This document shows, piece after piece, positions 1 through 64,000 of a DNA stretch of 64,000 nt. Made by a program: the position numbers and the translations under genes. The notes under the pieces were generated by a model. It worked only from the letters and a program-made list of their open reading frames with translations. It was not told the origin of the DNA and made no database searches. Source of the DNA: Corbicula japonica (taxonomy: Eukaryota > Mollusca > Bivalvia > Venerida > Cyrenidae); contig JAZAYU010000013.1 in assembly GCA_038501625.1 (NCBI GenBank), positions 9,424,001 to 9,488,000 on the forward strand. The letters run 5' to 3'. Numbering within the stretch: position 1 is the stretch's first letter; every line of letters begins with the position of its first letter.

Positions 1-1209
<1,209 letters not shown>

Positions 1210-1430
1210 TGTCCGGTCTTCTTGCGCACCTAAGCATTATCGGCTATATTTTTACCGATCAATAACGGACAAATGTGTCATTACCGTTTGTTTGTTTTCA
1301 AAAACCTTTCATGCATGTAATGACAAAAAATGTTTTGGTCATGACTCCTTAACTATTGGGAATTTATTAATGTTTACCCTTACCACCATGTTTTACCCAA
1401 GCATTTAAATGTCCGGTCATCTTGCGCACC
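1210..1430. repeat. two copies of an outer terminal motif, left side
   Basis: The motif TGTCCGGTCTTCTTGCGC at 1210 and GTCCGGTCATCTTGCGC at 1412 recur in inverted orientation at 10145-10161 (exact to the second copy) and 10162-10180 (close to the first). They lie outside the Tc1-like element's own inverted repeats. They may be ends of a larger or older element enclosing it, or parts of a long multi-part terminal repeat. The inference is mine; the inverted matches are directly visible. Confidence 0.6.
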
Positions 1431-1932
1431 TGAGAGAAATGACGTCACAGCAGTGAAATATTTTAAAAGATTAAGTGTCTCTGACGAACCATAAAATTTC
1501 CCGTTGTTTTATATACTCGTGGACAAAAGTCTTGTCCGGTATGGTTTTCCTTAATATATTTTAAACGCGTGAAGTTACGACCTTGAAATTTTGCCTACTT
1601 TATATCGTCTGTATTTAAAATCGGTTTTTAAAATTTGATTGTCGTGTGCGCGTTAACAACGGACGTACACTACCGGCGACGTTTTTTACGTTCCCCCGCG
1701 TAGCATGGTCGTTATGCCGCCGAAGTTGGCGCTTAAATCAATGGCAGTTCTGTTAACGGATTAGTGTAAATTTAACGTTGATTCAAGCGACCGCAGCCGT
1801 CAAAATGTCTATCGACGCTCTAGTGAGAGGTTTACGGACGTTTGTATGATTAAAAATGACCGATGGGTGGGCCAAGCGTCATGGTTTGGGCAGGGTTTAC
1901 ACATCATCATAAAACTAAACTTCCTCGAATAT

Positions 1933-1943
1933 GGTCGAGGACG
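1933..1943 (+). repeat. 11-base flanking direct repeat, left
   Basis: GGTCGAGGACG at 1933-1943 is repeated exactly at 9081-9091, immediately outside the inverted termini of the inserted element. It is best read as a target-site duplication made when the 7.1 kb element entered the transposase gene. Microhomology is the alternative. Confidence 0.7.
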
Positions 1944-2021
1944 GATAGCGCTATATTACGATACTTGAGGGATAGAAATGTAACAATAACTGAGGGTAGA
2001 CCGCCTTCGGAATGTCAATCA

Positions 2022-2155
2022 ATTGTCATATATTATCGTTGTCATCTCTTAATGTTCGCGTGTTGACAAATCCACATGAAATTGCAAGATTGTCATATAT
2101 TATCGTTGTCATCTCTTAATGTTCGCGTATTGACAAATCCACATTAAATTGCTAG
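2022..2155. repeat. 67-base direct duplication near the left end
   Basis: Two adjacent copies, starting at 2022 and 2089, share ATTGTCATATATTATCGTTG and the following bases with only a few differences. They lie inside the left end of the satellite-bearing element, between its terminus and the array. I see no counterpart at the right end. Confidence 0.85.
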
Positions 2156-2159
2156 AATT

Positions 2160-2529
2160 TGGATTGGATTGTTTTGTAACAGAGTTCAAGTTAATAAAAA
2201 CTATTCTTTGTATTTATATATTTGTGATGGAACGTCTAAAAACTTACAATAGGAACTGTTAATTATAGCTTTTTAGTCTGTACAAGGAAGAGACTAGTAA
2301 AGGATAAAATTCGCACATCATAGTTTTTGAATGATACTAATGAAGAGACAATTACTAAATATTAAATGTACGGTTGGGTCCTTCATCTAATTATTTTATC
2401 AGATTCCGAGCTTCAGGTATATTTCAACCGGATTAAATTGTGCTTATGTAGGCTCGATGTGTGCCTTTGGAATGACGACCTCTGAATGTCCATGTCAAGC
2501 GATAGGTCTTTTACTATGACGAGACAGAC
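2160..2529. other. left subterminal sequence of the inserted element
   Basis: About 370 bases between the 67-base duplication and the first clear satellite monomer. No open frame of note. It may be a decayed first monomer, but I cannot align it by eye. Confidence 0.4.
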
Positions 2530-5500
2530 AAGAAAAGCAACTATTTCATGAGTGAATTCTTGTAATATGACATTAAAACATGTATTGAGTATTTCTTTAG
2601 CCCAATACTTGAGGGTCGCGGTCATTGTAAAGTGCATTTTCGAGTTAATTTGCGCGCATGAAAGAGAATTTGTAGGTAGATAGTTGTTACTAGCAGAGTT
2701 TTTAGTGACAATGTCATGTTCTGTGAAGTAAAACACTGTTGAAGAATCCAGTTTCAAACGGTACAACGCTTGAGAGTCTGTCATAAATAAAAATCGTTTT
2801 TGGAATGATCTTTCTTACTTCTTTGCGATTTCTCTTCAATTATTATCAGAAACCTTAAAAAAGAATGTGATTCGTGTATTTCTGTACGAGTACACGAAAA
2901 CCAATCATTTTATTCTATGTACATCACGTATAGTTGGTATTTCTAATGCCCAAAACGTGAGGATCTCGAACATTGTTTAGTGCATTTTAGAGCAAATTCG
3001 TGCAAGAACGAGAATTACTTTCACGTAAGTATAGTTGTTATAAGCCGAGTGTGCCCTGTAACTTAATGCTAACTTCTGTAAACTCAAACATTGTTGAAGA
3101 ATACAGTTGGAAAGGGTACAACGCTTGAGGGTCAATAATAAATAATGTCCTTTATTTCAAATTTTTTTTTTACTGCTTTGCGATTTCTCTTAATTTTTTT
3201 TTATGAGAAACTTTATGAAAGGATGTGATTCATGTATGTTTGTATTAAAACATGAAACCAATAACTTTATTCTATGTACAGCGGATATAGTAAGTAGTTC
3301 GAAAGCCCAATACCTGAGGGTCTCGGACATCGTAAAGTGCGTGTTAGTGTAAATTTGCTGAAGAAAGAGAATTTTGTGTGTATGCAGTTGTTAAAAGCAG
3401 AGTGTTTAATGTCAGTGAATGTTAGATTCTATAAAATTAAACATATTGTTGAAGAGTACATTTTCAATGGGTACAATACATGAGGGTAAATAATAAGTAA
3501 TGCATCATGTTACAAATGTTGGCTGTTGCTGTAATGCGATTACTCTTTAATTATGTTCAGAATCCTAAGAAAAATATGTGATTCAAGTTGCGTTCACCTA
3601 ATACATTACAGCCAATCACTTCCTTCTATCTACATAAGATATTTTGAGCATTTATACAACCCAAAATATATGAGGGTCGTGTGAAAGAAACGAGATACGG
3701 AGCCTGAGTTTTTCATTCACAAAAAAACGTGTAATTTTTTTAGTGAAAAGTTGTTATAACCATAGGTTGGTAAGAAATTTAATGTTAGCTACTGCTAACA
3801 CAAACATTTGAATGAAGAGTCCAATCTAATGGGTACAACACTTGAGGGTTACTAACAAATGAGGTTTATTATGCCAACTGCTTAACGTCGCGTTCATGCG
3901 ATGATTCTTTAATAATGGGGATATACATATTAAGAAAAGCATATATTTCATGAATGAATTCTTGCATTATTACATTAAAAGCGATTTTCTTCTAATATAC
4001 AGTGCATGTAGTTCTTGATCCCAATACTTGAGGGTCGCGGTAATGTGTAAATTGCATTTTAGAGCCACTCCGTGCCCAATAAAAAGAATTTATGAAGGAA
4101 AGTTGTTATAAGCAGAGGATTTTATGTTACTTGATGCTATGCTCTGTAAACTAAAACACTTTTGAAGAATCCAGTTTTAAAAGAAACAACGCGCGAGGGT
4201 CAATAATAAATAGTTATCTTTATTTTAAATTATGTTTCTTACTTATTTGCGATTTCTCTTAAATTGTTAACAAAACTCTTATGAAAAGATCTGATTCATG
4301 TATTTTTGTATTAATTCATGAAACCCAATCACTTAATTCTATGTACAGCGGATATAGATGGTATTTCTAATGCCCAATACCTGAGGGTGGCGAACATTGT
4401 TCAGTGCATTTTGTAGCCAATTCGTGCAAGAACGAGAACTTGGTTATGTAGATAGCTGTTATAAGTAGATTGTATTCTGTACTTTAATTTTAACTCATGT
4501 AAACTCAAACATTGTTGAAGAACCCAGTTAGAAAGAGTACATCGCTTGAGGGTCAATCATAAATAACGTTCTTCATCCCAAATGCTCCTTTTTGTACTGC
4601 TTTGCTATTTTTCTTAAATTGTTATCAGAAACCTTATGAAATGATCTGATTCGCGTATTTTTTGTATTAAAACATGAAAACCAATAAAATTTTTATGTAC
4701 AACGCATGTAGTTGGTATTTCTGAAGGAAAATACCTGAGGGTCTCGGACATCGTAAAGTGCATTTTAGAGCCAATTCGCCCACGAGGAGATTTTTTGTAT
4801 ATAGGTAGTTGTTATAAGCAGAGTGTTTAATGTCACTTAATGTTAGAATATGTAAAAATAAACATATTGTTGAAGCGTACATTTGCAATGGCTACAATAT
4901 TTGAGGGTCAATAGTAAGTAATGCACCTGATAACAAATGCTGGCTGTTGCTGTAATGCGATTTCTCTTTAATTGTGTTCAGAATCCTTAGAAAAGTATCT
5001 AAATCATGTTTCGTTCACATAATACATTAGAACCAATCGCTGTCTTATATCTACATCATATATGTTGAGCATTTCTAAAACCCAACACCTGAGGGTCGCG
5101 TGAAAGGAAAGAGATACGGAGAGATATTCATTCACTCAAACGTATTGTTTTTAAGTAAAAAGTTGTTATAACAATAGTTTGGCAAGAAAATAAATATATA
5201 CTGCTGTGTACTCAAACATTTTGATGAAGTCCAGTTCTTATGGGTGCAACACTTGAGGAATTTCTATTTGAAATGTATCTACACCTCCCAATTCTTAAGT
5301 ATTTCGGAGTCCTTTAACTACTGGATGTGCCAGCAAATGTATTTGATTTAGCACTTAAATGGATTCATGTTTCGTTTACCTAATACATTAAAACCAATCA
5401 CTTTATTCTACTTACATCACGTATTTTGAGCATTTCTAAACCTCAACACCTGAGGGTCGCGAAAAAGAGAAGAGAAACGGATTGTTTTTGATGCACTTAA

Positions 5501-8500
5501 ATGTATTGTTTTTAAGTAGAAATTTGTTATAACTATAATTTGGTAAGAAATTAAATGTTACCTGCTCCCTACTGAGACATTTTGGTGAAGAGTCCAGTTC
5601 ATATGGGTGCAACACTTGAGGGTTACTCACAAATGATGTTTCTTATGCCAACTGCTAAGTGCGACTGTCGTTAGATCAGTCTTTAACAATGGTGAGACCC
5701 AAATGAGAAAAACATATATTTCATGAAAGAATTATTGTATTATTACATTAAAAACCATTTGCTTATATACACAGTGCATGAAATGGGTATTTCTAAAGCA
5801 CAACACTTGAGGGTCGCGGTAATTGTTGATTGCATTACAGAGCCATTTCGCGCGCAATAAAAGAATTTTTTGTGTATAAACAGAGTGTTTCATGTCACTT
5901 AATGTTGATATGTTCTGTAAAGTAAAACACTGTGGAAGAATCCATTTGCAAAGGGTACAACGCTTGAGGGTCAGCGAAATACAACTGTCTTTATATTGAA
6001 TGTCTCTTGAATTGTTATGAGAGGTCATATGAAAGGATCTTATTCATGTAATTTTGTATGAATATATGAAGAACAATCACTTAATTCTATGTTCAGCACA
6101 TAAAGTTGGAATTTCTAATGCCCAATACCTGAGGGTCGCGAACATCTTAAAGTGCATTTTACAGCCATTTCGTGCAAGAAAGAGACTTATGTTCATGTAG
6201 TTAGTTGTTATAAGCAGAGTGTGTTCTGAAAATTAATGTTAAGTTCTGTAAACTCGAACATCGTTGAAGAATCAATTTGCAAAGGGTACAACGTTTGAGG
6301 GTCAGCCATAAATAACGTTCTTTGTTTCAAATGGGTTTCTTACTGCTTTCCGATTTCTCTTAAATTGTTATCCGAAACCTTGGAAAAGGATGTGATTCGG
6401 ATATTTTGTATGAATAAATGAAAACTAGCCACTTTATTCTATGTACAGCGCACATAGTTGGTATTTCGAATGTCCAATACCTGAGGGTCGCGAACATCGT
6501 AAAGTGCGTTTTAGAGCCAATTCTTACACGAAGGAGAGTTTGTGTGTGTAGAAAGTTGTTATAAGCATAGGATTAAATGTCACTTAATGTTAGGTTTTGT
6601 AAACTTAAACATATTGTTCAAGCGTACATTTGTAATGGGTACAATACTTGAGGGTCAATAATAACGTATGTACCTTATAACGATTGCTGAATGTTGCTGT
6701 CATGCGATTTCTCTATTATTATGTTGAGAATCGTAAGAAAAATATCTGATTCATGTTTTGTTTACCTAATACATTAAAACCAATCACTTTATTATATTTA
6801 CATCAAGTATTTTGAGCATTTCTAAACCCCAACACCTGAGGGTCGCGAAAAAGAGAAGAGAAACGGAATGTTTTTTTTCCATTAACTTAAACGAATTGTT
6901 GTTAAGTAACAAGTTGTTAGAACTTTAGTTAGTCAAGAAATTAAAAGTTAGCTGCTGCCTACTGAGACATCTTGGTGAAGAGTGCAATTCATATGGGTGC
7001 AACACTTGAGGGTTACTCACAAATGATGTTTCTTATGCTTACTGCTAAGTGCGACTGTCATGAGATCAGTCTTTAACAATGGTGAGACCCAAATGAGAAA
7101 AACACATTTATAGTTCATGAATGAATTATTGTATTATTACATTAAACCCCATTTACTTATATACACAGTGCATGTATTGAGTATCTCTAAAGCACAATAC
7201 TTGAGGGTCGCGGTAATTGTTAATTGCATTACAGAGCAATTTCGAGCGCAATAAAAGAGTTTTTAGTGTATAAGCAGAGTGTTTCATGTCACCTTATGTT
7301 AATATGTTCTGTAAAGTAAAACACTGTGGAAGAACCCATTTGCAAAGGGTACAACGCTTGAGGGTCAACGAAATATAACTGTCTTTATATTAAATGTGTT
7401 CTTACTGCTTTGCGATTTCTCTTGAATTGTTATGAGAGATCACATGAAAGGATCTTATTCATGTAATTTTGTATGAATATATGAAGAACAATCACTTAAT
7501 ACTATGTTCAGCACATAAAGTTGGAATTTCTAATGCCCAATACCTGAGGGTCGCGAACATCGTAAAGTGCATTTTACAGCCATTTCGTGCAAGAAAGAGA
7601 CTTATGTTCATGTAGTTAGTTGTTATAAGCAGAGTGTGTTCTGAAAATTAATGTTAAGTTCTGTAAACTCGAACATTGTTGAAGAATCAATTTGCAAAGG
7701 GTACAACGTTTGAGGGTCAGCAACGTTCTTTGTTTCAAATGGGTTTCTTACTGCTTACCGAGTTCTCTTAAATTATTATCCGAAACCTTGGAAAAGGACG
7801 TGATTCGGATATTTTGTATGAATAAATGAAAACTAACCACTTTATTCTATGTACAGTGCACATAGTTGGTATTTCGAATGTCCAATACCTGAGGGTCGCG
7901 AACATCGTAAAGTGCGTTTTAGAGCCGATTCTTACACGAAGGAGAGTTTGTGTGTGTAGAAAATTGTTATAAGCATAGGATTTAATGTCACATAATGTTA
8001 GGTTTTGTAAACTTAAACATATTGTTCAAGCGTACATTTGTAATGGGTACAATACTTGAGGGTCAATAGTAACGTATGTACCTTATAACAAATGCTGGTT
8101 GTTGCTCACATGCGATTTCTCTATTATTATGTTGAGAATCGTAAGAAAAATATCTGATTCATGTTTTGTTTACCTAATACATTAAAACCAATCACTTTAT
8201 TCTATTTACATCACGTATTTTGAGCATTTCTAAACCCCAACACCTGAGGGTCGCGAAAAAGAGAAGAGAAACGGAATGGTTTTTTTTCATTATTTTAAAC
8301 GAATTGTTGTTAAGTAACAAGTTGTTAGAACTTTAGTTAGTCAAGAGATTAAAAGTTAGCTGCTGCCTACTGAGACATTTTGGTGAAGAGTGCAATTCAT
8401 ATGGGTGCAACACTTGAGGGTTACTCACAAATGATGTTTCTTATGCCAACTGCTAAGTGCGACTGTCATGAGATCAGTCTTTAACAATGGTGAGACACCA

Positions 8501-8960
8501 ATAAGAAAAAACATATATTTCAGAATGAGTTATTGTATTATTACATTGAAAACCATTCGCTTATATACACAGTGCATGTATTGGTTATGGCTAAAGCACA
8601 ACACTTGAGGGTCGCGGTAATTGTAAAGTGCATTACAGAGCCATTTCGCGTGCAATAAAGAGCAATTTTTGTGTATAAGCAGAGTGTTTCATGTCACTTA
8701 ATGTTAATATGTTCTGTAAACTAAAACACTGTCGAAGAATCCATTTGCAAAGGGTACAACGCTTGAGAGTCAACGATATATAACAGTCTTTATTTTGAAT
8801 GTGTTCCTTACTGCTTTGCGATTTCTCTTGAATTGTTATGAGAGATCACATGAAAGGATCTAATTCATGTAATTTTGTATGAATATATGAACAACAATCA
8901 CGTAATTCTATGTTCAGCGCATATAGTTGGTATTTCTAATGCCCAATACCTGAGGGTCGC
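2530..8960. repeat. higher-order satellite of four ~350-base monomer types
   Basis: A TGAGGGT box (TGAGGAT in the copy at 2958) marks each monomer. By flanking sequence the boxes fall into four types in fixed order. B is followed by CGCGGTAATTG: 2610, 4029, 5808, 7202, 8606. C is preceded by AATGCCCAATACC: 2958, 4382, 6130, 7545, 8951. D is followed by the AGCGTACATTTG half-unit: 3315, 4736, 6482, 7890. A is followed by GAAAAAGAGAAGAGAAACGG or a related run: 3671, 5090, 5451, 6837, 8245. The B-C-D-A unit is about 1.39-1.42 kb. One extra A monomer (5090 and 5451) makes one period 1779. A second box, GGTACAACGCTTGAGGGT or GGTGCAACACTTGAGGGT, lies about 165 bases after each first box. Units 3 to 5 (from 5451) are more alike than units 1 and 2. 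Confidence 0.93.
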
Positions 8961-9080
8961 ATTGGTTAAATGCAGTCCTGTAACTAATTGGAACAAGGCG
9001 GAGCAAATGGGCGGAGCATTTAAAGTAGGCGTGCCACCCTCACGTATTGTGTCCCTGAAGTATCGAGAAATAGCGTTTCC

Positions 9081-9091
9081 GGTCGAGGACG
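9081..9091 (+). repeat. 11-base flanking direct repeat, right
   Basis: GGTCGAGGACG, identical to 1933-1943. The transposase frame resumes directly after it. Confidence 0.7.
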
Positions 9092-9687
9092 CGGTCGTGG
9101 CTTAACTTCACAACGTTACGTAGACCAGGTGTTGCAGCCGATTATTCTCCCATTCCTTACTGCTCATCCAGGTACTGTTCTAGAGCAGGACAACGCCCGG
9201 GCCCATTCTGCAAGGCTGACTCAAAACTTTCTGGCGGCCAACCATGTCCAAACGTTGCCATTGCCGGCTTTATCGCCGGATATGAACCCAATCGAACACG
9301 TTTGGGACTACATGACGTCCATCAATAACGGGAATAGCTCAGGAATGTGACCATCTTCCGGCTAGATTCCTGAACAGACTCGTAGCGTCAACGCGTCAAG
9401 GGTGCACTGAACTCATTCGGGTTAATGGGGGTCATACACACTATTGAAAAGGCGGTTTAATTTAAGACATACTCGATGCAATCACATGTGTCTTGTTAAT
9501 CCAAAAATGACAATTTTCAACACATTATTCATCTGGCAGTTCTAGCTCAAATTCCAAAATTCTTTGTTCTTTAAATGCATGTAAATTTCCTCTTTTCATC
9601 GATACCAAATTTATGAGTTTGTGATAAAAAACAACAAAGATATCTTAGTTTTTGTAGACCGGACAAGACTTTTGTCCACGAGTATAT

Positions 9688-10144
9688 TAATTTTTCTATT
9701 TATTTGACATGAGAAAAAAGGCACTTTACGCTTCTGAAGGAAAAAAATCATGCGCGGATCATGCCCTTGAACTTTGTTGACAGAATGGCGGGAACTGACG
9801 GAAATGTGGTCTGAATTCACTAACGTTTGCAAATAAAATGGAATTGTACGTTTAAAATGGTATAAATTTTTTTTCAAAATGTGTTTTATTGTTTATGTCT
9901 ATCACGGGACACACATTTCTGGACTAGATGATGGAATAAGAATTATTTGCTTAAAATATCGGAAAATAGGTCAGTGGGCGTGGTCATGAATAATTTATTA
10001 CGATGATGTAAATATCTTGGACAGGTATTAATTTTCAACATGTTTACCTTTTAGATGTTCTAATTAAGGTCCAAAAATAATCGTTTGTTGAGATATTTTC
10101 ACAACGTGACCGTAAAACTCTTCCGGGGATGTCAGTAGACCACT
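9688..10144. other. flank between inner and outer inverted repeats
   Basis: No gene seen. The sequence runs from the Tc1-like right terminus to the right-hand outer motifs. Its left counterpart (1431-1510) is much shorter. Confidence 0.4.
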
Positions 10145-10180
10145 GCGCAAGATGACCGGACGCGCAAGATTACCGGACAC
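10145..10180. repeat. outer terminal motifs, right side
   Basis: Two abutting copies of the motif: GCGCAAGATGACCGGAC (10145-10161) and GCGCAAGATTACCGGACAC (10162-10180). They are inverted relative to those at 1210 and 1412. Confidence 0.6.
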
Positions 10181-10191
10181 GACTGTATTTT

Positions 10192-10370
10192 CACACTGGA
10201 CATAGATCTCGCGCTAATGACGCGTCTATCACGCCAACGACGAATTTCTGTTGCGTAAATAACGCATTTTGATGGCGGATTTCGTGGCAAAAGAGCGTTA
10301 CCGCAGTAAGTTTACATTTCGTCGTTGGAGCGATAGACGCATCGTTAGCGCAAAAGCTATGTCCAGTGTG
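10192..10370. mobile_element. 179-base MITE with 5-base target duplication
   Basis: Long inverted repeats of about 53 bases begin CACACTGGACATAG and end CTATGTCCAGTGTG. ATTTT is present on both sides (10187-10191 and 10371-10375). There is no coding capacity. Both termini and the duplication are clear, so this is a recent and well-delimited insertion. I do not assign a superfamily. Confidence 0.9.
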
Positions 10371-10375
10371 ATTTT

Positions 10376-10760
10376 GTTTTTATGATTTCTTAAATGTATT
10401 TTTTTTCAGATTTTGACAATAAAATGGAAATTTATCATATCATATTCCGTTTTTTGTAGTAAAAATGGCATGGTTGAGTAGAGAAGTGCGGCTACGCAAA
10501 ATGCGCTAAACCATTTCTTCTGTTCCTCCATTTTTTGTGAAAAGGGTCGGTAAAATGTGAGCCCCCGGCAAAGAGACCTCTAGATCCGCCACTGGTTGGA
10601 AGGAATTTTCAATGATGTTTTGTTTTTATCATATCTTAAATATAATTCTGTTTCAGATTTTGACAATAAAATGGTATTTTAACCTCGAAATGCACAATCA
10701 TAAATGTAGTCTGCTCACCTTTATGACGTCATTTCAAGGACTGACTTCAGGACTGACTTC
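10376..10760. repeat. mobile-element fragments with a ~65-base direct repeat
   Basis: The stretch around TTTCAGATTTTGACAATAAA occurs twice, at about 10376-10442 and 10608-10672. The second copy continues to about 10750 in sequence that is the inverted counterpart of the interior of the MITE at 40936-41185 (TGACGTCA-like core and a TGACAATAAAATGGTA-like run). At 10581-10595 lies TAGATCCGCCACTGG, the end motif also seen inverted at 63631. I read this as remnants of at least two elements. Confidence 0.65.
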
Positions 10761-10977
10761 AACTCTCCGGATGTCCCTTTTCCTATCGCGCATCAAACAT
10801 CATTTAAAAGTATAAATAAATTAAAGCGGAATTTCAACAGCTACCAAACAATAAAAAAGATACAATGGCTGCAGCTCAGTCTGTTTGTGCATGATATTCA
10901 TGAAATCCTCGTAGAAGAAAAGCCCACAATGGTTGAACATGTATTTTAAAAATCATGGTAAATTCCTTTCTAAGACT

Positions 10978-11684
10978 CAGGTGCGTAGGAGCAATTTGAA
11001 CATTGGGGCCGCGGAAGAGATGATTTTGGCTGCATAATATTTTCATTGATATGTCGATATAATAAGTTACTTATTTTATAAGAATAAAATAGGTACTGGT
11101 GTATATAAAACCTTTAAATCATCATATTCGAGTACTGAACTACTGCAATCGACAATTAGATCACGGTTCGTAAATTAGACGTCTATTCTTTCAATAATAC
11201 ATAGATCCTCATATTATGCAAAATTAATAATTGTACAAAGATGGGATAACAAAAGATGCATCAGTAATAGTGTCGTATCCATATTTACTGGATATTCCTT
11301 AGGAAATGATAATGTTTATTTTATGAAATAAAATACTATACAATTTTGAGCGCATTCTCGAATATAACCCAGCTTTAACTTTGCCGATTATGGTCTACGA
11401 ATACGACATTGTTTCGAGGGACGGGCTCCTTACTCAACCGTTGGTTTAACACCCCGAAGCAAGCCCGCGACACATGACCGTTTCCTTGACGTTTACACTT
11501 GACTGTGTATAAGCTAAGCCGCTAACGATTTTTAGGGTGAAAACGATGATCTTTTGCAAAATTTTACTGTTTATGACATTGCATAATCATCAAAGAATCC
11601 TATTTTGAAGTCATGGCCGCCTGGGCCGCGGCTTGTCGAAATATTGGTACCGCGGCTCCTGCGGCCCCGGCTCCTACGCGCCTG
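10978..11684. mobile_element. hAT-like non-autonomous element
   Basis: The terminal inverted repeats are CAGGTGCGTAGGAGC (10978-10992) and GCTCCTACGCGCCTG (11670-11684). CAG/CTG ends fit hAT-type elements. Flanks TAAGACT and TAAGAGC suggest a degraded target duplication of 7-8 bases. GC-rich subterminal blocks (GGCCGCGG) occur at both ends. There is no transposase frame. Confidence 0.75.
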
Positions 11685-11737
11685 TAAGAGCTCAGAGATA
11701 TTTGACTTTCTGTGAGAACTGAACAGATTATGCATCT

Positions 11738-11883
11738 GTGCCCCCCAAAATAAAACTAACTCTGGAGACCAGTCTCAGATCTCAAGCTTCTGATCGGCTG
11801 AAATGACTGGTCACCATTTCAGCAAATTAAATACTTGAGTTTAGAGACTGGTCTCCAATCTTAGTTTTATGATCTTTGGCCCT
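11738..11883. mobile_element. PAL-B palindromic MITE, diverged
   Basis: Left arm GAGACCAGTCTCAGATCTCA and right arm GAGACTGGTCTCCAATCTTA are inverted copies, ending in the type B terminus TTTTATGATCTTTGG. The central ATTGG/CCAAT region is eroded. Confidence 0.8.
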
Positions 11884-12505
11884 AATGTTGAGAATACTAT
11901 GTACCATAAGAAAGTCAACAGAAATATACCAAGTAATTCAGAAAATTACAGTAAAAACAGGCAAGGGATGCTGAATGGAAACAAAATAGCAATGAAATCA
12001 AAATACTTACAAAAATGTAATTGTAAACAGGAATCTAGACTACAAGTTGAATTGTTTTTCCGAAAAGTATCTCATTTTAGAAGCGAAAAAAAGACCTAAT
12101 ATCAAAGTGAAAAGTCAGATATTACCAGTATGCTATGGACTAAGGAAACTTCAGAACCAAATAAAAAAGATGATGCAGTTGAAAAAAAGTAAACAGAGAA
12201 AACTAAATTTATATCTGGCGAAAATGTCAGTTACCCAACAAATAATATAAAAAAATCAGAAGCTGTTTACTTTTGAATGTATATTATATGATACCTGCCT
12301 ACTGCATACATAAAAATACAAATCTAAAAGAAATTGTTGGTTGGTTGTCATGTAAATATCAATCTGAGAAAGGGCCACATACCGCATTCTAGCTGTGAAC
12401 TTTAAATAAGAGTGCTTCAAAAAGGGGCTATCGGCATTATTATCTTAATTTGGTGTGTAAATTGTGCGAAATTAGTCTGAATAATTGTTAAAATATAGAC
12501 CTGCA
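11884..12505. other. no gene seen
   Basis: Two overlapping lysine-rich frames of 67-76 codons occur here. Their composition follows the A-rich sequence and I see no splice or family signal, so I do not call a gene. Confidence 0.4.
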
Positions 12506-12652
12506 GGGTCTAAGGTTATAAAACTGAGCATGGAAACCAGTCTCAAATCTCAAGCATCTGATTGGCTGAAATGTCGACCAGTCGCCATTTCAGCCAATCA
12601 GATGCTCGAGATTTGAGACTGGTTTCCAATCTCAGCTTTATAACCTCTAGTC
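12506..12652. mobile_element. PAL-A palindromic MITE
   Basis: Near-perfect palindrome. The left arm runs AAGGTTATAAAACTGAGCAT then GAAACCAGTCTCAAATCTCA, the centre is CTGATTGGCTGAAAT, and the right arm is the reverse complement, ending TTTATAACCTC. Transcribed, it would fold into a hairpin with arms of about 70 bases. Confidence 0.95.
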
Positions 12653-12699
12653 CTGATGTAGCTACATCTCCATGCAGAAAACAAAACTGAAAAACGTTA

Positions 12700-12870
12700 A
12701 CCCTTTCCTCTAACATACCCCCTTAGGGTATGGGTGAACTGTGTAGATCCTGATCAGCTGGCGAATACGATTTATACTGTGCTTTTAAATTCATTCGGAT
12801 ATTTCTTTCCAAAATGGGACCAGTGCAGATCCAGATCAGATGCCACAGATGTGCTGGATCTACATATGCA
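12700..12870. mobile_element. GATCC-arm element, degraded
   Basis: It starts TTAACCCTTTCCTC, then has GTGTAGATCCTGATCAGCTG, and later GTGCAGATCCAGATCAGATG and GTGCTGGATCTACA. Full copies of this family are about 235 bases with termini TTAACCCTTTCCTCCATA and TATGGAGGAAAGGGTTAA, and four related arms in alternating orientation. Confidence 0.8.
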
Positions 12871-12942
12871 TAAAAAACCTTTTCCCGAAAATTTACATCA
12901 CGACCAGTGTCAGCAGTCAACCTAGTTTGTAAATCAGTTTGG

Positions 12943-13053
12943 GTCCCAAGATAATAAAACTGAGATTGGAGACCAGTCTCACATCTCAAGCATCAGATTG
13001 GCTGAAACAGTTTGAGACTGGTCTCCTGATTAAGTTCTATTATCTTGTGCCCA
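12943..13053. mobile_element. PAL MITE with central deletion
   Basis: The inverted arms are present (TTGGAGACCAGTCTCACATC and GTTTGAGACTGGTCTCC), but the second half of the centre is missing, leaving about 111 bases. Confidence 0.85.
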
Positions 13054-13120
13054 GGATCTTTCTGTAAATTCTAAAACACTGCTCTGGGTCAGCAGTTGAG
13101 CAATGGTACTCTGCTTTTTT

Positions 13121-13272
13121 CCTGGGTTGAAGGTTATAAAACTGAAATTGGAAACCAGTCTCAAATCTCAAGCATCCGATTGGCTGAAATGGCGACCAGT
13201 CGCCATTTCAGCCAATCCGATGCTTGAGATTTGAGACTGGTTTATATGCTCAGTTTTATAACCTTGGGCACA
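13121..13272. mobile_element. PAL-A palindromic MITE
   Basis: Near-perfect palindrome from CCTGGGTTGAAGGTTATAAA to TTTATAACCTTGGGCACAGG. The centre is GGCGACCAGTCGCC. Confidence 0.95.
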
Positions 13273-13746
13273 GGAAAATTTCTGGGTTTAGTCTGGTATC
13301 AACCTCATTCCCAGCTGGACTTGTATTTCAAAAACTAATGTCTGTAATTGTCCCTAACCTTTAGGCAAAAATGGATTTCATACCACTTTTTTAAAATGTT
13401 TTGTTAACTCCAGGGGAATTTCATATCTTGCTGGGCATACATGAAATTCTGGGGGATTTTACCCCCATCCCCCATCAGGAGAATATGGCATGAATCCTCA
13501 TACATGTAATTATAAAGAACAATGGCAACACAAAAGGTTTTCATGTGGTGTTGCAGTGTTTACCAAAATTCTGATTATTTCCAAGAACCTTCACTCCCTG
13601 TTATTGTAATTTTATGACATATAAATAAGCAAATAAAGCATGGCATGAATGTATTGATATCATGGACAGACAACTATATTATGATAGCTTGAAAGTCTGT
13701 TCCTGTCATGGGTGTTTCACTCACATTTCTCCTTGGGTACAGACAT
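13273..13746. other. no gene seen
   Basis: Non-coding by eye. No array or inverted repeat that I can support. Confidence 0.4.
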
Positions 13747-13955
13747 TGGCCCAAGATCATAAAACTAAATCAGGGTTGGAGGTTATAAAACTGAGTTTGG
13801 AAACCAGTCTCAAATCTCAAGCATCTGATTGGCTGAAATGGCGACCAGTCGCGATTTCAGCCAATGAGATGCTTGAGATTTGAGACTGGTTTCCATGCTC
13901 AGCTTTATAACCTTCAGGCCAGGAGACCAGTCTGAAATCTCAAGCATCTGAGCAT
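13747..13955. mobile_element. PAL-B element split by a PAL-A insertion
   Basis: The type B left end GGCCCAAGATCATAAAACTA occurs at 13749-13768. A full PAL-A follows, and after it the B arm resumes at about 13921 with GGAGACCAGTCTGAAATCTC. This nesting orders the two insertions: B first, then A. Confidence 0.85.
13771..13918. mobile_element. PAL-A palindromic MITE nested in PAL-B
   Basis: Complete palindrome, from GGTTATAAAACTGAGTTTGG to CTCAGCTTTATAACCTTCAG, inside the PAL-B remnant. Confidence 0.95.
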
Positions 13956-15148
13956 CCCCTCAGCATTGACAAAATTTTTATATAGAAGTAAGGATTAGTT
14001 AAAAAATGACAAAGGGCACATATCTCGGCAAAAAATAATCCCAGCAGAAATTCCTGATGATATGCATAACTAGGTTTGGTGACAAACACTCCTGTGATGT
14101 GTCAATGAAATCCCTTAAGCAGTATTGGAGATGTGATGAAAAGATTTAATCAGACTGACATTTAGGACAGACTGACAGATGGTGGAATTCCTATATTCCT
14201 CCATTCGGGGAAATAAAAAAAAATTTAGTTTCTGTTGACCACATTCTCAGTCAATATGCAATGTGAGTTTTGAGGACCATTATTTTTTAAATTGTTTTTA
14301 ATGAGTAGTCACAGACAAAACTCAATCACACAATTTTGGTGCTAGCTTGATCCCTTTTCAGTGATGAAAAAAAGAAAAAGAAAAGGCTGTATGCTTAATC
14401 ATTTTTAAAAACGTCTTTATACATGTGTATTACAACAGTTCATTTCTTCTGGCTTGCCATCTTGTCTGAGGAAGTCTGTCTGCATGACAATGACATCAGT
14501 GATCCAAACTTCCCCTTGATAATTTCTGGAAACAAATACAGTCACTGACTTAATTAAGTCACTTCATTGCCCAATAATAACTATAACAATTCTGTTCAGC
14601 TATATGAATACATTGAATATAAGAAATTAATTTATTAAAATGTGTCAACTGGCTTGTCTATATACAAGACATCTATAGCTTATGCTAGCTAACTACTAGC
14701 GACATAGACATTGTTTTTTTTCCTTCATCTGTCATCTGAGGATGTATTATAAATCATAGAGATTTTATGGAGAACTAAAACAGATCTTTGAACTGTTCTT
14801 CCAAATCTGATGGCATTTCAACAAGAACAAAAACTATATTAACAATTTGACTTTGACAAAATAATATAAGGTAAAGAAATAGGATGCAGAACATGTATTC
14901 ATTTGGGGAAACAGTTGAGCATACATGTCATTGACTTACATAGATGATCAAACTCCAGATTCATCTGAAATGACAAACCCTTTCCAGATCTGCCTTCAAG
15001 GAGGCATTCTCCTGTTTCAAGAAAGCTACATCAGCTTCACATCGGCAGTGGTCAACTGCTGGAAAAGGAATGAAAGAAATTATTTACAATAAAAGACATT
15101 AAACAGAGTGGTGGCAACAAACTTTTAGCAGAAACAATATTGATCTTA
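13956..15148. other. no gene seen
   Basis: About 1.2 kb of AT-rich sequence. I see no exon with a supported reading frame, no array and no terminal repeats. Confidence 0.4.
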
Positions 15149-15297
15149 AGGGCCCAAGATCATAAAACTAAGTTTTGAGATCAGTCACAAATCTCAAGTA
15201 TCTGATTGGCTGAAATGGCGACTGGTCGCCATTTTAGCCAATCAGATGCTTGAGATTTGAGACTGATCTCAAAACTTAGTTTTATCATCTTGGGCAC
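15149..15297. mobile_element. PAL-B palindromic MITE
   Basis: Palindrome from GGGCCCAAGATCATAAAACT to AGTTTTATCATCTTGGGCAC with arms based on AAGTTTTGAGATCAGTC. TTAAG lies on the left and TTTAAG on the right, a possible target duplication. Confidence 0.95.
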
Positions 15298-15772
15298 TTT
15301 AAGATTGCATTTTAGGAAGAGTTGAATCTTAATGCTATAAACCCTTTACTCCCCATATATGATTATTATTGCATTGGTGAACAGTGTATTCCAAGAACAG
15401 CCAGCATATCATTTCCATCTGATTGGAACACACAACTGTTTCATCCCATTTTTTTTTGGTCTAAAAATGGACAAATAGCATGCATATTTTAATATAAACT
15501 TAGAGTCAAAACACATACAACACTAAAGCTGTGAAAAGTATTAACATATTATTATGTGCACATCAAGCAAAGTAGAGTTACAGCATCAATTCACACTGAG
15601 AACTTTCCCTACCTAAGTCAATACTGTCAAGCAGTCCAGTGAGGGTCCGGAGATGCTCAATTATTCATATACATCAAATATTTGGATGAAACCTTGCTTT
15701 AAACTAAAACAGCTTGGCAACAATATTAAATGCAGCTAGAATACCTACAAGCAGTTATCTCATCAGGAACCT
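15298..15772. other. no gene seen
   Basis: AT-rich sequence. A very diverged GATCC-arm fragment may start at about 15346 (CCCTTTACTCCCCATATATG, then TTGGTGAACAGTGTA). Confidence 0.4.
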
Positions 15773-15922
15773 GTGCCCAAGGTTATAAAACTGAGCATGG
15801 AAACCAGTCTCAAATCTCAAGCATCTGATTGGCTGAAATGGCGACCAGTCGCCTTTTCAGCCAATCAGATGCTTGAGATTTGAGACTGGTTTCCAAACTC
15901 AGTTTTATAACCTTCAGCCCAG
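15773..15922. mobile_element. PAL-A palindromic MITE
   Basis: Complete palindrome from GTGCCCAAGGTTATAAAACT to TTATAACCTTCAGCCCAGG. It directly abuts the next PAL-B. Confidence 0.95.
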
Positions 15923-16069
15923 GGCCCAAGATCATAAAACTAAGTTTTGAGATCAGTCTCAAATCTCAAGGATCTGATTAGCTGAAATGGCGACTTGTCG
16001 CCATTTCAGCCAATCAGATGCTTGAGATTTGAGACTGATCTCCAGATTTAGTTTTATGATCTTGGGCAC
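15923..16069. mobile_element. PAL-B palindromic MITE
   Basis: Complete type B palindrome immediately after the PAL-A copy, ending TTTTATGATCTTGGGCAC. Confidence 0.95.
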
Positions 16070-16309
16070 TGGTTCTCAGTTCTCATTATCTTCATCAATT
16101 ACCATTAGGCTTTCCCTCACAACTGAGCCTACAGAAAGATAGCAAATATTTATTGAATGAATCAAAGTTAATGACATTACCAATTTAAAGCAAAGATTTT
16201 TTCAAATAGTTTCATAAAAAATATTTGATGTTCAAAAAATAACACATTAACATGAAAAATATGAAAATATTGCAGGCAGGGTTTGATTAAGCCTGAATCA
16301 TCTTGCAAA

Positions 16310-16487
16310 TACTGTAAAACCCCTCAAAAAGACGCCAAAAAGTTAAGACCACCTCAATAATAAGATCACTATTTAATTGTCACTTTGAACAACTCTGCAC
16401 TACTTTATACCCCTAATTTAAGACCTACTATTTGAATCACTTATGTTGAGTGCCAGAGGGGGTCTGAATGGAGAGGATTTACTGTAG
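16310..16487. mobile_element. MITE with ACTGTAAAACCCCTC ends
   Basis: The left end ACTGTAAAACCCCTC and the reverse complement of the right end (ACAGTAAATCCTCTC) agree at 12 of 15 positions. The element is about 178 bases and non-coding. Confidence 0.7.
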
Positions 16488-16591
16488 TAGATCAGCAAAC
16501 CCATGGTTGGTATCATATGCAAGAGTTGTCCCTCAAAATAAGATCTTTCTATCTTTACCTCAAGCACATGCAACCTACTTCAGTCACATAC

Positions 16592-16724
16592 CTCCAGACT
16601 GAGATCTCTTCTCATCTTCTCCATCTCCCATCTTAACTTGCTATCATTCACTGAGAACCCGGCCAGTGTACTGCTGGTAATCACTGATCCCTGACTTACA
16701 TTAATGAAGAGTGCTGATATGTCC
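16592..16724 (-). CDS. putative internal exon, unrecognised
   Basis: Read on the minus strand, a TTTACAG acceptor precedes 16724 and a GAG|GTATGT donor follows 16592, giving a 133-base exon. The frame is open across it and includes ISALFINVSQGSVITSS and KLRWEMEKMRRDLSLE, the latter a charged, helix-like tail. I do not recognise the family. It lies downstream of, and in the same orientation as, the SRCAP-like fragments, so it could be a later exon of that locus or of another gene. Confidence 0.4.
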
Positions 16725-17278
16725 CTGTAAATAACAAAACTGTTCACAATCATTTTACTTTTCATAGCATCTTCTGTGTTTAATATTGTTTGATTTTGCT
16801 GGGATCAAATTTTTGCAGCAAATGGATAAATAACATTTTTGCATAGGCATAACTTTGAGCAGTTGTTGTTATACTCATAATATCAGATATATATTGGATT
16901 GCTGTTTTCTTGGGTTCATTTCATGCTCTTCCATTGCATGAAATATGCAAAAGGTAATCCCACAAAATATAATGATACCACAGTACTATGCATTATATAT
17001 TTGTGGGCATTAAATGTTGTTGTTTTTTTTACAAACAACTTTTTTCATGCATTCTTAAATTTGTGACTTTTAATTTTCCAAAATCACATTTACATATAAA
17101 TCTATATTTCATGAGCATTTAAAAGTTGTGGATCTATAAAACCATGAAATCTGCAAAAACAATTTTACTCAGTAAATCTTGACCCTACACTCACAATATA
17201 AGGGTTTTACCATGTGTGCCAACAGAACAACAGTCCAACATTTCTCGGTCAAAATTAACCTAATTACTCTAAAGCAAA
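16725..17278. other. no gene seen
   Basis: Intron-like AT-rich sequence with no supported feature. Confidence 0.4.
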
Positions 17279-17323
17279 GAGTGTAGATCCAGATCAGATG
17301 GCACAAATGTGCTAGCTGATTAG
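17279..17323. mobile_element. GATCC-arm element fragment
   Basis: One arm only: GTGTAGATCCAGATCAGATG followed by CACAAATGTGCTAGCTGATT. Confidence 0.75.
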
Positions 17324-17382
17324 GATTTACTGTTCAATACTGTGGAATAACAGGTTAATGCATTAGCAGTTTATGATATACC

Positions 17383-17667
17383 ATAAAATTCCTATTAGTC
17401 GCCCCTGGGAGTGGTACATTTTCCAAAAGGGGAGCGCTTATTAGGATATGTTTATCACTACATCCGATAAAAATCGACTTTTTTGGTATGCCACATTAAT
17501 AATGTTTACAGCACCAGTATATGGCCTCAAATGTGTAATTTGATGGATATTTCATAATACAAATGGATTAACTCTGCAGTACTTGGTAAGTATCGTACAT
17601 TTTTTCCCTATGAAAACACATGGGGGCATTTATTAGGGATGGGGCGTTTAATAGGAATTTTACAGTA
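17383..17667. mobile_element. MITE with TAAAATTCCTATTA ends
   Basis: The left end TAAAATTCCTATTAGTCGCC and the right end GGGGCGTTTAATAGGAATTT are inverted copies. About 285 bases, non-coding. A second internal pair (AGGGGAGCGCTTATTAGGA and GGGGGCATTTATTAGGG) lies just inside. Confidence 0.85.
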
Positions 17668-17841
17668 ATCTATTTCCTTAATATGCTCAATAAAAACGAG
17701 TCTGTTATTGTTATCGGTGCTGAATATTATAAACGAGATGTTTAAATGATAATTTTTGAAATCAACATTTCCTTCATGTTGTTGATAATCTGTTGTGTGA
17801 AATACTGAGCAGTCAATGTAACTACATCTGTAGAGAACTAC

Positions 17842-18019
17842 CTTAAGGGGGACACTCTCATCACTGGTTTCTGGCCCTGGCCATTTGTCATGAAGGCAAG
17901 CTGTACAGATGGGGACCAGTACCAGACTGAATTCCGGCAGACATCTTCACCTGGGTTGCAGAGCTGGAAACCAGGGTCTTCAGACTGGAACTTGCCATTG
18001 TATCAACAGGAGACATTCA
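17842..18019 (-). pseudogene. S/T-rich exon-like fragment, possibly SRCAP-like
   Basis: On the minus strand a GTTTCAG acceptor precedes 18019 and an AAG|GTAGTT donor follows 17842. One frame reads VDTMASSSLKTLVSSS and on to HLYSLPS before a stop, and a shifted frame then reads LHDKWPGPETSDESVPLK to the donor. The Ser/Thr-rich composition suits the long linker of SRCAP-type proteins, and it lies in the right order, but there is no diagnostic motif. The frame change suggests decay. Confidence 0.3.
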
Positions 18020-18062
18020 CTGAAACGATTTAAGAGATAGTTGTGATAATTATTTTTTAAGA

Positions 18063-18706
18063 TACTGTATAAGTACTAATATTGGCGGGGGTTTAATTTT
18101 GGCGATATTGGCGGTCAGGGTCAGTTGCGCCAATATAAAACACCGCCAATAAAAATCCTGTCAATTTAAAACACCGCCAATATAATACTTATATGGAAGG
18201 CATATAACTATGATACAATATTACATAGTTTGTCGCAGCTTCCTCCTATGATGAAGATTGTTGCATGTTTGTAAATTATGTATATTCTTTGAAACATGAA
18301 TAATACTTAAAGAACACGAAACAAGAGTACTTGAATGTGTAATTTATTTTCTTTAGAAATAGCCAGAAGGATTGTTATTTTGCGCTTGTCGTCCATTCAT
18401 TTCAGCGGCACTTGTTTTGAACTTGAAAACTTAAAATGCGTCAACAAAAGGAATATAATTGTAATATCAAACAAAGCAATCAAGTACTGTGTTAGGTAGC
18501 TGCGATAATGTTTTCACACTTAAAATTTAACAATAGAATAACTGCAAAGTTTACATTTCTCTTCCATTGTCCAATATCTGCCATTTTACATCAAGAGTTT
18601 TATTTTGGCGGTCTGGCTTGTTAGCGCCAATATATAACCCCGCCAATATAAAACACTTTAAAATACGCCAAAATTTGACACCGCCAATATTAAGCGCTAT
18701 ACAGTA
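18063..18706. mobile_element. 644-base TIR element with GGCGG-rich ends
   Basis: The left end TACTGTATAAGTACTAATAT and the right end (reverse complement TACTGTATAGCGCTTAATAT) are inverted repeats followed by TGGCGG. Subterminal repeats of GCCAATATAAAACACCGCC occur at both ends. An inverted partial copy lies at 39605-40196. No transposase frame. Confidence 0.88.
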
Positions 18707-19160
18707 AATTGTAACGGTCAAGGGATTCTGCATGCAATTTCTTATTTTCATGCTTCTAACATTATTCAATTTGTATTTTTGGTTGCTTGAGTTTATAAGA
18801 CCTATGAACAAAATTAAATTAAAACCCCTATTTCAGCTATCATCCAAGGTCTGTGCATGAACTATCAAACTTCTATGTTGCCGGTATTGAATGTACAGTA
18901 AGAATCAAGTGCTGCACTATTACAACTTCAGACATTTCCCTTTGAGGACCTTGATCTGAGGGAATGTAAAATACTTCACCAGTGATTAAGCCTCATTTAT
19001 TGACAAATGAATGTTGGCCGTTTTACCTAACTGTTAATGACTCTTATCCTTTGTTGTGACAAAGTATGTCTACAGACTTGCATCACCTTTTAAGATTTTC
19101 ATGTTTTACAGTGGGAGAATGGTACAAGATTGAATTAAATGACCTATACATGAAGATAAT
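18707..19160. other. no gene seen
   Basis: Intron-like sequence with no supported feature. Confidence 0.4.
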
Positions 19161-19167
19161 GACTGTA

Positions 19168-19256
19168 TTTACCCAGTGCAGATGTTGTAACAACACTTGA
19201 TGTGGCCAACGTTTATGAGGCTGAGCTCTAAACAATCTGTTTAAATCCTGAAATAG
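19168..19256 (-). pseudogene. S/T-rich exon-like fragment
   Basis: On the minus strand an ATTTCAG acceptor near 19256 is followed by a frame containing TLATSSVVTTSAL and ending near a GTAAATAC donor (19168). Two stops occur upstream in that frame. It could be a decayed exon of the SRCAP-like locus. The call is weak. Confidence 0.2.
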
Positions 19257-19680
19257 TTGAACTTGTTGAAATAGGAGAACTTGTTGTATAAAAATTCTCA
19301 AAATTTTCAGATAATTGATTTTCAGAGTGAATACCTAAGCACATCAGAAAAGCGACTTTCAACATAATGAAATATGTCTGCCCATCACATGTATTATTAT
19401 CTGAATAGAAAATGGATGTTTGTTAAAAATATGGTGCTGGTGGATTTTCATTTTTACTGACCAAATGCCAAGCATTTTCCGGTTTCTCCTTTCAGCTAGT
19501 GTACTGCTTTTACACTGCAAAACACATATCAGAGCATTGGACAAGTCTCCAACTAACTGGGTAACTGCATTATGCTGCAATTGACAATTAATAAGCAATA
19601 CTGGACTACCAGTGGCATTTTAATTTGATGGTATGAATGGTTGAAGTGCTATCCAACATGGAAGGAATTAATAGAATTAC

Positions 19681-19796
19681 CAAGAAGGTCGGCAATTGAC
19701 TAGAAGGTACTACAAGCCTGGTGCCTTGTTCTGTATGTTGGATCTGTATTGTTATGGGCTGACTACTGGGTGCCTGCATACCAGCTCTGGAAACAC
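19681..19796 (-). CDS. SRCAP-like linker exon (putative)
   Basis: On the minus strand a GATGGCAG acceptor precedes 19796 and a TTCTTG|GTAATT donor follows 19681. The 116-base exon is open and reads MQAPSSQPITIQIQHTEQGT then RLVVPSSQLPTF. A Q-H-T-x-Q-G-x-R-L-x-V-P-x-x-Q-L pattern like this occurs in the linker between the two ATPase lobes of SRCAP/Domino proteins, as I recall the family. Its position downstream of the lobe 1 and lobe 2 fragments on the same strand fits. As neighbouring exons are broken, it is probably part of the same pseudogene. Confidence 0.45.
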
Positions 19797-20103
19797 CTGC
19801 CATCAATTATCAAGACATCAGTTAAGATATGGTTGTTTAGGTAAAAGTAATTTTCAACTAACAAGAACTGCACACTGCAATGCTATAAATTCACAGATAA
19901 TCCTTGCTAAAATGAAGTGACAACTATGTAATACACCTCTTTTACCCATTAAATGCCTTTTAATAGTTGTGTTTTGCAGAAAAACTCTCGTAAAATTGGA
20001 ATATCTTCACTTCCCTGAAAAGAACTTTATTTTTGATACACCAGGCTTTGATCTTTTAAATACAAGCAATGACTTATTAACAGGTGTTGTAGATTTTACA
20101 CCA

Positions 20104-20345
20104 GTGGCCTAGGTAGTTTAGTTGGTAGAATGATCACACGGTAAGCCTGAGGTCCAAGGTTTGAATCCTGGTCAAGGCTACACTTTCCAACCCAAATATG
20201 CCACACTGGCACTGTTGACAGTGCGATTACCCTTGGATGTGGCTGGGGTATTCGGTCTGAACATAGGCAGAAGTTAGCAGACATTTCCAAGTAAGTTGGA
20301 AATGTATTATATAAGTTTGGAGGAATTGTAGTAGATTTCATACAG
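20104..20345 (+). mobile_element. tRNA-derived SINE
   Basis: A tRNA-like head has A-box-like TAGTTTAGTTGGTAGAAT and B-box-like GGTTTGAATCC, followed by a non-tRNA body. The minus-strand open frame containing DSNLGP is the usual translation of such a head and not a gene. Confidence 0.75.
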
Positions 20346-20460
20346 GGCCTCGGTAGCTCAATTAGTAGAGCATAAGCACGGTGAGCCCAAGGTTTGATGT
20401 TCCAATCCTGGTCTATGCTACTCTTTCCAACCCAAATCTGTCACACAGGATATTTTCTGA
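20346..20460 (+). mobile_element. second tRNA-derived SINE, tandem and truncated
   Basis: GGCCTCGGTAGCTCAATTAG and TAGAGCATAAGCACGGTGAG form the A-box arm. The B-box (GGTTTGATGTTCCAATCCTG) contains a small insertion. The body matches the first copy (TTTCCAACCCAAAT) and then stops. Confidence 0.7.
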
Positions 20461-20649
20461 TATTCAATTTATAATTAAATAAAATGGGTAGTTGAAAATC
20501 AATTGGATTTTTTTACATAATCAATCTGACCGATAATATTAGTTCAGGTCATTCATTTTGTATTGAAAGTCCTCTCCAGGAAATTTTCTTCCCCGACTGG
20601 AAAAAAATACTCAAATTTGATGGGGGAATAGGATAAATTCTCTCAAAGT

Positions 20650-21290
20650 CTTAATTAAGTTTTACGTCAATGTTACTTTTGAATGGGCATAACTCAAAAA
20701 AATGAAGCAAGAGTTATAATTCTTGTTGTCCTCGATGACCATGTTTATGCTGATGATATCGGAGTATTAAATGAATAGGGCTATTATTTTCAAAGTTATA
20801 TGCAACATTTAATTTTATGTTAAAGTTGCATTTGAAAGGGACATAACTCAAAACTAGTCAAAGAGGAGTTATCATTTTGTTGTAACTGATGTTGTTCATA
20901 AAGATACTGCAAGTTTTAAGTGAAAATTACAAGTACTTTAAAATTATAGGCAGCATTAAGTTTCATGTTCAAGTTGCATGTAAAAGGGGCAAAACTCAAA
21001 AGATAGTAAAACAAGAGTTATCATTCTTGTTGTAACTGATGTTGTTGTTCATGAAGATGATAAATTCCAAGTATTAAGTGATTAGGACATGTTCTTTCAA
21101 AGCTAAAGTCAACATTAAGTTTCATGTTAAAGTTGCATTTGAAAGGGGCATAACTCAAAAGATATTGAAACAGGAGTTATCATTCTTGTTGTCACAGATG
21201 GTGTTGTTTATGCTGATGATATATTCCAAGTATGAAGTGAAAAAGGCCTGAATGCAGTCTAATGATAAAGACAACCAAGTAAAATTCTCA
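20650..21290. repeat. ~159-base core tandem repeats (pearl-like), about four units
   Basis: Each unit contains AAAGTTGCATTTGAAAGGGG, then CATAACTCAAA, GAGTTAT, CTTGTTGT and GATGATATATTCCAAGTAT. The same core occurs at 48140-49370 and 52600-53610. Neither the 5-prime nor the GGTGACACAAAAA terminus is present here, so this is a fragment. Confidence 0.85.
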
Positions 21291-21324
21291 GTCCTACTAG
21301 TGTGGAAAACTTCCATTAAACTAT

Positions 21325-21690
21325 ATATGTACCCTTTTTGGCATGGGTGAACAGTGTAGATCCAGATCAGTCAATTCATTCATGCCATCTGATCAGGATC
21401 TGCACTGTTTGCTTATTTACTTATTTTTATTATATCTCACCAAAAAATAAAGATCCTGATCCAGATGTTCCTGCTGATCTGGCTCCAAGGTTATAAAGCT
21501 GAGATTGGAAACCAGTCTCAAATCTCAAGCATCTGATTGGCTGAAATGGCGACTGGTCCCCATTTCAGCCAATCAGATGCTTGAGATTTGAGACTGGTTT
21601 CCATGCTCAGTTTTATAACCTTAGGTACTTGATATACACTAGTCACACACCCATAACAAAGCATATATATGGAGGAAAGGGATAAATCTC
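21325..21690. mobile_element. GATCC-arm element containing a PAL-A insertion
   Basis: The arms GTGTAGATCCAGATCAGTC, CTGATCAGGATCTGCACTG and AGATCCTGATCCAGATG precede the PAL copy at 21483. The right end ATATATGGAGGAAAGGG follows it. Confidence 0.8.
21483..21626. mobile_element. PAL-A palindromic MITE
   Basis: Complete palindrome from CTCCAAGGTTATAAAGCTGA to TCAGTTTTATAACCTTAGG. It is nested in a GATCC-arm element. Confidence 0.95.
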
Positions 21691-21928
21691 TCCTCACATT
21701 AGACTTGAAGAAGAAGACCCAGGTGATGTGCCCCTTTATCTTCAGTCTGTTATAATAAATTTTGTAAACACTACCCTATCAACAGCGAATGAACAGATTT
21801 ATACCTGAAGAAAAGCCTAGTCCATCACATCAATTTGATGTCAAGTTACTAATTATTAAATCAGTATTCCATTCTCTAGGAAAGCAACATAAGATTTTTC
21901 ACTCTCCAGTATCAAACACATGCATTAC

Positions 21929-22133
21929 CTGCACTGCTGCTGACACACATTGAATGGAACTAGGTTTCAGTTTGCCAGCTGGAGGCCGAGGTGGAGAACT
22001 CTGTTGAACCTCAATTTCCTCTATGAACCGACGATGGGTCTGTAACTTGCGTGCTTTGAGAGCTACCGGTACAAAATGCTGGCAAGTCATGTCCCATTTC
22101 TGCTAAACCTGGGTAATGCTGTAGATTTATGCC
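21929..22133 (-). pseudogene. SRCAP: SRCAP-like exon after helicase lobe 2, frameshifted
   Basis: The minus-strand acceptor TATCCTTGCAG precedes 22133 and the donor GTGCAG|GTAATG follows 21929, giving 205 bases. The first part reads HYPGLAEMGHDLPAF. A one-base shift after TTTT leads into KLQTHRRFIEEIEVQQSSPP and PRPPAGKLKP in the next frame. LPAF and then RKLQTxRRxIEEI are recognisable in SRCAP/Domino homologues, which exchange H2A for H2A.Z-type histones in chromatin. The shift cannot be read through by one frame, so this exon is broken unless the assembly has an indel error in the T run. Confidence 0.7.
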
Positions 22134-22463
22134 CTGCAAGGATAATTATGATTAATTTCTAAAATTCATTAGTTACCAGAAATGCAAATGAACATGTAAG
22201 TAAATTGAAACTAACCATTTGGTATTGTTTAGGAAATTCTGAACATCCTTTAAAATTAGTTAAAATCTTGTTATGATTTAAGAATAATTTTTACACAACT
22301 GACGTTAAACTACATAATACAAAGATGAATTTAAGTAATTCAACAGGGTCAAAACTTATTTCCTTAATCTCAAACATCTCAAACCCCTTCTCTTAGCATT
22401 GCTAAGAAGTTCAGCATCATATTTAAACAAAGGTTACCACCTAACCTCATTCCTAGCACTTAC

Positions 22464-22643
22464 ATTAAAGGGATCATACTGTAGCACTTTAAGGACTAGA
22501 GAAGCTGTATGAAACACTATTCCTTCCATCTGGAATGGTGAGATGATTGGTCGAGGGTCAAACAGACTCAGATGACTTTACGTAACTCCATCAGAATATT
22601 GATCACACTCATGAAGTGTCCTGTAGCCAGAGTCTCTTTAGTT
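22464..22643 (-). pseudogene. SRCAP: SRCAP-like exon of the RKVCNHP block, frameshifted
   Basis: The acceptor TTTTCAG precedes 22643 and the donor TTTAAT|GTAAGT follows 22464. Reading gives TKETLATGHFMSVINILMEL then RKV. The next codons should encode the Cys-Asn-His-Pro-Asn block that is nearly invariant in SNF2 ATPases of this subfamily, but the frame hits TGA. In another frame HLSLFDPRPIISPFQ and FHTASLVLKVLQ continue. About 7 bases covering Cys-Asn appear to be missing. This damages a signature motif and not only a linker. Length is otherwise close to the family, and flanking splice sites look good, so the gene was probably lost recently. Confidence 0.82.
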
Positions 22644-23591
22644 CTGAAAACAATGAACACAACATATAGAACCATTTTAAAGCACACTACATGCCTTATT
22701 TGATCTGTCGATCACTTACAGAATTGCACCAACTGATTCAACAATTTGAACATCGTCCTTTCTGAACAACAAAAAATACTATAACACTATTACCAACAAA
22801 AAATTACCCTGAGCTGAATTTTTACTTAAATGATCTATTTTTTGTGACTAATTACAAACTTCAAGTTATGAACCTGATAAATTTGGTTTCATGTCCTAAA
22901 AAATTTAGCAGGATGTTAAAAGCTCCTTATTAATATTTTAAATGTTACTATCTAACACTGACAAGATTTAAAATGATAATATTGTATTATTTATCCTAAA
23001 TGTTATTTAATATCTGGCAAACAATGTAGCAAATCCGGCGACTGGTTGCAATACAGTGAACTGCAGTCAGTGTCTGGGTCTGCCTTACTCTTTGAGAAAT
23101 ATACTGCACTAAGTGCTTTGTAAGCAAGTCAAGTATAGTCAAGTATATTATTTCTCACAACACACAGTTTTACAGAAGATTGTTATAGATACAACACTTG
23201 TTCTTGATCACGTAACCAATACATTCATCTACAGAAAAAGCTTAATATTTAAACCACTTCTTTCCTTTCCCCAGTAAAGCAGAGTTATAATGTAGCACAA
23301 TACAACCAAGAAATATCTTTAAAAAAGATAAACGGCGTTGATGGAAAAGATTTTTATATATAAGAAAGAAGGAAATAAAGACCGTGCAAAAATTTCGTCT
23401 GGTGATAATATGTCGATTAAAGAAGAATGTCTAACATTAACTGTACATTTATTCAGTTTCAATAAAATACCTCTTGTAGAGTTAGTACTAATGATGAATA
23501 AATGTCATTAAAATACAATAAATGAAAATAATAACAACTTGTTACAAGAGCGAAATCTACCAACTTTTACGTAAATCAACTTTAAAAAAAA
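22644..23591. other. intron-like, no gene seen
   Basis: AT-rich sequence between two SRCAP-like fragments. No supported exon. Confidence 0.4.
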
Positions 23592-23662
23592 GTGTCCCTC
23601 CTGAGTATTGAACCCGGGGCCTCCGCTTGAGAGGCGAGTGTGATAACCACCACACCAAAGCG
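23592..23662 (-). pseudogene. tRNA-like sequence (Glu-CTC type)
   Basis: On the minus strand it reads GGTGTGGTGGTTATCACACT, an anticodon-like loop CTCTCAA on a mostly paired stem (CTCGC and GCGGA), and T-arm CCGGGTTCAATACTCAGG. The acceptor stem does not pair well and there is a C-A mismatch in the T stem, so it is more likely a tRNA pseudogene or SINE head than a working tRNA-Glu. Confidence 0.55.
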
Positions 23663-24126
23663 TTTTGAATTTCTGGACTTGAAATTAACAATCAGTATCA
23701 AAGGAACTAGAAAGGAACAAGTAAGAACCAGAAATATCTGCACTTCTCTGTCGTTTTACACTGTGTATTGTACTCGAGTGTTTACCTGACACCTATGAAT
23801 ATTCCATATAAAATCGTATTTAAGCCATCAATTGACTTAACTGGTTATTTATACCGTAAATATCTTTTTCTCCAATACAATTATCGCTTTTTAAAACGAA
23901 AATGCCCGAACATATAAGTGCCAGGTAAATACTTACACACAATATAAAAATCATTACGGTAATCATTACCCACTAATAACCAATCAAAATAATATATTTG
24001 ATTTTCCCGCTGCATAATAAATTTTATTTACAATATTTCATTGGTCGAAAAACTAGGTCAAAAGTGAGCTTAGACAGCTAACGCCGAAAAAAAGGGGCTT
24101 TTGGCCTGTGCAATTAAAATGACCAG
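23663..24126. other. no gene seen
   Basis: AT-rich intron-like sequence. Confidence 0.4.
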
Positions 24127-24276
24127 ATCCCAAGACCATAAAACTAAGTTTTGAGATCAGTCTTAAATCTCAAGGATCTGAATGGCTAAAATGGCGACCA
24201 GTCGCCATTTCAGCCAGTCAGATGCTTGAGATTTGAGAATGATCTCCAGATTTAGTTTTATGATCTTGGACACAGG
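24127..24276. mobile_element. PAL-B palindromic MITE
   Basis: Palindrome from CCCAAGACCATAAAACTAAG to TTTAGTTTTATGATCTTGG with a few substitutions. Confidence 0.92.
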
Positions 24277-24390
24277 TCAGCCTTCACATCCATACAGTCT
24301 AAGTAGTGTCACAATTGTTCGCAGTTTCTTGGGGTCTACACTAATTGCAAGCCTCATTTTGTCATGGCGATTCAGATATGCATTTGCCTA

Positions 24391-24625
24391 ACCCTTCCTC
24401 CATTTATATGCTATTTTATCGCATGTGCGACCACTGTAGATCCAGATCATCCAGAACATCCATGCTGTCTGACCTGGATCTGCATTGTTCACTTTTTTGG
24501 TCTGAAATAACCTTATAAAGCAGAAAGAGAACAGTGCAGATCCCATCTGATTGCATGGATGTGCCGAATGAACTGGATCTACACTGTTTACCCATGCCAT
24601 AAAGGCATATAAAGAGAAAGGGTAA
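24391..24625. mobile_element. GATCC-arm element, near full length
   Basis: It runs from ACCCTTCCTCCATTTATATG to AAAGAGAAAGGGT. The four arms are visible: TGTAGATCCAGATCATCC, GACCTGGATCTGCATTG, GTGCAGATCCCATCTG and GAACTGGATCTACACTG. Confidence 0.9.
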
Positions 24626-24656
24626 ATAAATTAGAGATTACTAGTATGTAGCTTAC

Positions 24657-24800
24657 TTTTCCTGTGCCATAAACTCATCAAGAGGAATCTTTGGCATTTG
24701 GAGAGATGACACACAACAACATGTTTATGCTTCTTTGACATCTGCTTCTCTACATTATCCTTTAACCATCTCAACAGGAAGGGACGCAATACCAACGATC
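24657..24800 (-). pseudogene. SRCAP: SRCAP-like exon of the RPFLLRR block, frameshifted
   Basis: Minus-strand reading gives VLRPFLLRWLKDNVEKQMS, then KHKHVVVCHLSKCQRFL and a one-base loss, after which DEFMAQE is found in another frame up to a donor (AAA|GTAAGC after 24657). The family reads R-P-F-L-L-R-R-x-K-x-D-V-E-K-Q-M-P-K-K and L-S-K-R-Q-R-x-L-Y-D-E-F. Here several conserved Arg are Trp, His or Cys, changes expected from CpG decay. The acceptor end is not clear, and upstream (expected L-H-K) is degraded. Confidence 0.8.
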
Positions 24801-25279
24801 AGTATTTATCCATTTACAACGCACTATTTACTTACTGGCTGTAAAGCAATAGAAAATTAATTCCTAGATTCTCATCCAAATTTTTGGTAAAAATGGGGCG
24901 TGTGGGTGGTTCTTCAATGGTACTCGAGCCTTTTCAACATGATAAAATGATAAACATTTGTAAAAAAAGCATTATTGTTCCTTCCCCCAAGTTTCTAATG
25001 AAGCATGTGTAATGCAAAGATAAATAAGCATCTAGAATTGCCGATTTGCAATTAAATGTTTCATACTGTGTTTTTGTACTCTACCGTTTTGTACTTGTAA
25101 TATAAATTTTGATGTATGCATTTTTTTTCAAAATAAAAACGTTCTGGCAGAGTGATTTTCGAGGGGCGGGCGGTGATGAGAATCTAGGAATTAATTTTCA
25201 ATTGCCTAAACACTACATCCAACAACATAATGTTCCAACTAAAAAGTATTCATGTAGCTTGTTCACCTTTTACTTCATA
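24801..25279. other. no gene seen
   Basis: Intron-like sequence. The exons that would encode the remainder of ATPase lobe 1 are not found between here and 28.5 kb. Confidence 0.4.
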
Positions 25280-25655
25280 TATACACATTTTATCAGAAGT
25301 GTGACCAATGTAGATCCAGTGCCCAAGGTTATAAAACTAAGCATGGAAACCAGTCTCAAATCTCAAGCATCTGATTGGCTGAAATGGCGACCAGTCGCCA
25401 TTTCAGATAATCAGATGCTTGAGATTTGAGACTGGTTTCCAATCTCAGCTTTATAACCTCCAGGCCAGATCAGCTGTAAAATCTGTACTGTCTGATCAGA
25501 ATCTTAATCATTCCTTTTTAGGTGAGAAATACTTAATAAATCAATCAATCAGAAAGCAATCAATGCAGATCCTTATCAGATGGCATGGATGAATCAGCTG
25601 ATCTGAATCTGCACTGTTGGCCTATGCCAGAAGGTGTATGTATGGAGGAAAGGGT
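25280..25655. mobile_element. GATCC-arm element interrupted by PAL-A
   Basis: The left part ends AATGTAGATCCAG. After the palindrome CCAGATCAGCTGTAAAATC resumes, followed by the remaining arms (TGCAGATCCTTATCAGATG and GCTGATCTGAATCTGCACTG) and the end GTATGGAGGAAAGGGTTAA. CCAG is present on both sides of the PAL insertion. Confidence 0.9.
25320..25466. mobile_element. PAL-A palindromic MITE nested in a GATCC-arm element
   Basis: Complete palindrome from TGCCCAAGGTTATAAAACTA to CAGCTTTATAACCTCCAGG. Removing it with one CCAG restores the family sequence GTAGATCCAGATCAGCTG. Confidence 0.96.
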
Positions 25656-26367
25656 TAAATAACAACTAGTTGGGCTTTCAGTTGAATGTTCGTTTTGAAA
25701 TTCTGCCAATGGTATGTCTAACCTGCTTCCCTATAATATGTAAGTTTTGAAATTAAATTAAACACATTAAATATTTCTGCTTCTGCTGATCCAGTGAGGA
25801 ACAATGGCCGCGCCAGATAGATGTCACAGACATTTTAGAAAGCTCACCCATACAGCTACAAGCTATCTTATTTCTCAAACAAAAATGTTCCTATAAACAG
25901 TACACAGTACATTGTCACAGTTGACAAAAATACCATGACAAAAAATTTCACAGTGCTTAAAAATCTCTCCAAATCAAGATATAAAATGGTATTGTAAACT
26001 CAACAAAATTTAAGGTCACCTGTAAAACTATTATTCCTCACAATACATGTTCATGGAAAGGTTTGAATAAAAATTTTGAATCTTTCAAAATTTATAATCC
26101 ACTAGTAATTGAAGTAAAAAAGCAATTAAAATTTCTTTTGATAAAATTATAATATGTTGTCTATATCAAAGTAACATGAATTCTGTGTCACCCTTAGTTA
26201 TTTTTGTATAATCAGGATGAAATGCCAGAAATTTGCCAGCCTCTGCACATCTTCCATTAGTACTGACAATACATGTTTCTTCCTTCTTTAATCTTGCTAC
26301 TCTAAATCTCTATAAAAACTTGATATGTTTTCCTAAAATTTTATTTCATGAACAGCCATTTCTCATA
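25656..26367. other. no gene seen
   Basis: AT-rich intron-like sequence with no supported feature. Confidence 0.4.
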
Positions 26368-26515
26368 ACCCTGCCGTCTGATCAGGATCTGCACTGTTTG
26401 CTTTTCTGGTCAGTAATAACCTAATATATCAAAAGGCGAACAGAGCAGATCCTTATCAGATGGTACGGATGTACCAGCTGATCTGGATCTACACTTTTCT
26501 GGAATGCATTTTTTT
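26368..26515. mobile_element. GATCC-arm element, left part lost
   Basis: The arms CTGATCAGGATCTGCACTGT, GAGCAGATCCTTATCAGATG and GCTGATCTGGATCTACAC, with the spacer GTCAGTAATAACCTAATA. Confidence 0.85.
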
Positions 26516-27522
26516 ATTGAATTACATAAAAAAAACTCTTACAAAAACATGTAATTTAAGAAAATGGATTTGAGAGAACATCTTTCTTTCAAGTTAATCC
26601 TTTATTATTTTAACAAGCTGTAACAAGGCGCAACAACTTGCTACCCGTCTTTCAGTAAATCTCACCATATTTAACCTTCTAATGAGATTCTCATTATACT
26701 CTTGACGTCCCTCAATCCTTGTGAGACTGGAACACATGTGGCGTAACAAAATGCATTAGGGACCATAACTCCATCAGACTTTTCTGTAGGTACAGGAAAG
26801 CAATAGACAGCGCACACTGTTAAGTTCAGCAGACACTGCCAGCGTTAAAACTTGAAGTTTTTTATATTCTGAGCCTGCAAACTTTGTGGAATACATTTTC
26901 CCCAAAATCTTGATTCAGCTTTTCTGTTTATTAAGAAATAGACATGCAAGAACAAACAGATATTTACATAACACAAGTAACATCTGTAACTTACACTCAG
27001 CTAAAGTTTCAGTTCTGCAACCATGTGGTTTATATTTTAATAACCGTATTGCATTTTCTCTTTTACGAGAACATCACTGAAGAATGTAAGGAATTGGTTG
27101 CAATACTGAACAGTTCAACCTCTTTCACCTTTGCAAAAAAAAACCAAACTGGTTTACATTAAGAAAATGCTTTTTTAATACTGATTTTTATTCCCTTTCA
27201 AGAAATTGATTCCCATTTCATTCTTATTCTTTGCTTTAATTACATAAATATGATATAACTTCTGTTAGCAATGAAGGCAACATTTTCTCCAGGCTTAGCA
27301 TATCCACACTGAAATGTTTTCCATTTTTAGGTATTTGCAGAAAAATACCCCTCTTACCTCATCTAATATCAAATATTTCCACTTCTTTCATCTAAAGTCA
27401 TTATGGTCTTATCACAAGTTTGTATATGAAAGGCAGTGGTTTTGGTCCAACCCTGAAAAGTAACGAAGCTTTGAATACAGGTATATGCCAAGCTTGAAGC
27501 ACAACACTTCCACAGATATTAA
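26516..27522. other. no gene seen
   Basis: About 1 kb. Two overlapping frames of 64-72 codons occur near 26886-27162 without splice or family signals. I treat them as chance. Confidence 0.4.
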
Positions 27523-27762
27523 CCCTTTCCTCCATATAGATGCATTTTTAAGCATGTGTGCCCTGTGTAGATCCAGATCAGCTGGCCCATCCTTGCCGTC
27601 TGATCAGGATATGCACTGGTCGCTTTTTTGTCAGAAATAACCTAATAAATCAAATAGCGAACAGTGCAGATCCTGATCAATCGTCAAGGATGTGCTGGCT
27701 GATCTGGATCTACACTGTTCGCCCAGGCAATAAAGGTGTATCTATGAAGGAAAGGGTTAATA
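27523..27762. mobile_element. GATCC-arm element, full length
   Basis: The left end is TTAACCCTTTCCTCCATATA (27519 onward) and the right end is CTATGAAGGAAAGGGTTAA. All four arms and the GTCAGAAATAACCTAATAAA spacer are present. It is one of the best copies in the window. Confidence 0.93.
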
Positions 27763-28049
27763 CAAACATGTATAATGACTACAGTTTATTATGCATTTAT
27801 TTAACAAAACAGCAGCTGAACCAACCATGAGCAATCTTATATACTGCAGACTGCAATACAGAACAACAATTGAATACCTAAAATCTGAAAACACCAGCGG
27901 TAAAACTTCAGTTCTGCTTTTTTCTGTCTACAACTTAATAACAAACTTCTTTATAAAAGGAAACATGAATTCAACCATTCTTGGAGCTTCTTTTTTTAAA
28001 TAAACTGTTCAAATATTTACTCCAGTGACATACTTGAATTGCAGTGACT

Positions 28050-28325
28050 CCAAGTGTAGATCCAGTTTGACCTGGTCTGAAGGTTATAAAGCTGAGATTG
28101 GAAACCAGTCTCAAATCTCAAGCATCTGATTGGCTGAAATGGCGACTGGTCGCCATTTCAGCCAATCAGATGCTTGAGATTTGAGACTGGTTTCCATGCT
28201 CAGTTTTATAACCTTGGACACTGCTTATTTTTATCTACACTGTTCACTTTCAGATTCATTGGGTTTCTTTCTGTCCAAGAAGTGTAGATCAGATCAGATA
28301 TCAAAAGACTTGGATGGCCATGTGA
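28050..28325. mobile_element. GATCC-arm element interrupted by PAL-A
   Basis: AGTGTAGATCCAG precedes the palindrome, and TCTACACTGTTCACTTTCAG and AGTGTAGATCAGATCAG follow it. Confidence 0.75.
28071..28222. mobile_element. PAL-A palindromic MITE
   Basis: Complete palindrome from CCTGGTCTGAAGGTTATAAA to CAGTTTTATAACCTTGGACA. Confidence 0.95.
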
Positions 28326-28335
28326 TTCAAGTTTT

Positions 28336-28404
28336 ACCCATTTCAGCCAATCAGATCCTTGAGATTTGAGACTGGCTTCTTTTACTAGTTTTATAATCTT
28401 GAGA
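28336..28404. mobile_element. PAL half-element
   Basis: Only one arm remains: CATTTCAGCCAATCAGATCC, then GAGATTTGAGACTGG and TTTTATAATCTTGAG. Confidence 0.85.
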
Positions 28405-28566
28405 CCAAAATATTATTTTTTTATAAACAGAAGCACTTTTTATCTCTTTAACTTATCTGACAATAAAGAGATACCATTACTGACTTCGTCAAATATCTCG
28501 TACCATTTATGTCAGTTGCAATCTAATCTTAACATTGGATCTCTAATACCAGTAGTGACAGCTTAC

Positions 28567-28744
28567 CTTTCTCACAAGCTTGATGGGCTATAAGGGCCAT
28601 GGTCTGAATTGTTTTGCCGAGCCCCATTTCATCAGCAAGTATTCCATTGAGGCGTTTCTCATACATGGTAGCCAGCCAGTCCAATTTCACATGCTGGTAC
28701 TCTCTCAAACTGTGCTTCAACATGAATGGCACGCTAGTTTTCAC
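28567..28744 (-). pseudogene. SRCAP: SRCAP-like exon with the Walker A motif
   Basis: The acceptor CGTTCAG precedes 28744 and the donor GAAAG|GTAAGC follows 28567, giving 178 bases and one open frame. It reads [20 protein letters not shown], then [20 protein letters not shown] and [28 protein letters not shown] is the ATP-binding P-loop (motif I) of SNF2 ATPases, and LREYQHxGLDWL with [21 protein letters not shown] is characteristic of the SRCAP/EP400/Domino subfamily. The expected Gly in QHxGLDWL is Lys. This exon alone could pass as functional. It is called a pseudogene because its neighbours on both sides are frameshifted and several lobe 1 exons are missing. Confidence 0.85.
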
Positions 28745-29162
28745 CTGAACGAATAACACATACAGTCAGACCACCATCAAATTGAACATCTATTCAACAA
28801 TGTAAATGTGTGAACAACAAGCACCTGCTTATAACATCCACATTCAATACTCAAAAGTTGTGGGACCATAGATCATGAAGTATTATACTGCAAATTACAA
28901 TACTCTGCTTACTGCAACATAAAACAACACAGTGGATGTACTGTATACAGTGACAATTAAAACAATCCTTTAACCAGTCTCTGAGAAAATACAACACAAG
29001 TAAATAGAAATGATGTTTAACAAGCTCTCCTACATGTAATAACTAATTTAAAGATGTTTTTTTTCTTTTTTCAAATATCTTCCAGTTGAATAATGGTGGA
29101 CTCCAAACAAAGTTTAAATCTCAATTGTCTCCGATAAAACTAACAAAATACTTCATACAATA
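28745..29162. other. intron-like, no gene seen
   Basis: Lies between two SRCAP-like exons. Nothing else is supported. Confidence 0.4.
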
Positions 29163-29344
29163 TACAGTGAAACCTGGCTTAGCAGCCACCTGTGAATAGC
29201 ATCCACCTGTCTTAAACAGCCAGTTTGAATATGACTTAAACTGACATTTTGTTCTTATTTTTTACTTTTTTTAGCTGCCACCTGTCTTCAGCAGCCACTT
29301 TTTGTCACTCCCTTCGGTGGCTGCTAAAGACAGGTTTGACTGTA
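29163..29344. mobile_element. MITE with TACAGTGAAACCTGG ends
   Basis: The left end TACAGTGAAACCTGGCTTAG and the reverse complement of the right end (TACAGTCAAACCTGTCTTTA) are inverted repeats, followed on both sides by GCAGCCACC. The element is 182 bases and lies within an intron of the SRCAP-like locus. Confidence 0.9.
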
Positions 29345-29578
29345 CACATGTCACTGACTCGAGATCTGAACACCTCACAACAAAGAGATGGCCAGAGCAA
29401 TATATCAGTGATCTCTCTATGAGGCTGTTATTGTACCATGGCAAACATGTGCCACATACAAGGTTACCGAAAGCCTCATCAGTGTCAAAACACTTTCAAT
29501 CATTTAAAGATGCTTTTCTGATTTACCAGCAGAGGGATTTTACTAGCTTTTCAAATGTGCAACATACATATATCTTAC

Positions 29579-29656
29579 CTCAGTAATCTGAAAGTGTATC
29601 TCTTGGGTTTAGACTGGCAGTTTTGGGCAGCTACAACAGTCAGCTCCATCCTCATC
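29579..29656 (-). pseudogene. SRCAP: SRCAP-like exon just before the ATPase core, frameshifted
   Basis: The acceptor GGTTGCAG precedes 29656 and the donor TACTGAG|GTAAGA follows 29579, giving 78 bases. One frame reads LTVVAAQNCQSKPKRYTFR. SRCAP homologues have A-A-x-x-x-x-Q-P-K-G-Y-T-L-x-T-T immediately before the VKT-PF-LL block, which is where this exon lies. Matching the final T-E needs one more base, so the exon is frameshifted near its 3-prime end. The alternative frame has a TAA. Confidence 0.75.
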
Positions 29657-30244
29657 CTGCAACCATACAGCAGCATTTTAAACACAACATTGAACTTGTC
29701 AAATGAACCCTTTGCAGTAAATAGCGTTACACAGATGCAGACATTGTTATTCTAAAGTAATATTTCCAGCAGAAATGTTTCATCTTGCAGGGGTTCCACT
29801 AGCTGTTGAATCTTAAGGTACATTTTAACAATCTTTTAGGAGATTCGGTCAACAATATGCCAAAATACCCAAAATTATAAGGAAATAAAGACTCTTAAAC
29901 TAAAATTATAGAGATCTAATTTTTGAAAATTTCATGTCAAGGGCAAACAGAATTCCTGTCTTATGATCAGTTACATTGTGACAATCAGCAAGGTTATTCT
30001 GTCCCCCTGTCACTTTGTATCATCATTTGAAGTCAGAGCTTGTCAATGGAACTATTTGTGCAAATAGTTGTAAATAGAGTTACACTGATCCTATTTTTGA
30101 AGTTCCTGCAGACACTTAATACAAACCAATATTTCCGGCATTAAGGTTTTTTTCTCTCCGCCATCACTTTGTATCATCATTTCATTCTACATGTATACTT
30201 TTGAACTGGCATTCCCTAATGTCGTCAACCACTAGAATAATTAC
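29657..30244. other. intron-like, no gene seen
   Basis: Sequence between two SRCAP-like exons. No supported feature. Confidence 0.4.
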
Positions 30245-30413
30245 CTTGCTGGGAGATTCCTCTGGTTCTTCCACGGAATCAGACTCTGAATGAATGGAGG
30301 CTGGTTTTTCTAGGATTTCCTTCGATTCTGGTTCTTCTTCGGAATCAGACTCTGAATGAAGGGAGGCTGATTTTTCTAGGATTTCCTTGGGTAAAGTTCT
30401 TCCTCGGAATCAG
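30245..30413 (-). pseudogene. SRCAP: acidic Ser/Glu-rich exon of the SRCAP-like locus
   Basis: The donor AGCAAG|GTAATT follows 30245. Reading upward from it, the frame gives two 22-codon repeats with HSESDSEEEPESKEILEKPA and SIHSESDSVEEPEESPSK. Acidic, serine-rich stretches precede the ATPase core in SRCAP-type proteins, and the next exon downstream (29579-29656) is the expected one. Further upstream the repeat unit shortens from 66 to about 65 bases and the frame closes with a TGA near 30413. I find no convincing acceptor. Confidence 0.6.
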
Positions 30414-30560
30414 ACTCTGAATGAATGGAGGCTGGTTTTTCTAGGATTTCCTTGGGTAAAGTTCTTCCTCCGAATCAGACTCTGAATGAATGGAGGCTGG
30501 TTTTTCTAGGATTTCCTTGGGTAAAGTTCTTCCTCGGAATCAGACTCTGAATGAATGCAG
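30275..30560. repeat. 66/65-base tandem repeat, about 4.4 units
   Basis: GGAATCAGACTCTGAATGAA recurs at 30275, 30341, 30405, 30471 (CGAATC variant) and 30536. The first unit is 66 bases (22 codons, frame kept). The later ones are 64-66 bases with a GGGTAAAGTTCTTCCTC variant that breaks the frame. Confidence 0.9.
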
Positions 30561-30773
30561 GCTGCATTTATAATATTTTCACAAAGTTGATATCTTGTTT
30601 AGTAGAGGATTATCAAATGAGAAAGCACATTCCTCCCTGTACACTTTCTCTCCAGCACAGGGTGATCTTATCTTTCCAAAATACTTGCTGAATATCGACA
30701 TGTTTTGATTTTCTGTGTCTGAACTGTTTTTGATGACCCTGAAATCAAATTGTTAAAATTAAGATATAGCTTT

Positions 30774-31141
30774 GGGCCGAAGATCATAAAACAGAAACAG
30801 GAGACTAGTCTTTGCACCATGATTTGACAAATGGTTTTGTGCTCAACTCAATTTGAGCATGAAATTTTGATGGCTTTATTTCTTCTCATTATATAAAACA
30901 TTTTTAAACTGAAATAAGACATAATTGATCTCAGTAACAATGATTGCAGAACAGATATTTTTTTCCTATTTTTGAAGGCTGTTCCATATATTTTAAGTTT
31001 GAGCAGAGAACTGAGATGTGAACACAAAACAAAATTATAATCACTGGACAGAGTGGCGAAAATGGAGTCTACTTTTCATTTTAGCCAATCAGATGATTAA
31101 GATATGGGACTGGTCTCCAATCTCATATTTGATTTGGCCCA
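30774..31141. mobile_element. PAL-B remnant split by ~230 bases
   Basis: The left arm GAAGATCATAAAACAGAAAC with GGAGACTAGTCT is at 30777-30816. The right arm TTTTAGCCAATCAGATGATT with GGGACTGGTCTCCAATCTCA is at 31077-31128. The intervening sequence is unrelated AT-rich DNA. Confidence 0.65.
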
Positions 31142-31732
31142 GCTTAGTAAACATGTCGGGGACATAACTCTTTCATAACTAATTTAGCATTTCACTTTTT
31201 CAAACTGACAATTTTCTTAACGACAAGCAATTTAACTAAGTTTTAATATAACATTCGCAGAATCATGAGTGATGTTACTGAAACATGTAAAAACAAATAA
31301 ATAAACTGTGATTACGTATTTCTACATCATTGAACAGCTTGGACTTTCATTTAATGTTATTATTTATACTAATCTATAATTTCACAAGATTAAAAAAAAA
31401 GAGGAAGTGCACTTCACAGTAATAGAAAAATAAGATTTTAGGTATGTTCAACTATTTAAATTTTTTAAACATTTTTTAAACTCCTTTGATTTCGAGAGAT
31501 CACCATAAACTTTAAAAATGATAAAACACATGGTTTAAATTTTTATGCCACCTAAAAATTGCCCACTTTTGGATCTAGAGACCTGTAAGCCATATATAGG
31601 CCTATATAGCTCTTCTGGCATATAGGGCCAGCAAAGGACCCCTAAACAAGTGTCTGTTTCTAAAAAGGCTCTATCAGTTTCATCTCATAACAATTGTCAG
31701 ATTTTACAAAATAAACATAATTTGAAACGTAT
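31142..31732. other. no gene seen
   Basis: AT-rich sequence with no supported feature. Confidence 0.4.
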
Positions 31733-31880
31733 CAAGTCAAATAGGCCACAAGTCATATAGGCCACAAGTCAAATAGTCCACAAAAAAGTCAAATGGGTCA
31801 CAGAAAAAAAGTCAAATAGGCCACACTTTTTTTTTCCAAGTCAAATAGGCCACAAAAAGTCAAATAGGCCACAAAAATTT
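31733..31880. repeat. ~20-base minisatellite
   Basis: AAGTCAAATAGGCCACAAAA and variants are repeated about six to seven times with A-rich or T-rich spacers of varying length. Confidence 0.9.
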
Positions 31881-32275
31881 TATTTATTTAGTCTCTGATT
31901 GAACTACTTTCATTAATGGATTTGGTTTAAACATCATAATTCATTATATAACTGCTAGATTAGAACAGGCTGGAACATCTAGGACAATGATATTACATGA
32001 TTATGTTTGTCTGCTACAAAGGAAGTCACTTGACCTGATCAGCTGATGACTTAACACCTCCCTCATTTCTACATTTGAATATATTGACTGACAAGGATGT
32101 CATGCACTGGTAATTCTCAACGGTGTTAAAATGAAATGGTGACTGTCAATAGTTTAGTAAGTTTATTACATGAACTCACAGATCAAGTTTTGGGAAATAG
32201 CGTTTACGGAATACATCCGTAAAATCTACTAAATATATAAAATAATGTTAAAAAAAACCAACAAAATTTGGTATA
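31881..32275. other. no gene seen
   Basis: AT-rich sequence with no supported feature. Confidence 0.4.
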
Positions 32276-32361
32276 ACTGAAATGACTGGTCGCCATTTCA
32301 GCCAATCAGATGCTTGAGATTTGAGACTGGTTTCCATGCTCAGCTTTATAACCTTGGGACC
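32276..32361. mobile_element. PAL-A half-element
   Basis: The centre and right arm only: GACTGGTCGCCATTTCAGCC and on to GCTTTATAACCTTGGGAC. It immediately precedes a GATCC-arm remnant. Confidence 0.9.
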
Positions 32362-32490
32362 TGATCACTGATCTAGACTAATAGTGCAGTCAGAAATAAT
32401 CTATTAAATCTAAAAGTGTAGATCCTGATCAGACTAAACAAATGTACAAGCTGACCTGGATCTACACTGGCTGCCCATGGAATAAAACTT
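32362..32490. mobile_element. GATCC-arm element, partial
   Basis: AGTGTAGATCCTGATCAGAC and GACCTGGATCTACACTGG with the GTCAGAAATAATCTATTAAA spacer. Confidence 0.85.
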
Positions 32491-32918
32491 GTGACCAGTG
32501 GTGTAAAGAAGATGTTGCATGCTGTGAGCCATGCTTATTCTTGTAGGTTTCTGAAGTGTAAATTACTGAAACAAACATTTTTTTCCTAAGCAAAAGAATC
32601 AAGCTTTATCTTTAAGACTTCTGATATATTAACATTTATTAATTTCAAGTTTGAATAAGATTATTTTTAGCCATGTGAATATAGTTTGCAAACAGATCAG
32701 CAATTAACAAATCAGCCTTGTAAAAACTTGCTAGGACACGATCATATAAAATGTTTATTAGCAAAGTCTACAAATGAACAGTCGAAAATAAGAAAAAAAA
32801 CCAACATACTAAACAATGAATCCCAAATAGTTTAAGAAAAAAAGTTTGTTACATCCATAAACTAAGCTTCATGAACTGTTCACTTGGGTACACTTCTAAG
32901 ATGTAAGCAGTATCTTTT
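32491..32918. other. no gene seen
   Basis: AT-rich sequence with no supported feature. Confidence 0.4.
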
Positions 32919-32989
32919 TCAATCTTGAGCATTTATTTTGATCTTGAGCAGTGTTTTTGATCTTGATGCAATATTAACCCTGTCTGGTC

Positions 32990-33362
32990 GGTAGCGTTGT
33001 TTGAGTGTTAAATCCCAAGTGGTACATTGGTCAGTCCACTTATAAGAGGTGCCAGATATATAGCCCTGAGCAGCATTTTCGATTTTAATGCAACAATCCA
33101 CCTACCATCAATATGGACAGTTGAAGCAATGTCGAATTTCAAGACTCCAGCACTAATAACCACATTATTCACAAAGTCCTTGAAGGTCATCCGATACTAT
33201 GGGCATCAGAGGGCGCCACAACATCTCCATAGTACATACCACTGCCATAGGGCAATGTGGAGTTAGAGCCAGAGACCGCACTGGTAGCTTTATGTCACTG
33301 ACCACCACGAATAGCCCCTCAGCCATTCTGTCCTTTACCTGACTCTTCATAGTATGAACAGC
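32990..33362 (-). pseudogene. glycine-rich repeat protein exon, decayed
   Basis: On the minus strand from an AG near 33363 the frame reads CSYYEESGKGQNG, a TGA, then AIRGGQ, a TGA, then SGSNSTLPYGSGMYYGDVVA and PSDAHSIG before another TGA. In a shifted frame GVLKFDIASTVHIDG follows. The pattern (PYGSxYYGD, then a GVLKF-x-VHIDG strand) fits a family of large secreted-looking, glycine-rich proteins in bivalves that I cannot name with confidence. The TGA codons sit where Gly (GGA) would be expected. With three stops and a frameshift, this part is a pseudogene. Confidence 0.55.
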
Positions 33363-33885
33363 CTTAAAAAGATAGTAATCAAATACAAATAAACATAGCA
33401 ATGAATGAGAACATCAAAAGTCCAAAAGATCACTGCTTTACAATAGCAAAATTTTAGCCATTTCTTTCCACAAAATCCTAATACAACAATTTATTTTAAC
33501 ACCTGAATATTATTTTAGTTGTTTCAGAACATCAAACATTTTCAGCCATAGTAAGACCTGCTAGCTTAATTAAGATCAAATGTCATAATTATTCCAAACT
33601 GACATATGAAACATTTTAATAGATTCAAGAAAAAAGCATTCAAATATTAAGACATTAAAAATTAAGCATGAAATACATCTTTGTGGAATTGAAATTTTTT
33701 GTCTGTTTAAAATAGTTCTAAACAGATATAACTCTTAGTCATTTAGAGCTTATAAAAACTAAACAAGTGGTACAATGTACCAAACACTCAATATTGCCAA
33801 AAAATGTCTTGTGTTGCTCTGGTCAATTGTCCAAGGTCCTATCATCTTGGCTGAAGTTCATTGACCCTTATTATAGATTATATGG
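33363..33885. other. intron-like, no gene seen
   Basis: AT-rich sequence between exons of the glycine-rich locus. Confidence 0.4.
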
Positions 33886-33965
33886 CATGAATGAACAGTG
33901 CAGATCTGGATCATTCTGCACATCCATGCTGTCTGGTTAGGATCTACACTGATGTGCGATAAAAC
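33886..33965. mobile_element. GATCC-arm element fragment
   Basis: AACAGTGCAGATCTGGATCA and TAGGATCTACACTGATG. Confidence 0.75.
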
Positions 33966-34032
33966 CTATATTTCTTGAGTAAAGGTTAAGCAGATATCTG
34001 AGATCAGTCTTGAGTAGTTTTCTTTTGACTGG

Positions 34033-34183
34033 CCTGGGCTGAAGGTTATAAAGCTGAGATTGGGAACCAGTCTCAAATCTCAAGCATCTGATTGGCTGAA
34101 ATGGCGACTGGTTGCCATTTCAGCCAATCAGATGCTTGAGATTTGAGACTGGTTTCCATGCTCAGTTTTATAACCTTGGGAAC
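34033..34183. mobile_element. PAL-A palindromic MITE
   Basis: Complete palindrome from CCTGGGCTGAAGGTTATAAA to CAGTTTTATAACCTTGGGAA. Confidence 0.95.
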
Positions 34184-34298
34184 AGTTTATTGAGCCAATC
34201 ATATTTATGCTCAGTTCCCCAATCTCAGTTATATGATCTTTGGCTTTCCCCATTTATCCACCCAAGAAGCTGTAACGCTACATTTACATTACACTTAA

Positions 34299-34545
34299 CC
34301 CTTTCCTCCATAAATATGCATTTTTACACATGTGCAACCAGTGTAGATCCAGATCATCTGGCACATCTGTGACGTCTGATCAGGATCTGCACTGGTCACA
34401 TTTTGGTCAGAAATAACCTGATAAACAAAATAGCGAACAGTTTAGTTCCTGATCAGATAGCATGGATAAGCTGGCTGATCTGGATCTTAACTGTTCACGC
34501 ATGCAATAAAGGTGACTATATGGATAATGGAGAAAAGGGTTAAAG
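34299..34545. mobile_element. GATCC-arm element, full length
   Basis: The left terminus TTAACCCTTTCCTCCATAAA (from 34297) and the right terminus GGAGAAAAGGGTTAA enclose the four arms. The right-hand side has a small internal duplication (ATATGGATAATGG). Confidence 0.92.
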
Positions 34546-34564
34546 GATATTTATTCAAACTCAC

Positions 34565-34707
34565 CTGTGCTGTCTGTCAGCTTTAATGTAGGCAGAATCT
34601 TCCACAGTTACAGTGTCTGCTTCGACATGTAGATTGGCTTCCACTGTGCCACCGCTCTGCACTGTGAAGTGGGTTCCCACAAGTTTCATACCATTGTAAC
34701 AAGGGTT
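34565..34707 (-). CDS. exon of glycine-rich repeat protein
   Basis: The acceptor ATTTTTCAG precedes 34707 and the donor GCACAG|GTGAGT follows 34565, giving 143 bases with an open frame. It reads NPCYNGMKLVGTHFTVQSGG then TVEANLHVEADTVTVEDSAY and IKAD. The alternation of hydrophobic and polar residues with SGG turns suggests stacked beta strands (beta-helix-like). The order relative to the 36780-36951 and 33.0-33.4 kb exons is consistent with one minus-strand gene. Function is unknown. The next exon is broken, so even this intact exon may be part of a dead gene. Confidence 0.6.
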
Positions 34708-34715
34708 CTGAAAAA

Positions 34716-34788
34716 TCCACGCCTGAACCAAGGACTGAACCCGGAACCCCTCGCATGACAGTCCGACGCTCTACCCGGGTTACACAAT
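34716..34788 (-). pseudogene. tRNA-like sequence or SINE head
   Basis: On the minus strand: AACCCGGGTAGAGCGTCGGA, TGTCATGCGAGG, then B-box-like GGTTCAGTCC. It lies 9 bases upstream of the acceptor-side edge of the 34565-34707 exon, in the intron. Stem pairing is imperfect. Confidence 0.55.
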
Positions 34789-34897
34789 GACTCTCAGTCT
34801 CTATTACCTGTGTACAACTATGTACAGGTAAATGTGATCATTTTTGTATGATGACACTGGCATCTGGCCTGTAAAGGAATTCAATCATTCATAAAAG

Positions 34898-34971
34898 TCG
34901 CCATTTCAGCCAATCAGATCCTTGAGATTTGAGACTGATCTCAAAACTTAGTTTTATGATCTTGGGCACAG
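34898..34971. mobile_element. PAL-B half-element
   Basis: One arm: CGCCATTTCAGCCAATCAGA, CTGATCTCAAAACTTAG and TTTTATGATCTTGGGCAC. Confidence 0.9.
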
Positions 34972-35013
34972 GTTTTCCTTCAATTTCAACTTAATGCTTT
35001 ACTTCATGGGATA

Positions 35014-35161
35014 AGTGCCCAAGGTTATAAAACTGAGCATGGAAACCAGTCTCAAATCTCAAGCATCTGATTGGCTGAAATGGCGACCAGTCGCCATTTC
35101 AGCCAATCAGATGCTTGAGATTTGAGACTGGTTTCCATGCTCAGCTTTATAACCTTCAACC
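35014..35161. mobile_element. PAL-A palindromic MITE
   Basis: Complete and almost perfectly symmetrical, from GTGCCCAAGGTTATAAAACT to CAGCTTTATAACCTTCAA. The centre is GGCGACCAGTCGCC. Confidence 0.96.
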
Positions 35162-35172
35162 CTTGTTGTAAT

Positions 35173-35350
35173 TCAAACAGTGTAGATCAAGATGAGCCAG
35201 CACATTCATGTAGTCTGATCTGGATCTACATTGGTCACTTTTTGATAAGAAATAACCTATAAATCATTAAGCCATCAGTGTAGATCCTGATCAGATGGCA
35301 TGCACGTGCTGCATGGTCTGGATCTACACCATTTGCCCATGGGATAACAG
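35173..35350. mobile_element. GATCC-arm element, left end missing
   Basis: CAGTGTAGATCAAGATGAGC, CTGATCTGGATCTACATTGG, AGTGTAGATCCTGATCAGAT and GTCTGGATCTACACC. It begins right after the PAL-A copy at 35014, which may have inserted into or next to it. Confidence 0.85.
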
Positions 35351-36779
35351 CTATCATTCTCCCGCAACCTCTCTCTCTTTAAAGTGACATGCAACCATTT
35401 TGTGAATAATTTAACATATAAATAGGAGTAGGATCTATGACTACTTACACCCACGATTGTCCTTAGTAAATAATAAACCATGGCAAGATATTCATTATTA
35501 TCGAACAGCTCCGTCTTAAATACATTCAGCTACTTTATAGTACTCATGAATATCCATTTATTATTAAATAAGAGACGACTTCGCGTCAACAATATCTCCA
35601 AAAGATTTCATGAAAAAATACAACATATGGAATCCACAACAACATATGGAGCCCAATTTGAATTTGTTTATATCTGTTGATTTCTCCTCTTTGTGACCAA
35701 AACAAACTGTCCGTTAGGGTCCTCCTAATTGTAAATTATCATTATATGACAACATTGTACCAGTATCTTATTGGTATAACCAAAATCTAGCGATAAAAGA
35801 CAGATGGAGACAATGTTGACAGATTTAGGTCAGCACTAGAAAAACGATTTCTATACGAATATTCCAGGTATAAAACTAAACTTTTCATCTCCAGACTCCG
35901 AAATGTATACCACGGCGAATAGCATTGAGATTTTTTCAAAATCCTGCATTAAAATATTAACTTTGATCGAAAAAACAAAGTCACCTACCGTTTTTTGTTG
36001 ATTTTCGACTAACATATGGAATCCTGGAAGTACAACATATTATTTTAGACGGAGCCCACTTTGAAATACATATGTTGGTTGACCCCCTGTGAAGACCCAT
36101 CTCAAATGTAGACAATAACCAGTTTTCATTGAAAACCTGATTAAATTTTTTTTTAGAAACTGTTGAAATGTTTACTCTTATGGGTAAATGTATTTAAGAG
36201 TAATCTTCTATAAAATGTAACATCTTATAAGTAACATGATAAAAGTTGAATCTTATGAGTTATAGCCATCGTGTTAAATCTGCCTTTAAGATTTAAATAC
36301 CAAGTGTGATGTAAAATATGCTTAAACAGCCGGTAGCAGTACAAACCACTATGCCACATTCCAGACTTGTCTCCCGCCATCTTGCTGACCTCTGTAGTCT
36401 TTGTGAACGTCTGTCCATCCACCATTTACAACGCAAGATGGGTTTACAACTCAGGGGTGAACTTCCTGAAAATATCATTGATTCAACATAATAATCACGT
36501 ACACTCTTTCACTTGAAGTTACCGTAACTATTAATCATATTACTCTACCAAACAAAGCCCAACGGTGTTTACAATTAGAGAAATCAACTGGCATGTTCCT
36601 TTGTTTATGAAGGTAAAAAGTTTGTGTTTTCTGTTATTCAGAAAAGCTGTTTTTAAATTATTTACTAAACTAACTTGTAAAGTAATGTTTGATATGATTT
36701 GTGATGATACACTTTCAGTGTACATTAATGTAAGCTGTCACCTAGAGATGTGTGGTTTGCATACCTTCTCATTATTTAC
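35351..36779. other. intron-like, no gene seen
   Basis: About 1.4 kb. Frames of 60-70 codons at 36225-36478 (minus) have no family signature beyond a weak C-V-V-N-G-G-W run. I do not call an exon. Confidence 0.4.
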
Positions 36780-36951
36780 TGTCAATTTGTTAGTGCTGTT
36801 GTCCTCATGTCGTAACACTGTGCCAGCACCACCACATTTGTGTCCTGATCCACCATAGGCATATATCTTGCCAGAGAAGGTAGCATGGTTGAACTTCAGC
36901 AATACACAGCCACCAGAACCTTCACCTCCCTGGCAGTTTGGATCTGAGTGT
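36780..36951 (-). CDS. exon of glycine-rich repeat protein
   Basis: The acceptor TCTACTTTAAG precedes 36951 and the donor TTGACA|GTAAAT follows 36780, giving 172 bases and one open frame. It reads DPNCQGGEGSGGCVLLKFNH, then ATFSGKIYAYGGSGHKCGGA and GTVLRHEDNSTNKLT. The module G-G-x-G-S-G-G-x-V, F-x-G-x-I-x-A-x-G-G, G-G-G-A-G-T-V is a repeat type found in large mollusc proteins of unknown function, as I recall. The Gly-rich turns and short strands suggest a secreted or surface protein. No catalytic motif is visible. Splice sites are good and there is no internal stop. Confidence 0.65.
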
Positions 36952-36984
36952 CTTAAAGTAGAAGTAGCATGGTTAGTCCATTAG

Positions 36985-37705
36985 AGCAAAAGGTTACAGA
37001 TGCAAGCTACACGAGAGTAAGCTACAAAAGTTTACAGATGCAAGCTACACCAGAGCAAGCTACATAAGGTTACAGTTGCAAACTACACCAGAGCAAGCTA
37101 CAAAAGGTTACAGCTGCAAGCTACACTAAAGCAAGCTACATAAGGTTACAGTTGCAAGTCACACCAGAGCAAGCTACATAAGGTTACAGTTGCAAGCTAC
37201 ACTAGAGCAAGCTACAAAAGGTTACAGCTGCAAGCTACACTAAAGCAAGCTACATAAGGTTACAGTTGCAAGTCACACTAAAGCAAGCTACATAAGGTTA
37301 CCGTTGCAAGCTACACCAGAGCAAGCTACAAAAGGTTACAGTTGCAAGCTACACTAGAGCAAGCTACAAAAGGTTACAGTTGCAAGCTACACTAGAGCAA
37401 GCTACAAAAGGTTACAGTTGCAAGCTACACTAGACCAAGCTACAAAAGGTTACAGTTGCAAGCTACACCAGAGCAAGCTAAAAAAAGTTTACAGTTGCAA
37501 GCTACACCAGAGCAAGCTACAAAAGGTTACAGTTGCAAGCTACACCAGAGCAAGCTACAAAAGGTTACAGTTGCAAGCTACACTAGAGCAAGCTACATAA
37601 GGTTACAGTTGCAAGCTACACTAGAGCAAGCTACAAAAGGTTACAGTTGCAAGCTACACCAGAGCAAGCTACATAAGGTTACAGATGCAAGCTACACCAG
37701 AGCTT
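36985..37705. repeat. 38-base minisatellite, about 19 units
   Basis: The unit is GCAAGCTACACCAGAGCAAG followed by CTACAAAAGGTTACAGTT, with C/T and AA/TA variants. It lies in an intron of the glycine-rich locus, about 35 bases upstream of the 36951 acceptor. The open frames with LQATPEQATKGYSC repeats are shadows of it. Confidence 0.97.
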
Positions 37706-38174
37706 GTGTTTTACAATCGAAATATTAAGCAGAAAACATCTTAACAGTCCAATGATCAATAACCAGCTAATATCTACTTTAATTCAAGACCATTTTCAGT
37801 TTTCTGCAAATTTCCTGACTGCCAACTGCTAAAACATAAACATTGACCAACTCAACAGTAGAGTGTGTCTTCATAGAAATCATTAAAACTTTTTCTTAGT
37901 AAATTAAATTTTCTGTGATGCGACAAGAAAGTAAGACAGCCTTTGACTTGTTTTTACGTAGGCTGTAATGCAATTTTGTTTTGTTGATTTTATTGGTTAT
38001 ATTGAATATTAGGCTTTTAAATTTTGAGAGCAGAAAAAGCCTGATAAGACAGTAAGTAACCCAACATTGCAGGAGTGTAAATAATGCTATTTTGCCATAC
38101 AGAATGGTTTCGATTTTATCATTGTGAAAGCTATGGTAACGTGGAAATTTTTTATTAACAGTCAGTATAATATG
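37706..38174. other. no gene seen
   Basis: AT-rich intron-like sequence. The stretch near 38050-38105 resembles 1020-1085 (a stretch like GACAGTAAGTTACACAA, then TGCTATTTTGCCA), so a short dispersed repeat is possible. Confidence 0.4.
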
Positions 38175-38525
38175 GATTTAATTGCATGTGTGAACAGTGT
38201 AGATCCATACGAGCTGGCACATCTATGTCATCTGGACAGAATATACACCGTTCAATCCTGGTTAGAAATTACATAATAAATCAAAAGGTAAACATCAGCA
38301 GATCCTGATCTGATCCCAAGGTTATAAAACTGAGCATGGAAACCAGTCTCGAATCTCAAGCATCTGATTGGCTGAAATGGCGACTGGTCGCCATTTCAGC
38401 CAATCAGATGCTTGAGATTTGAGACTGGTTTCCAATCTCAGCTTTATAACCTCTAACCCAGAGGGCATGGATATCTACACTGTTTCCCACAGGATAACAG
38501 CAGTACGCCATGGAGTACAGGGTTA
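38175..38525. mobile_element. GATCC-arm element interrupted by PAL-A
   Basis: ACAGTGTAGATCCATACGAG and AGCAGATCCTGATCTGATC precede the PAL copy. GGATATCTACACTGTTTCCC and TGGAGTACAGGGTTAA follow it. Confidence 0.88.
38314..38460. mobile_element. PAL-A palindromic MITE nested in a GATCC-arm element
   Basis: Complete palindrome from TCCCAAGGTTATAAAACTGA to CAGCTTTATAACCTCTAACC. Confidence 0.95.
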
Positions 38526-38572
38526 ATTAAAGTCAACATACATTTTTATCAAATAATTCAAGTTTTCCTCAC

Positions 38573-38795
38573 CCCTGGTTGGAGCCAGTGTAGTTTTAGC
38601 AAATGTGGCAGTTGCTGTTGTTATGGTGGTCATTGCTGTTGCTAGGGTCATAGTGTGTCGCATAGTGGTAGTTGTAGTCGCAGCATGTGTACAGGTTCGA
38701 AGGGATCCACCTTGGGATGATATTGTTCCATCACCTGACAGAGTGTTTATTTCACTTCCTACTGTACCTTCACCGACTCGGGGTCTCTGTTGCCA
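38573..38795 (-). pseudogene. possible exon of the glycine-rich locus
   Basis: On the minus strand one frame reads VGEGTVGSEINTLSGDGTIS then SQGGSLR, which matches the strand-turn pattern of the downstream exons (xNTLSGxGTIxxxGG). After that the frame becomes a Thr-rich run (TCTHAATTTTTMRHTMTLAT) encoded by a degenerate ACN tract, up to a possible GGTGAGG donor at 38573. The Thr run is unlike the family and may be a microsatellite-like expansion. No clear acceptor. Confidence 0.4.
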
Positions 38796-38929
38796 CTGGT
38801 GACCAACTCTTCATCTAGCAGTATAGCTCTATCACACCACCTTTGAGTAAAATGTACATAAAATTTCAGACTATTACACAGAGAGAAAACAGTAAAATAT
38901 AGATTTTATATAACTCTATAAAGCATGTC

Positions 38930-39040
38930 TGACCAGTTTGAATCTGTATTAGCCAGCATGCCTGCTGATCTGGATCTACACCTGTTGCATCTTGGTCAGA
39001 AATGACCTAATGAATCTAAAAGCCAACTGTATAGATCATG
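38930..39040. mobile_element. GATCC-arm element fragment
   Basis: GCTGATCTGGATCTACACCT, the spacer GTCAGAAATGACCTAATGAA and TATAGATCATGATCAGATC. Confidence 0.8.
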
Positions 39041-39067
39041 ATCAGATCGGGCAACAACTGTTTGATT

Positions 39068-39285
39068 AACCCTTTCCTAGATATATACCCATTTTTACAC
39101 GTGTGACCAGTGTAGATCCAGATCAGCCAGCAGGATCTGCACTGGTCGCATTTTGGTCAGATATAACCTAATGAATCAAAAAGCGAACAGTTTAGATCCT
39201 GATCAGACAGCAAGGATGAGCCAGCTGATCAGGATCTAAACTTTTTGCCCTAGCAATAAAGGTGTATCTACACAGGAAAGAGTTA
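39068..39285. mobile_element. GATCC-arm element, near full length
   Basis: It starts TTAACCCTTTCCTAGATATA (from 39065) and ends CTACACAGGAAAGAGTTAA. The second arm is shortened (GGATCTGCACTGGTCGCA follows the first arm directly). Confidence 0.92.
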
Positions 39286-39497
39286 ATAGAGTGGACAAGG
39301 TGAATTTGCCATTTTTTGTATAAATAAAGGGCCATTACCCTGATGTGGATGAAACCATTTGGCTGGTTATCAAAATTGGCCAAGATATTATGCCCATAAA
39401 CTTTTTCACAAGTTTCAAGAAGATCGGACAAAAACTATTTCAGTTATACAGTCGACATCACTATATATGTTGCCCGCTATGGGTGTTCCCAGAACAT

Positions 39498-39600
39498 ATC
39501 CTGTCTTCAATGGATTCATAATGATCATATTATTATACATATAGATACAAAATAGGATTCATAATGATCATATTATTATACATATAGATACAAAAAAGGA
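39498..39600. repeat. two-copy 46-base tandem repeat
   Basis: GGATTCATAATGATCATATT and the following ATTATACATATAGATACAAA occur twice in a row, with a truncated third start at about 39599. Confidence 0.9.
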
Positions 39601-39604
39601 TTCA

Positions 39605-40196
39605 TAATTAAATTGTTATTATTAAATTTTAAGTGTGAAAACATTATTGCAGCTACCTAATACAGTACTTGATTTGCTTTGTTTGATATTCCAATTATAT
39701 TTCTTTTGTTGACGCATCTTAAGTTTACCTACTTGTTCGATTTAATATTATTTAATAATTCTAAAGTGGGTTCCTATGAGATATTGTAAAAAACTCAATT
39801 TAATTTACTACATGTACAAAAGCTATAATTCTATAATGCTTTATTTCAAGTTCAAAACAAGTGCCGCTGAAAGGAATGGACGAAACGCGCCAAATAACAC
39901 TATTTCTGGCTATATCTAAAGAAAAAAAATAACACATTCATGTACTCTTGTTTCGTGTTGTTTAAGTTTTTATTCAGGTTTCAAAGAATATACATAATTT
40001 ATAAACATGCCACAATCTTTCTTCATCAAGGGTTGAAACTGCGAAGTATCATAGTTATCTACCTTCCAGATTTGAAATTGGCGGTGTTTTAAATTGACGG
40101 GGATTTTTATTGGCGATGTTTTTTATTGGCGCAACTGACCCTGACCACCAATATCGCCAAAATTAAACCCCCGCCAATATTAGTACTTATACAGTA
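39605..40196. mobile_element. inverted, truncated copy of the 18063 TIR element
   Basis: It ends CCGCCAATATTAGTACTTAT then ACAGTA, the inverse of the 18063 left end. Interior blocks such as AACAAGTGCCGCTGAAAGGA match 18.40 kb in inverse. The other terminus, about 165 bases, is missing. Confidence 0.85.
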
Positions 40197-40916
40197 ATAA
40201 AGCCATTATCATATTTCATTTCCTAACAGGTTTAGACTGGCAACATTAACAGCACGTGTTTTTAATGTCATTACAAAAGCAATATGCAATAGGTTGCTCA
40301 CTCAGAGTCATCAGGATAGAGCATGTTGCCCTTTAACAGGAAGTGTAATGACGCCATTGCCAGACACTTTTCTTCCTGGCATGTTAGAATCATCTCTGGT
40401 GTCGCCTAGAGTGGAACACCACACAGTTTATGGGCGAAACAAGGTTCAATCTCAGTTTCACAGACGACTGACAGCAATATTAACTGCTGACATGAAAGAT
40501 TTTGAATAAATCATCTGATCCAGCTTGTCAAATGCCATGAGAAGACGTACACAGGCACTCATTAAATGCTAGAGGTGATCAACAACAATCTTCAAAGGAA
40601 GAACCCAAAAAAAATTACGAATATTAAAACATCATAAAACATTATTTGAATTGGAATTTCAGTTTGCACCCTCTCATAAAAAAATGGCTGAAACACTTGT
40701 TTCTTTTTGTGTTGAGTACAGCTATTAACTGGCTGCCTTTCACTTTACCAATTTTTCTCTCAAATCAAAATCATCTTTACCCTAAGTTTCACTTGACACT
40801 ATTAATATGCTAATTAGATTATTTGCAGGTAAACATTATTGAGGGTTGTCTAAACAATCAAAGAGCTTAAATTAAAGGTTGTCTGAAAAACGTTACATTT
40901 TAATGCCTTATTAACC
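40197..40916. other. no gene supported
   Basis: A 71-codon plus-strand frame at 40294-40509 (with HTVYGRNKVQSQFHRRLTA) has a reasonable composition but no splice or family signal that I can see. Noted but not called. Confidence 0.35.
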
Positions 40917-40935
40917 CTTTACTCCATATATACAA

Positions 40936-41185
40936 GAGGCACGCCACGGGAAAGGTACCTTAGAGCAGTTGACGTCAATCCTTGAAACAACGTCATAAAG
41001 TTGAGCAGACGACATTAATTATTATGCAATTCGTGGTAAAAATACCATTTAATTGTCAAAATGTGTAACAAAATCACTGTTTTGTTATGAGAAAATAATA
41101 GAAATTTGAAAGTTCTTTCTAAATATAGTAACAACAAACATGACACAAAAAATGACCGAAGGTACCTTTTCCCGTGGCGCGCCTC
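40936..41185. mobile_element. 250-base MITE with 27-base TIRs
   Basis: The left end GAGGCACGCCACGGGAAAGG and the right end (reverse complement GAGGCGCGCCACGGGAAAAG) then TACCTT are inverted repeats. ACAA lies directly on both sides, a possible 4-base target duplication. It inserted just after TTAACCCTTTACTCCATATA, the left terminus of a GATCC-arm element. The interior resembles 10655-10750 in inverse. Confidence 0.9.
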
Positions 41186-41234
41186 ACAACTTTTAACATG
41201 AATGCAATCAGTGTATAACAAAAGATGAACAGAG

Positions 41235-41855
41235 CATAGGCCAACTCATTTGACGAACTCTTTAAAGAACTCTTTTAAAGAATTCTTATGTAGAGTGCAT
41301 ACACAGAACTCTTTTCATAACAGCATACACCAAACTCTTTTGAAAAACTCTTTTGAAAATAGTATACAGCAAACACTTGAAGAATTCTTTTGAAGAGAGC
41401 ATAATATACTATACTCTTTTGAAGAACTCTTTTGAAGAGAGCATATATACTTTACTCTTTTGAAGAACTCTTTTAAAAAGGGTATACACCAAACTCTTGA
41501 GGAACTCTTTTGGTGAGAAAATATACTATACTATTTTACAGAACTCTTTTGAAGAGAGCATTTACTAAATTCTATGAAGAACTCTTTTGAAGATAGTATA
41601 CACCAAACACTTTCCAAGAACTCTTTTGAAGATAGTATACACCAAACTCTTTCGAAGAACTCTTTTGAAGATAGTATACACCAAACTCTTTCGAAGAACT
41701 CTTTTGAAGATAGTATACACCAAACTCTTTCGAAGAACTCTTTTGAAGATAGTATACACCAAACTCTTTCAAAGAACTCTTCTGAAGAGAGCATTCAGCA
41801 AATTCTTATGAAGAACTCTTTTGAAGATAGCTTACACCAAACGCTTTGAAATAGA
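41235..41855. repeat. 39-base minisatellite
   Basis: The regular core at 41574-41790 repeats AGAACTCTTTTGAAGATAGT then ATACACCAAACTCTTTCGA. Flanking units are more variable. 39 is a multiple of 3 and no stop falls in several frames, so five overlapping open frames of 65-91 codons appear on both strands. These are artefacts. Confidence 0.96.
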
Positions 41856-41859
41856 TGAA

Positions 41860-42025
41860 AAAAGAACTCTGAAAGCCACCAAACACAACAAATATGAAAA
41901 TACTGCAGGCTCTGTTTGATTGAGCCTGTTCATGGGCAGTGATGGGATTGCATATTATTGCCCACGCCGCCTAGCCCCGGGTTGAGCGCAACTCAGAAAT
42001 TACACCATTTCGATCCATCCCAAAT
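41860..42025. other. non-repeat island within the 39-base array
   Basis: Contains AAATATGAAAATACTGCAGG and TTTGATTGAGCCTG, resembling 16255-16300. Possibly a small insertion. The rest is GC-richer (GCCCACGCCGCCTAGCCCCG) with no frame. Confidence 0.5.
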
Positions 42026-42029
42026 GATA

Positions 42030-42310
42030 GGAACTCTTTTGAAGACAGCATAAACTATACTCTATTGAAGAACTATTTTGACGAGTAAACCAAACTCTTA
42101 AGAAATTCTCTTAAAGAGAGCATACACCAAACTCTTTTGAAGAACTCTTTTGAAGAGAGCATACACCAAACGCTTTTGATGAGAGCATATACTTAACTCT
42201 TTTGAAGAAATCTTTTGAAGAGTATACACCAAACTCTTGAAGAATTCTCTTGAAAAGAGCATACGCCAAACTCTCTTGAAGAGAGCATACACCAAAACTC
42301 TAAAAGAATT
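42030..42310. repeat. 39-base minisatellite, second block
   Basis: Variable-length units of GAAGAACTCTTTTGAAGAGA then GCATACACCAAACTC. Confidence 0.92.
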
Positions 42311-42490
42311 CTTTCCATTCTCATTCCCCATAACACATTAATTTCCCATTCTAATTCCCCATAACATATTATTTTCCCATTCTTATTCCCCATTACACAT
42401 TCTTTTCCCATTCTGATTTCCCATAATACATTTTACCCATTCCTATTCTCCATAACACATTTTCCCCATTCTTATTCCAATAACACTTTT
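42305..42490. repeat. ~30-base CCCATTC/CCCCATAACAC array
   Basis: Units such as TTTTCCCATTCTTATTCCCC then ATAACACAT repeat about six times with length variation. Confidence 0.85.
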
Positions 42491-42934
42491 TTTAAAGCCC
42501 CAGCCCTAAACTTAAGTATGAATACACTATGACAAAATCATATTTGTCCCTATAGACTCCAATATATAAGCACTCTAACAGAAGACAAAATGTCTGATCG
42601 AATTCTTTCTTATAGACGGGATTTTCAGTGATAATGTTAAATTATAGTTAACGAACTTTTAAGAAGCTAAATATAATGGAGCTATATTTAGCACCTATGT
42701 TTAACGAAGCGACCACTTCATGCGCGATCTCAATTTCTGTGACGTTTCGGAAATCCTACTTTCGCTTTAAGTCGCGCGGACCAAATTTATTTTAGTAAAT
42801 TAAAATTTTATTAGCCCGAACTAACGCTGCAAATTTATGCCTATAGTTCCAAATTCATGTAATATTTCATTCAAGAGCGGGTTTAATTGAAGTAATGCCG
42901 CTTTATATTATTATTCTACATAACACTTTTTTTC
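42491..42934. repeat. dispersed repeat splitting the ~30-base array
   Basis: About 190 bases (42720-42905) match 58895-59070, starting GCGCGATCTC, with CCTACTTTCGCTTTA, TTATTAGCCCGAACTAA and AAGTAATGCCGCTTT conserved. The array resumes on its other side, so this looks like an insertion. No terminal inverted repeat is obvious. Confidence 0.75.
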
Positions 42935-43260
42935 TTTTTTATTTAAATTCTAATTCCCCATGACAATTTTTTTTCCCATTTGTATTCCCATAACAATTTT
43001 TTATTCATATTCCCATAGCAAAAATTGTGTTATGGGATTCTCCATAAATGCGTAGTGCAGAAGAGGAATGAAAAAATCCGCATAACACTCTCTTTTTTCT
43101 TGGCATTCTTCTTCCGCAGAACACATATTATTTTCATTCTCACCCCATAACCCATACCACAAAACACATACATTTTTGCACTCTTCTTTCCCACAGCATA
43201 ACACATTTTTGCATTCTTCCACACAACACAATCATATTTTTTGCCATTCTTCATCCGATT
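42935..43260. repeat. ~30-base array, continued and degenerate
   Basis: Units of CCCCATAACA and TTTTTTCCCATTTGTATTCC, later CCACAGCATAACACATTTTT and GCATTCTTC. Minus-strand frames rich in Cys, Glu and Lys across it are artefacts. Confidence 0.75.
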
Positions 43261-43264
43261 ATTT

Positions 43265-44145
43265 TTCACAGATATTTTTTCACAGATATTTCTTCTTTTG
43301 ATATTTTTTATTGGATTATTTTCCTCAGATAATTTATCTTCAGATTTTTTTCTTTAGATAAGTTTTCTTCAGATAAATTTTTCTTTTGATAATTTCAACT
43401 GATAATTTAATTTTTCACGGATGATTCTTGAGATAATGTTTCACGGATATTTTTTCATATGGTAATTGTTCACGTGTAATTTTCCATGTGATAATTTTAC
43501 ACTGATAATTTTTCATGTGATAATTTTCCGCACAGATAATTTTCCATATGGAAAATTTTTCCGCACAGATAATTTTCCATCCGATGATTATCGGCACAGA
43601 TAATTTTCCATCCGATAATTATCCGCACGGAAAATTGTCCCTCTGATAATTATCCGCATGAATAATTTTATCCGCATGGATAATTTTATTAGCACGGATA
43701 ATTCTCCATCTGATAATCTGCACGGATAATTTTCCATATGAAAATAATCCACAGGGATAATTGTCCATATGATAATAATCCGCACGGATAATTTTCCATC
43801 CGATAATTATCCCCACTGATAATTTTCCATCCGATAATTATCCACACGGATAATTTTCCATCCGATAATTATCCGTGCGGATAATTTTCCATCCGATAAT
43901 TATCCGCACAGATAATTGTACCTCCGATAATTATCGGCACGGATAATTTTATCTGCACGAAAAATTCTCCATCCGATAATCTGCACGGATAATTTTCCAT
44001 ATGAAAAAAAATCGGCACGGATAATTTTCATAGGATAATAATCCGCACGGATAATTTTTCATATGACAATTATCCGCACTGATAATATTCCATAGGATAA
44101 TTATCGGCACGGATAATTTTCCATATGATAATTATCCGTGAAAAC
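43265..44145. repeat. 31-base GATAATTTTCC minisatellite
   Basis: The consensus is GATAATTTTCCATCCGATAA then TTATCCGCACG, repeated about 25 times and more degenerate at the left. The unit is partly self-complementary (GATAATTATC), so single strands could fold into repeated hairpins. Confidence 0.95.
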
Positions 44146-45110
44146 ATTATCAAAATGTTGGTATTGATTGTGTTTGAGTGGATGAGCATGTTGGTGTTGA
44201 GTTGTGTGTCTTAATATGAGTATGTTGACTGTGTATGATGACCGAGTATTGATGTAAGGATTGAGTATGTCAATGTTGGCTGTGTGCCTGAGTGAATGAG
44301 TATGTTGATGTTGGCTGTAGGCCTAAGTGGGTGAGTATGTTGATGTTGGCTGTGTGCCTGATAGGATGAGTATAATGATGTTGGCTGTGTGCCTGATAGG
44401 ATGATGGTGTTGATGTTGGCTGTGTGCTTGAGTGGATGAGTATGTTGGTGTTTGCTGTGTGCCTGAGTGGATGAGTATGTTAATGTTGGCTGTGTGGAGT
44501 GGATAAGTATGTAGCTGTTGCGTGTGTGCCTGATAGGATGAGTATGTTGATATTGGTTGTGTTCCTGTGTGGATGATCATGTTGATGTTGGCTTTGTGCC
44601 TGAGTGGATAAGTATGTTGATGTTGGTTGTGTGCCTGAACAGATGAGTATGTTGATGTTGGCTTTGTGCCTGAGTGGAGAAGTATGTTGATATTGGCTGT
44701 ATGCCCGATTGGATGGGTATGTTTGTGTTGGCTGTGTGCCTGTGTGGGAGTATGTTGATGTTGGCAGTTTGCCTGTGTTTGAGTAAGTTGATATTGGTTA
44801 TATGCCCGAGTGGATGAGTATGTTGATATTGGTCATGCACTATGAGATGACGAGAACATTGACAGTGTGCTTGACTGATTGAGTATGTTGGTGTTGGCTA
44901 TATACCGGACTGGATGAGTATGTTTGGTTTGGTTGTGTGCCTGAGTGGATAAGTATGTCAGTGTTGGCTGTGTGCTTGAGTGAGTGACGTTATTGGTGCT
45001 GTTGTGCATGTTTCCATGTGCCTGAGTGGATTAGTATGTTGATGTTGGCCCTCTGTCAGTGTATGAGTATGTTTATATTTGCCGCGTGCTGATAGGATGA
45101 GTATGTTGAT

Positions 45111-46471
45111 GTTAGCTTGTTGCCTGAGTGGATGACTGTTATTATTGGCCGAGTGCCTGAGTGGAATAACTATGTTGGTGTTAGCAGTGTGCCTGAGTAG
45201 ATGAGTATGTTCTGATGGCCCTGTGCCTGAGTGTATAAGTATGATGGTGCTGGCCATATGCTTGAATGGATAAGCATGTTGGTGTTGGCCATTTGCATGA
45301 GTGGATAAGTATGTTGATTGTGGCCATGTGCCTAAGTGGATTAGTATGTTTGTGTTGGCTTTGTGTTTGAGTGGATGAGTAAGTTAGTTGTGGCCTATGC
45401 TTGAGTGAATGAGTATGTCTGTAGTTGCCGTGTGCCAGAGTGAATGAGTATGTCGGTGTTGGCTATGTGCCCAAGTGGAAGAGTATGTTTGTGTTGGTCG
45501 TGTGTATGAGTGGCAAAGTATGATGGTGTTGGCCATGTGGCTGAGTGGAAGAGTATGCGGCTGTTTGCCATGAGCCTTAGTGAATGAGTATGTTGGGTGT
45601 TGGCCGTAAGCTTAAATGGATGAATGTGGGCATTGGCTCTGTGCCTATTTTGATAAGACTGTGGGAAGTGACTGTGTGCTCAAATGATTGAGGTGTTGTG
45701 TTTTCTCTATGCCAATATGGATAAGTTGATGTTGGTGGTGGCCAGAATTAGTATTTTTGGTGTTGGCTGGGTGGATGAGTATGTTTTGTGTTTCATTCAT
45801 GTCATAATGGCTGAGAATGTTGTTGTTGACTGTGTGACTGAATGGATGACTATGTTGTAATGGACTGTGGACAAAAAGAAGATTAAGTTTCTGATGGCTG
45901 TGTGCCTGAAATGATTCTTATGTTGGTGTTGACTGTGACTAAGTGTATAAGTACAAGTCTGTTCAATGTGTGCCTGCGTGGATGAGAATGTTGGTGTTGA
46001 CTGTGCCAAAGTGTATGAGTATATGTCTGTTTACTGTGTGCCTGAGTGGATGAGTATGTTGGTGTTGACATTGCTCAAGTGTATGAGTATATGTCTGGTA
46101 ACTGTGTGCCAGGGTTGATGAGAATGTTGGTGTTGACTGTGCCCAAGTGTATGAGTATATGTCTGTTAACTGTGCGCCTGAGTGGATGAGTATGTTGGTG
46201 TTGACTGTGCCCAAATGTATGAGTATATGTCTGTTAACTGTGTGCCTGAGTGGATGAGTATGTTGCTGTTGACTGTGCCCAAGTGTATGAGTATATGTCT
46301 GTTAACTGTGTGCCTGAGTGGATGAGTGTGTTGATGTTGACTGTGCCCAAGTGTATGAGTATATGTCTGGTAACTGTGTATCTGAGTGGATGAGTATGTT
46401 GGTGTTGACTGTGCCCAAGTGTATGAGTATATGTCTGTTAACTGTGCGCCTGAGTGGATGAGTATGTTGGT
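45111..46471. repeat. 1361-base tandem duplication, copy 1
   Basis: Sequence from GTTAGCTTGTTGCCTGAGTG onward recurs 1361 bases later (46472) with very few differences, including non-repeat landmarks such as GACAAAAAGAAGATTAAG and CATGAGCCTTAGTGAATGA. The copies are adjacent. Confidence 0.95.
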
Positions 46472-47832
46472 GTTAGCTTGTTGCCTGAGTGGATGACTGT
46501 TATTATTGGCTGAGTGCCTGAGTGGAATAACTATGTTGGTGTTAGCAGTGTGCCTGAGTAGATGAGTATGTTCTGATGGCCCTGTGCCTGAGTGTATAAG
46601 TATGATGGTGCTGGCCATATGCTTGAATGGATAAGCATGTTGGTGTTGGCCATTTGCATGAGTGGATAATTATGTTGATTGTGGCCATGTGCCTAAGTGG
46701 ATTAGTATGTTTGTGTTGGCTTTGTGTTTGAGTGGATGAGTAAGTTAGTTGTGGCCTATGCTTGAGTGAATGAGTATGTCTGTAGTGGCCGTGTGCCAGA
46801 GTGAATGAGTATGTCGGTGTTGGCTATGTGCCCAAGTGGAAGAGTATGTTTGTGTTGGTCGTGTGTAGGAGTGGCAAAGTATGATGGTGTTGGCCATGTG
46901 GCTGAGTGGAAGAGTATGCGGCTGTTTGCCATGAGCCTTAGTGAATGAGTATGTTGGGTGTTGGCCGTAAGCTTAAATGGATGAATGTGGGCATTGGCTC
47001 TGTGCCTATTTTGATAAGACTGTGGGAAGTGACTGTGTGCTCAAATGATTGAGGTGTTGTGTTTTCTCTATGCCAATATGGATAAGTTGATGTTGGTGGT
47101 GGCCAGAATTAGTATTTTTGGTGTTGGCTGGGTGGATGAGTATGTTTTGTGTTTCATTCATGTCTTAATGGCTGAGAATGTTGTTGTTGACTGTGTGACT
47201 GAATGGATGACTATGTTGTAATGGACTGTGGACAAAAAGAAGATTAAGTTTCTGATGGCTGTGTGCCTGAAATGATTCTTATGTTGGTGTTGACTGTGAC
47301 TAAGTGTATAAGTACAAGTCTGTTCAATGTGTGCCTGCGTGGATGAGAATGTTGGTGTTGACTGTGCCAAAGTGTATGAGTATATGTCTGTTTACTGTGT
47401 GCCTGAGTGGATGAGTATGTTGGTGTTGACATTGCTCAAGTGTATGAGTATATGTCTGGTAACTGTGTGCCAGGGTTGATGAGAATGTTGGTGTTGACTG
47501 TGCCCAAGTGTATGAGTATATGTCTGTTAACTGTGTGCCTGAGTGGATGAGTATGTTGCTGTTGACTGTGCCCAAATGTATGAGTATATGTCTGTTAACT
47601 GTGTGCCTGAGTGGATGAGTGTGTTGATGTTGACTGTGCCCAAGTGTATGAGTATATGTCTGGTAACTGTGTATCTGAGTGGATTAGTATGTTGGTGTTG
47701 ACTGTGCCCAAGTGTATGAGTATATGTCTGTTAACTGTGTGCCTGAGTGGATGAGTATGTTGGTGATGACTGTGCCCAAGTGTATGAGTATATGTCTGTT
47801 AAATGTGCGCCTGAGTGGACGAGTATGTTGGT
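46472..47832. repeat. 1361-base tandem duplication, copy 2
   Basis: The second copy. Homology becomes blurred near 47.55 kb, where the ~68-base unit count differs. Confidence 0.93.
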
Positions 47833-48051
47833 GTTGACTGTGCCCAAGTGTACGAGTATATGTCTGGTAACTGTGTATCTGAGTGGATGAGTATGTTGGT
47901 GTTGACTGTGCCCAAGTGTACGAGTATATGTCTGTTAAATGTGCGCCTGAGTGGATGAGTATGTTGGTGTTGACATTGCCCGAGTGTATGAGTATATGTC
48001 TGTTTACTGTGTGCCTGAGTGGATGAGCATGTTGGTGTTGGCTGTGTGCTT

Positions 48052-49456
48052 GAGTGAACTAGAATTTGGTGCTCCACGGAACACGTGTGTCCTGCTTGCA
48101 AAAAGTTTAAACATGTGCCTATGTTTAATCATATATGCTAAAAAAATTAATTAATGTTTATTGCAATACCTAACCATGTCACCTTTATTGCATTTGAAAT
48201 GGGCTTAACTAAAACAAAAATGGTGAAACCTGAGTTATCATTCTTCACCAATAGCTATGTGCATGCAGATGATATATTCCAAGTATTAAGTGAATTGGAC
48301 AAGTACTTCAATGTTACAGCCAGCATTTTCATATTAAAGTTGCATCTGAAAGGGGCTTAACTCATAAAATAGTCTAACCCGAGTTTTCATTCTTTTTGTC
48401 ACCATGGCGTTGCATTTGAACAGGGTATAACACATCAAATATTGAAACAGAAGTAATCTTTCTTGTCACAGATGACGTTGTTCATGTTCATGATATATTC
48501 TGAGTATTAAGAGAATAGAATAAGTAATTTCAAAGTTAAAGTTCACTTTCAAGTTTCATGTTAAAGTTGCATTTGAAAGGGGCATAACTCAAACAATATT
48601 GAAACAGGAGTTATAATTTTTGTTGTCTACAAAGGCACTGTTCATTTTGATGATACAATCCAAGTATTGAATGAATAGGAAAAGTACTTTCAAATTATAC
48701 ACAAAATTAAGTGTCTTGTGAAATTTGCATTGAAAGGGGCATAACTCAAAAAATAGTCAAACAGGAGTTATGAGTCTTGTTGTAACCGATGTCGTTGTTG
48801 TTCATGAAGATGATATATTCAAAGAGTGAATAGGACAAGTACTTTAAAAGTTAAGTTTCATGTTAAAGTTACATATTAAAGGGAAACAACTCATCAAATA
48901 GTCAAACAGGAGTTATCATTTTGTTTTTCATAATGAAGTTGTTCATGAAGATGATTTCTTTTGAATATTAAGTGAATTGGACAAGTACTTTCAAAGTTAA
49001 AGTCAACATTAAGTTTCATGTTATAATCGCATTTGAAAGGGGCATAACTCAAAAAATATTCAAACTGGACTTATGATTCTTGTTGTAACCGCTGTTGTTG
49101 TTCTTCATGCTGATGATATATTCCAAGTATGAAGTGAATAGGACAAGTACTTTCAAAGTTATAGGCAACATTAAGTTTCATGTTAAAGTTGCATTTGAAA
49201 GGGGCATAACTCAAAAATTATTGAAACTGGAGTTATGATTCTTGTTGTAACCACTGTTGTTGTTCATGCTGATGATATATTCAAAGTATGAAGTGAATAG
49301 GACAAGTACTTTCAAAGTTAAAGGCAACATTAAGTTTCATATTAAAGTTGGGGGACTACAAGACGACGGCACTGCGGACGATGATGACAATGACGACATC
49401 GCTGGACAATAGGATCCCTATGTGTCTACCTGATTTCGCAGGTGACACAAAAAATA
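48052..49456 (+). mobile_element. pearl/Helentron-like element inserted in the ~35-base array
   Basis: The 5-prime end is ACTAGAATTTGGTGCTCCAC then GGAACACGTGTGTC. The middle holds about seven or eight ~159-base cores (CATAACTCAAA, GAGTTAT and so on). The 3-prime end is AAAGTTGGGGGACTACAAGA, GACAATAGGATCCCTATG, a small hairpin (ACCTG and CAGGT) and GACACAAAAA. The 35-base array is present on both sides. Tandem cores between fixed ends match pearl elements of bivalves, now grouped with non-autonomous Helentrons. That class is from memory. Confidence 0.82.
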
Positions 49457-49855
49457 TGTTCCTGTTGGCCATGTGCCTGAGTGGATGTGTATGTTGGTGT
49501 TGGTGCTGTGCCTTAATAGATGATTATGATGGTGTTAACTGTGTGCCTGAGTGGATGAGTATGTTGGTGTTGACTGCGCCTGAGTGTATATGTCTGTGTT
49601 AACTGTGTGCCTGAGTGGATGAGTATGTTGGTGTTGACTGCGCCTGAGTGTATATGTCTGTGTTAACTGTGTGCCTGAGTGAATGGTTAAGTTGGTGTTG
49701 GCTGTGTGCCTGGGTGGATGATGAAGTTAGTGTTGGCTGTGTGCCTGAGTATGATGGTGTTGGCCATGTGCCTGATTGATATTGCTGTTGGCAAAGTGTC
49801 TGTGTGGATGAGCATGTTGATGTTAGCCATGTGCCTGATTGGTTGAGTATGGGCC
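49457..49855. repeat. ~35-base minisatellite, right part
   Basis: Same unit as at 44160-48045 (GTGTGCCTGAGTGGATGAGT, ATGTTGGTGTTGACTGCGCC), continuing after the inserted element. Confidence 0.93.
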
Positions 49856-50435
49856 AACTCTTTCCTTGTAATACCCGATAGACTGTTAGGATCCGTGCAA
49901 TGGGGACACCATCAGTACCTGACCGTCAGGCCGTTTGCCCCGCCATGTCATACCTACTTGCCGAGACACTAAAACAAATGCGGTCTTATTCGAGACTTTC
50001 CATTAAATTATAATAAATGTGAATTAAATATTTACTTCTATTAAGCAAGTTTAAATTAATAAGATGTCTCGATAATAATGCATTTGAGAATGTCTTCCCC
50101 ATGGATCCAGCATTCATCCAGTCTAAGCGGAATATGGCGGAAAGAGTATTTGGCTAAAATTAAAAAGATTATATTTACCTGAACTGATAATCCACATGCC
50201 TAATTGTTTGGCAAACTAAGGCAATTATGCTAAGAAATTAAAATCAAATGAAAGCAGTTTTAAAACAGCAACTAAAATCACAAGTTAGTTATTTATAATA
50301 GAAATAACATTCTGGTGCCATATTATTCAAGAGAAAATTGCAACATTTACAATATTCAATGTAATCAATTCCTGGGCATTCAGTAGAAACGCTGGTGATG
50401 CAAGTAATATCAACGATAATTAAAGCTGAAAATGT
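49856..50435. other. no gene seen
   Basis: Unique-looking sequence between two arrays. No supported exon. Confidence 0.4.
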
Positions 50436-51395
50436 TTTGCCTTAAAAGTCTACACTTGTTATCAAACATGACTGAATCAGAAGAGGACTTGCCATAAAAG
50501 TCTACACTTGTTATCAAACATGACTGAATCAGAAGAGGACTTGCCATAAAAGTCTACACTTGTTATCAAACATGACTGAAGCAGAAGAAGACTTGCCATA
50601 AAAGTCTACACTTGTTATCAAACATGACTGAATCAGAAGAGGACTTGCCATAAAAGTCTACACTTGTTATCAAACATGACTGAATCAGAAGAGGACTTGC
50701 AATAAAAGTCTACACTTGTTATCAAACATGACTGAATCAGTAGAGGACTTGCCATGAAAGTCTACACTTGTTATCAAACATCATAGACTGAATCAGAAGA
50801 GGACTTGCCATAAAAGTCTACACTTGTTATCAAACATGATTGAATCAGAAGAAGACTTGCCATAAAAGTCTACACTTGTTATCAAACATGACTGAATCAG
50901 AAGAGGACTTGCCATAAAAGTCTACACTTGTTATCAAACATGATTGAATCAGAAGAAGACTTGCCATAAAAGTCTACACTTGTTATCAAACATGATTGAA
51001 TCAGAAGAGGACTTGCCATAAAAGTCTACACTTGTTATCAAACATGATTGAATCAGAAGAGGACTTGCCATAAAAGTCTACACTTGTTATCAAACATGAC
51101 TGAAGCAGAAGAAGACTTGCCATAAAAGTCTACACTTGTTATCAAACATGATTGAATCAGAAGAGGACTTGCCATAAAAGTCTACACTTGTTATCAAACA
51201 TGATTGAATCAGAAGAAGACTTGCCATAAAAGTCTACACTTGTTATCAAACATGATTGAATCAGAAGAGGACTTGCCATAAAAGTCTACACTTGATCAAC
51301 CATGATTAAAGCCGAAGAGGATTTGCCATAAAATCTACACTTCATCAAACTTGATTAAAGCCTTAGAGGATTTGCCATAAAATCTACACTTGTTG
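50436..51395. repeat. 52-base minisatellite, about 18 units
   Basis: The unit is TCTACACTTGTTATCAAACA then TGACTGAATCAGAAGAGGAC and TTGCCATAAAAG. GAGGAC/GAAGAC and GACTGA/GATTGA variants alternate. The last two units degenerate. Related single units occur near 58185-58300 and 58600. Confidence 0.97.
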
Positions 51396-51399
51396 TTTT

Positions 51400-52114
51400 G
51401 CCATAAAAATCTACTGCCATTATGGAAAACAGCAGACTACTACACACTTTGGCCTCATCAGGTTTCTTTCAAAATGAAATTTGCACAAGTTATTTGTAGC
51501 AGCAACAATATCATCATAGGTAGTAGTAGTAGTAGCAGTAGCACAAGTATAATAATGTTAACTTGTTTAATTTCTTAAAAACATTAAATAACTTACATTT
51601 TTTCAAAATAATCCAGAAATCCAGAACACAAACTGACCTTTACAACTTTTTGTAACACATAATGGCCTGTTTGAAGTGAAAACCTGTTCTAGTGAGCTCA
51701 TAACAAAAAACCCCTAAAGCTTGAAAAAGGTAACAAAGGAGTGAAGTCAACTGTTTTATTAACCTATTTCCAGGTATTAATGTTTCCACTTGCATGATTT
51801 TAACAATGAGTGTTAATCCTAGTACTGTAATAGCTTATCATTTGTTAGAGTACAATACTATTTGATTAGATTGACTGGAAAAGGATTTATCAATAGGATT
51901 AGCTGATTCATACAATGACATCTCTCTCTCAATATCACAATATTATTACTATATTGAAACTGACCAATCATTAGGATAATGGAAGAGGCATTTTCAATAT
52001 GACCCAGTCATGCAAATCACTATATCATCAATGAATTGTAAAACATCACTGTCAAGGCAAGTGTGATCTTGTCAATTACTGTAGACCCAAATGTGAGAAG
52101 AAACCATCTCTGTA
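51400..52114. repeat. segmental duplicate of 60525-61150
   Basis: Shares CTCATCAGGTTTC, TTCAAAATGAAATTTGCA, TTGTTTAATTTCTTAAAAAC, ATGGCCTGTTT and AAAACCTGTTCTAGTGAGC with 60.5-61.15 kb in the same order. A TAG/CAG triplet run lies at the same position (51517-51542). Confidence 0.88.
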
Positions 52115-52355
52115 ACCCTTTCATCCATATATATGCATTTTTATGTGTGTGTGAACGGTGTAGATCCAGATCAGCTGGCACATCAGTGCTGTCTGATCAG
52201 GATCTGTACTAGTTGCATCTTGGTCGGAAATAACCTAACAAATAAAGAATGCGAACAGTAAAGATCCTGATCAGACCGCACGGGTGTGCCAGCAGATCTG
52301 GATCTACACTCTTCACCCATGCAATAAAGGTGCATCTATGGAGGAAAGGGTTAAG
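52115..52355. mobile_element. GATCC-arm element, full length
   Basis: AACCCTTTCATCCATATATA to ATCTATGGAGGAAAGGGTTA, with four arms and the GTCGGAAATAACCTAACAAA spacer. It lies within the duplicated block and is absent from the other copy. Confidence 0.94.
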
Positions 52356-52360
52356 ATAAA

Positions 52361-53698
52361 CTAGAATGTTGTGTTCCGCGGAACACATGTGTCGCCTGCT
52401 TGGAAAACGTTGAAATGTGGGCCTATGTTTAATCATATATAATAAAAATATTTTATTGAAGTTGATTTCAATACTACACAACAGAACACATGTGTCATCT
52501 AAATTACATTTAAAAGGGGAATAACTAAAATAATGGTGAAACCTGAGTTATCATTTTCAAAAATTGTTTTGTAAATGCAGATGAGTTATTCAAAGTATTA
52601 AGTGAATTAATTGAAGAAGTAATTTCCATTTTACAGGCAACACTAAGTTTCATGTTAAAGTTGCATTTGAAAGGGATATTACTCATAAAATATTGAAACT
52701 GGAGTTATCATTCTTGTCATCACAGATGGCATTGTTAGTGCTGATGATATATTCCAAGTACGAAGTGAATAGGACAAGTACTTTCAAAGTTATAGGCAAC
52801 ATTAAGTTTCATGTTAAAGTTGCATTTAAAAGGGGCATAACTCAAAAAATATTGAAACTGGAGTTATCATTCTTGTCGTCACAGATAGCACTGTTCATGC
52901 TGATGATATATTCCAAGTATGAAGTGAACAGGACAAGTACTTTCAAAGTTATAGGCAACATTAAGTGTCAGGTTAAAGTTGCATTTGAAAGGGGCATAAC
53001 TCAAAAAATATTGAAACTGGAGTTATCATTCTTGTCGTCACAGATGGCATTGTTCGTGCTGATAATATATTTCAAGTATGAAGTGAATAGGACAAGTACT
53101 TTCAAAGATATAGGCAATATTAAGTTTCAGGTTAAAGTTGCATTTGAAAGGGGCATAACTCAAAAAATATTGAAACTGGAGTTATCATTCTTGTTGTCAC
53201 AGATGGCACTGTTCATGCTGATGATATATTCCAAGTATGAAGTGAATAGGAGAAGTATTTTCAAAGTTATAGGCAACATTAAGTTTCAGGTTAAAGTTGC
53301 ATTTGAAAGGGGCATAACTCAAAAAATATTGAAACTGGAGTTATCATTCTTGTCGTCACAGATGGCATTGTTCGTGCTGATGATATATTTCAAGTATGAA
53401 GTGAATAGGACAAGTACTTTCAAAGTTATAGGCAACATTAAGTTTCAGGTTAAAGTTGCATTTGAAAGGGGCATAACTCAAAAAATATTGAAACTGGAGT
53501 TATCATTCTTGTCATCACAGATGGCATTGTTCGTGCTGATGATATATTCCAAGTATGAAGTGAATAGGACAAGTACTTTCAAAGTTATAGGCAACATTAA
53601 GTTTCAGGTTAAAGTTGGGGGACTACCGGACGACGCCGACGCCGCCGCCGGACAATAGGATCCCTATGTGTCTACCTGCTATCGCAGGCGACACAAAA
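52361..53698 (+). mobile_element. pearl/Helentron-like element with six in-phase 159-base cores
   Basis: The 5-prime end is ACTAGAATGTTGTGTTCCGC then GGAACACATGTGTCGCC. The cores have AGGGGCATAACTC at 52831, 52990, 53149, 53309 and 53468, that is 159 bases apart. The 3-prime end is AAAGTTGGGGGACTACCGGA, GACAATAGGATCCCTATG, a hairpin CTACCTG/CGCAGG and GACACAAAAA. As 159 is 53 codons, the cores give a 321-codon open frame (52693-53658) that also runs through the GC-rich tail. I do not call it a gene because the same core elsewhere has no frame constraint. Confidence 0.85.
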
Positions 53699-53699
53699 A

Positions 53700-54130
53700 C
53701 AACTGCACACTTGACAACACGAACAGAAACGTTTTATTGATGCAAGTTTTAAAAAAAAGTTTTATATCGGAGAAGAGTAGGTACCTAAATCACCACCTAC
53801 CCAGAAAATAAACAATTTTCAGTTTATTGGTAAATAAAATCAAACATAAATTTTTTGGATGGGTACCCCCCCCCCCCCCCCCCCACTGACCCTGTATCCT
53901 CTATAACCCCTTCAACCGATCAACACAATTGAATTTCTTGAGTGTCATTTGTTTTGTACCTCTAAAATGAAAATAAAAAACAACAAAAAAAAACCCCAAA
54001 CAAATGGCATATTGTTATGCAATACATGTCCCCTACCGGTTAGGCTGAAAGGCCAGGTGAATAGTTTTGCTGGTGGACGGGTGAAGGAGTAGCCCCTGAA
54101 GACTTAAGTTGTTATATATAATTATTATAA
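53700..54130. repeat. segmental duplicate of 61290-61790
   Basis: Landmarks TAATAGTTTTGCTGG-like (AATAGTTTTGCTGGTGGACG), GAAGGAGTAGCCCCTGAAGA and CTTAAG match 61.7 kb. A run of 19 C lies at 53866-53884. At 54044-54060 (GGCTGAAAGGCCAGGTG) lies the empty site for the PAL-A at 61553. Confidence 0.85.
53866..53884. repeat. poly-C run
   Basis: Nineteen consecutive C. Runs like this are prone to length error. Confidence 0.97.
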
Positions 54131-54689
54131 ATATAAAAAAAATGAAAATTTAAAAAAATAAACAGAAAAAAATATTAAGTTGGAGGGTGGTATGGTACCA
54201 TTACCCACCTATACCCGAGACCCACCCAACCCTAAAGAGGGTACTCCACCCAACCCCACCTCTGAAGAAATTTGTGGAAGTCAGGTACCTATACCCTATC
54301 CTCTTACTAAATGAAGTTTTTTTTACCTTGCCCACAACCCACTTAACTCCTAGACCGACCCAACCCTTTAGATATGACTGTCAATTTGAGTTCAAGAATT
54401 AAAGAAATAAAACTGTATTTTTTTTTGGTTGGGATATCAAAACTCATCCACGAAACAACTGTTTTGTCGTGTAATCGATTATTAAATGTCTTTTTAATCA
54501 TTATTGATTGTTTTCTTAAATGAATTCAATTCAATTTACTTACAATTCATGGTCAAAATTAGAACAGTCTTTAATTGAAAGGAAGTAATTATAAAATTGG
54601 GTATTTTGAAGGGGATATATTTGAACAAAAATGCTGCTGATTAATAAAGTGTTCTGTTTTTCCTACTTATGAGTGGTCCTGGTAAAACA
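54131..54689. other. no gene seen
   Basis: A CCCACC/ACCCAACCC-rich stretch at 54185-54370 gives a proline-rich 71-codon frame with no other support. Confidence 0.4.
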
Positions 54690-54935
54690 AAATAGTAAAT
54701 AGGACAAGTACTTTCCAAGTTATAGAGCATATTCAAATTTAAATCATTTAAATGGGGCATAACTCACAAGTATTGAAAGAGGAGTTATCAATCGGGTCGT
54801 CATTGGGTTTGTTCATTCAGGGGATATATTCCAAGTATAAGGTTAATAGAACAATCAATTTCTTAGTTATTTGCAAAATCAAGTTCCATATAAAAGTCTT
54901 TTAAAAGGGGCATAACTCTAATAAAAGTGATAGCT
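54690..54935. repeat. degenerate pearl-type cores
   Basis: AATAGGACAAGTACTTTCCA, AATGGGGCATAACTCACAAG, GAGTTATCA and AAAGGGGCATAACTCTAATA recur in the spacing of the 159-base core but are heavily diverged. Confidence 0.75.
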
Positions 54936-55499
54936 TTCTTTTCATCTAAAGGCCTTTTGAACAGTTACCTAATGGAGATGTCATTTTTTAATATTATGAA
55001 GAAAAGATTTGTTTGCTTGTTTTAATAAGTATAATTATGACATCTGTATTTCCCTAAATTTTGATAAAAGTGATTAATAATTTTCCCAAAAACTGGAAAA
55101 ACACATGAAAATTTTCCCCTCTTGACAGGCTAGGACTTCTTCCCCAATCCTTATAAAAATCATAGCATTAAACCTACTGAGAGGTCAACATTCCTCAAGT
55201 CTGGTCTTTACTTACAACAAGATCTATACACACATTTCAAAATATGGTAATAAAATACAATGTAGACAGGATATGATGTTAGGATATTGCTGATCAGCTT
55301 TACACCTAGCAAACTAGGTAGAAATCCTGCCATTTGTCTGAATCTTAATATGGACCTTGTATACTTGTTATTATTAACTAGAACCTTTTGTTAGTCGACA
55401 TAAAAAATGTTAATTATTTTTTTGTTTAACAGTTATTAGCAATGTATTTGCACAAAGTTCACATATAAAATAACCTTTTAATTGTCTCATTGCAAGAAA
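54936..55499. other. no gene seen
   Basis: AT-rich sequence with no supported feature. Confidence 0.4.
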
Positions 55500-56728
55500 C
55501 ATGCACAACAAGTTATGCCCTTGGGAAGAAATGCACTAAAAATCAAAGGGGAATAACTAACAAACGGAAGAAGGTAGAGTTATGGTTCTTGTGCACTGCA
55601 CTTCGAGTCATTGCCAGAAACATGCATACCAAGTTTGGTGTCATTTGAACCTATGGTGACAAAGTTATGCTCCGGACAAGAAATGCTCTATAAAAATCAA
55701 TCAAAGGGGAATAATTCAAAAAGGAAACAAGGTAGAGTTATGGTTCTTGTGCACTGCACTTTTGAGTCATGCAAGAAACATGCATACCAAGTTTGGAGTC
55801 ATCTTGACCTATGGTGACTAGGGCTGTAGATCATCCGGCAAGTGGCAATCGGATCTGATCCACGTTTCAGGCCTGACAATTCACAAATCGATTCACTAAT
55901 TCCTAGTTAAAATTATTATGCATATGGTCATAATTTTCACTCAGCATAGGGTTGATTTCATTTTGTCTTTTCATATGATTTGACAAGTTTGGCCACCAGT
56001 ATATGCCAAATCAATGCAATTTCCTTCATTTTATATTTAAATACCGAAGAATTTCCATACATTTTACGTGGCAGATTATTAAAGCATACAAGTCATGCTC
56101 TGCCATTTTTACGCAGATGAATCAGTGACAACGGTTACTAGAGCATGATTGAATATTTTAAATGGCATGGGTTACCTACAATAATACTTGGACAACTTTG
56201 TTGAAATATTTGAAACCTTTCTTATTTTCATAATATATTTCAAACATTCATACAGAAATTGTTTTGATGGCTTTTGTCTGAATCTTAACTAAAGCTAACT
56301 CAGCACCAGTCATATGAACATGGTGTCTCTTGTCAGCTTGATGACGCGACCATTATTTATAGAATGAACAAAATTGACATTAAATTTTGTTTATCTTCCG
56401 GTTCATTAGCCTTTAAAAACATTGTTCTTAATAATTTTATAGTTTATTTTTTGGTTTTTATTTCGTAAAAAATTGCTTGAACAAATGTTTAAATAAAAGA
56501 TCAAGATCCATCGATCTTTGCAATGGCGAATATTTGTACCCGAGTTTCTGATAAGATTTGTGGATATCTGAGTACTTGGATACTCGCCGCAGCACTAACA
56601 GTGACAAAATTAGGCTCAGGACAAGAAAACACAGATGCTGCGGACTCTGCCGCCACCAACGCCGCCGCTGCTGCCAACAAAGTAATCCCTATATGATGCC
56701 TAGTCAGGTGACACAAAAATCCCGGGGC
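55500..56728 (+). mobile_element. second pearl-type element with a different core, split by a hAT-like insertion
   Basis: The core at 55500-55818 contains AATCAAAGGGGAATAACTAA, GTAGAGTTATGGTTCTTGTG, CACTGCACTT, AACATGCATACCAAGTTTGG and CCTATGGTGACAAAGTTATG. After the insertion it resumes at 56598 (GTGACAAAATTAGGCTCAGG), with a GC-rich GCCGCC run and the 3-prime end TAATCCCTATATGATGCC, then CAGGTGACACAAAAA. The terminus is shared with the 159-base-core elements although the core differs. Confidence 0.78.
55819..56597. mobile_element. 779-base hAT-like non-autonomous element
   Basis: It starts TAGGGCTG and ends CAGCACTA. Flanks ATGGTGAC (55811-55818) and ACAGTGAC (56598-56605) agree at 6 of 8, as expected for an aged 8-base hAT target duplication. 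Joining the flanks restores the core order GGTGACAAA seen at 55.66 kb. No transposase frame. Confidence 0.7.
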
Positions 56729-57454
56729 CAATTTCCATAACCTGTTCTACTAAGACAAACTTCTGTTTTTCTGTATTTTTTAAGGAACTTACAATGCACA
56801 CTACTTATAGATTGGAATGTATATTAAATCAAAATGCTACAAATAAATTGCTGTGCAGCAAGATAAGTAAATTCCAACACTTCAAACTATTTTTTTTCCT
56901 GATAATTTTTAAAGACTAGTGTACAATTTGGTTTTCTATCCTCAGTCGGATATGCATATAAATAACATAATTTCATTCACTCATCGCGTATTTCACAAAT
57001 TAAATCAAATATATGAATTAGTTGTACATTTATGTACAGTAGGTAACAGTCTGCAGTAAAAAGGTCCAAACCCCTGATTAAAGACTACCAAGTTTGAGCT
57101 TACAGTTTGCAAAAAAGAACTCAAGGATGAATTTTCCAATACCACCTATTCCAGTATGCATTTGTGGTCAAAGCAGCTAAACTTAGAATTCATTTCTTCC
57201 AAATATAAATCAAAAAAAAAATATCAAATTTCTCAAATAAATGGTTATGAATAACAGTAAAACATATCAACTACTTTAACTCACTTTTTGAGCTGACATA
57301 TGCCAAAAAGGGTATTGATTTTGACATTTTAAGGCATAAACATTTAAAACTGACCCCAAACTTAATTAAAACCTCATTTTGCCTCAGGTAGCACAGTTAT
57401 TTTGATTTTTGACTCAAATTTGCTTAAAATTGGTCAAAACTCAATTGCAGAGCT
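56729..57454. other. no gene seen
   Basis: AT-rich sequence with no supported feature. Confidence 0.4.
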
Positions 57455-58165
57455 ATTTCATTCCAAGAGCAATATAACCCCAAGAACAAACTCATCCAAA
57501 GAACAAACACATCCCAAGAACAATCTCACCCCAAGAACAATCTTACCCCAAGAACAATCTCACCCAATGAACAAACTCACCCCAAGAACAATCTTACCCC
57601 AAGAACAATCTGACCCCAAGAACAATCTAACCCCAAGAACAATCTCACCCCAAGAACAAACTCACCCCAAGAACAAACTCACCCCAAGAACAATCTCACC
57701 CCATGAACAAACTCACCCCAAGAACAATCTCACCCCAAGAACAATCTCACCCCAAGAACAATCTTACCCAAAGAATTAACTCACATCAAGAACAATCTCA
57801 CCCCAAGAACAAACTCACCCCAAGAACAATCTCACCCCAAGAACAAACTCACCCCAAGAACAAACTCACCCCAAGAACAATCTCACCCCAAGAACAAACT
57901 CACCCCAAGAACAATCTCACCCCAAAACTCACCCCAAGAACAACTCACCCCAAGAACAATCACCCCAAGAACAAACTCACCCCAAGAACAAACTCACCCC
58001 AAGAACAAACTCACCCCAAGAACATTCTCACCCCAAGAACAAACTCACCCCAAGAACAATCTCACCCCAAGAACAAACTCCCACCAAGAACAATCTCACC
58101 CCAAGAACAAACTCACACCAAGAACAATCTCACCCCAAGAACAAACTCATCCGGAGAGCAATCTC
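57455..58165. repeat. 17-base minisatellite, about 40 units
   Basis: The unit is CACCCCAAGAACAATCT or CACCCCAAGAACAAACT. Because 17 is not a multiple of 3 and all three frames lack stops, each frame cycles through NKLTPRT, ISPQEQ and THPK, giving 125- and 169-codon frames that look like a Pro/Gln/Thr-rich protein. I treat these as artefacts. Confidence 0.97.
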
Positions 58166-58332
58166 TTATTCTGGTTTGTCATGAATCTACACTTGTTATC
58201 ATCCATTATTAACACTCTTCTCCATAGAAATGCCAACACTTTATTAAACATGATTTATTCCAAAGAAGTTTTGCCAAATTTTAACAACATCTAGACTTGT
58301 TATCTAAACATGATGAAAGCCAAACGTAGTAA

Positions 58333-58575
58333 GCCCTTTGCTCCAAAAACACACCTTTATTGCTAGGGCGAACAGTTTAGATCCAGATCAGCCAGGACAT
58401 TTGTGTGTGACAAGTGTAGATCCAGATCAGCCTGCACATTTGTGCCATCTGATCAGGATCTAAACTGTTCACTTTTTGATTCATTAGGTTGTTTCTAACC
58501 AAATGTGACCAGTGCAGATCCTGATCAGACAGCACGGATGTGCCAGCTAATCTGGATCTACACTGGTCACACATG
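58333..58575. mobile_element. GATCC-arm element with rearranged arms
   Basis: AGTTTAGATCCAGATCAGCC, AGTGTAGATCCAGATCAGCC, CTGATCAGGATCTAAACTG, GTGCAGATCCTGATCAGAC and CTAATCTGGATCTACACTGG. It has an extra first arm relative to other copies. Confidence 0.9.
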
Positions 58576-58890
58576 CGTAATCAAACCATGATTCAGGAGA
58601 AGGAGATGTTTTGCCATAAAAATTTACACAAACAAGATTTCAGCTGGTGTTTTCATAAATATCTTTCCATATCAAACATGGTAACAGCCAGAGGAAAAAC
58701 TAGAATGTATCATTGGACACTGATGCCACCCCTGCTGCAACAACATTGTAATAACAAAGGGTCATAACTCTGATAAAAATAGTGGCAGGAAAAAATCCTT
58801 TCTTAATGATCATCTACACATCCTGCTTAGTCATTCGTGCAAGTTTGAAAGAAATACACCTGATTCACTGGCGCTTGACCAGCTGCTCCA
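58576..58890. other. fragments of other repeats
   Basis: Contains GTTTTGCCATAAAAATTTAC (52-base unit relic) and AAAGGGTCATAACTCTGATA (pearl-core relic). No gene seen. Confidence 0.5.
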
Positions 58891-58894
58891 ACTT

Positions 58895-59070
58895 AATGCG
58901 CGATCTCGAATTTTGTGATGTTTCAGAAATCCTACTTTCGCTTTACGTCGCGCAGACCAAATTTAAGTAAATTAAAATTTTATTAGCCCGAACTAATGCT
59001 GCAAATTTGTGCCTATAGTTCCAAATACATGTAATATTTCATACAAGAGCGGGTTAAATTGAAGTAATGC
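58895..59070. repeat. dispersed ~180-base repeat, second copy
   Basis: Matches 42720-42905 at high identity (ATTAGCCCGAACTAATGCTG, AAGAGCGGGTTAAATTGAAG). The match ends sharply at GCCGCTTT. Confidence 0.85.
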
Positions 59071-59749
59071 CGCTTTGAAGAAAACCAGACTTAATTTTGG
59101 AGTATAAAACATTTCAAACACTATTCTGGTGCTTTTTCATCTTTCAATAGTTTTATTAATTATATAATTATTGCCATTCTTTTTTCAATTAGTATATATT
59201 TTATTAAACAAGTTGTACTCACATGACTTCTCTCACATGACTTCTATTGGTCTTGCATATCTTGAATAAAGCCCAGCCAGATACATGTCCTCCCGGAATG
59301 AACGTCCACAGAGATAATCAGAAACAAGACCAGTCCTCTCAGATTATGTCCTCCCAACAATGAATAAAATGACACACCTGGAAAAAAATGTCCACATAAA
59401 GTAATACACAAGGTTGTTTTCACTGAACAGCAAACAGTGTAGACCCTGGATGGACATCATTATGCAAAGAAATATAAGACCAGGGTTGAATGCACGAAAT
59501 CCATAAAGAGGGTTCATTTGGACCAGTTTTAGGGTAGTTAAGTGATTTCCAGTGAAAATCCCCATGAAAAGTAAATATTGCTGCCAAAAATGGGGGTTCG
59601 AGCAATCCCTCTACATCTGCCTCTAAAGACTAAGAAATTGCACTAAATGTACACCAAATATTGGCTATTTTAATTAAGAAAAGACCAATTATTCTTCACT
59701 TTCTACGTTGAAAGATAACGAAACAAATAATTTGTTAAACAGAACCTAC
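59071..59749. other. no gene seen
   Basis: AT-rich sequence with no supported exon. Confidence 0.4.
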
Positions 59750-59960
59750 CTGAACAAAGTGTGGGGCTGCGGATCAGTAGAGGCTTCCCATGTTGGCTCT
59801 GGTCATTTATGGTACAGATCAATCCTTCATAATTGGTAATCTGATGAGGGTCTACATGTCTGCCATGACACTCTAAAATTTTTTGCCACTTCAGCAAATT
59901 CTTTTCATATCCATCTGGAATTAAGTAAGCCAATACAAAATGTCTATCATTCCAACTCGG
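59750..59960 (-). CDS. exon of an unrecognised gene, first tandem copy
   Basis: The minus-strand acceptor CGGTACTCAG precedes 59960 and the donor TTGTTCAG|GTAGGT follows 59750, giving 211 bases with one open frame. It reads PSWNDRHFVLAYLIPDGYEK, then NLLKWQKILECHGRHVDPHQ and ITNYEGLICTINDQSQHGKP, ending LLIRSPTLCSG. Mixed composition with conserved-looking Trp, Cys and His suggests a real globular domain. I do not recognise the family. A diverged copy lies 419 bases upstream in the gene's direction, keeping the same frame, which supports coding. Confidence 0.6.
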
Positions 59961-60168
59961 CTGAGTACCGCAACATTAAAAAATAAAATATTCAACAGAA
60001 CAGTGGCAGGAATCCTGCAGAGCCTCATTCACCCTCAGTTACTTAACCTCGCACATATGAAAGATAACCATCATCTATTTTCATGAAGAAATGACCGATT
60101 TTCCTTCACTTTCTACATGTTCTACTTTGAAAGATAATGAAACAAATAATTTGTTAAACAGAACCTAC

Positions 60169-60377
60169 CTGAACAAAGTGTGGGGCTTTGTATCAGAAGA
60201 GGCTTCCCATGTTGGCTCTGGACATATATGGTGCAGATCAATCCTTCATTTTGGGTAATCTGATTTGGGTCTACATGTCTGCCATGACACTCTACACTGT
60301 TTTGCCACTTCAGCGAATTCTTGTCATATCCATCTGTAACTAAGTAAGCCACTACAAAATGTCTATCATTCCACATT
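60169..60377 (-). pseudogene. second tandem copy of the same exon, acceptor lost
   Basis: The reading frame is open: MWNDRHFVVAYLVTDGYDKN, SLKWQNSVECHGRHVDPNQI and so on to LLIQSPTLCSG, with the donor GTAGGT after 60169. Against the first copy it lacks about 19 bases just before the WNDRHF codons, including the acceptor AG, so it may no longer be spliced in as an exon. Differences between copies are spread out and include many replacements, so constraint is uncertain. Confidence 0.55.
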
Positions 60378-60524
60378 ATTAAAAAATAAAATATTCAACA
60401 GAACAGTGGCGGGAATCGTGCAGAGTCTCATTCACCCTCAGTTACTTAACATCATACTCATGAAAAATAATCATGACCAAATTTAAGTTCAAACACTACT
60501 GTTTGCTGACAGCTGTGGTCATGG

Positions 60525-61150
60525 AGCAGCCATTATGAAAGACAGAAGACCACTACACATTTTGGTCTCATCAGGTTTCATTCAAAATGAAATTTGCATG
60601 TTACTCAAGTTATTTGTTGCAGCGACACTATTTTTAAAAGCAGCAGCAGCAGCAGTAGTAGTAGAAGTAACAGTAGTATACAAGTATTAACTTGTTTAAT
60701 TTCTTAAAAACATGAAATAACTTACTTTTTTTTTCAAATGAATCCAGTAACTCTGCAAGTCAAACAAAAACAACAACTGACCTGTACAACTTTATGTCAC
60801 ACAATGGCCTGTTTCAGTGAAAACCTGTTCTAGTGAGCACATAACTAAAATCCCCTCAAGCTTGAAATGCTAACAATGGTGTATAGTCAATTGTTACATA
60901 TTACAGTAACCTGCTCCAAGGTATTAATGTTTTCCACACCTTTTTCATGAACCATACATCACATGACTGCAACAATGAATGTCAATCCTTACTAAATTGA
61001 ATTTGACCAATCACTATGATAAAGATAAAGGAAGAGGTTTTTTTCAATAGGATTAGGAGTCATGCAAATCACAATTATCACAAATGAATAGTAAAACAAT
61101 ACTTTTGAGGCAAATGTCAATTACTCTAGATCCAAGTGAAAGAAAACACA
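60525..61150. repeat. segmental duplicate of 51400-52114
   Basis: Same landmarks and order as 51.4-52.1 kb, without the GATCC-arm element. The triplet tract at 60636-60672 is (CAG)n(TAG)n. Confidence 0.88.
60636..60672. repeat. CAG/TAG triplet microsatellite
   Basis: AGCAGCAGCAGCAGTAGTAG and following, at the same place as the shorter triplet run in the 51.5 kb duplicate. Confidence 0.95.
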
Positions 61151-61289
61151 ATCAGTCATAATATGTAGACTAAAAGAGCCAGATGGAAATAAAGCAAGTA
61201 GACATATTAAGCCCATTTTAAATGGAGCATCATTTCAACTGGTAGTGAGTAAAGAATTCTATCTGTTCCTTCCCCACCAACATCAACAA
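61151..61289. other. no gene seen
   Basis: Lies between the two matched blocks of the segmental duplicate. In the first copy the equivalent space holds the GATCC-arm and pearl-like elements. Confidence 0.4.
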
Positions 61290-61790
61290 ATCATTTTATC
61301 GAAGTGAGTTTTGAATGAAAAAAAGAGTAAATTTTTATTTAAAAGCAGGGTAGGTACCCACCCTTCTCCAAATAAACAACAAAAAGTTGTTGATCAATAA
61401 AATTAAAATATATATTGCACAGGGGTATCCCACACTAATCATAACACCACTGACCATTGAACCCTCTCCCACCCTTGAACCACTCAACACTTCTAATCAA
61501 AATTTTTAGGTGTCACTTGTTTTACACCTCCCTTACCTGTAAGGCTTAAAGGCCTGGGCTGAAGGTTATAAAGCAGAGATTGGAAACCAGTCTCAAATCT
61601 CAAGCATCTGATTGGCTGAAATGGTGACTGGTCGCATTTCAGCCAATCAGATGCTTGAGATTTGAGACTGGTTTCCATGCTCAGTTTTATAACCTTGGGC
61701 ACAGGAGAATAGTTTTGCTGGAGAGGGGGTGGAGGAGTAATCCCCCGAGAACTTAAGCTGTTCTTATGAGTTTATATAAATAAAAAAATA
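61290..61790. repeat. segmental duplicate of 53700-54130
   Basis: Landmarks GGGTAGGTACCCACCCTTCT, AATAAACAACAAAAAGTTG, CTTAAAGGCCTGG and AATAGTTTTGCTGGAGAGGG match 53.7-54.1 kb. Contains the PAL-A at 61553. Confidence 0.83.
61553..61703. mobile_element. PAL-A palindromic MITE with a known empty site
   Basis: Complete palindrome from CTGGGCTGAAGGTTATAAAG to TTTTATAACCTTGGGCACAG. The paralogous block at 54044-54060 lacks it, showing a single insertion in an AAAGGCCAGG-like target. Confidence 0.96.
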
Positions 61791-63344
61791 AAAATTAAAC
61801 AAAAATTATTGTTATCAATGTTTTATCCCCAAATTGTTCAACTGACATACAGACGTATGGATGAGTGCAACTCTGTAACTTTGTGGGGACAAAAACACAT
61901 GTTAGTGACATGATTATATTGAAATATTTCCTTTACAATTTTCACTTTTAATGTTACTGAACAACATTTTGCAAATGCAGTTTCAGCCTTCTGAAGTTTT
62001 CATCACTACAAATGTAATGAGATCACTTCAAAGACTCATAAATGGACCATTTTGGCATGTAAGATATTAGCATCTAGAAAGTGCCTTTTTTTAATTTGTA
62101 CTTTATTCTGTCAGTCTTCTTTTATTAAGTCTTTTCAGCAATTTTGTTTCTGTTATTTATAATTCATTATTTTATGTTGGCTACTTCATCCAGAGATGAA
62201 AAAACAGTCAAGACAGTAGGGTTTTTAATCCGACAAAAATCTTAATCAATCATGGGAAAAATCGGACAACCCTTTTCTATCAATCATCAATTATATAATT
62301 GAAGAATTTACAATAACAAAGTAAAAATCATGATATAATAAAGAAATTATAAGTAAGAATTTTATTTTTGATATCAACAAAAATTCTAATAATTTGTTAT
62401 TATATTGTATATTCTGTATTTCTAGCCCACAGGCTGCTCATACTGAAATTTGTTACTGTATCTGATGCATGCATAGGGTGTAGGCTACAGGTACAAGAAT
62501 CTTTCTTGAAATCCTTATTGGAAGAAAATGTTCAAAAGTTTGTTGTTGTTTTTTTAAAATAAAACCAAAAACGCACTAATCTAGGTCATATATCCAATGC
62601 CATTTTGGTTTTGATACAGTGATCTCCCTTGCGAGCCGCTTAAGCAGGGGGTAGGACGTGGCAATGCATCCGAAGATAGTTAAGCGAGGAAAATGTTGCA
62701 TTGGGATGAAAATAAAAAAGTAGAATCACTTTCACTTTGAACCAGGAAGTAAGACTTCCTTGAATTTCTTGAAAACCCTGACATTATTTTGATGAATTGG
62801 CACTAAACATTGTAGACCAGCATACACTAATTTCAGGTATGAGTTGCTTTGGTATATTGTTCATGAATTTCAGAGTTCTTATGCAAATGGTTTTTCTTTT
62901 GTTTTAGTATGTGCTTGGTAATTAGAACATGAATTAGACTAAACTGAGCATGCAAACATTTACTACATCCATAGCTAAATACATTTATTTACTAAAATCT
63001 AGGTGGCAATAAGTATTTCCCCCAACATTCGTTTTATGAAATTTTAGCCCGTTTTCGCCATTTGCAATGTTTGCGATACCTTAAGCAACACTTGTGTGAC
63101 AAAATCACAGACTGGAAGTAAGCCATTTATGATTTTATATCATGTTGGAATTATTAAATATAGAACACTTGGAAGTTTCAATGAAGCATTTTAGTCACCT
63201 GACTTAGTATGAATAACTTGAACATTTATAAAATTTCACCCAGTATACCGGCATGTAATATCCTCCCTCAAAATTTTCAGCATTGTACCGCTTTGGGAAT
63301 AACACACATAGTTTGATGTTTTACAAAGTGTAAAAATGATCAGA
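61791..63344. other. no gene seen
   Basis: About 1.55 kb of AT-rich sequence. A 64-codon frame at 62368 has no other support. Confidence 0.4.
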
Positions 63345-63480
63345 AACAATTCCTGATCTACACTCTTGAGTTTCGGTCAGAAAGTATGTTTCCCTTATAT
63401 TACTAGATCTAAAAATGAACAATTAAGACTCTGATCAGACTGCACTGATGTGCATGTTGATATGGTCTTACCATGTGACA
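63345..63480. mobile_element. GATCC-arm element, very diverged
   Basis: TTCCTGATCTACACTCTTGA, TTTCGGTCAGAAAGT and AGACTCTGATCAGACTGCAC keep the family order. Confidence 0.7.
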
Positions 63481-63630
63481 CATAGAATATAAGCTGTATC
63501 CAGGTAGGCCCCTTTATAATGACTTACCGTTATGCATTTATAAATAATAATTTATGTCTAATAACTTGGAATAAGTAGACATAAATCATTGTATATTTTT
63601 TAATGTGTTGCACAAATAATCTATTTCTAA

Positions 63631-63720
63631 CAGTGGCGGATCCAGGGGTGTCCGAACCCCCTTAACTTCCGTAAATTTTTGGGTCCAGGGTGGTTCGAGG
63701 TTCGAAGTTTGTTGGTATGG
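63631..63720. mobile_element. end of a CAGTGGCGGATCCAGG-type element
   Basis: CAGTGGCGGATCCAGGGGTG is a terminus very common in invertebrate DNA transposons. It recurs inverted at 10581-10595. The minus-strand frame with TPLDPPLLE is its usual translation and not a gene. I cannot see the other end within the window. Confidence 0.65.
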
Positions 63721-64000
63721 ATCAATATGACTGATTTCTGTTTCATATGGCGGGAAAAATGCGACCTCCATGGTAGTCTTGGGTGTCAAATCTTAGACTT
63801 CACGCATAGTGCATACTCTCAATTTAAACCTGTGTATTTCCAATAAACAACTTTGCACCCTTGCACACTTGCCAATGTAGGTTGCCAATCTGCTTTTAAT
63901 CAAAACAAGAAAGTAGGAAATTGTTAATCTATGGAAAAATTGGTATTGTATGTTTTCGCAGTCTCTGGTCACGGGCATTAAATTTTGATAAATCACAGAA
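63721..64000. other. no gene seen
   Basis: Probably the interior of the element that begins at 63631, or flank. No supported feature. Confidence 0.35.

Follow-up and report, generated by a model that had tools for sequence, protein, structure and literature searches.

A block of 7,139 bp that interrupts a Tc1-like transposase copy in Corbicula japonica is bounded by short terminal inverted repeats (TIRs), and 89% of it is a satellite array that runs in one direction throughout. Its ends are common to 23 loci in the genome, one of which lies in the window (the 64,000-nucleotide stretch of contig JAZAYU010000013.1 analysed here). Exact duplications of 9 or 10 bp flank 19 of these loci, Tc1-like relatives of the interrupted copy are empty at the site, and a colinear copy of the whole array is present elsewhere. 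The reading that we hold to be highly probable is that of a family of satellite-bodied TIR elements that likely moves by cut-and-paste through a trans-acting, probably Mutator-type transposase, and whose array would have grown from a subterminal box and would be planted whole at each jump. The block had been noticed in an initial annotation made from the letters alone. It is confirmed as real, and its description there as a non-autonomous TIR element bearing a long satellite fits the sequence. Coordinates of all features are collected in Table 1.

Table 1. Features of the satellite-bearing element and of its insertion site (positions are those of the window)
Feature	Position (nt)	Strand	Basis or remark
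Interrupted Tc1-like copy, left part, already decayed	1700–1942	+	85.8–95.1% identity to seven paralogues, themselves uninterrupted
Left target-site duplication, GTCGAGGAC	1934–1942	+	identical to 9082–9090; single copy in six of seven Tc1 paralogues, one base off in the seventh
Element, 7,139 bp, GGATAG...TTTCCG, no coding capacity found	1943–9081	+	edges placed where other copies cease matching
Left terminal inverted repeat, 29 bp	1943–1971	+	agrees with the right repeat at 21/29 positions, aligned without gaps from the last base
Left subterminal box, CAATAACTGAGGGT	1984–1997	+	13/14 to satellite A consensus; score reached by left 63 bp in 5/2000 shuffles
Tandem duplication of 67 bp, two copies, in left non-satellite segment	2022–2156	+	Tandem Repeats Finder
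Satellite array, alternating A and B half-units, 353-bp dimers	2589–8965	+	box positions and spacings, self-comparison
Right subterminal box, CAATACGTGAGGGTGGC, orientation opposite to that of the array	9033–9049	-	15/17 to satellite A consensus; score reached by right 54 bp in 4/2000 shuffles
Right terminal inverted repeat, 29 bp	9053–9081	-	21/29 identical to the left one
Right target-site duplication, GTCGAGGAC	9082–9090	+	identical to 1934–1942
Interrupted Tc1-like copy, right part	9082–9560	+	DDE_3 domain in 9084–9347

The insertion site

The Tc1-like reading continues up to ...KTKLPRIWSR at nt 1942 and is taken up again as ...LTSQRYVDQ beyond nt 9081, which bears out the break after KTKLPRI and the resumption at LTSQRY described in the initial annotation. 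The right half of the interrupted copy gives a Pfam DDE_3 match (E 2.4e-9). An 11-base direct repeat had been described at the borders of the block, and GGTCGAGGACG does stand on both sides of it (nt 1933–1943 and 9081–9091). However, comparison with other copies (GGATAG...TTTCCG) assigns the G at either edge of the block to the element, so that the target duplication is the 9-bp GTCGAGGAC (at other loci it is sometimes 10 bp) and the element begins and ends with these two bases.

All seven Tc1-like relatives that were fetched, from 38 other Tc1 matches listed, are uninterrupted at this site. On each of them the two flanks of the element overlap by exactly nine bases, which read GTCGAGGAC in six and have one base changed in the seventh. 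Empty relatives had been anticipated for an insertion of this kind, and none of the seven carries the satellite at this place, with or without flanking repeats. The Tc1 copy is the target of the element, not its carrier. The TA target duplication by which Tc1/mariner elements are recognised is not seen for the element, whose duplications are 9–10 bp. At window nt 1700 the Tc1 copy itself is without some 400–790 bp (mostly ~497 bp) that its paralogues have there.

Structure of the element and its array

Read as inverted repeats, the two ends agree at 21 of 29 positions, and at 22 of 31 when 31 positions are compared; an inverted match had been recognised before, at a slightly higher figure (about 23 of 31). 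The left TIR contains GATACTTGAGGG. Non-satellite sequence is limited to ~646 bp at the left end and 116 bp at the right. No Rfam family was found at nt 1700–9600, and no frame in the window's copy exceeds 133 aa; the one of this length (nt 2416–2814, minus strand) gave only a sub-threshold Pfam match (FANCI_S2, 15.2 bits relative to a cut-off of 37.8).

The array is built on the box TGAGGGT, exact copies of which number 33 on the + strand and one on the other, the number predicted from base composition being 0.34. Boxes alternate between two contexts, A (CCCAATACCTGAGGGTCGCG) and B (GGTACAACGCTTGAGGGTCAA), with spacings of ~187 and 166 bp that add up to a 353-bp dimer, and 36 of them, allowing no more than one mismatch, fall on this A/B lattice. 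When the right half of the array is compared with itself, a shift of 1,386 bp gives 92.4% identity and one of ~353 bp gives 74–76%, indicating that four dimers form a higher-order unit of ~1.4 kb in this half. In the left half, the corresponding shift (1,419 bp) gives only 79.6% identity.

Copies of the family in the genome

Probes from the two ends (nt 1934–2165, 232 bases, and nt 8950–9091, 142 bases) were compared with the 1.07-Gb genome from which the element comes. The left probe gave 31 matches of 93–100% identity, two of them inner pieces, and the right probe gave 26 of 90–100%. Left matches that reach the end start at query base 7–10, the window's own excepted, and 23 of the 26 right matches end at query base 132–134. 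Both ends are paired on one contig at 23 loci, including the window, a count that leaves out unpaired ends (left only on C1338, C843, C35, C413, C49 and C7; right only on C242 and C140) as well as the scar on C84 described below. Exact target duplications of 9 bp are present at 16 of the 23 paired loci (that of C10 being counted across a nested insertion) and of 10 bp at three. At C11 the duplication agrees in eight of nine bases, and at the remaining three (C578, C46a and C12) there is none. The recurrence of these ends elsewhere, on which the initial annotation had laid weight, is thus borne out at 22 other loci, mostly between exact 9–10 bp duplications.

A degenerate pattern of the 29-bp end, with three mismatches allowed, was found at 55 places with zero or one mismatch and at 18 with three, the latter belonging to one other repeat; the reversed control of this pattern gave 0 places. 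A shorter, earlier pattern had given 26 exact places, 22 with three mismatches and one control match. The other repeat with a similar 29-mer (18 copies at three mismatches, and 21 copies of its 23-mer) was rejected as an end of the element, as homology continues upstream in the three copies read.

Six copies at six sites (C13, C30, C72, C22, C46a and C99) measure 7,139–7,171 bp. Over the left 1,650 bp, those of C72, C30, C22, C46a and C99 differ from the window copy by 0.24–0.61%, and that of C22, the sole copy compared in full with the window copy, is 99.2% identical to it and colinear over 7.1 kb. Left parts that differ by no more than about 0.6% in six copies, together with the colinearity of the C22 copy, make it likely that whole arrays have been copied recently. 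An exact duplication flanks five of these six; C46a, which is also young, has none. Other copies are 8.7–12.2 kb long, with two of 17.6 kb (C215) and 49.6 kb (C46b), and part of this length is inserted sequence rather than array. All 29 left ends were included in the left-end alignment, and those that align poorly with the window copy (C11, C413 and C186, 37–53% different; C49 and C7, ~20%) are taken for copies with insertions or rearrangements in their left parts.

The longest copy, C46b (C46:171422–221026), has an exact 9-bp duplication. Its flank is found again beside the single ends on C843, C35, C242 and C140, and this recurrence on four other contigs suggests a duplicated or haplotypic locus. 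C49 and C7 also have one flank in common.

With a 353-bp satellite probe, 40 of 175 candidate places were scored, and all 40 belong to the element family: paired elements contain 38 of them, and the other two (C140 and C35) are on contigs that have just one family end. Among these 40 places, no array was found outside family elements, and to this extent the satellite appears to be confined to the element.

At C84:654038, two copies of AAAACTAAA (9-bp target copies) enclose 28 bp of the right end. Relatives of the repeat that served as host are present in the window near nt 13,756 (+), 16,060 (-) and 24,264 (-), and these have the site only once. This suggests that C84 carries an excision scar and that copies also excise; as a single scar was seen, it could be the product of an aberrant event. 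A repeat related to the target of this scar forms a 149-bp tandem (ATCATAAAACTAA...CAGTCTCAAATCTCAAGCATCTGATT) at window nt 15775–16057.

Class and mobilising enzyme

Mutator-like elements are recognised by target-site duplications of 8–11 bp and by TIRs, and the present family has both, with the 9- and 10-bp duplications and the 29-bp TIRs given above. TIRs of hundreds of bp are described as common in that group, and 29 bp is short by comparison (PMC6446971). On the basis of target length and TIRs, the family is compatible in structure with the Mutator-like group, rather than being filed as a member of it, and the enzyme that is supplied in trans is probably of the Mutator type. The initial annotation had proposed either a Mutator-like or a foldback class; the first proposal stands in this sense, whereas the second does not, because the array is one-sided and runs in one direction (33 exact boxes to one) instead of forming the long inverted tandem-repeat termini of foldback elements.

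A search for the MULE domain (PF10551) gave 56 matches in the genome (150 of 166 candidates scored), none of which lies inside a paired family element. An autonomous relative encoding a transposase, such as the initial annotation had suggested looking for, did not come to light either; within three mismatches, the end pattern recovers only this family and the one other repeat. No coding region belonging to the family was found in the copies read (C215 in full, 30 of the 49.6 kb of C46b including both ends, the right 8.3 kb of C1a, and C800). In C46b there are other repeats, and also a frame of 263 aa that matched nothing in Pfam and that we take to be reverse-transcriptase-like.

The mobilising enzyme could instead come from a non-Mutator superfamily, for example that of a degenerate gene block in the C215 copy. 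This is unlikely. The C215 copy (17.6 kb, with an exact 9-bp duplication) includes ~7.4 kb of additional sequence. An open frame of 127 aa in it is matched 47 times across the genome, its own match counted, in some cases within open frames of 746–889 aa, and C215 and C88 both have a second frame ~1.2 kb beyond the first. However, the block at C88, 93% identical, lies on a contig that yielded no family end; the copies of C1a and C800 lack the block between their last boxes and the right end (the C800 array holds a box-free insert of ~3.4 kb); and the right end of C215, beyond its outer 144 bp, consists of a high-copy repeat (356 candidates). The block therefore looks like a later nested insertion. 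It was rejected as the family's own gene in view of the C88 copy, and the longer right end common to C215 and C46b was rejected as a parent form, since the part from 144 bp inward is that separate high-copy repeat. The two-frame block itself (C215:83051–84480, C88:1168029–1169436, C31 and others) gave no Pfam match for the pieces tested, and presumably belongs to another transposon family.

Origin of the array

The subterminal regions of the element, on both sides, contain a box that closely resembles the satellite A consensus (Table 1), and the same box heads nearly every satellite half-unit. When half-units from the left part of the array were pooled, the best conserved sequence was AATACTTGAGGG, a result that is partly built in, as the monomers were cut at that box. 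The outer 29-bp TIRs alone match half-unit A weakly on the left (score reached in 95/2000 shuffles) and not significantly on the right (944/2000), and half-unit B matches none of the four end sequences beyond chance (159, 586, 699 and 620 of 2000 shuffles).

A box common to half-unit A and to both ends favours growth of the array from the element's own subterminal sequence over capture of a satellite as cargo; the initial annotation had allowed for both, and capture is now held to be the less likely of the two. As far as can be judged from sequence, the array would represent subterminal, probably transposase-binding sequence that was amplified on the left side. The alternative, that a pre-existing genomic satellite was captured and is carried as passive cargo, the box in the ends being coincidental or brought in by the capture, appears improbable. 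It would agree with the small extent of the non-satellite ends, with the weak or missing match of the outer TIRs to the satellite, and with the want of any end match to half-unit B, but none of the 40 places scored, out of 175 candidates, showed an array outside the elements, and a captured satellite sits less easily with an A box in both subterminal regions.

Under growth from the subterminal region, the boxes near both ends, of the type CAATAxxTGAGGGT, would be what a transposase acting in trans recognises. The left subterminal region would probably have been duplicated in tandem to start the array, which unequal exchange in steps of 353 bp and 1.4 kb would probably then have enlarged, and each transposition would plant the complete array at a new site. 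A further step, which we offer tentatively and would place slightly below an even chance, is that the element's own end-recognition site has been turned into a satellite, a stack of ~36 putative transposase-binding boxes in a higher-order repeat. Such a stack would render an element without coding sequence strongly attractive to the trans-acting transposase, and complete higher-order arrays would be seeded genome-wide with each jump.

Two other explanations have very little to recommend them. Satellite loci are in general prone to misassembly, but chance end repeats or an assembly artefact, with local expansion of satellite inside a Tc1 copy, can be practically dismissed in the face of 22 other loci whose edges agree while their flanks differ, a control pattern without matches, and a colinear 99.2% copy on another contig. 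Helitrons are not known to make target duplications or inverted terminal repeats, and the element has TIRs and exact 9–10 bp duplications at 19 of 23 loci, so that a rolling-circle element of the Helitron/Helentron type is extremely improbable, even though the Cg_HINE elements of oysters have central tandem arrays between conserved flanks (PMC7492417).

Comparison with known elements

It has long been asked how satellites come to occupy new sites on chromosomes. Arrays of at least 6 kb at separate sites, with target duplications and empty relatives, make dispersal by cut-and-paste traceable copy by copy. The element would likely spread ready-made satellite arrays by jumping as one unit with a borrowed enzyme and, if the box is a transposase site, the family would also illustrate the origin of a satellite from the end of a transposon.

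Galileo, which has target duplications of 7 bp, differs from the present element in its long inverted termini and in belonging to a different superfamily. It is foldback-like, a member of the P-element superfamily, and its terminal tandem repeats provide extra binding sites for the THAP domain of the transposase (PMC3688188); binding sites in tandem repeats are a point of likeness, but only a proposed one for the present element.

Nearer in structure is Rehavkus, a Mutator-related group with a 9-bp target duplication, TIRs of 26–400 bp and a minisatellite before the 3' TIR, for which arthropods and annelids are the hosts listed (PMC6446971). The present element is like it in the 9-bp duplication, the TIRs and an array that ends 116 bp from the right end, although it has no gene by which a 3' end could be defined. 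It is unlike Rehavkus in that the array makes up 89% of the element, is one-sided and has higher-order structure. In Rehavkus-1_TC, the 164-bp satellite TCsat23 occurs in the inverted termini as short arrays, mostly of 5 and 8 monomers (PMC10218199). A PHD-finger transposase is a feature of Rehavkus, and no coding copy was found for the present family.

Tetris of Drosophila virilis, a foldback element placed in Mutator by its authors, is likewise non-autonomous, with no transposase copy found, and has duplications of 8–10 bp (PMC4079207). Its internal repeats are proposed to come from its terminal domain, on the strength of a shared 37-bp stretch, a parallel to the derivation of the array from the ends here. 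Unlike the present family, with its one-sided array and no free array among the 40 scored places, Tetris has its repeats in both inverted termini and also long free satellite arrays (PMC4079207). Among bivalves, the Cg_HINE Helentrons of the Pacific oyster are similar as non-autonomous mobile elements that spread satellite-like arrays (PMC7492417), but they belong to the Helentron superfamily and do not move by TIR transposition. For the clam Donax trunculus, a title cited in PMC11136912 points to TIR elements with tandem repeats (tandem repeat-containing MITEs), and the growth of tandem repeats within MITEs into satellites is covered in a review (PMC12628747).

TIR and Helentron elements with tandem repeats are thus already known (PMC4079207, PMC7492417, PMC12628747), and the present element is an extreme variant of them. 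It is unusual in its proportions (89% of 7 kb is satellite, with higher-order structure), in having the array on one side only, in a satellite that appears confined to the element, and in recent copies that are cleanly flanked by target duplications. No TIR element of such make-up was found in the literature searched, whose scope did not extend to most subscription papers and Repbase, and a precedent in print is possible.

Other repeats

In the C10 copy, the right end is split by a later insertion of 15.6 kb (~840017–855574). The ends of this insertion, CAATCTC...GAGATTG, are inverted repeats of each other, and it is flanked by the 9-bp duplication GGACACAAT; it is a second TIR family, with the same target length as the satellite-bearing element. 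An older interspersed repeat, found at 21 places, has in its interior GAAAACGCTATTTCCCAATACTTGAG, which is close to both the element end and the satellite box, and is possibly a distant relative or a chance resemblance. Other long tandem arrays in the 64 kb lie at nt 44262–48056, 50437–51394, 52617–53617, 57463–58165, 36987–37703 and 41305–42282, with periods of 35/68, 52, 159, 17, 38 and 39 bp, respectively.
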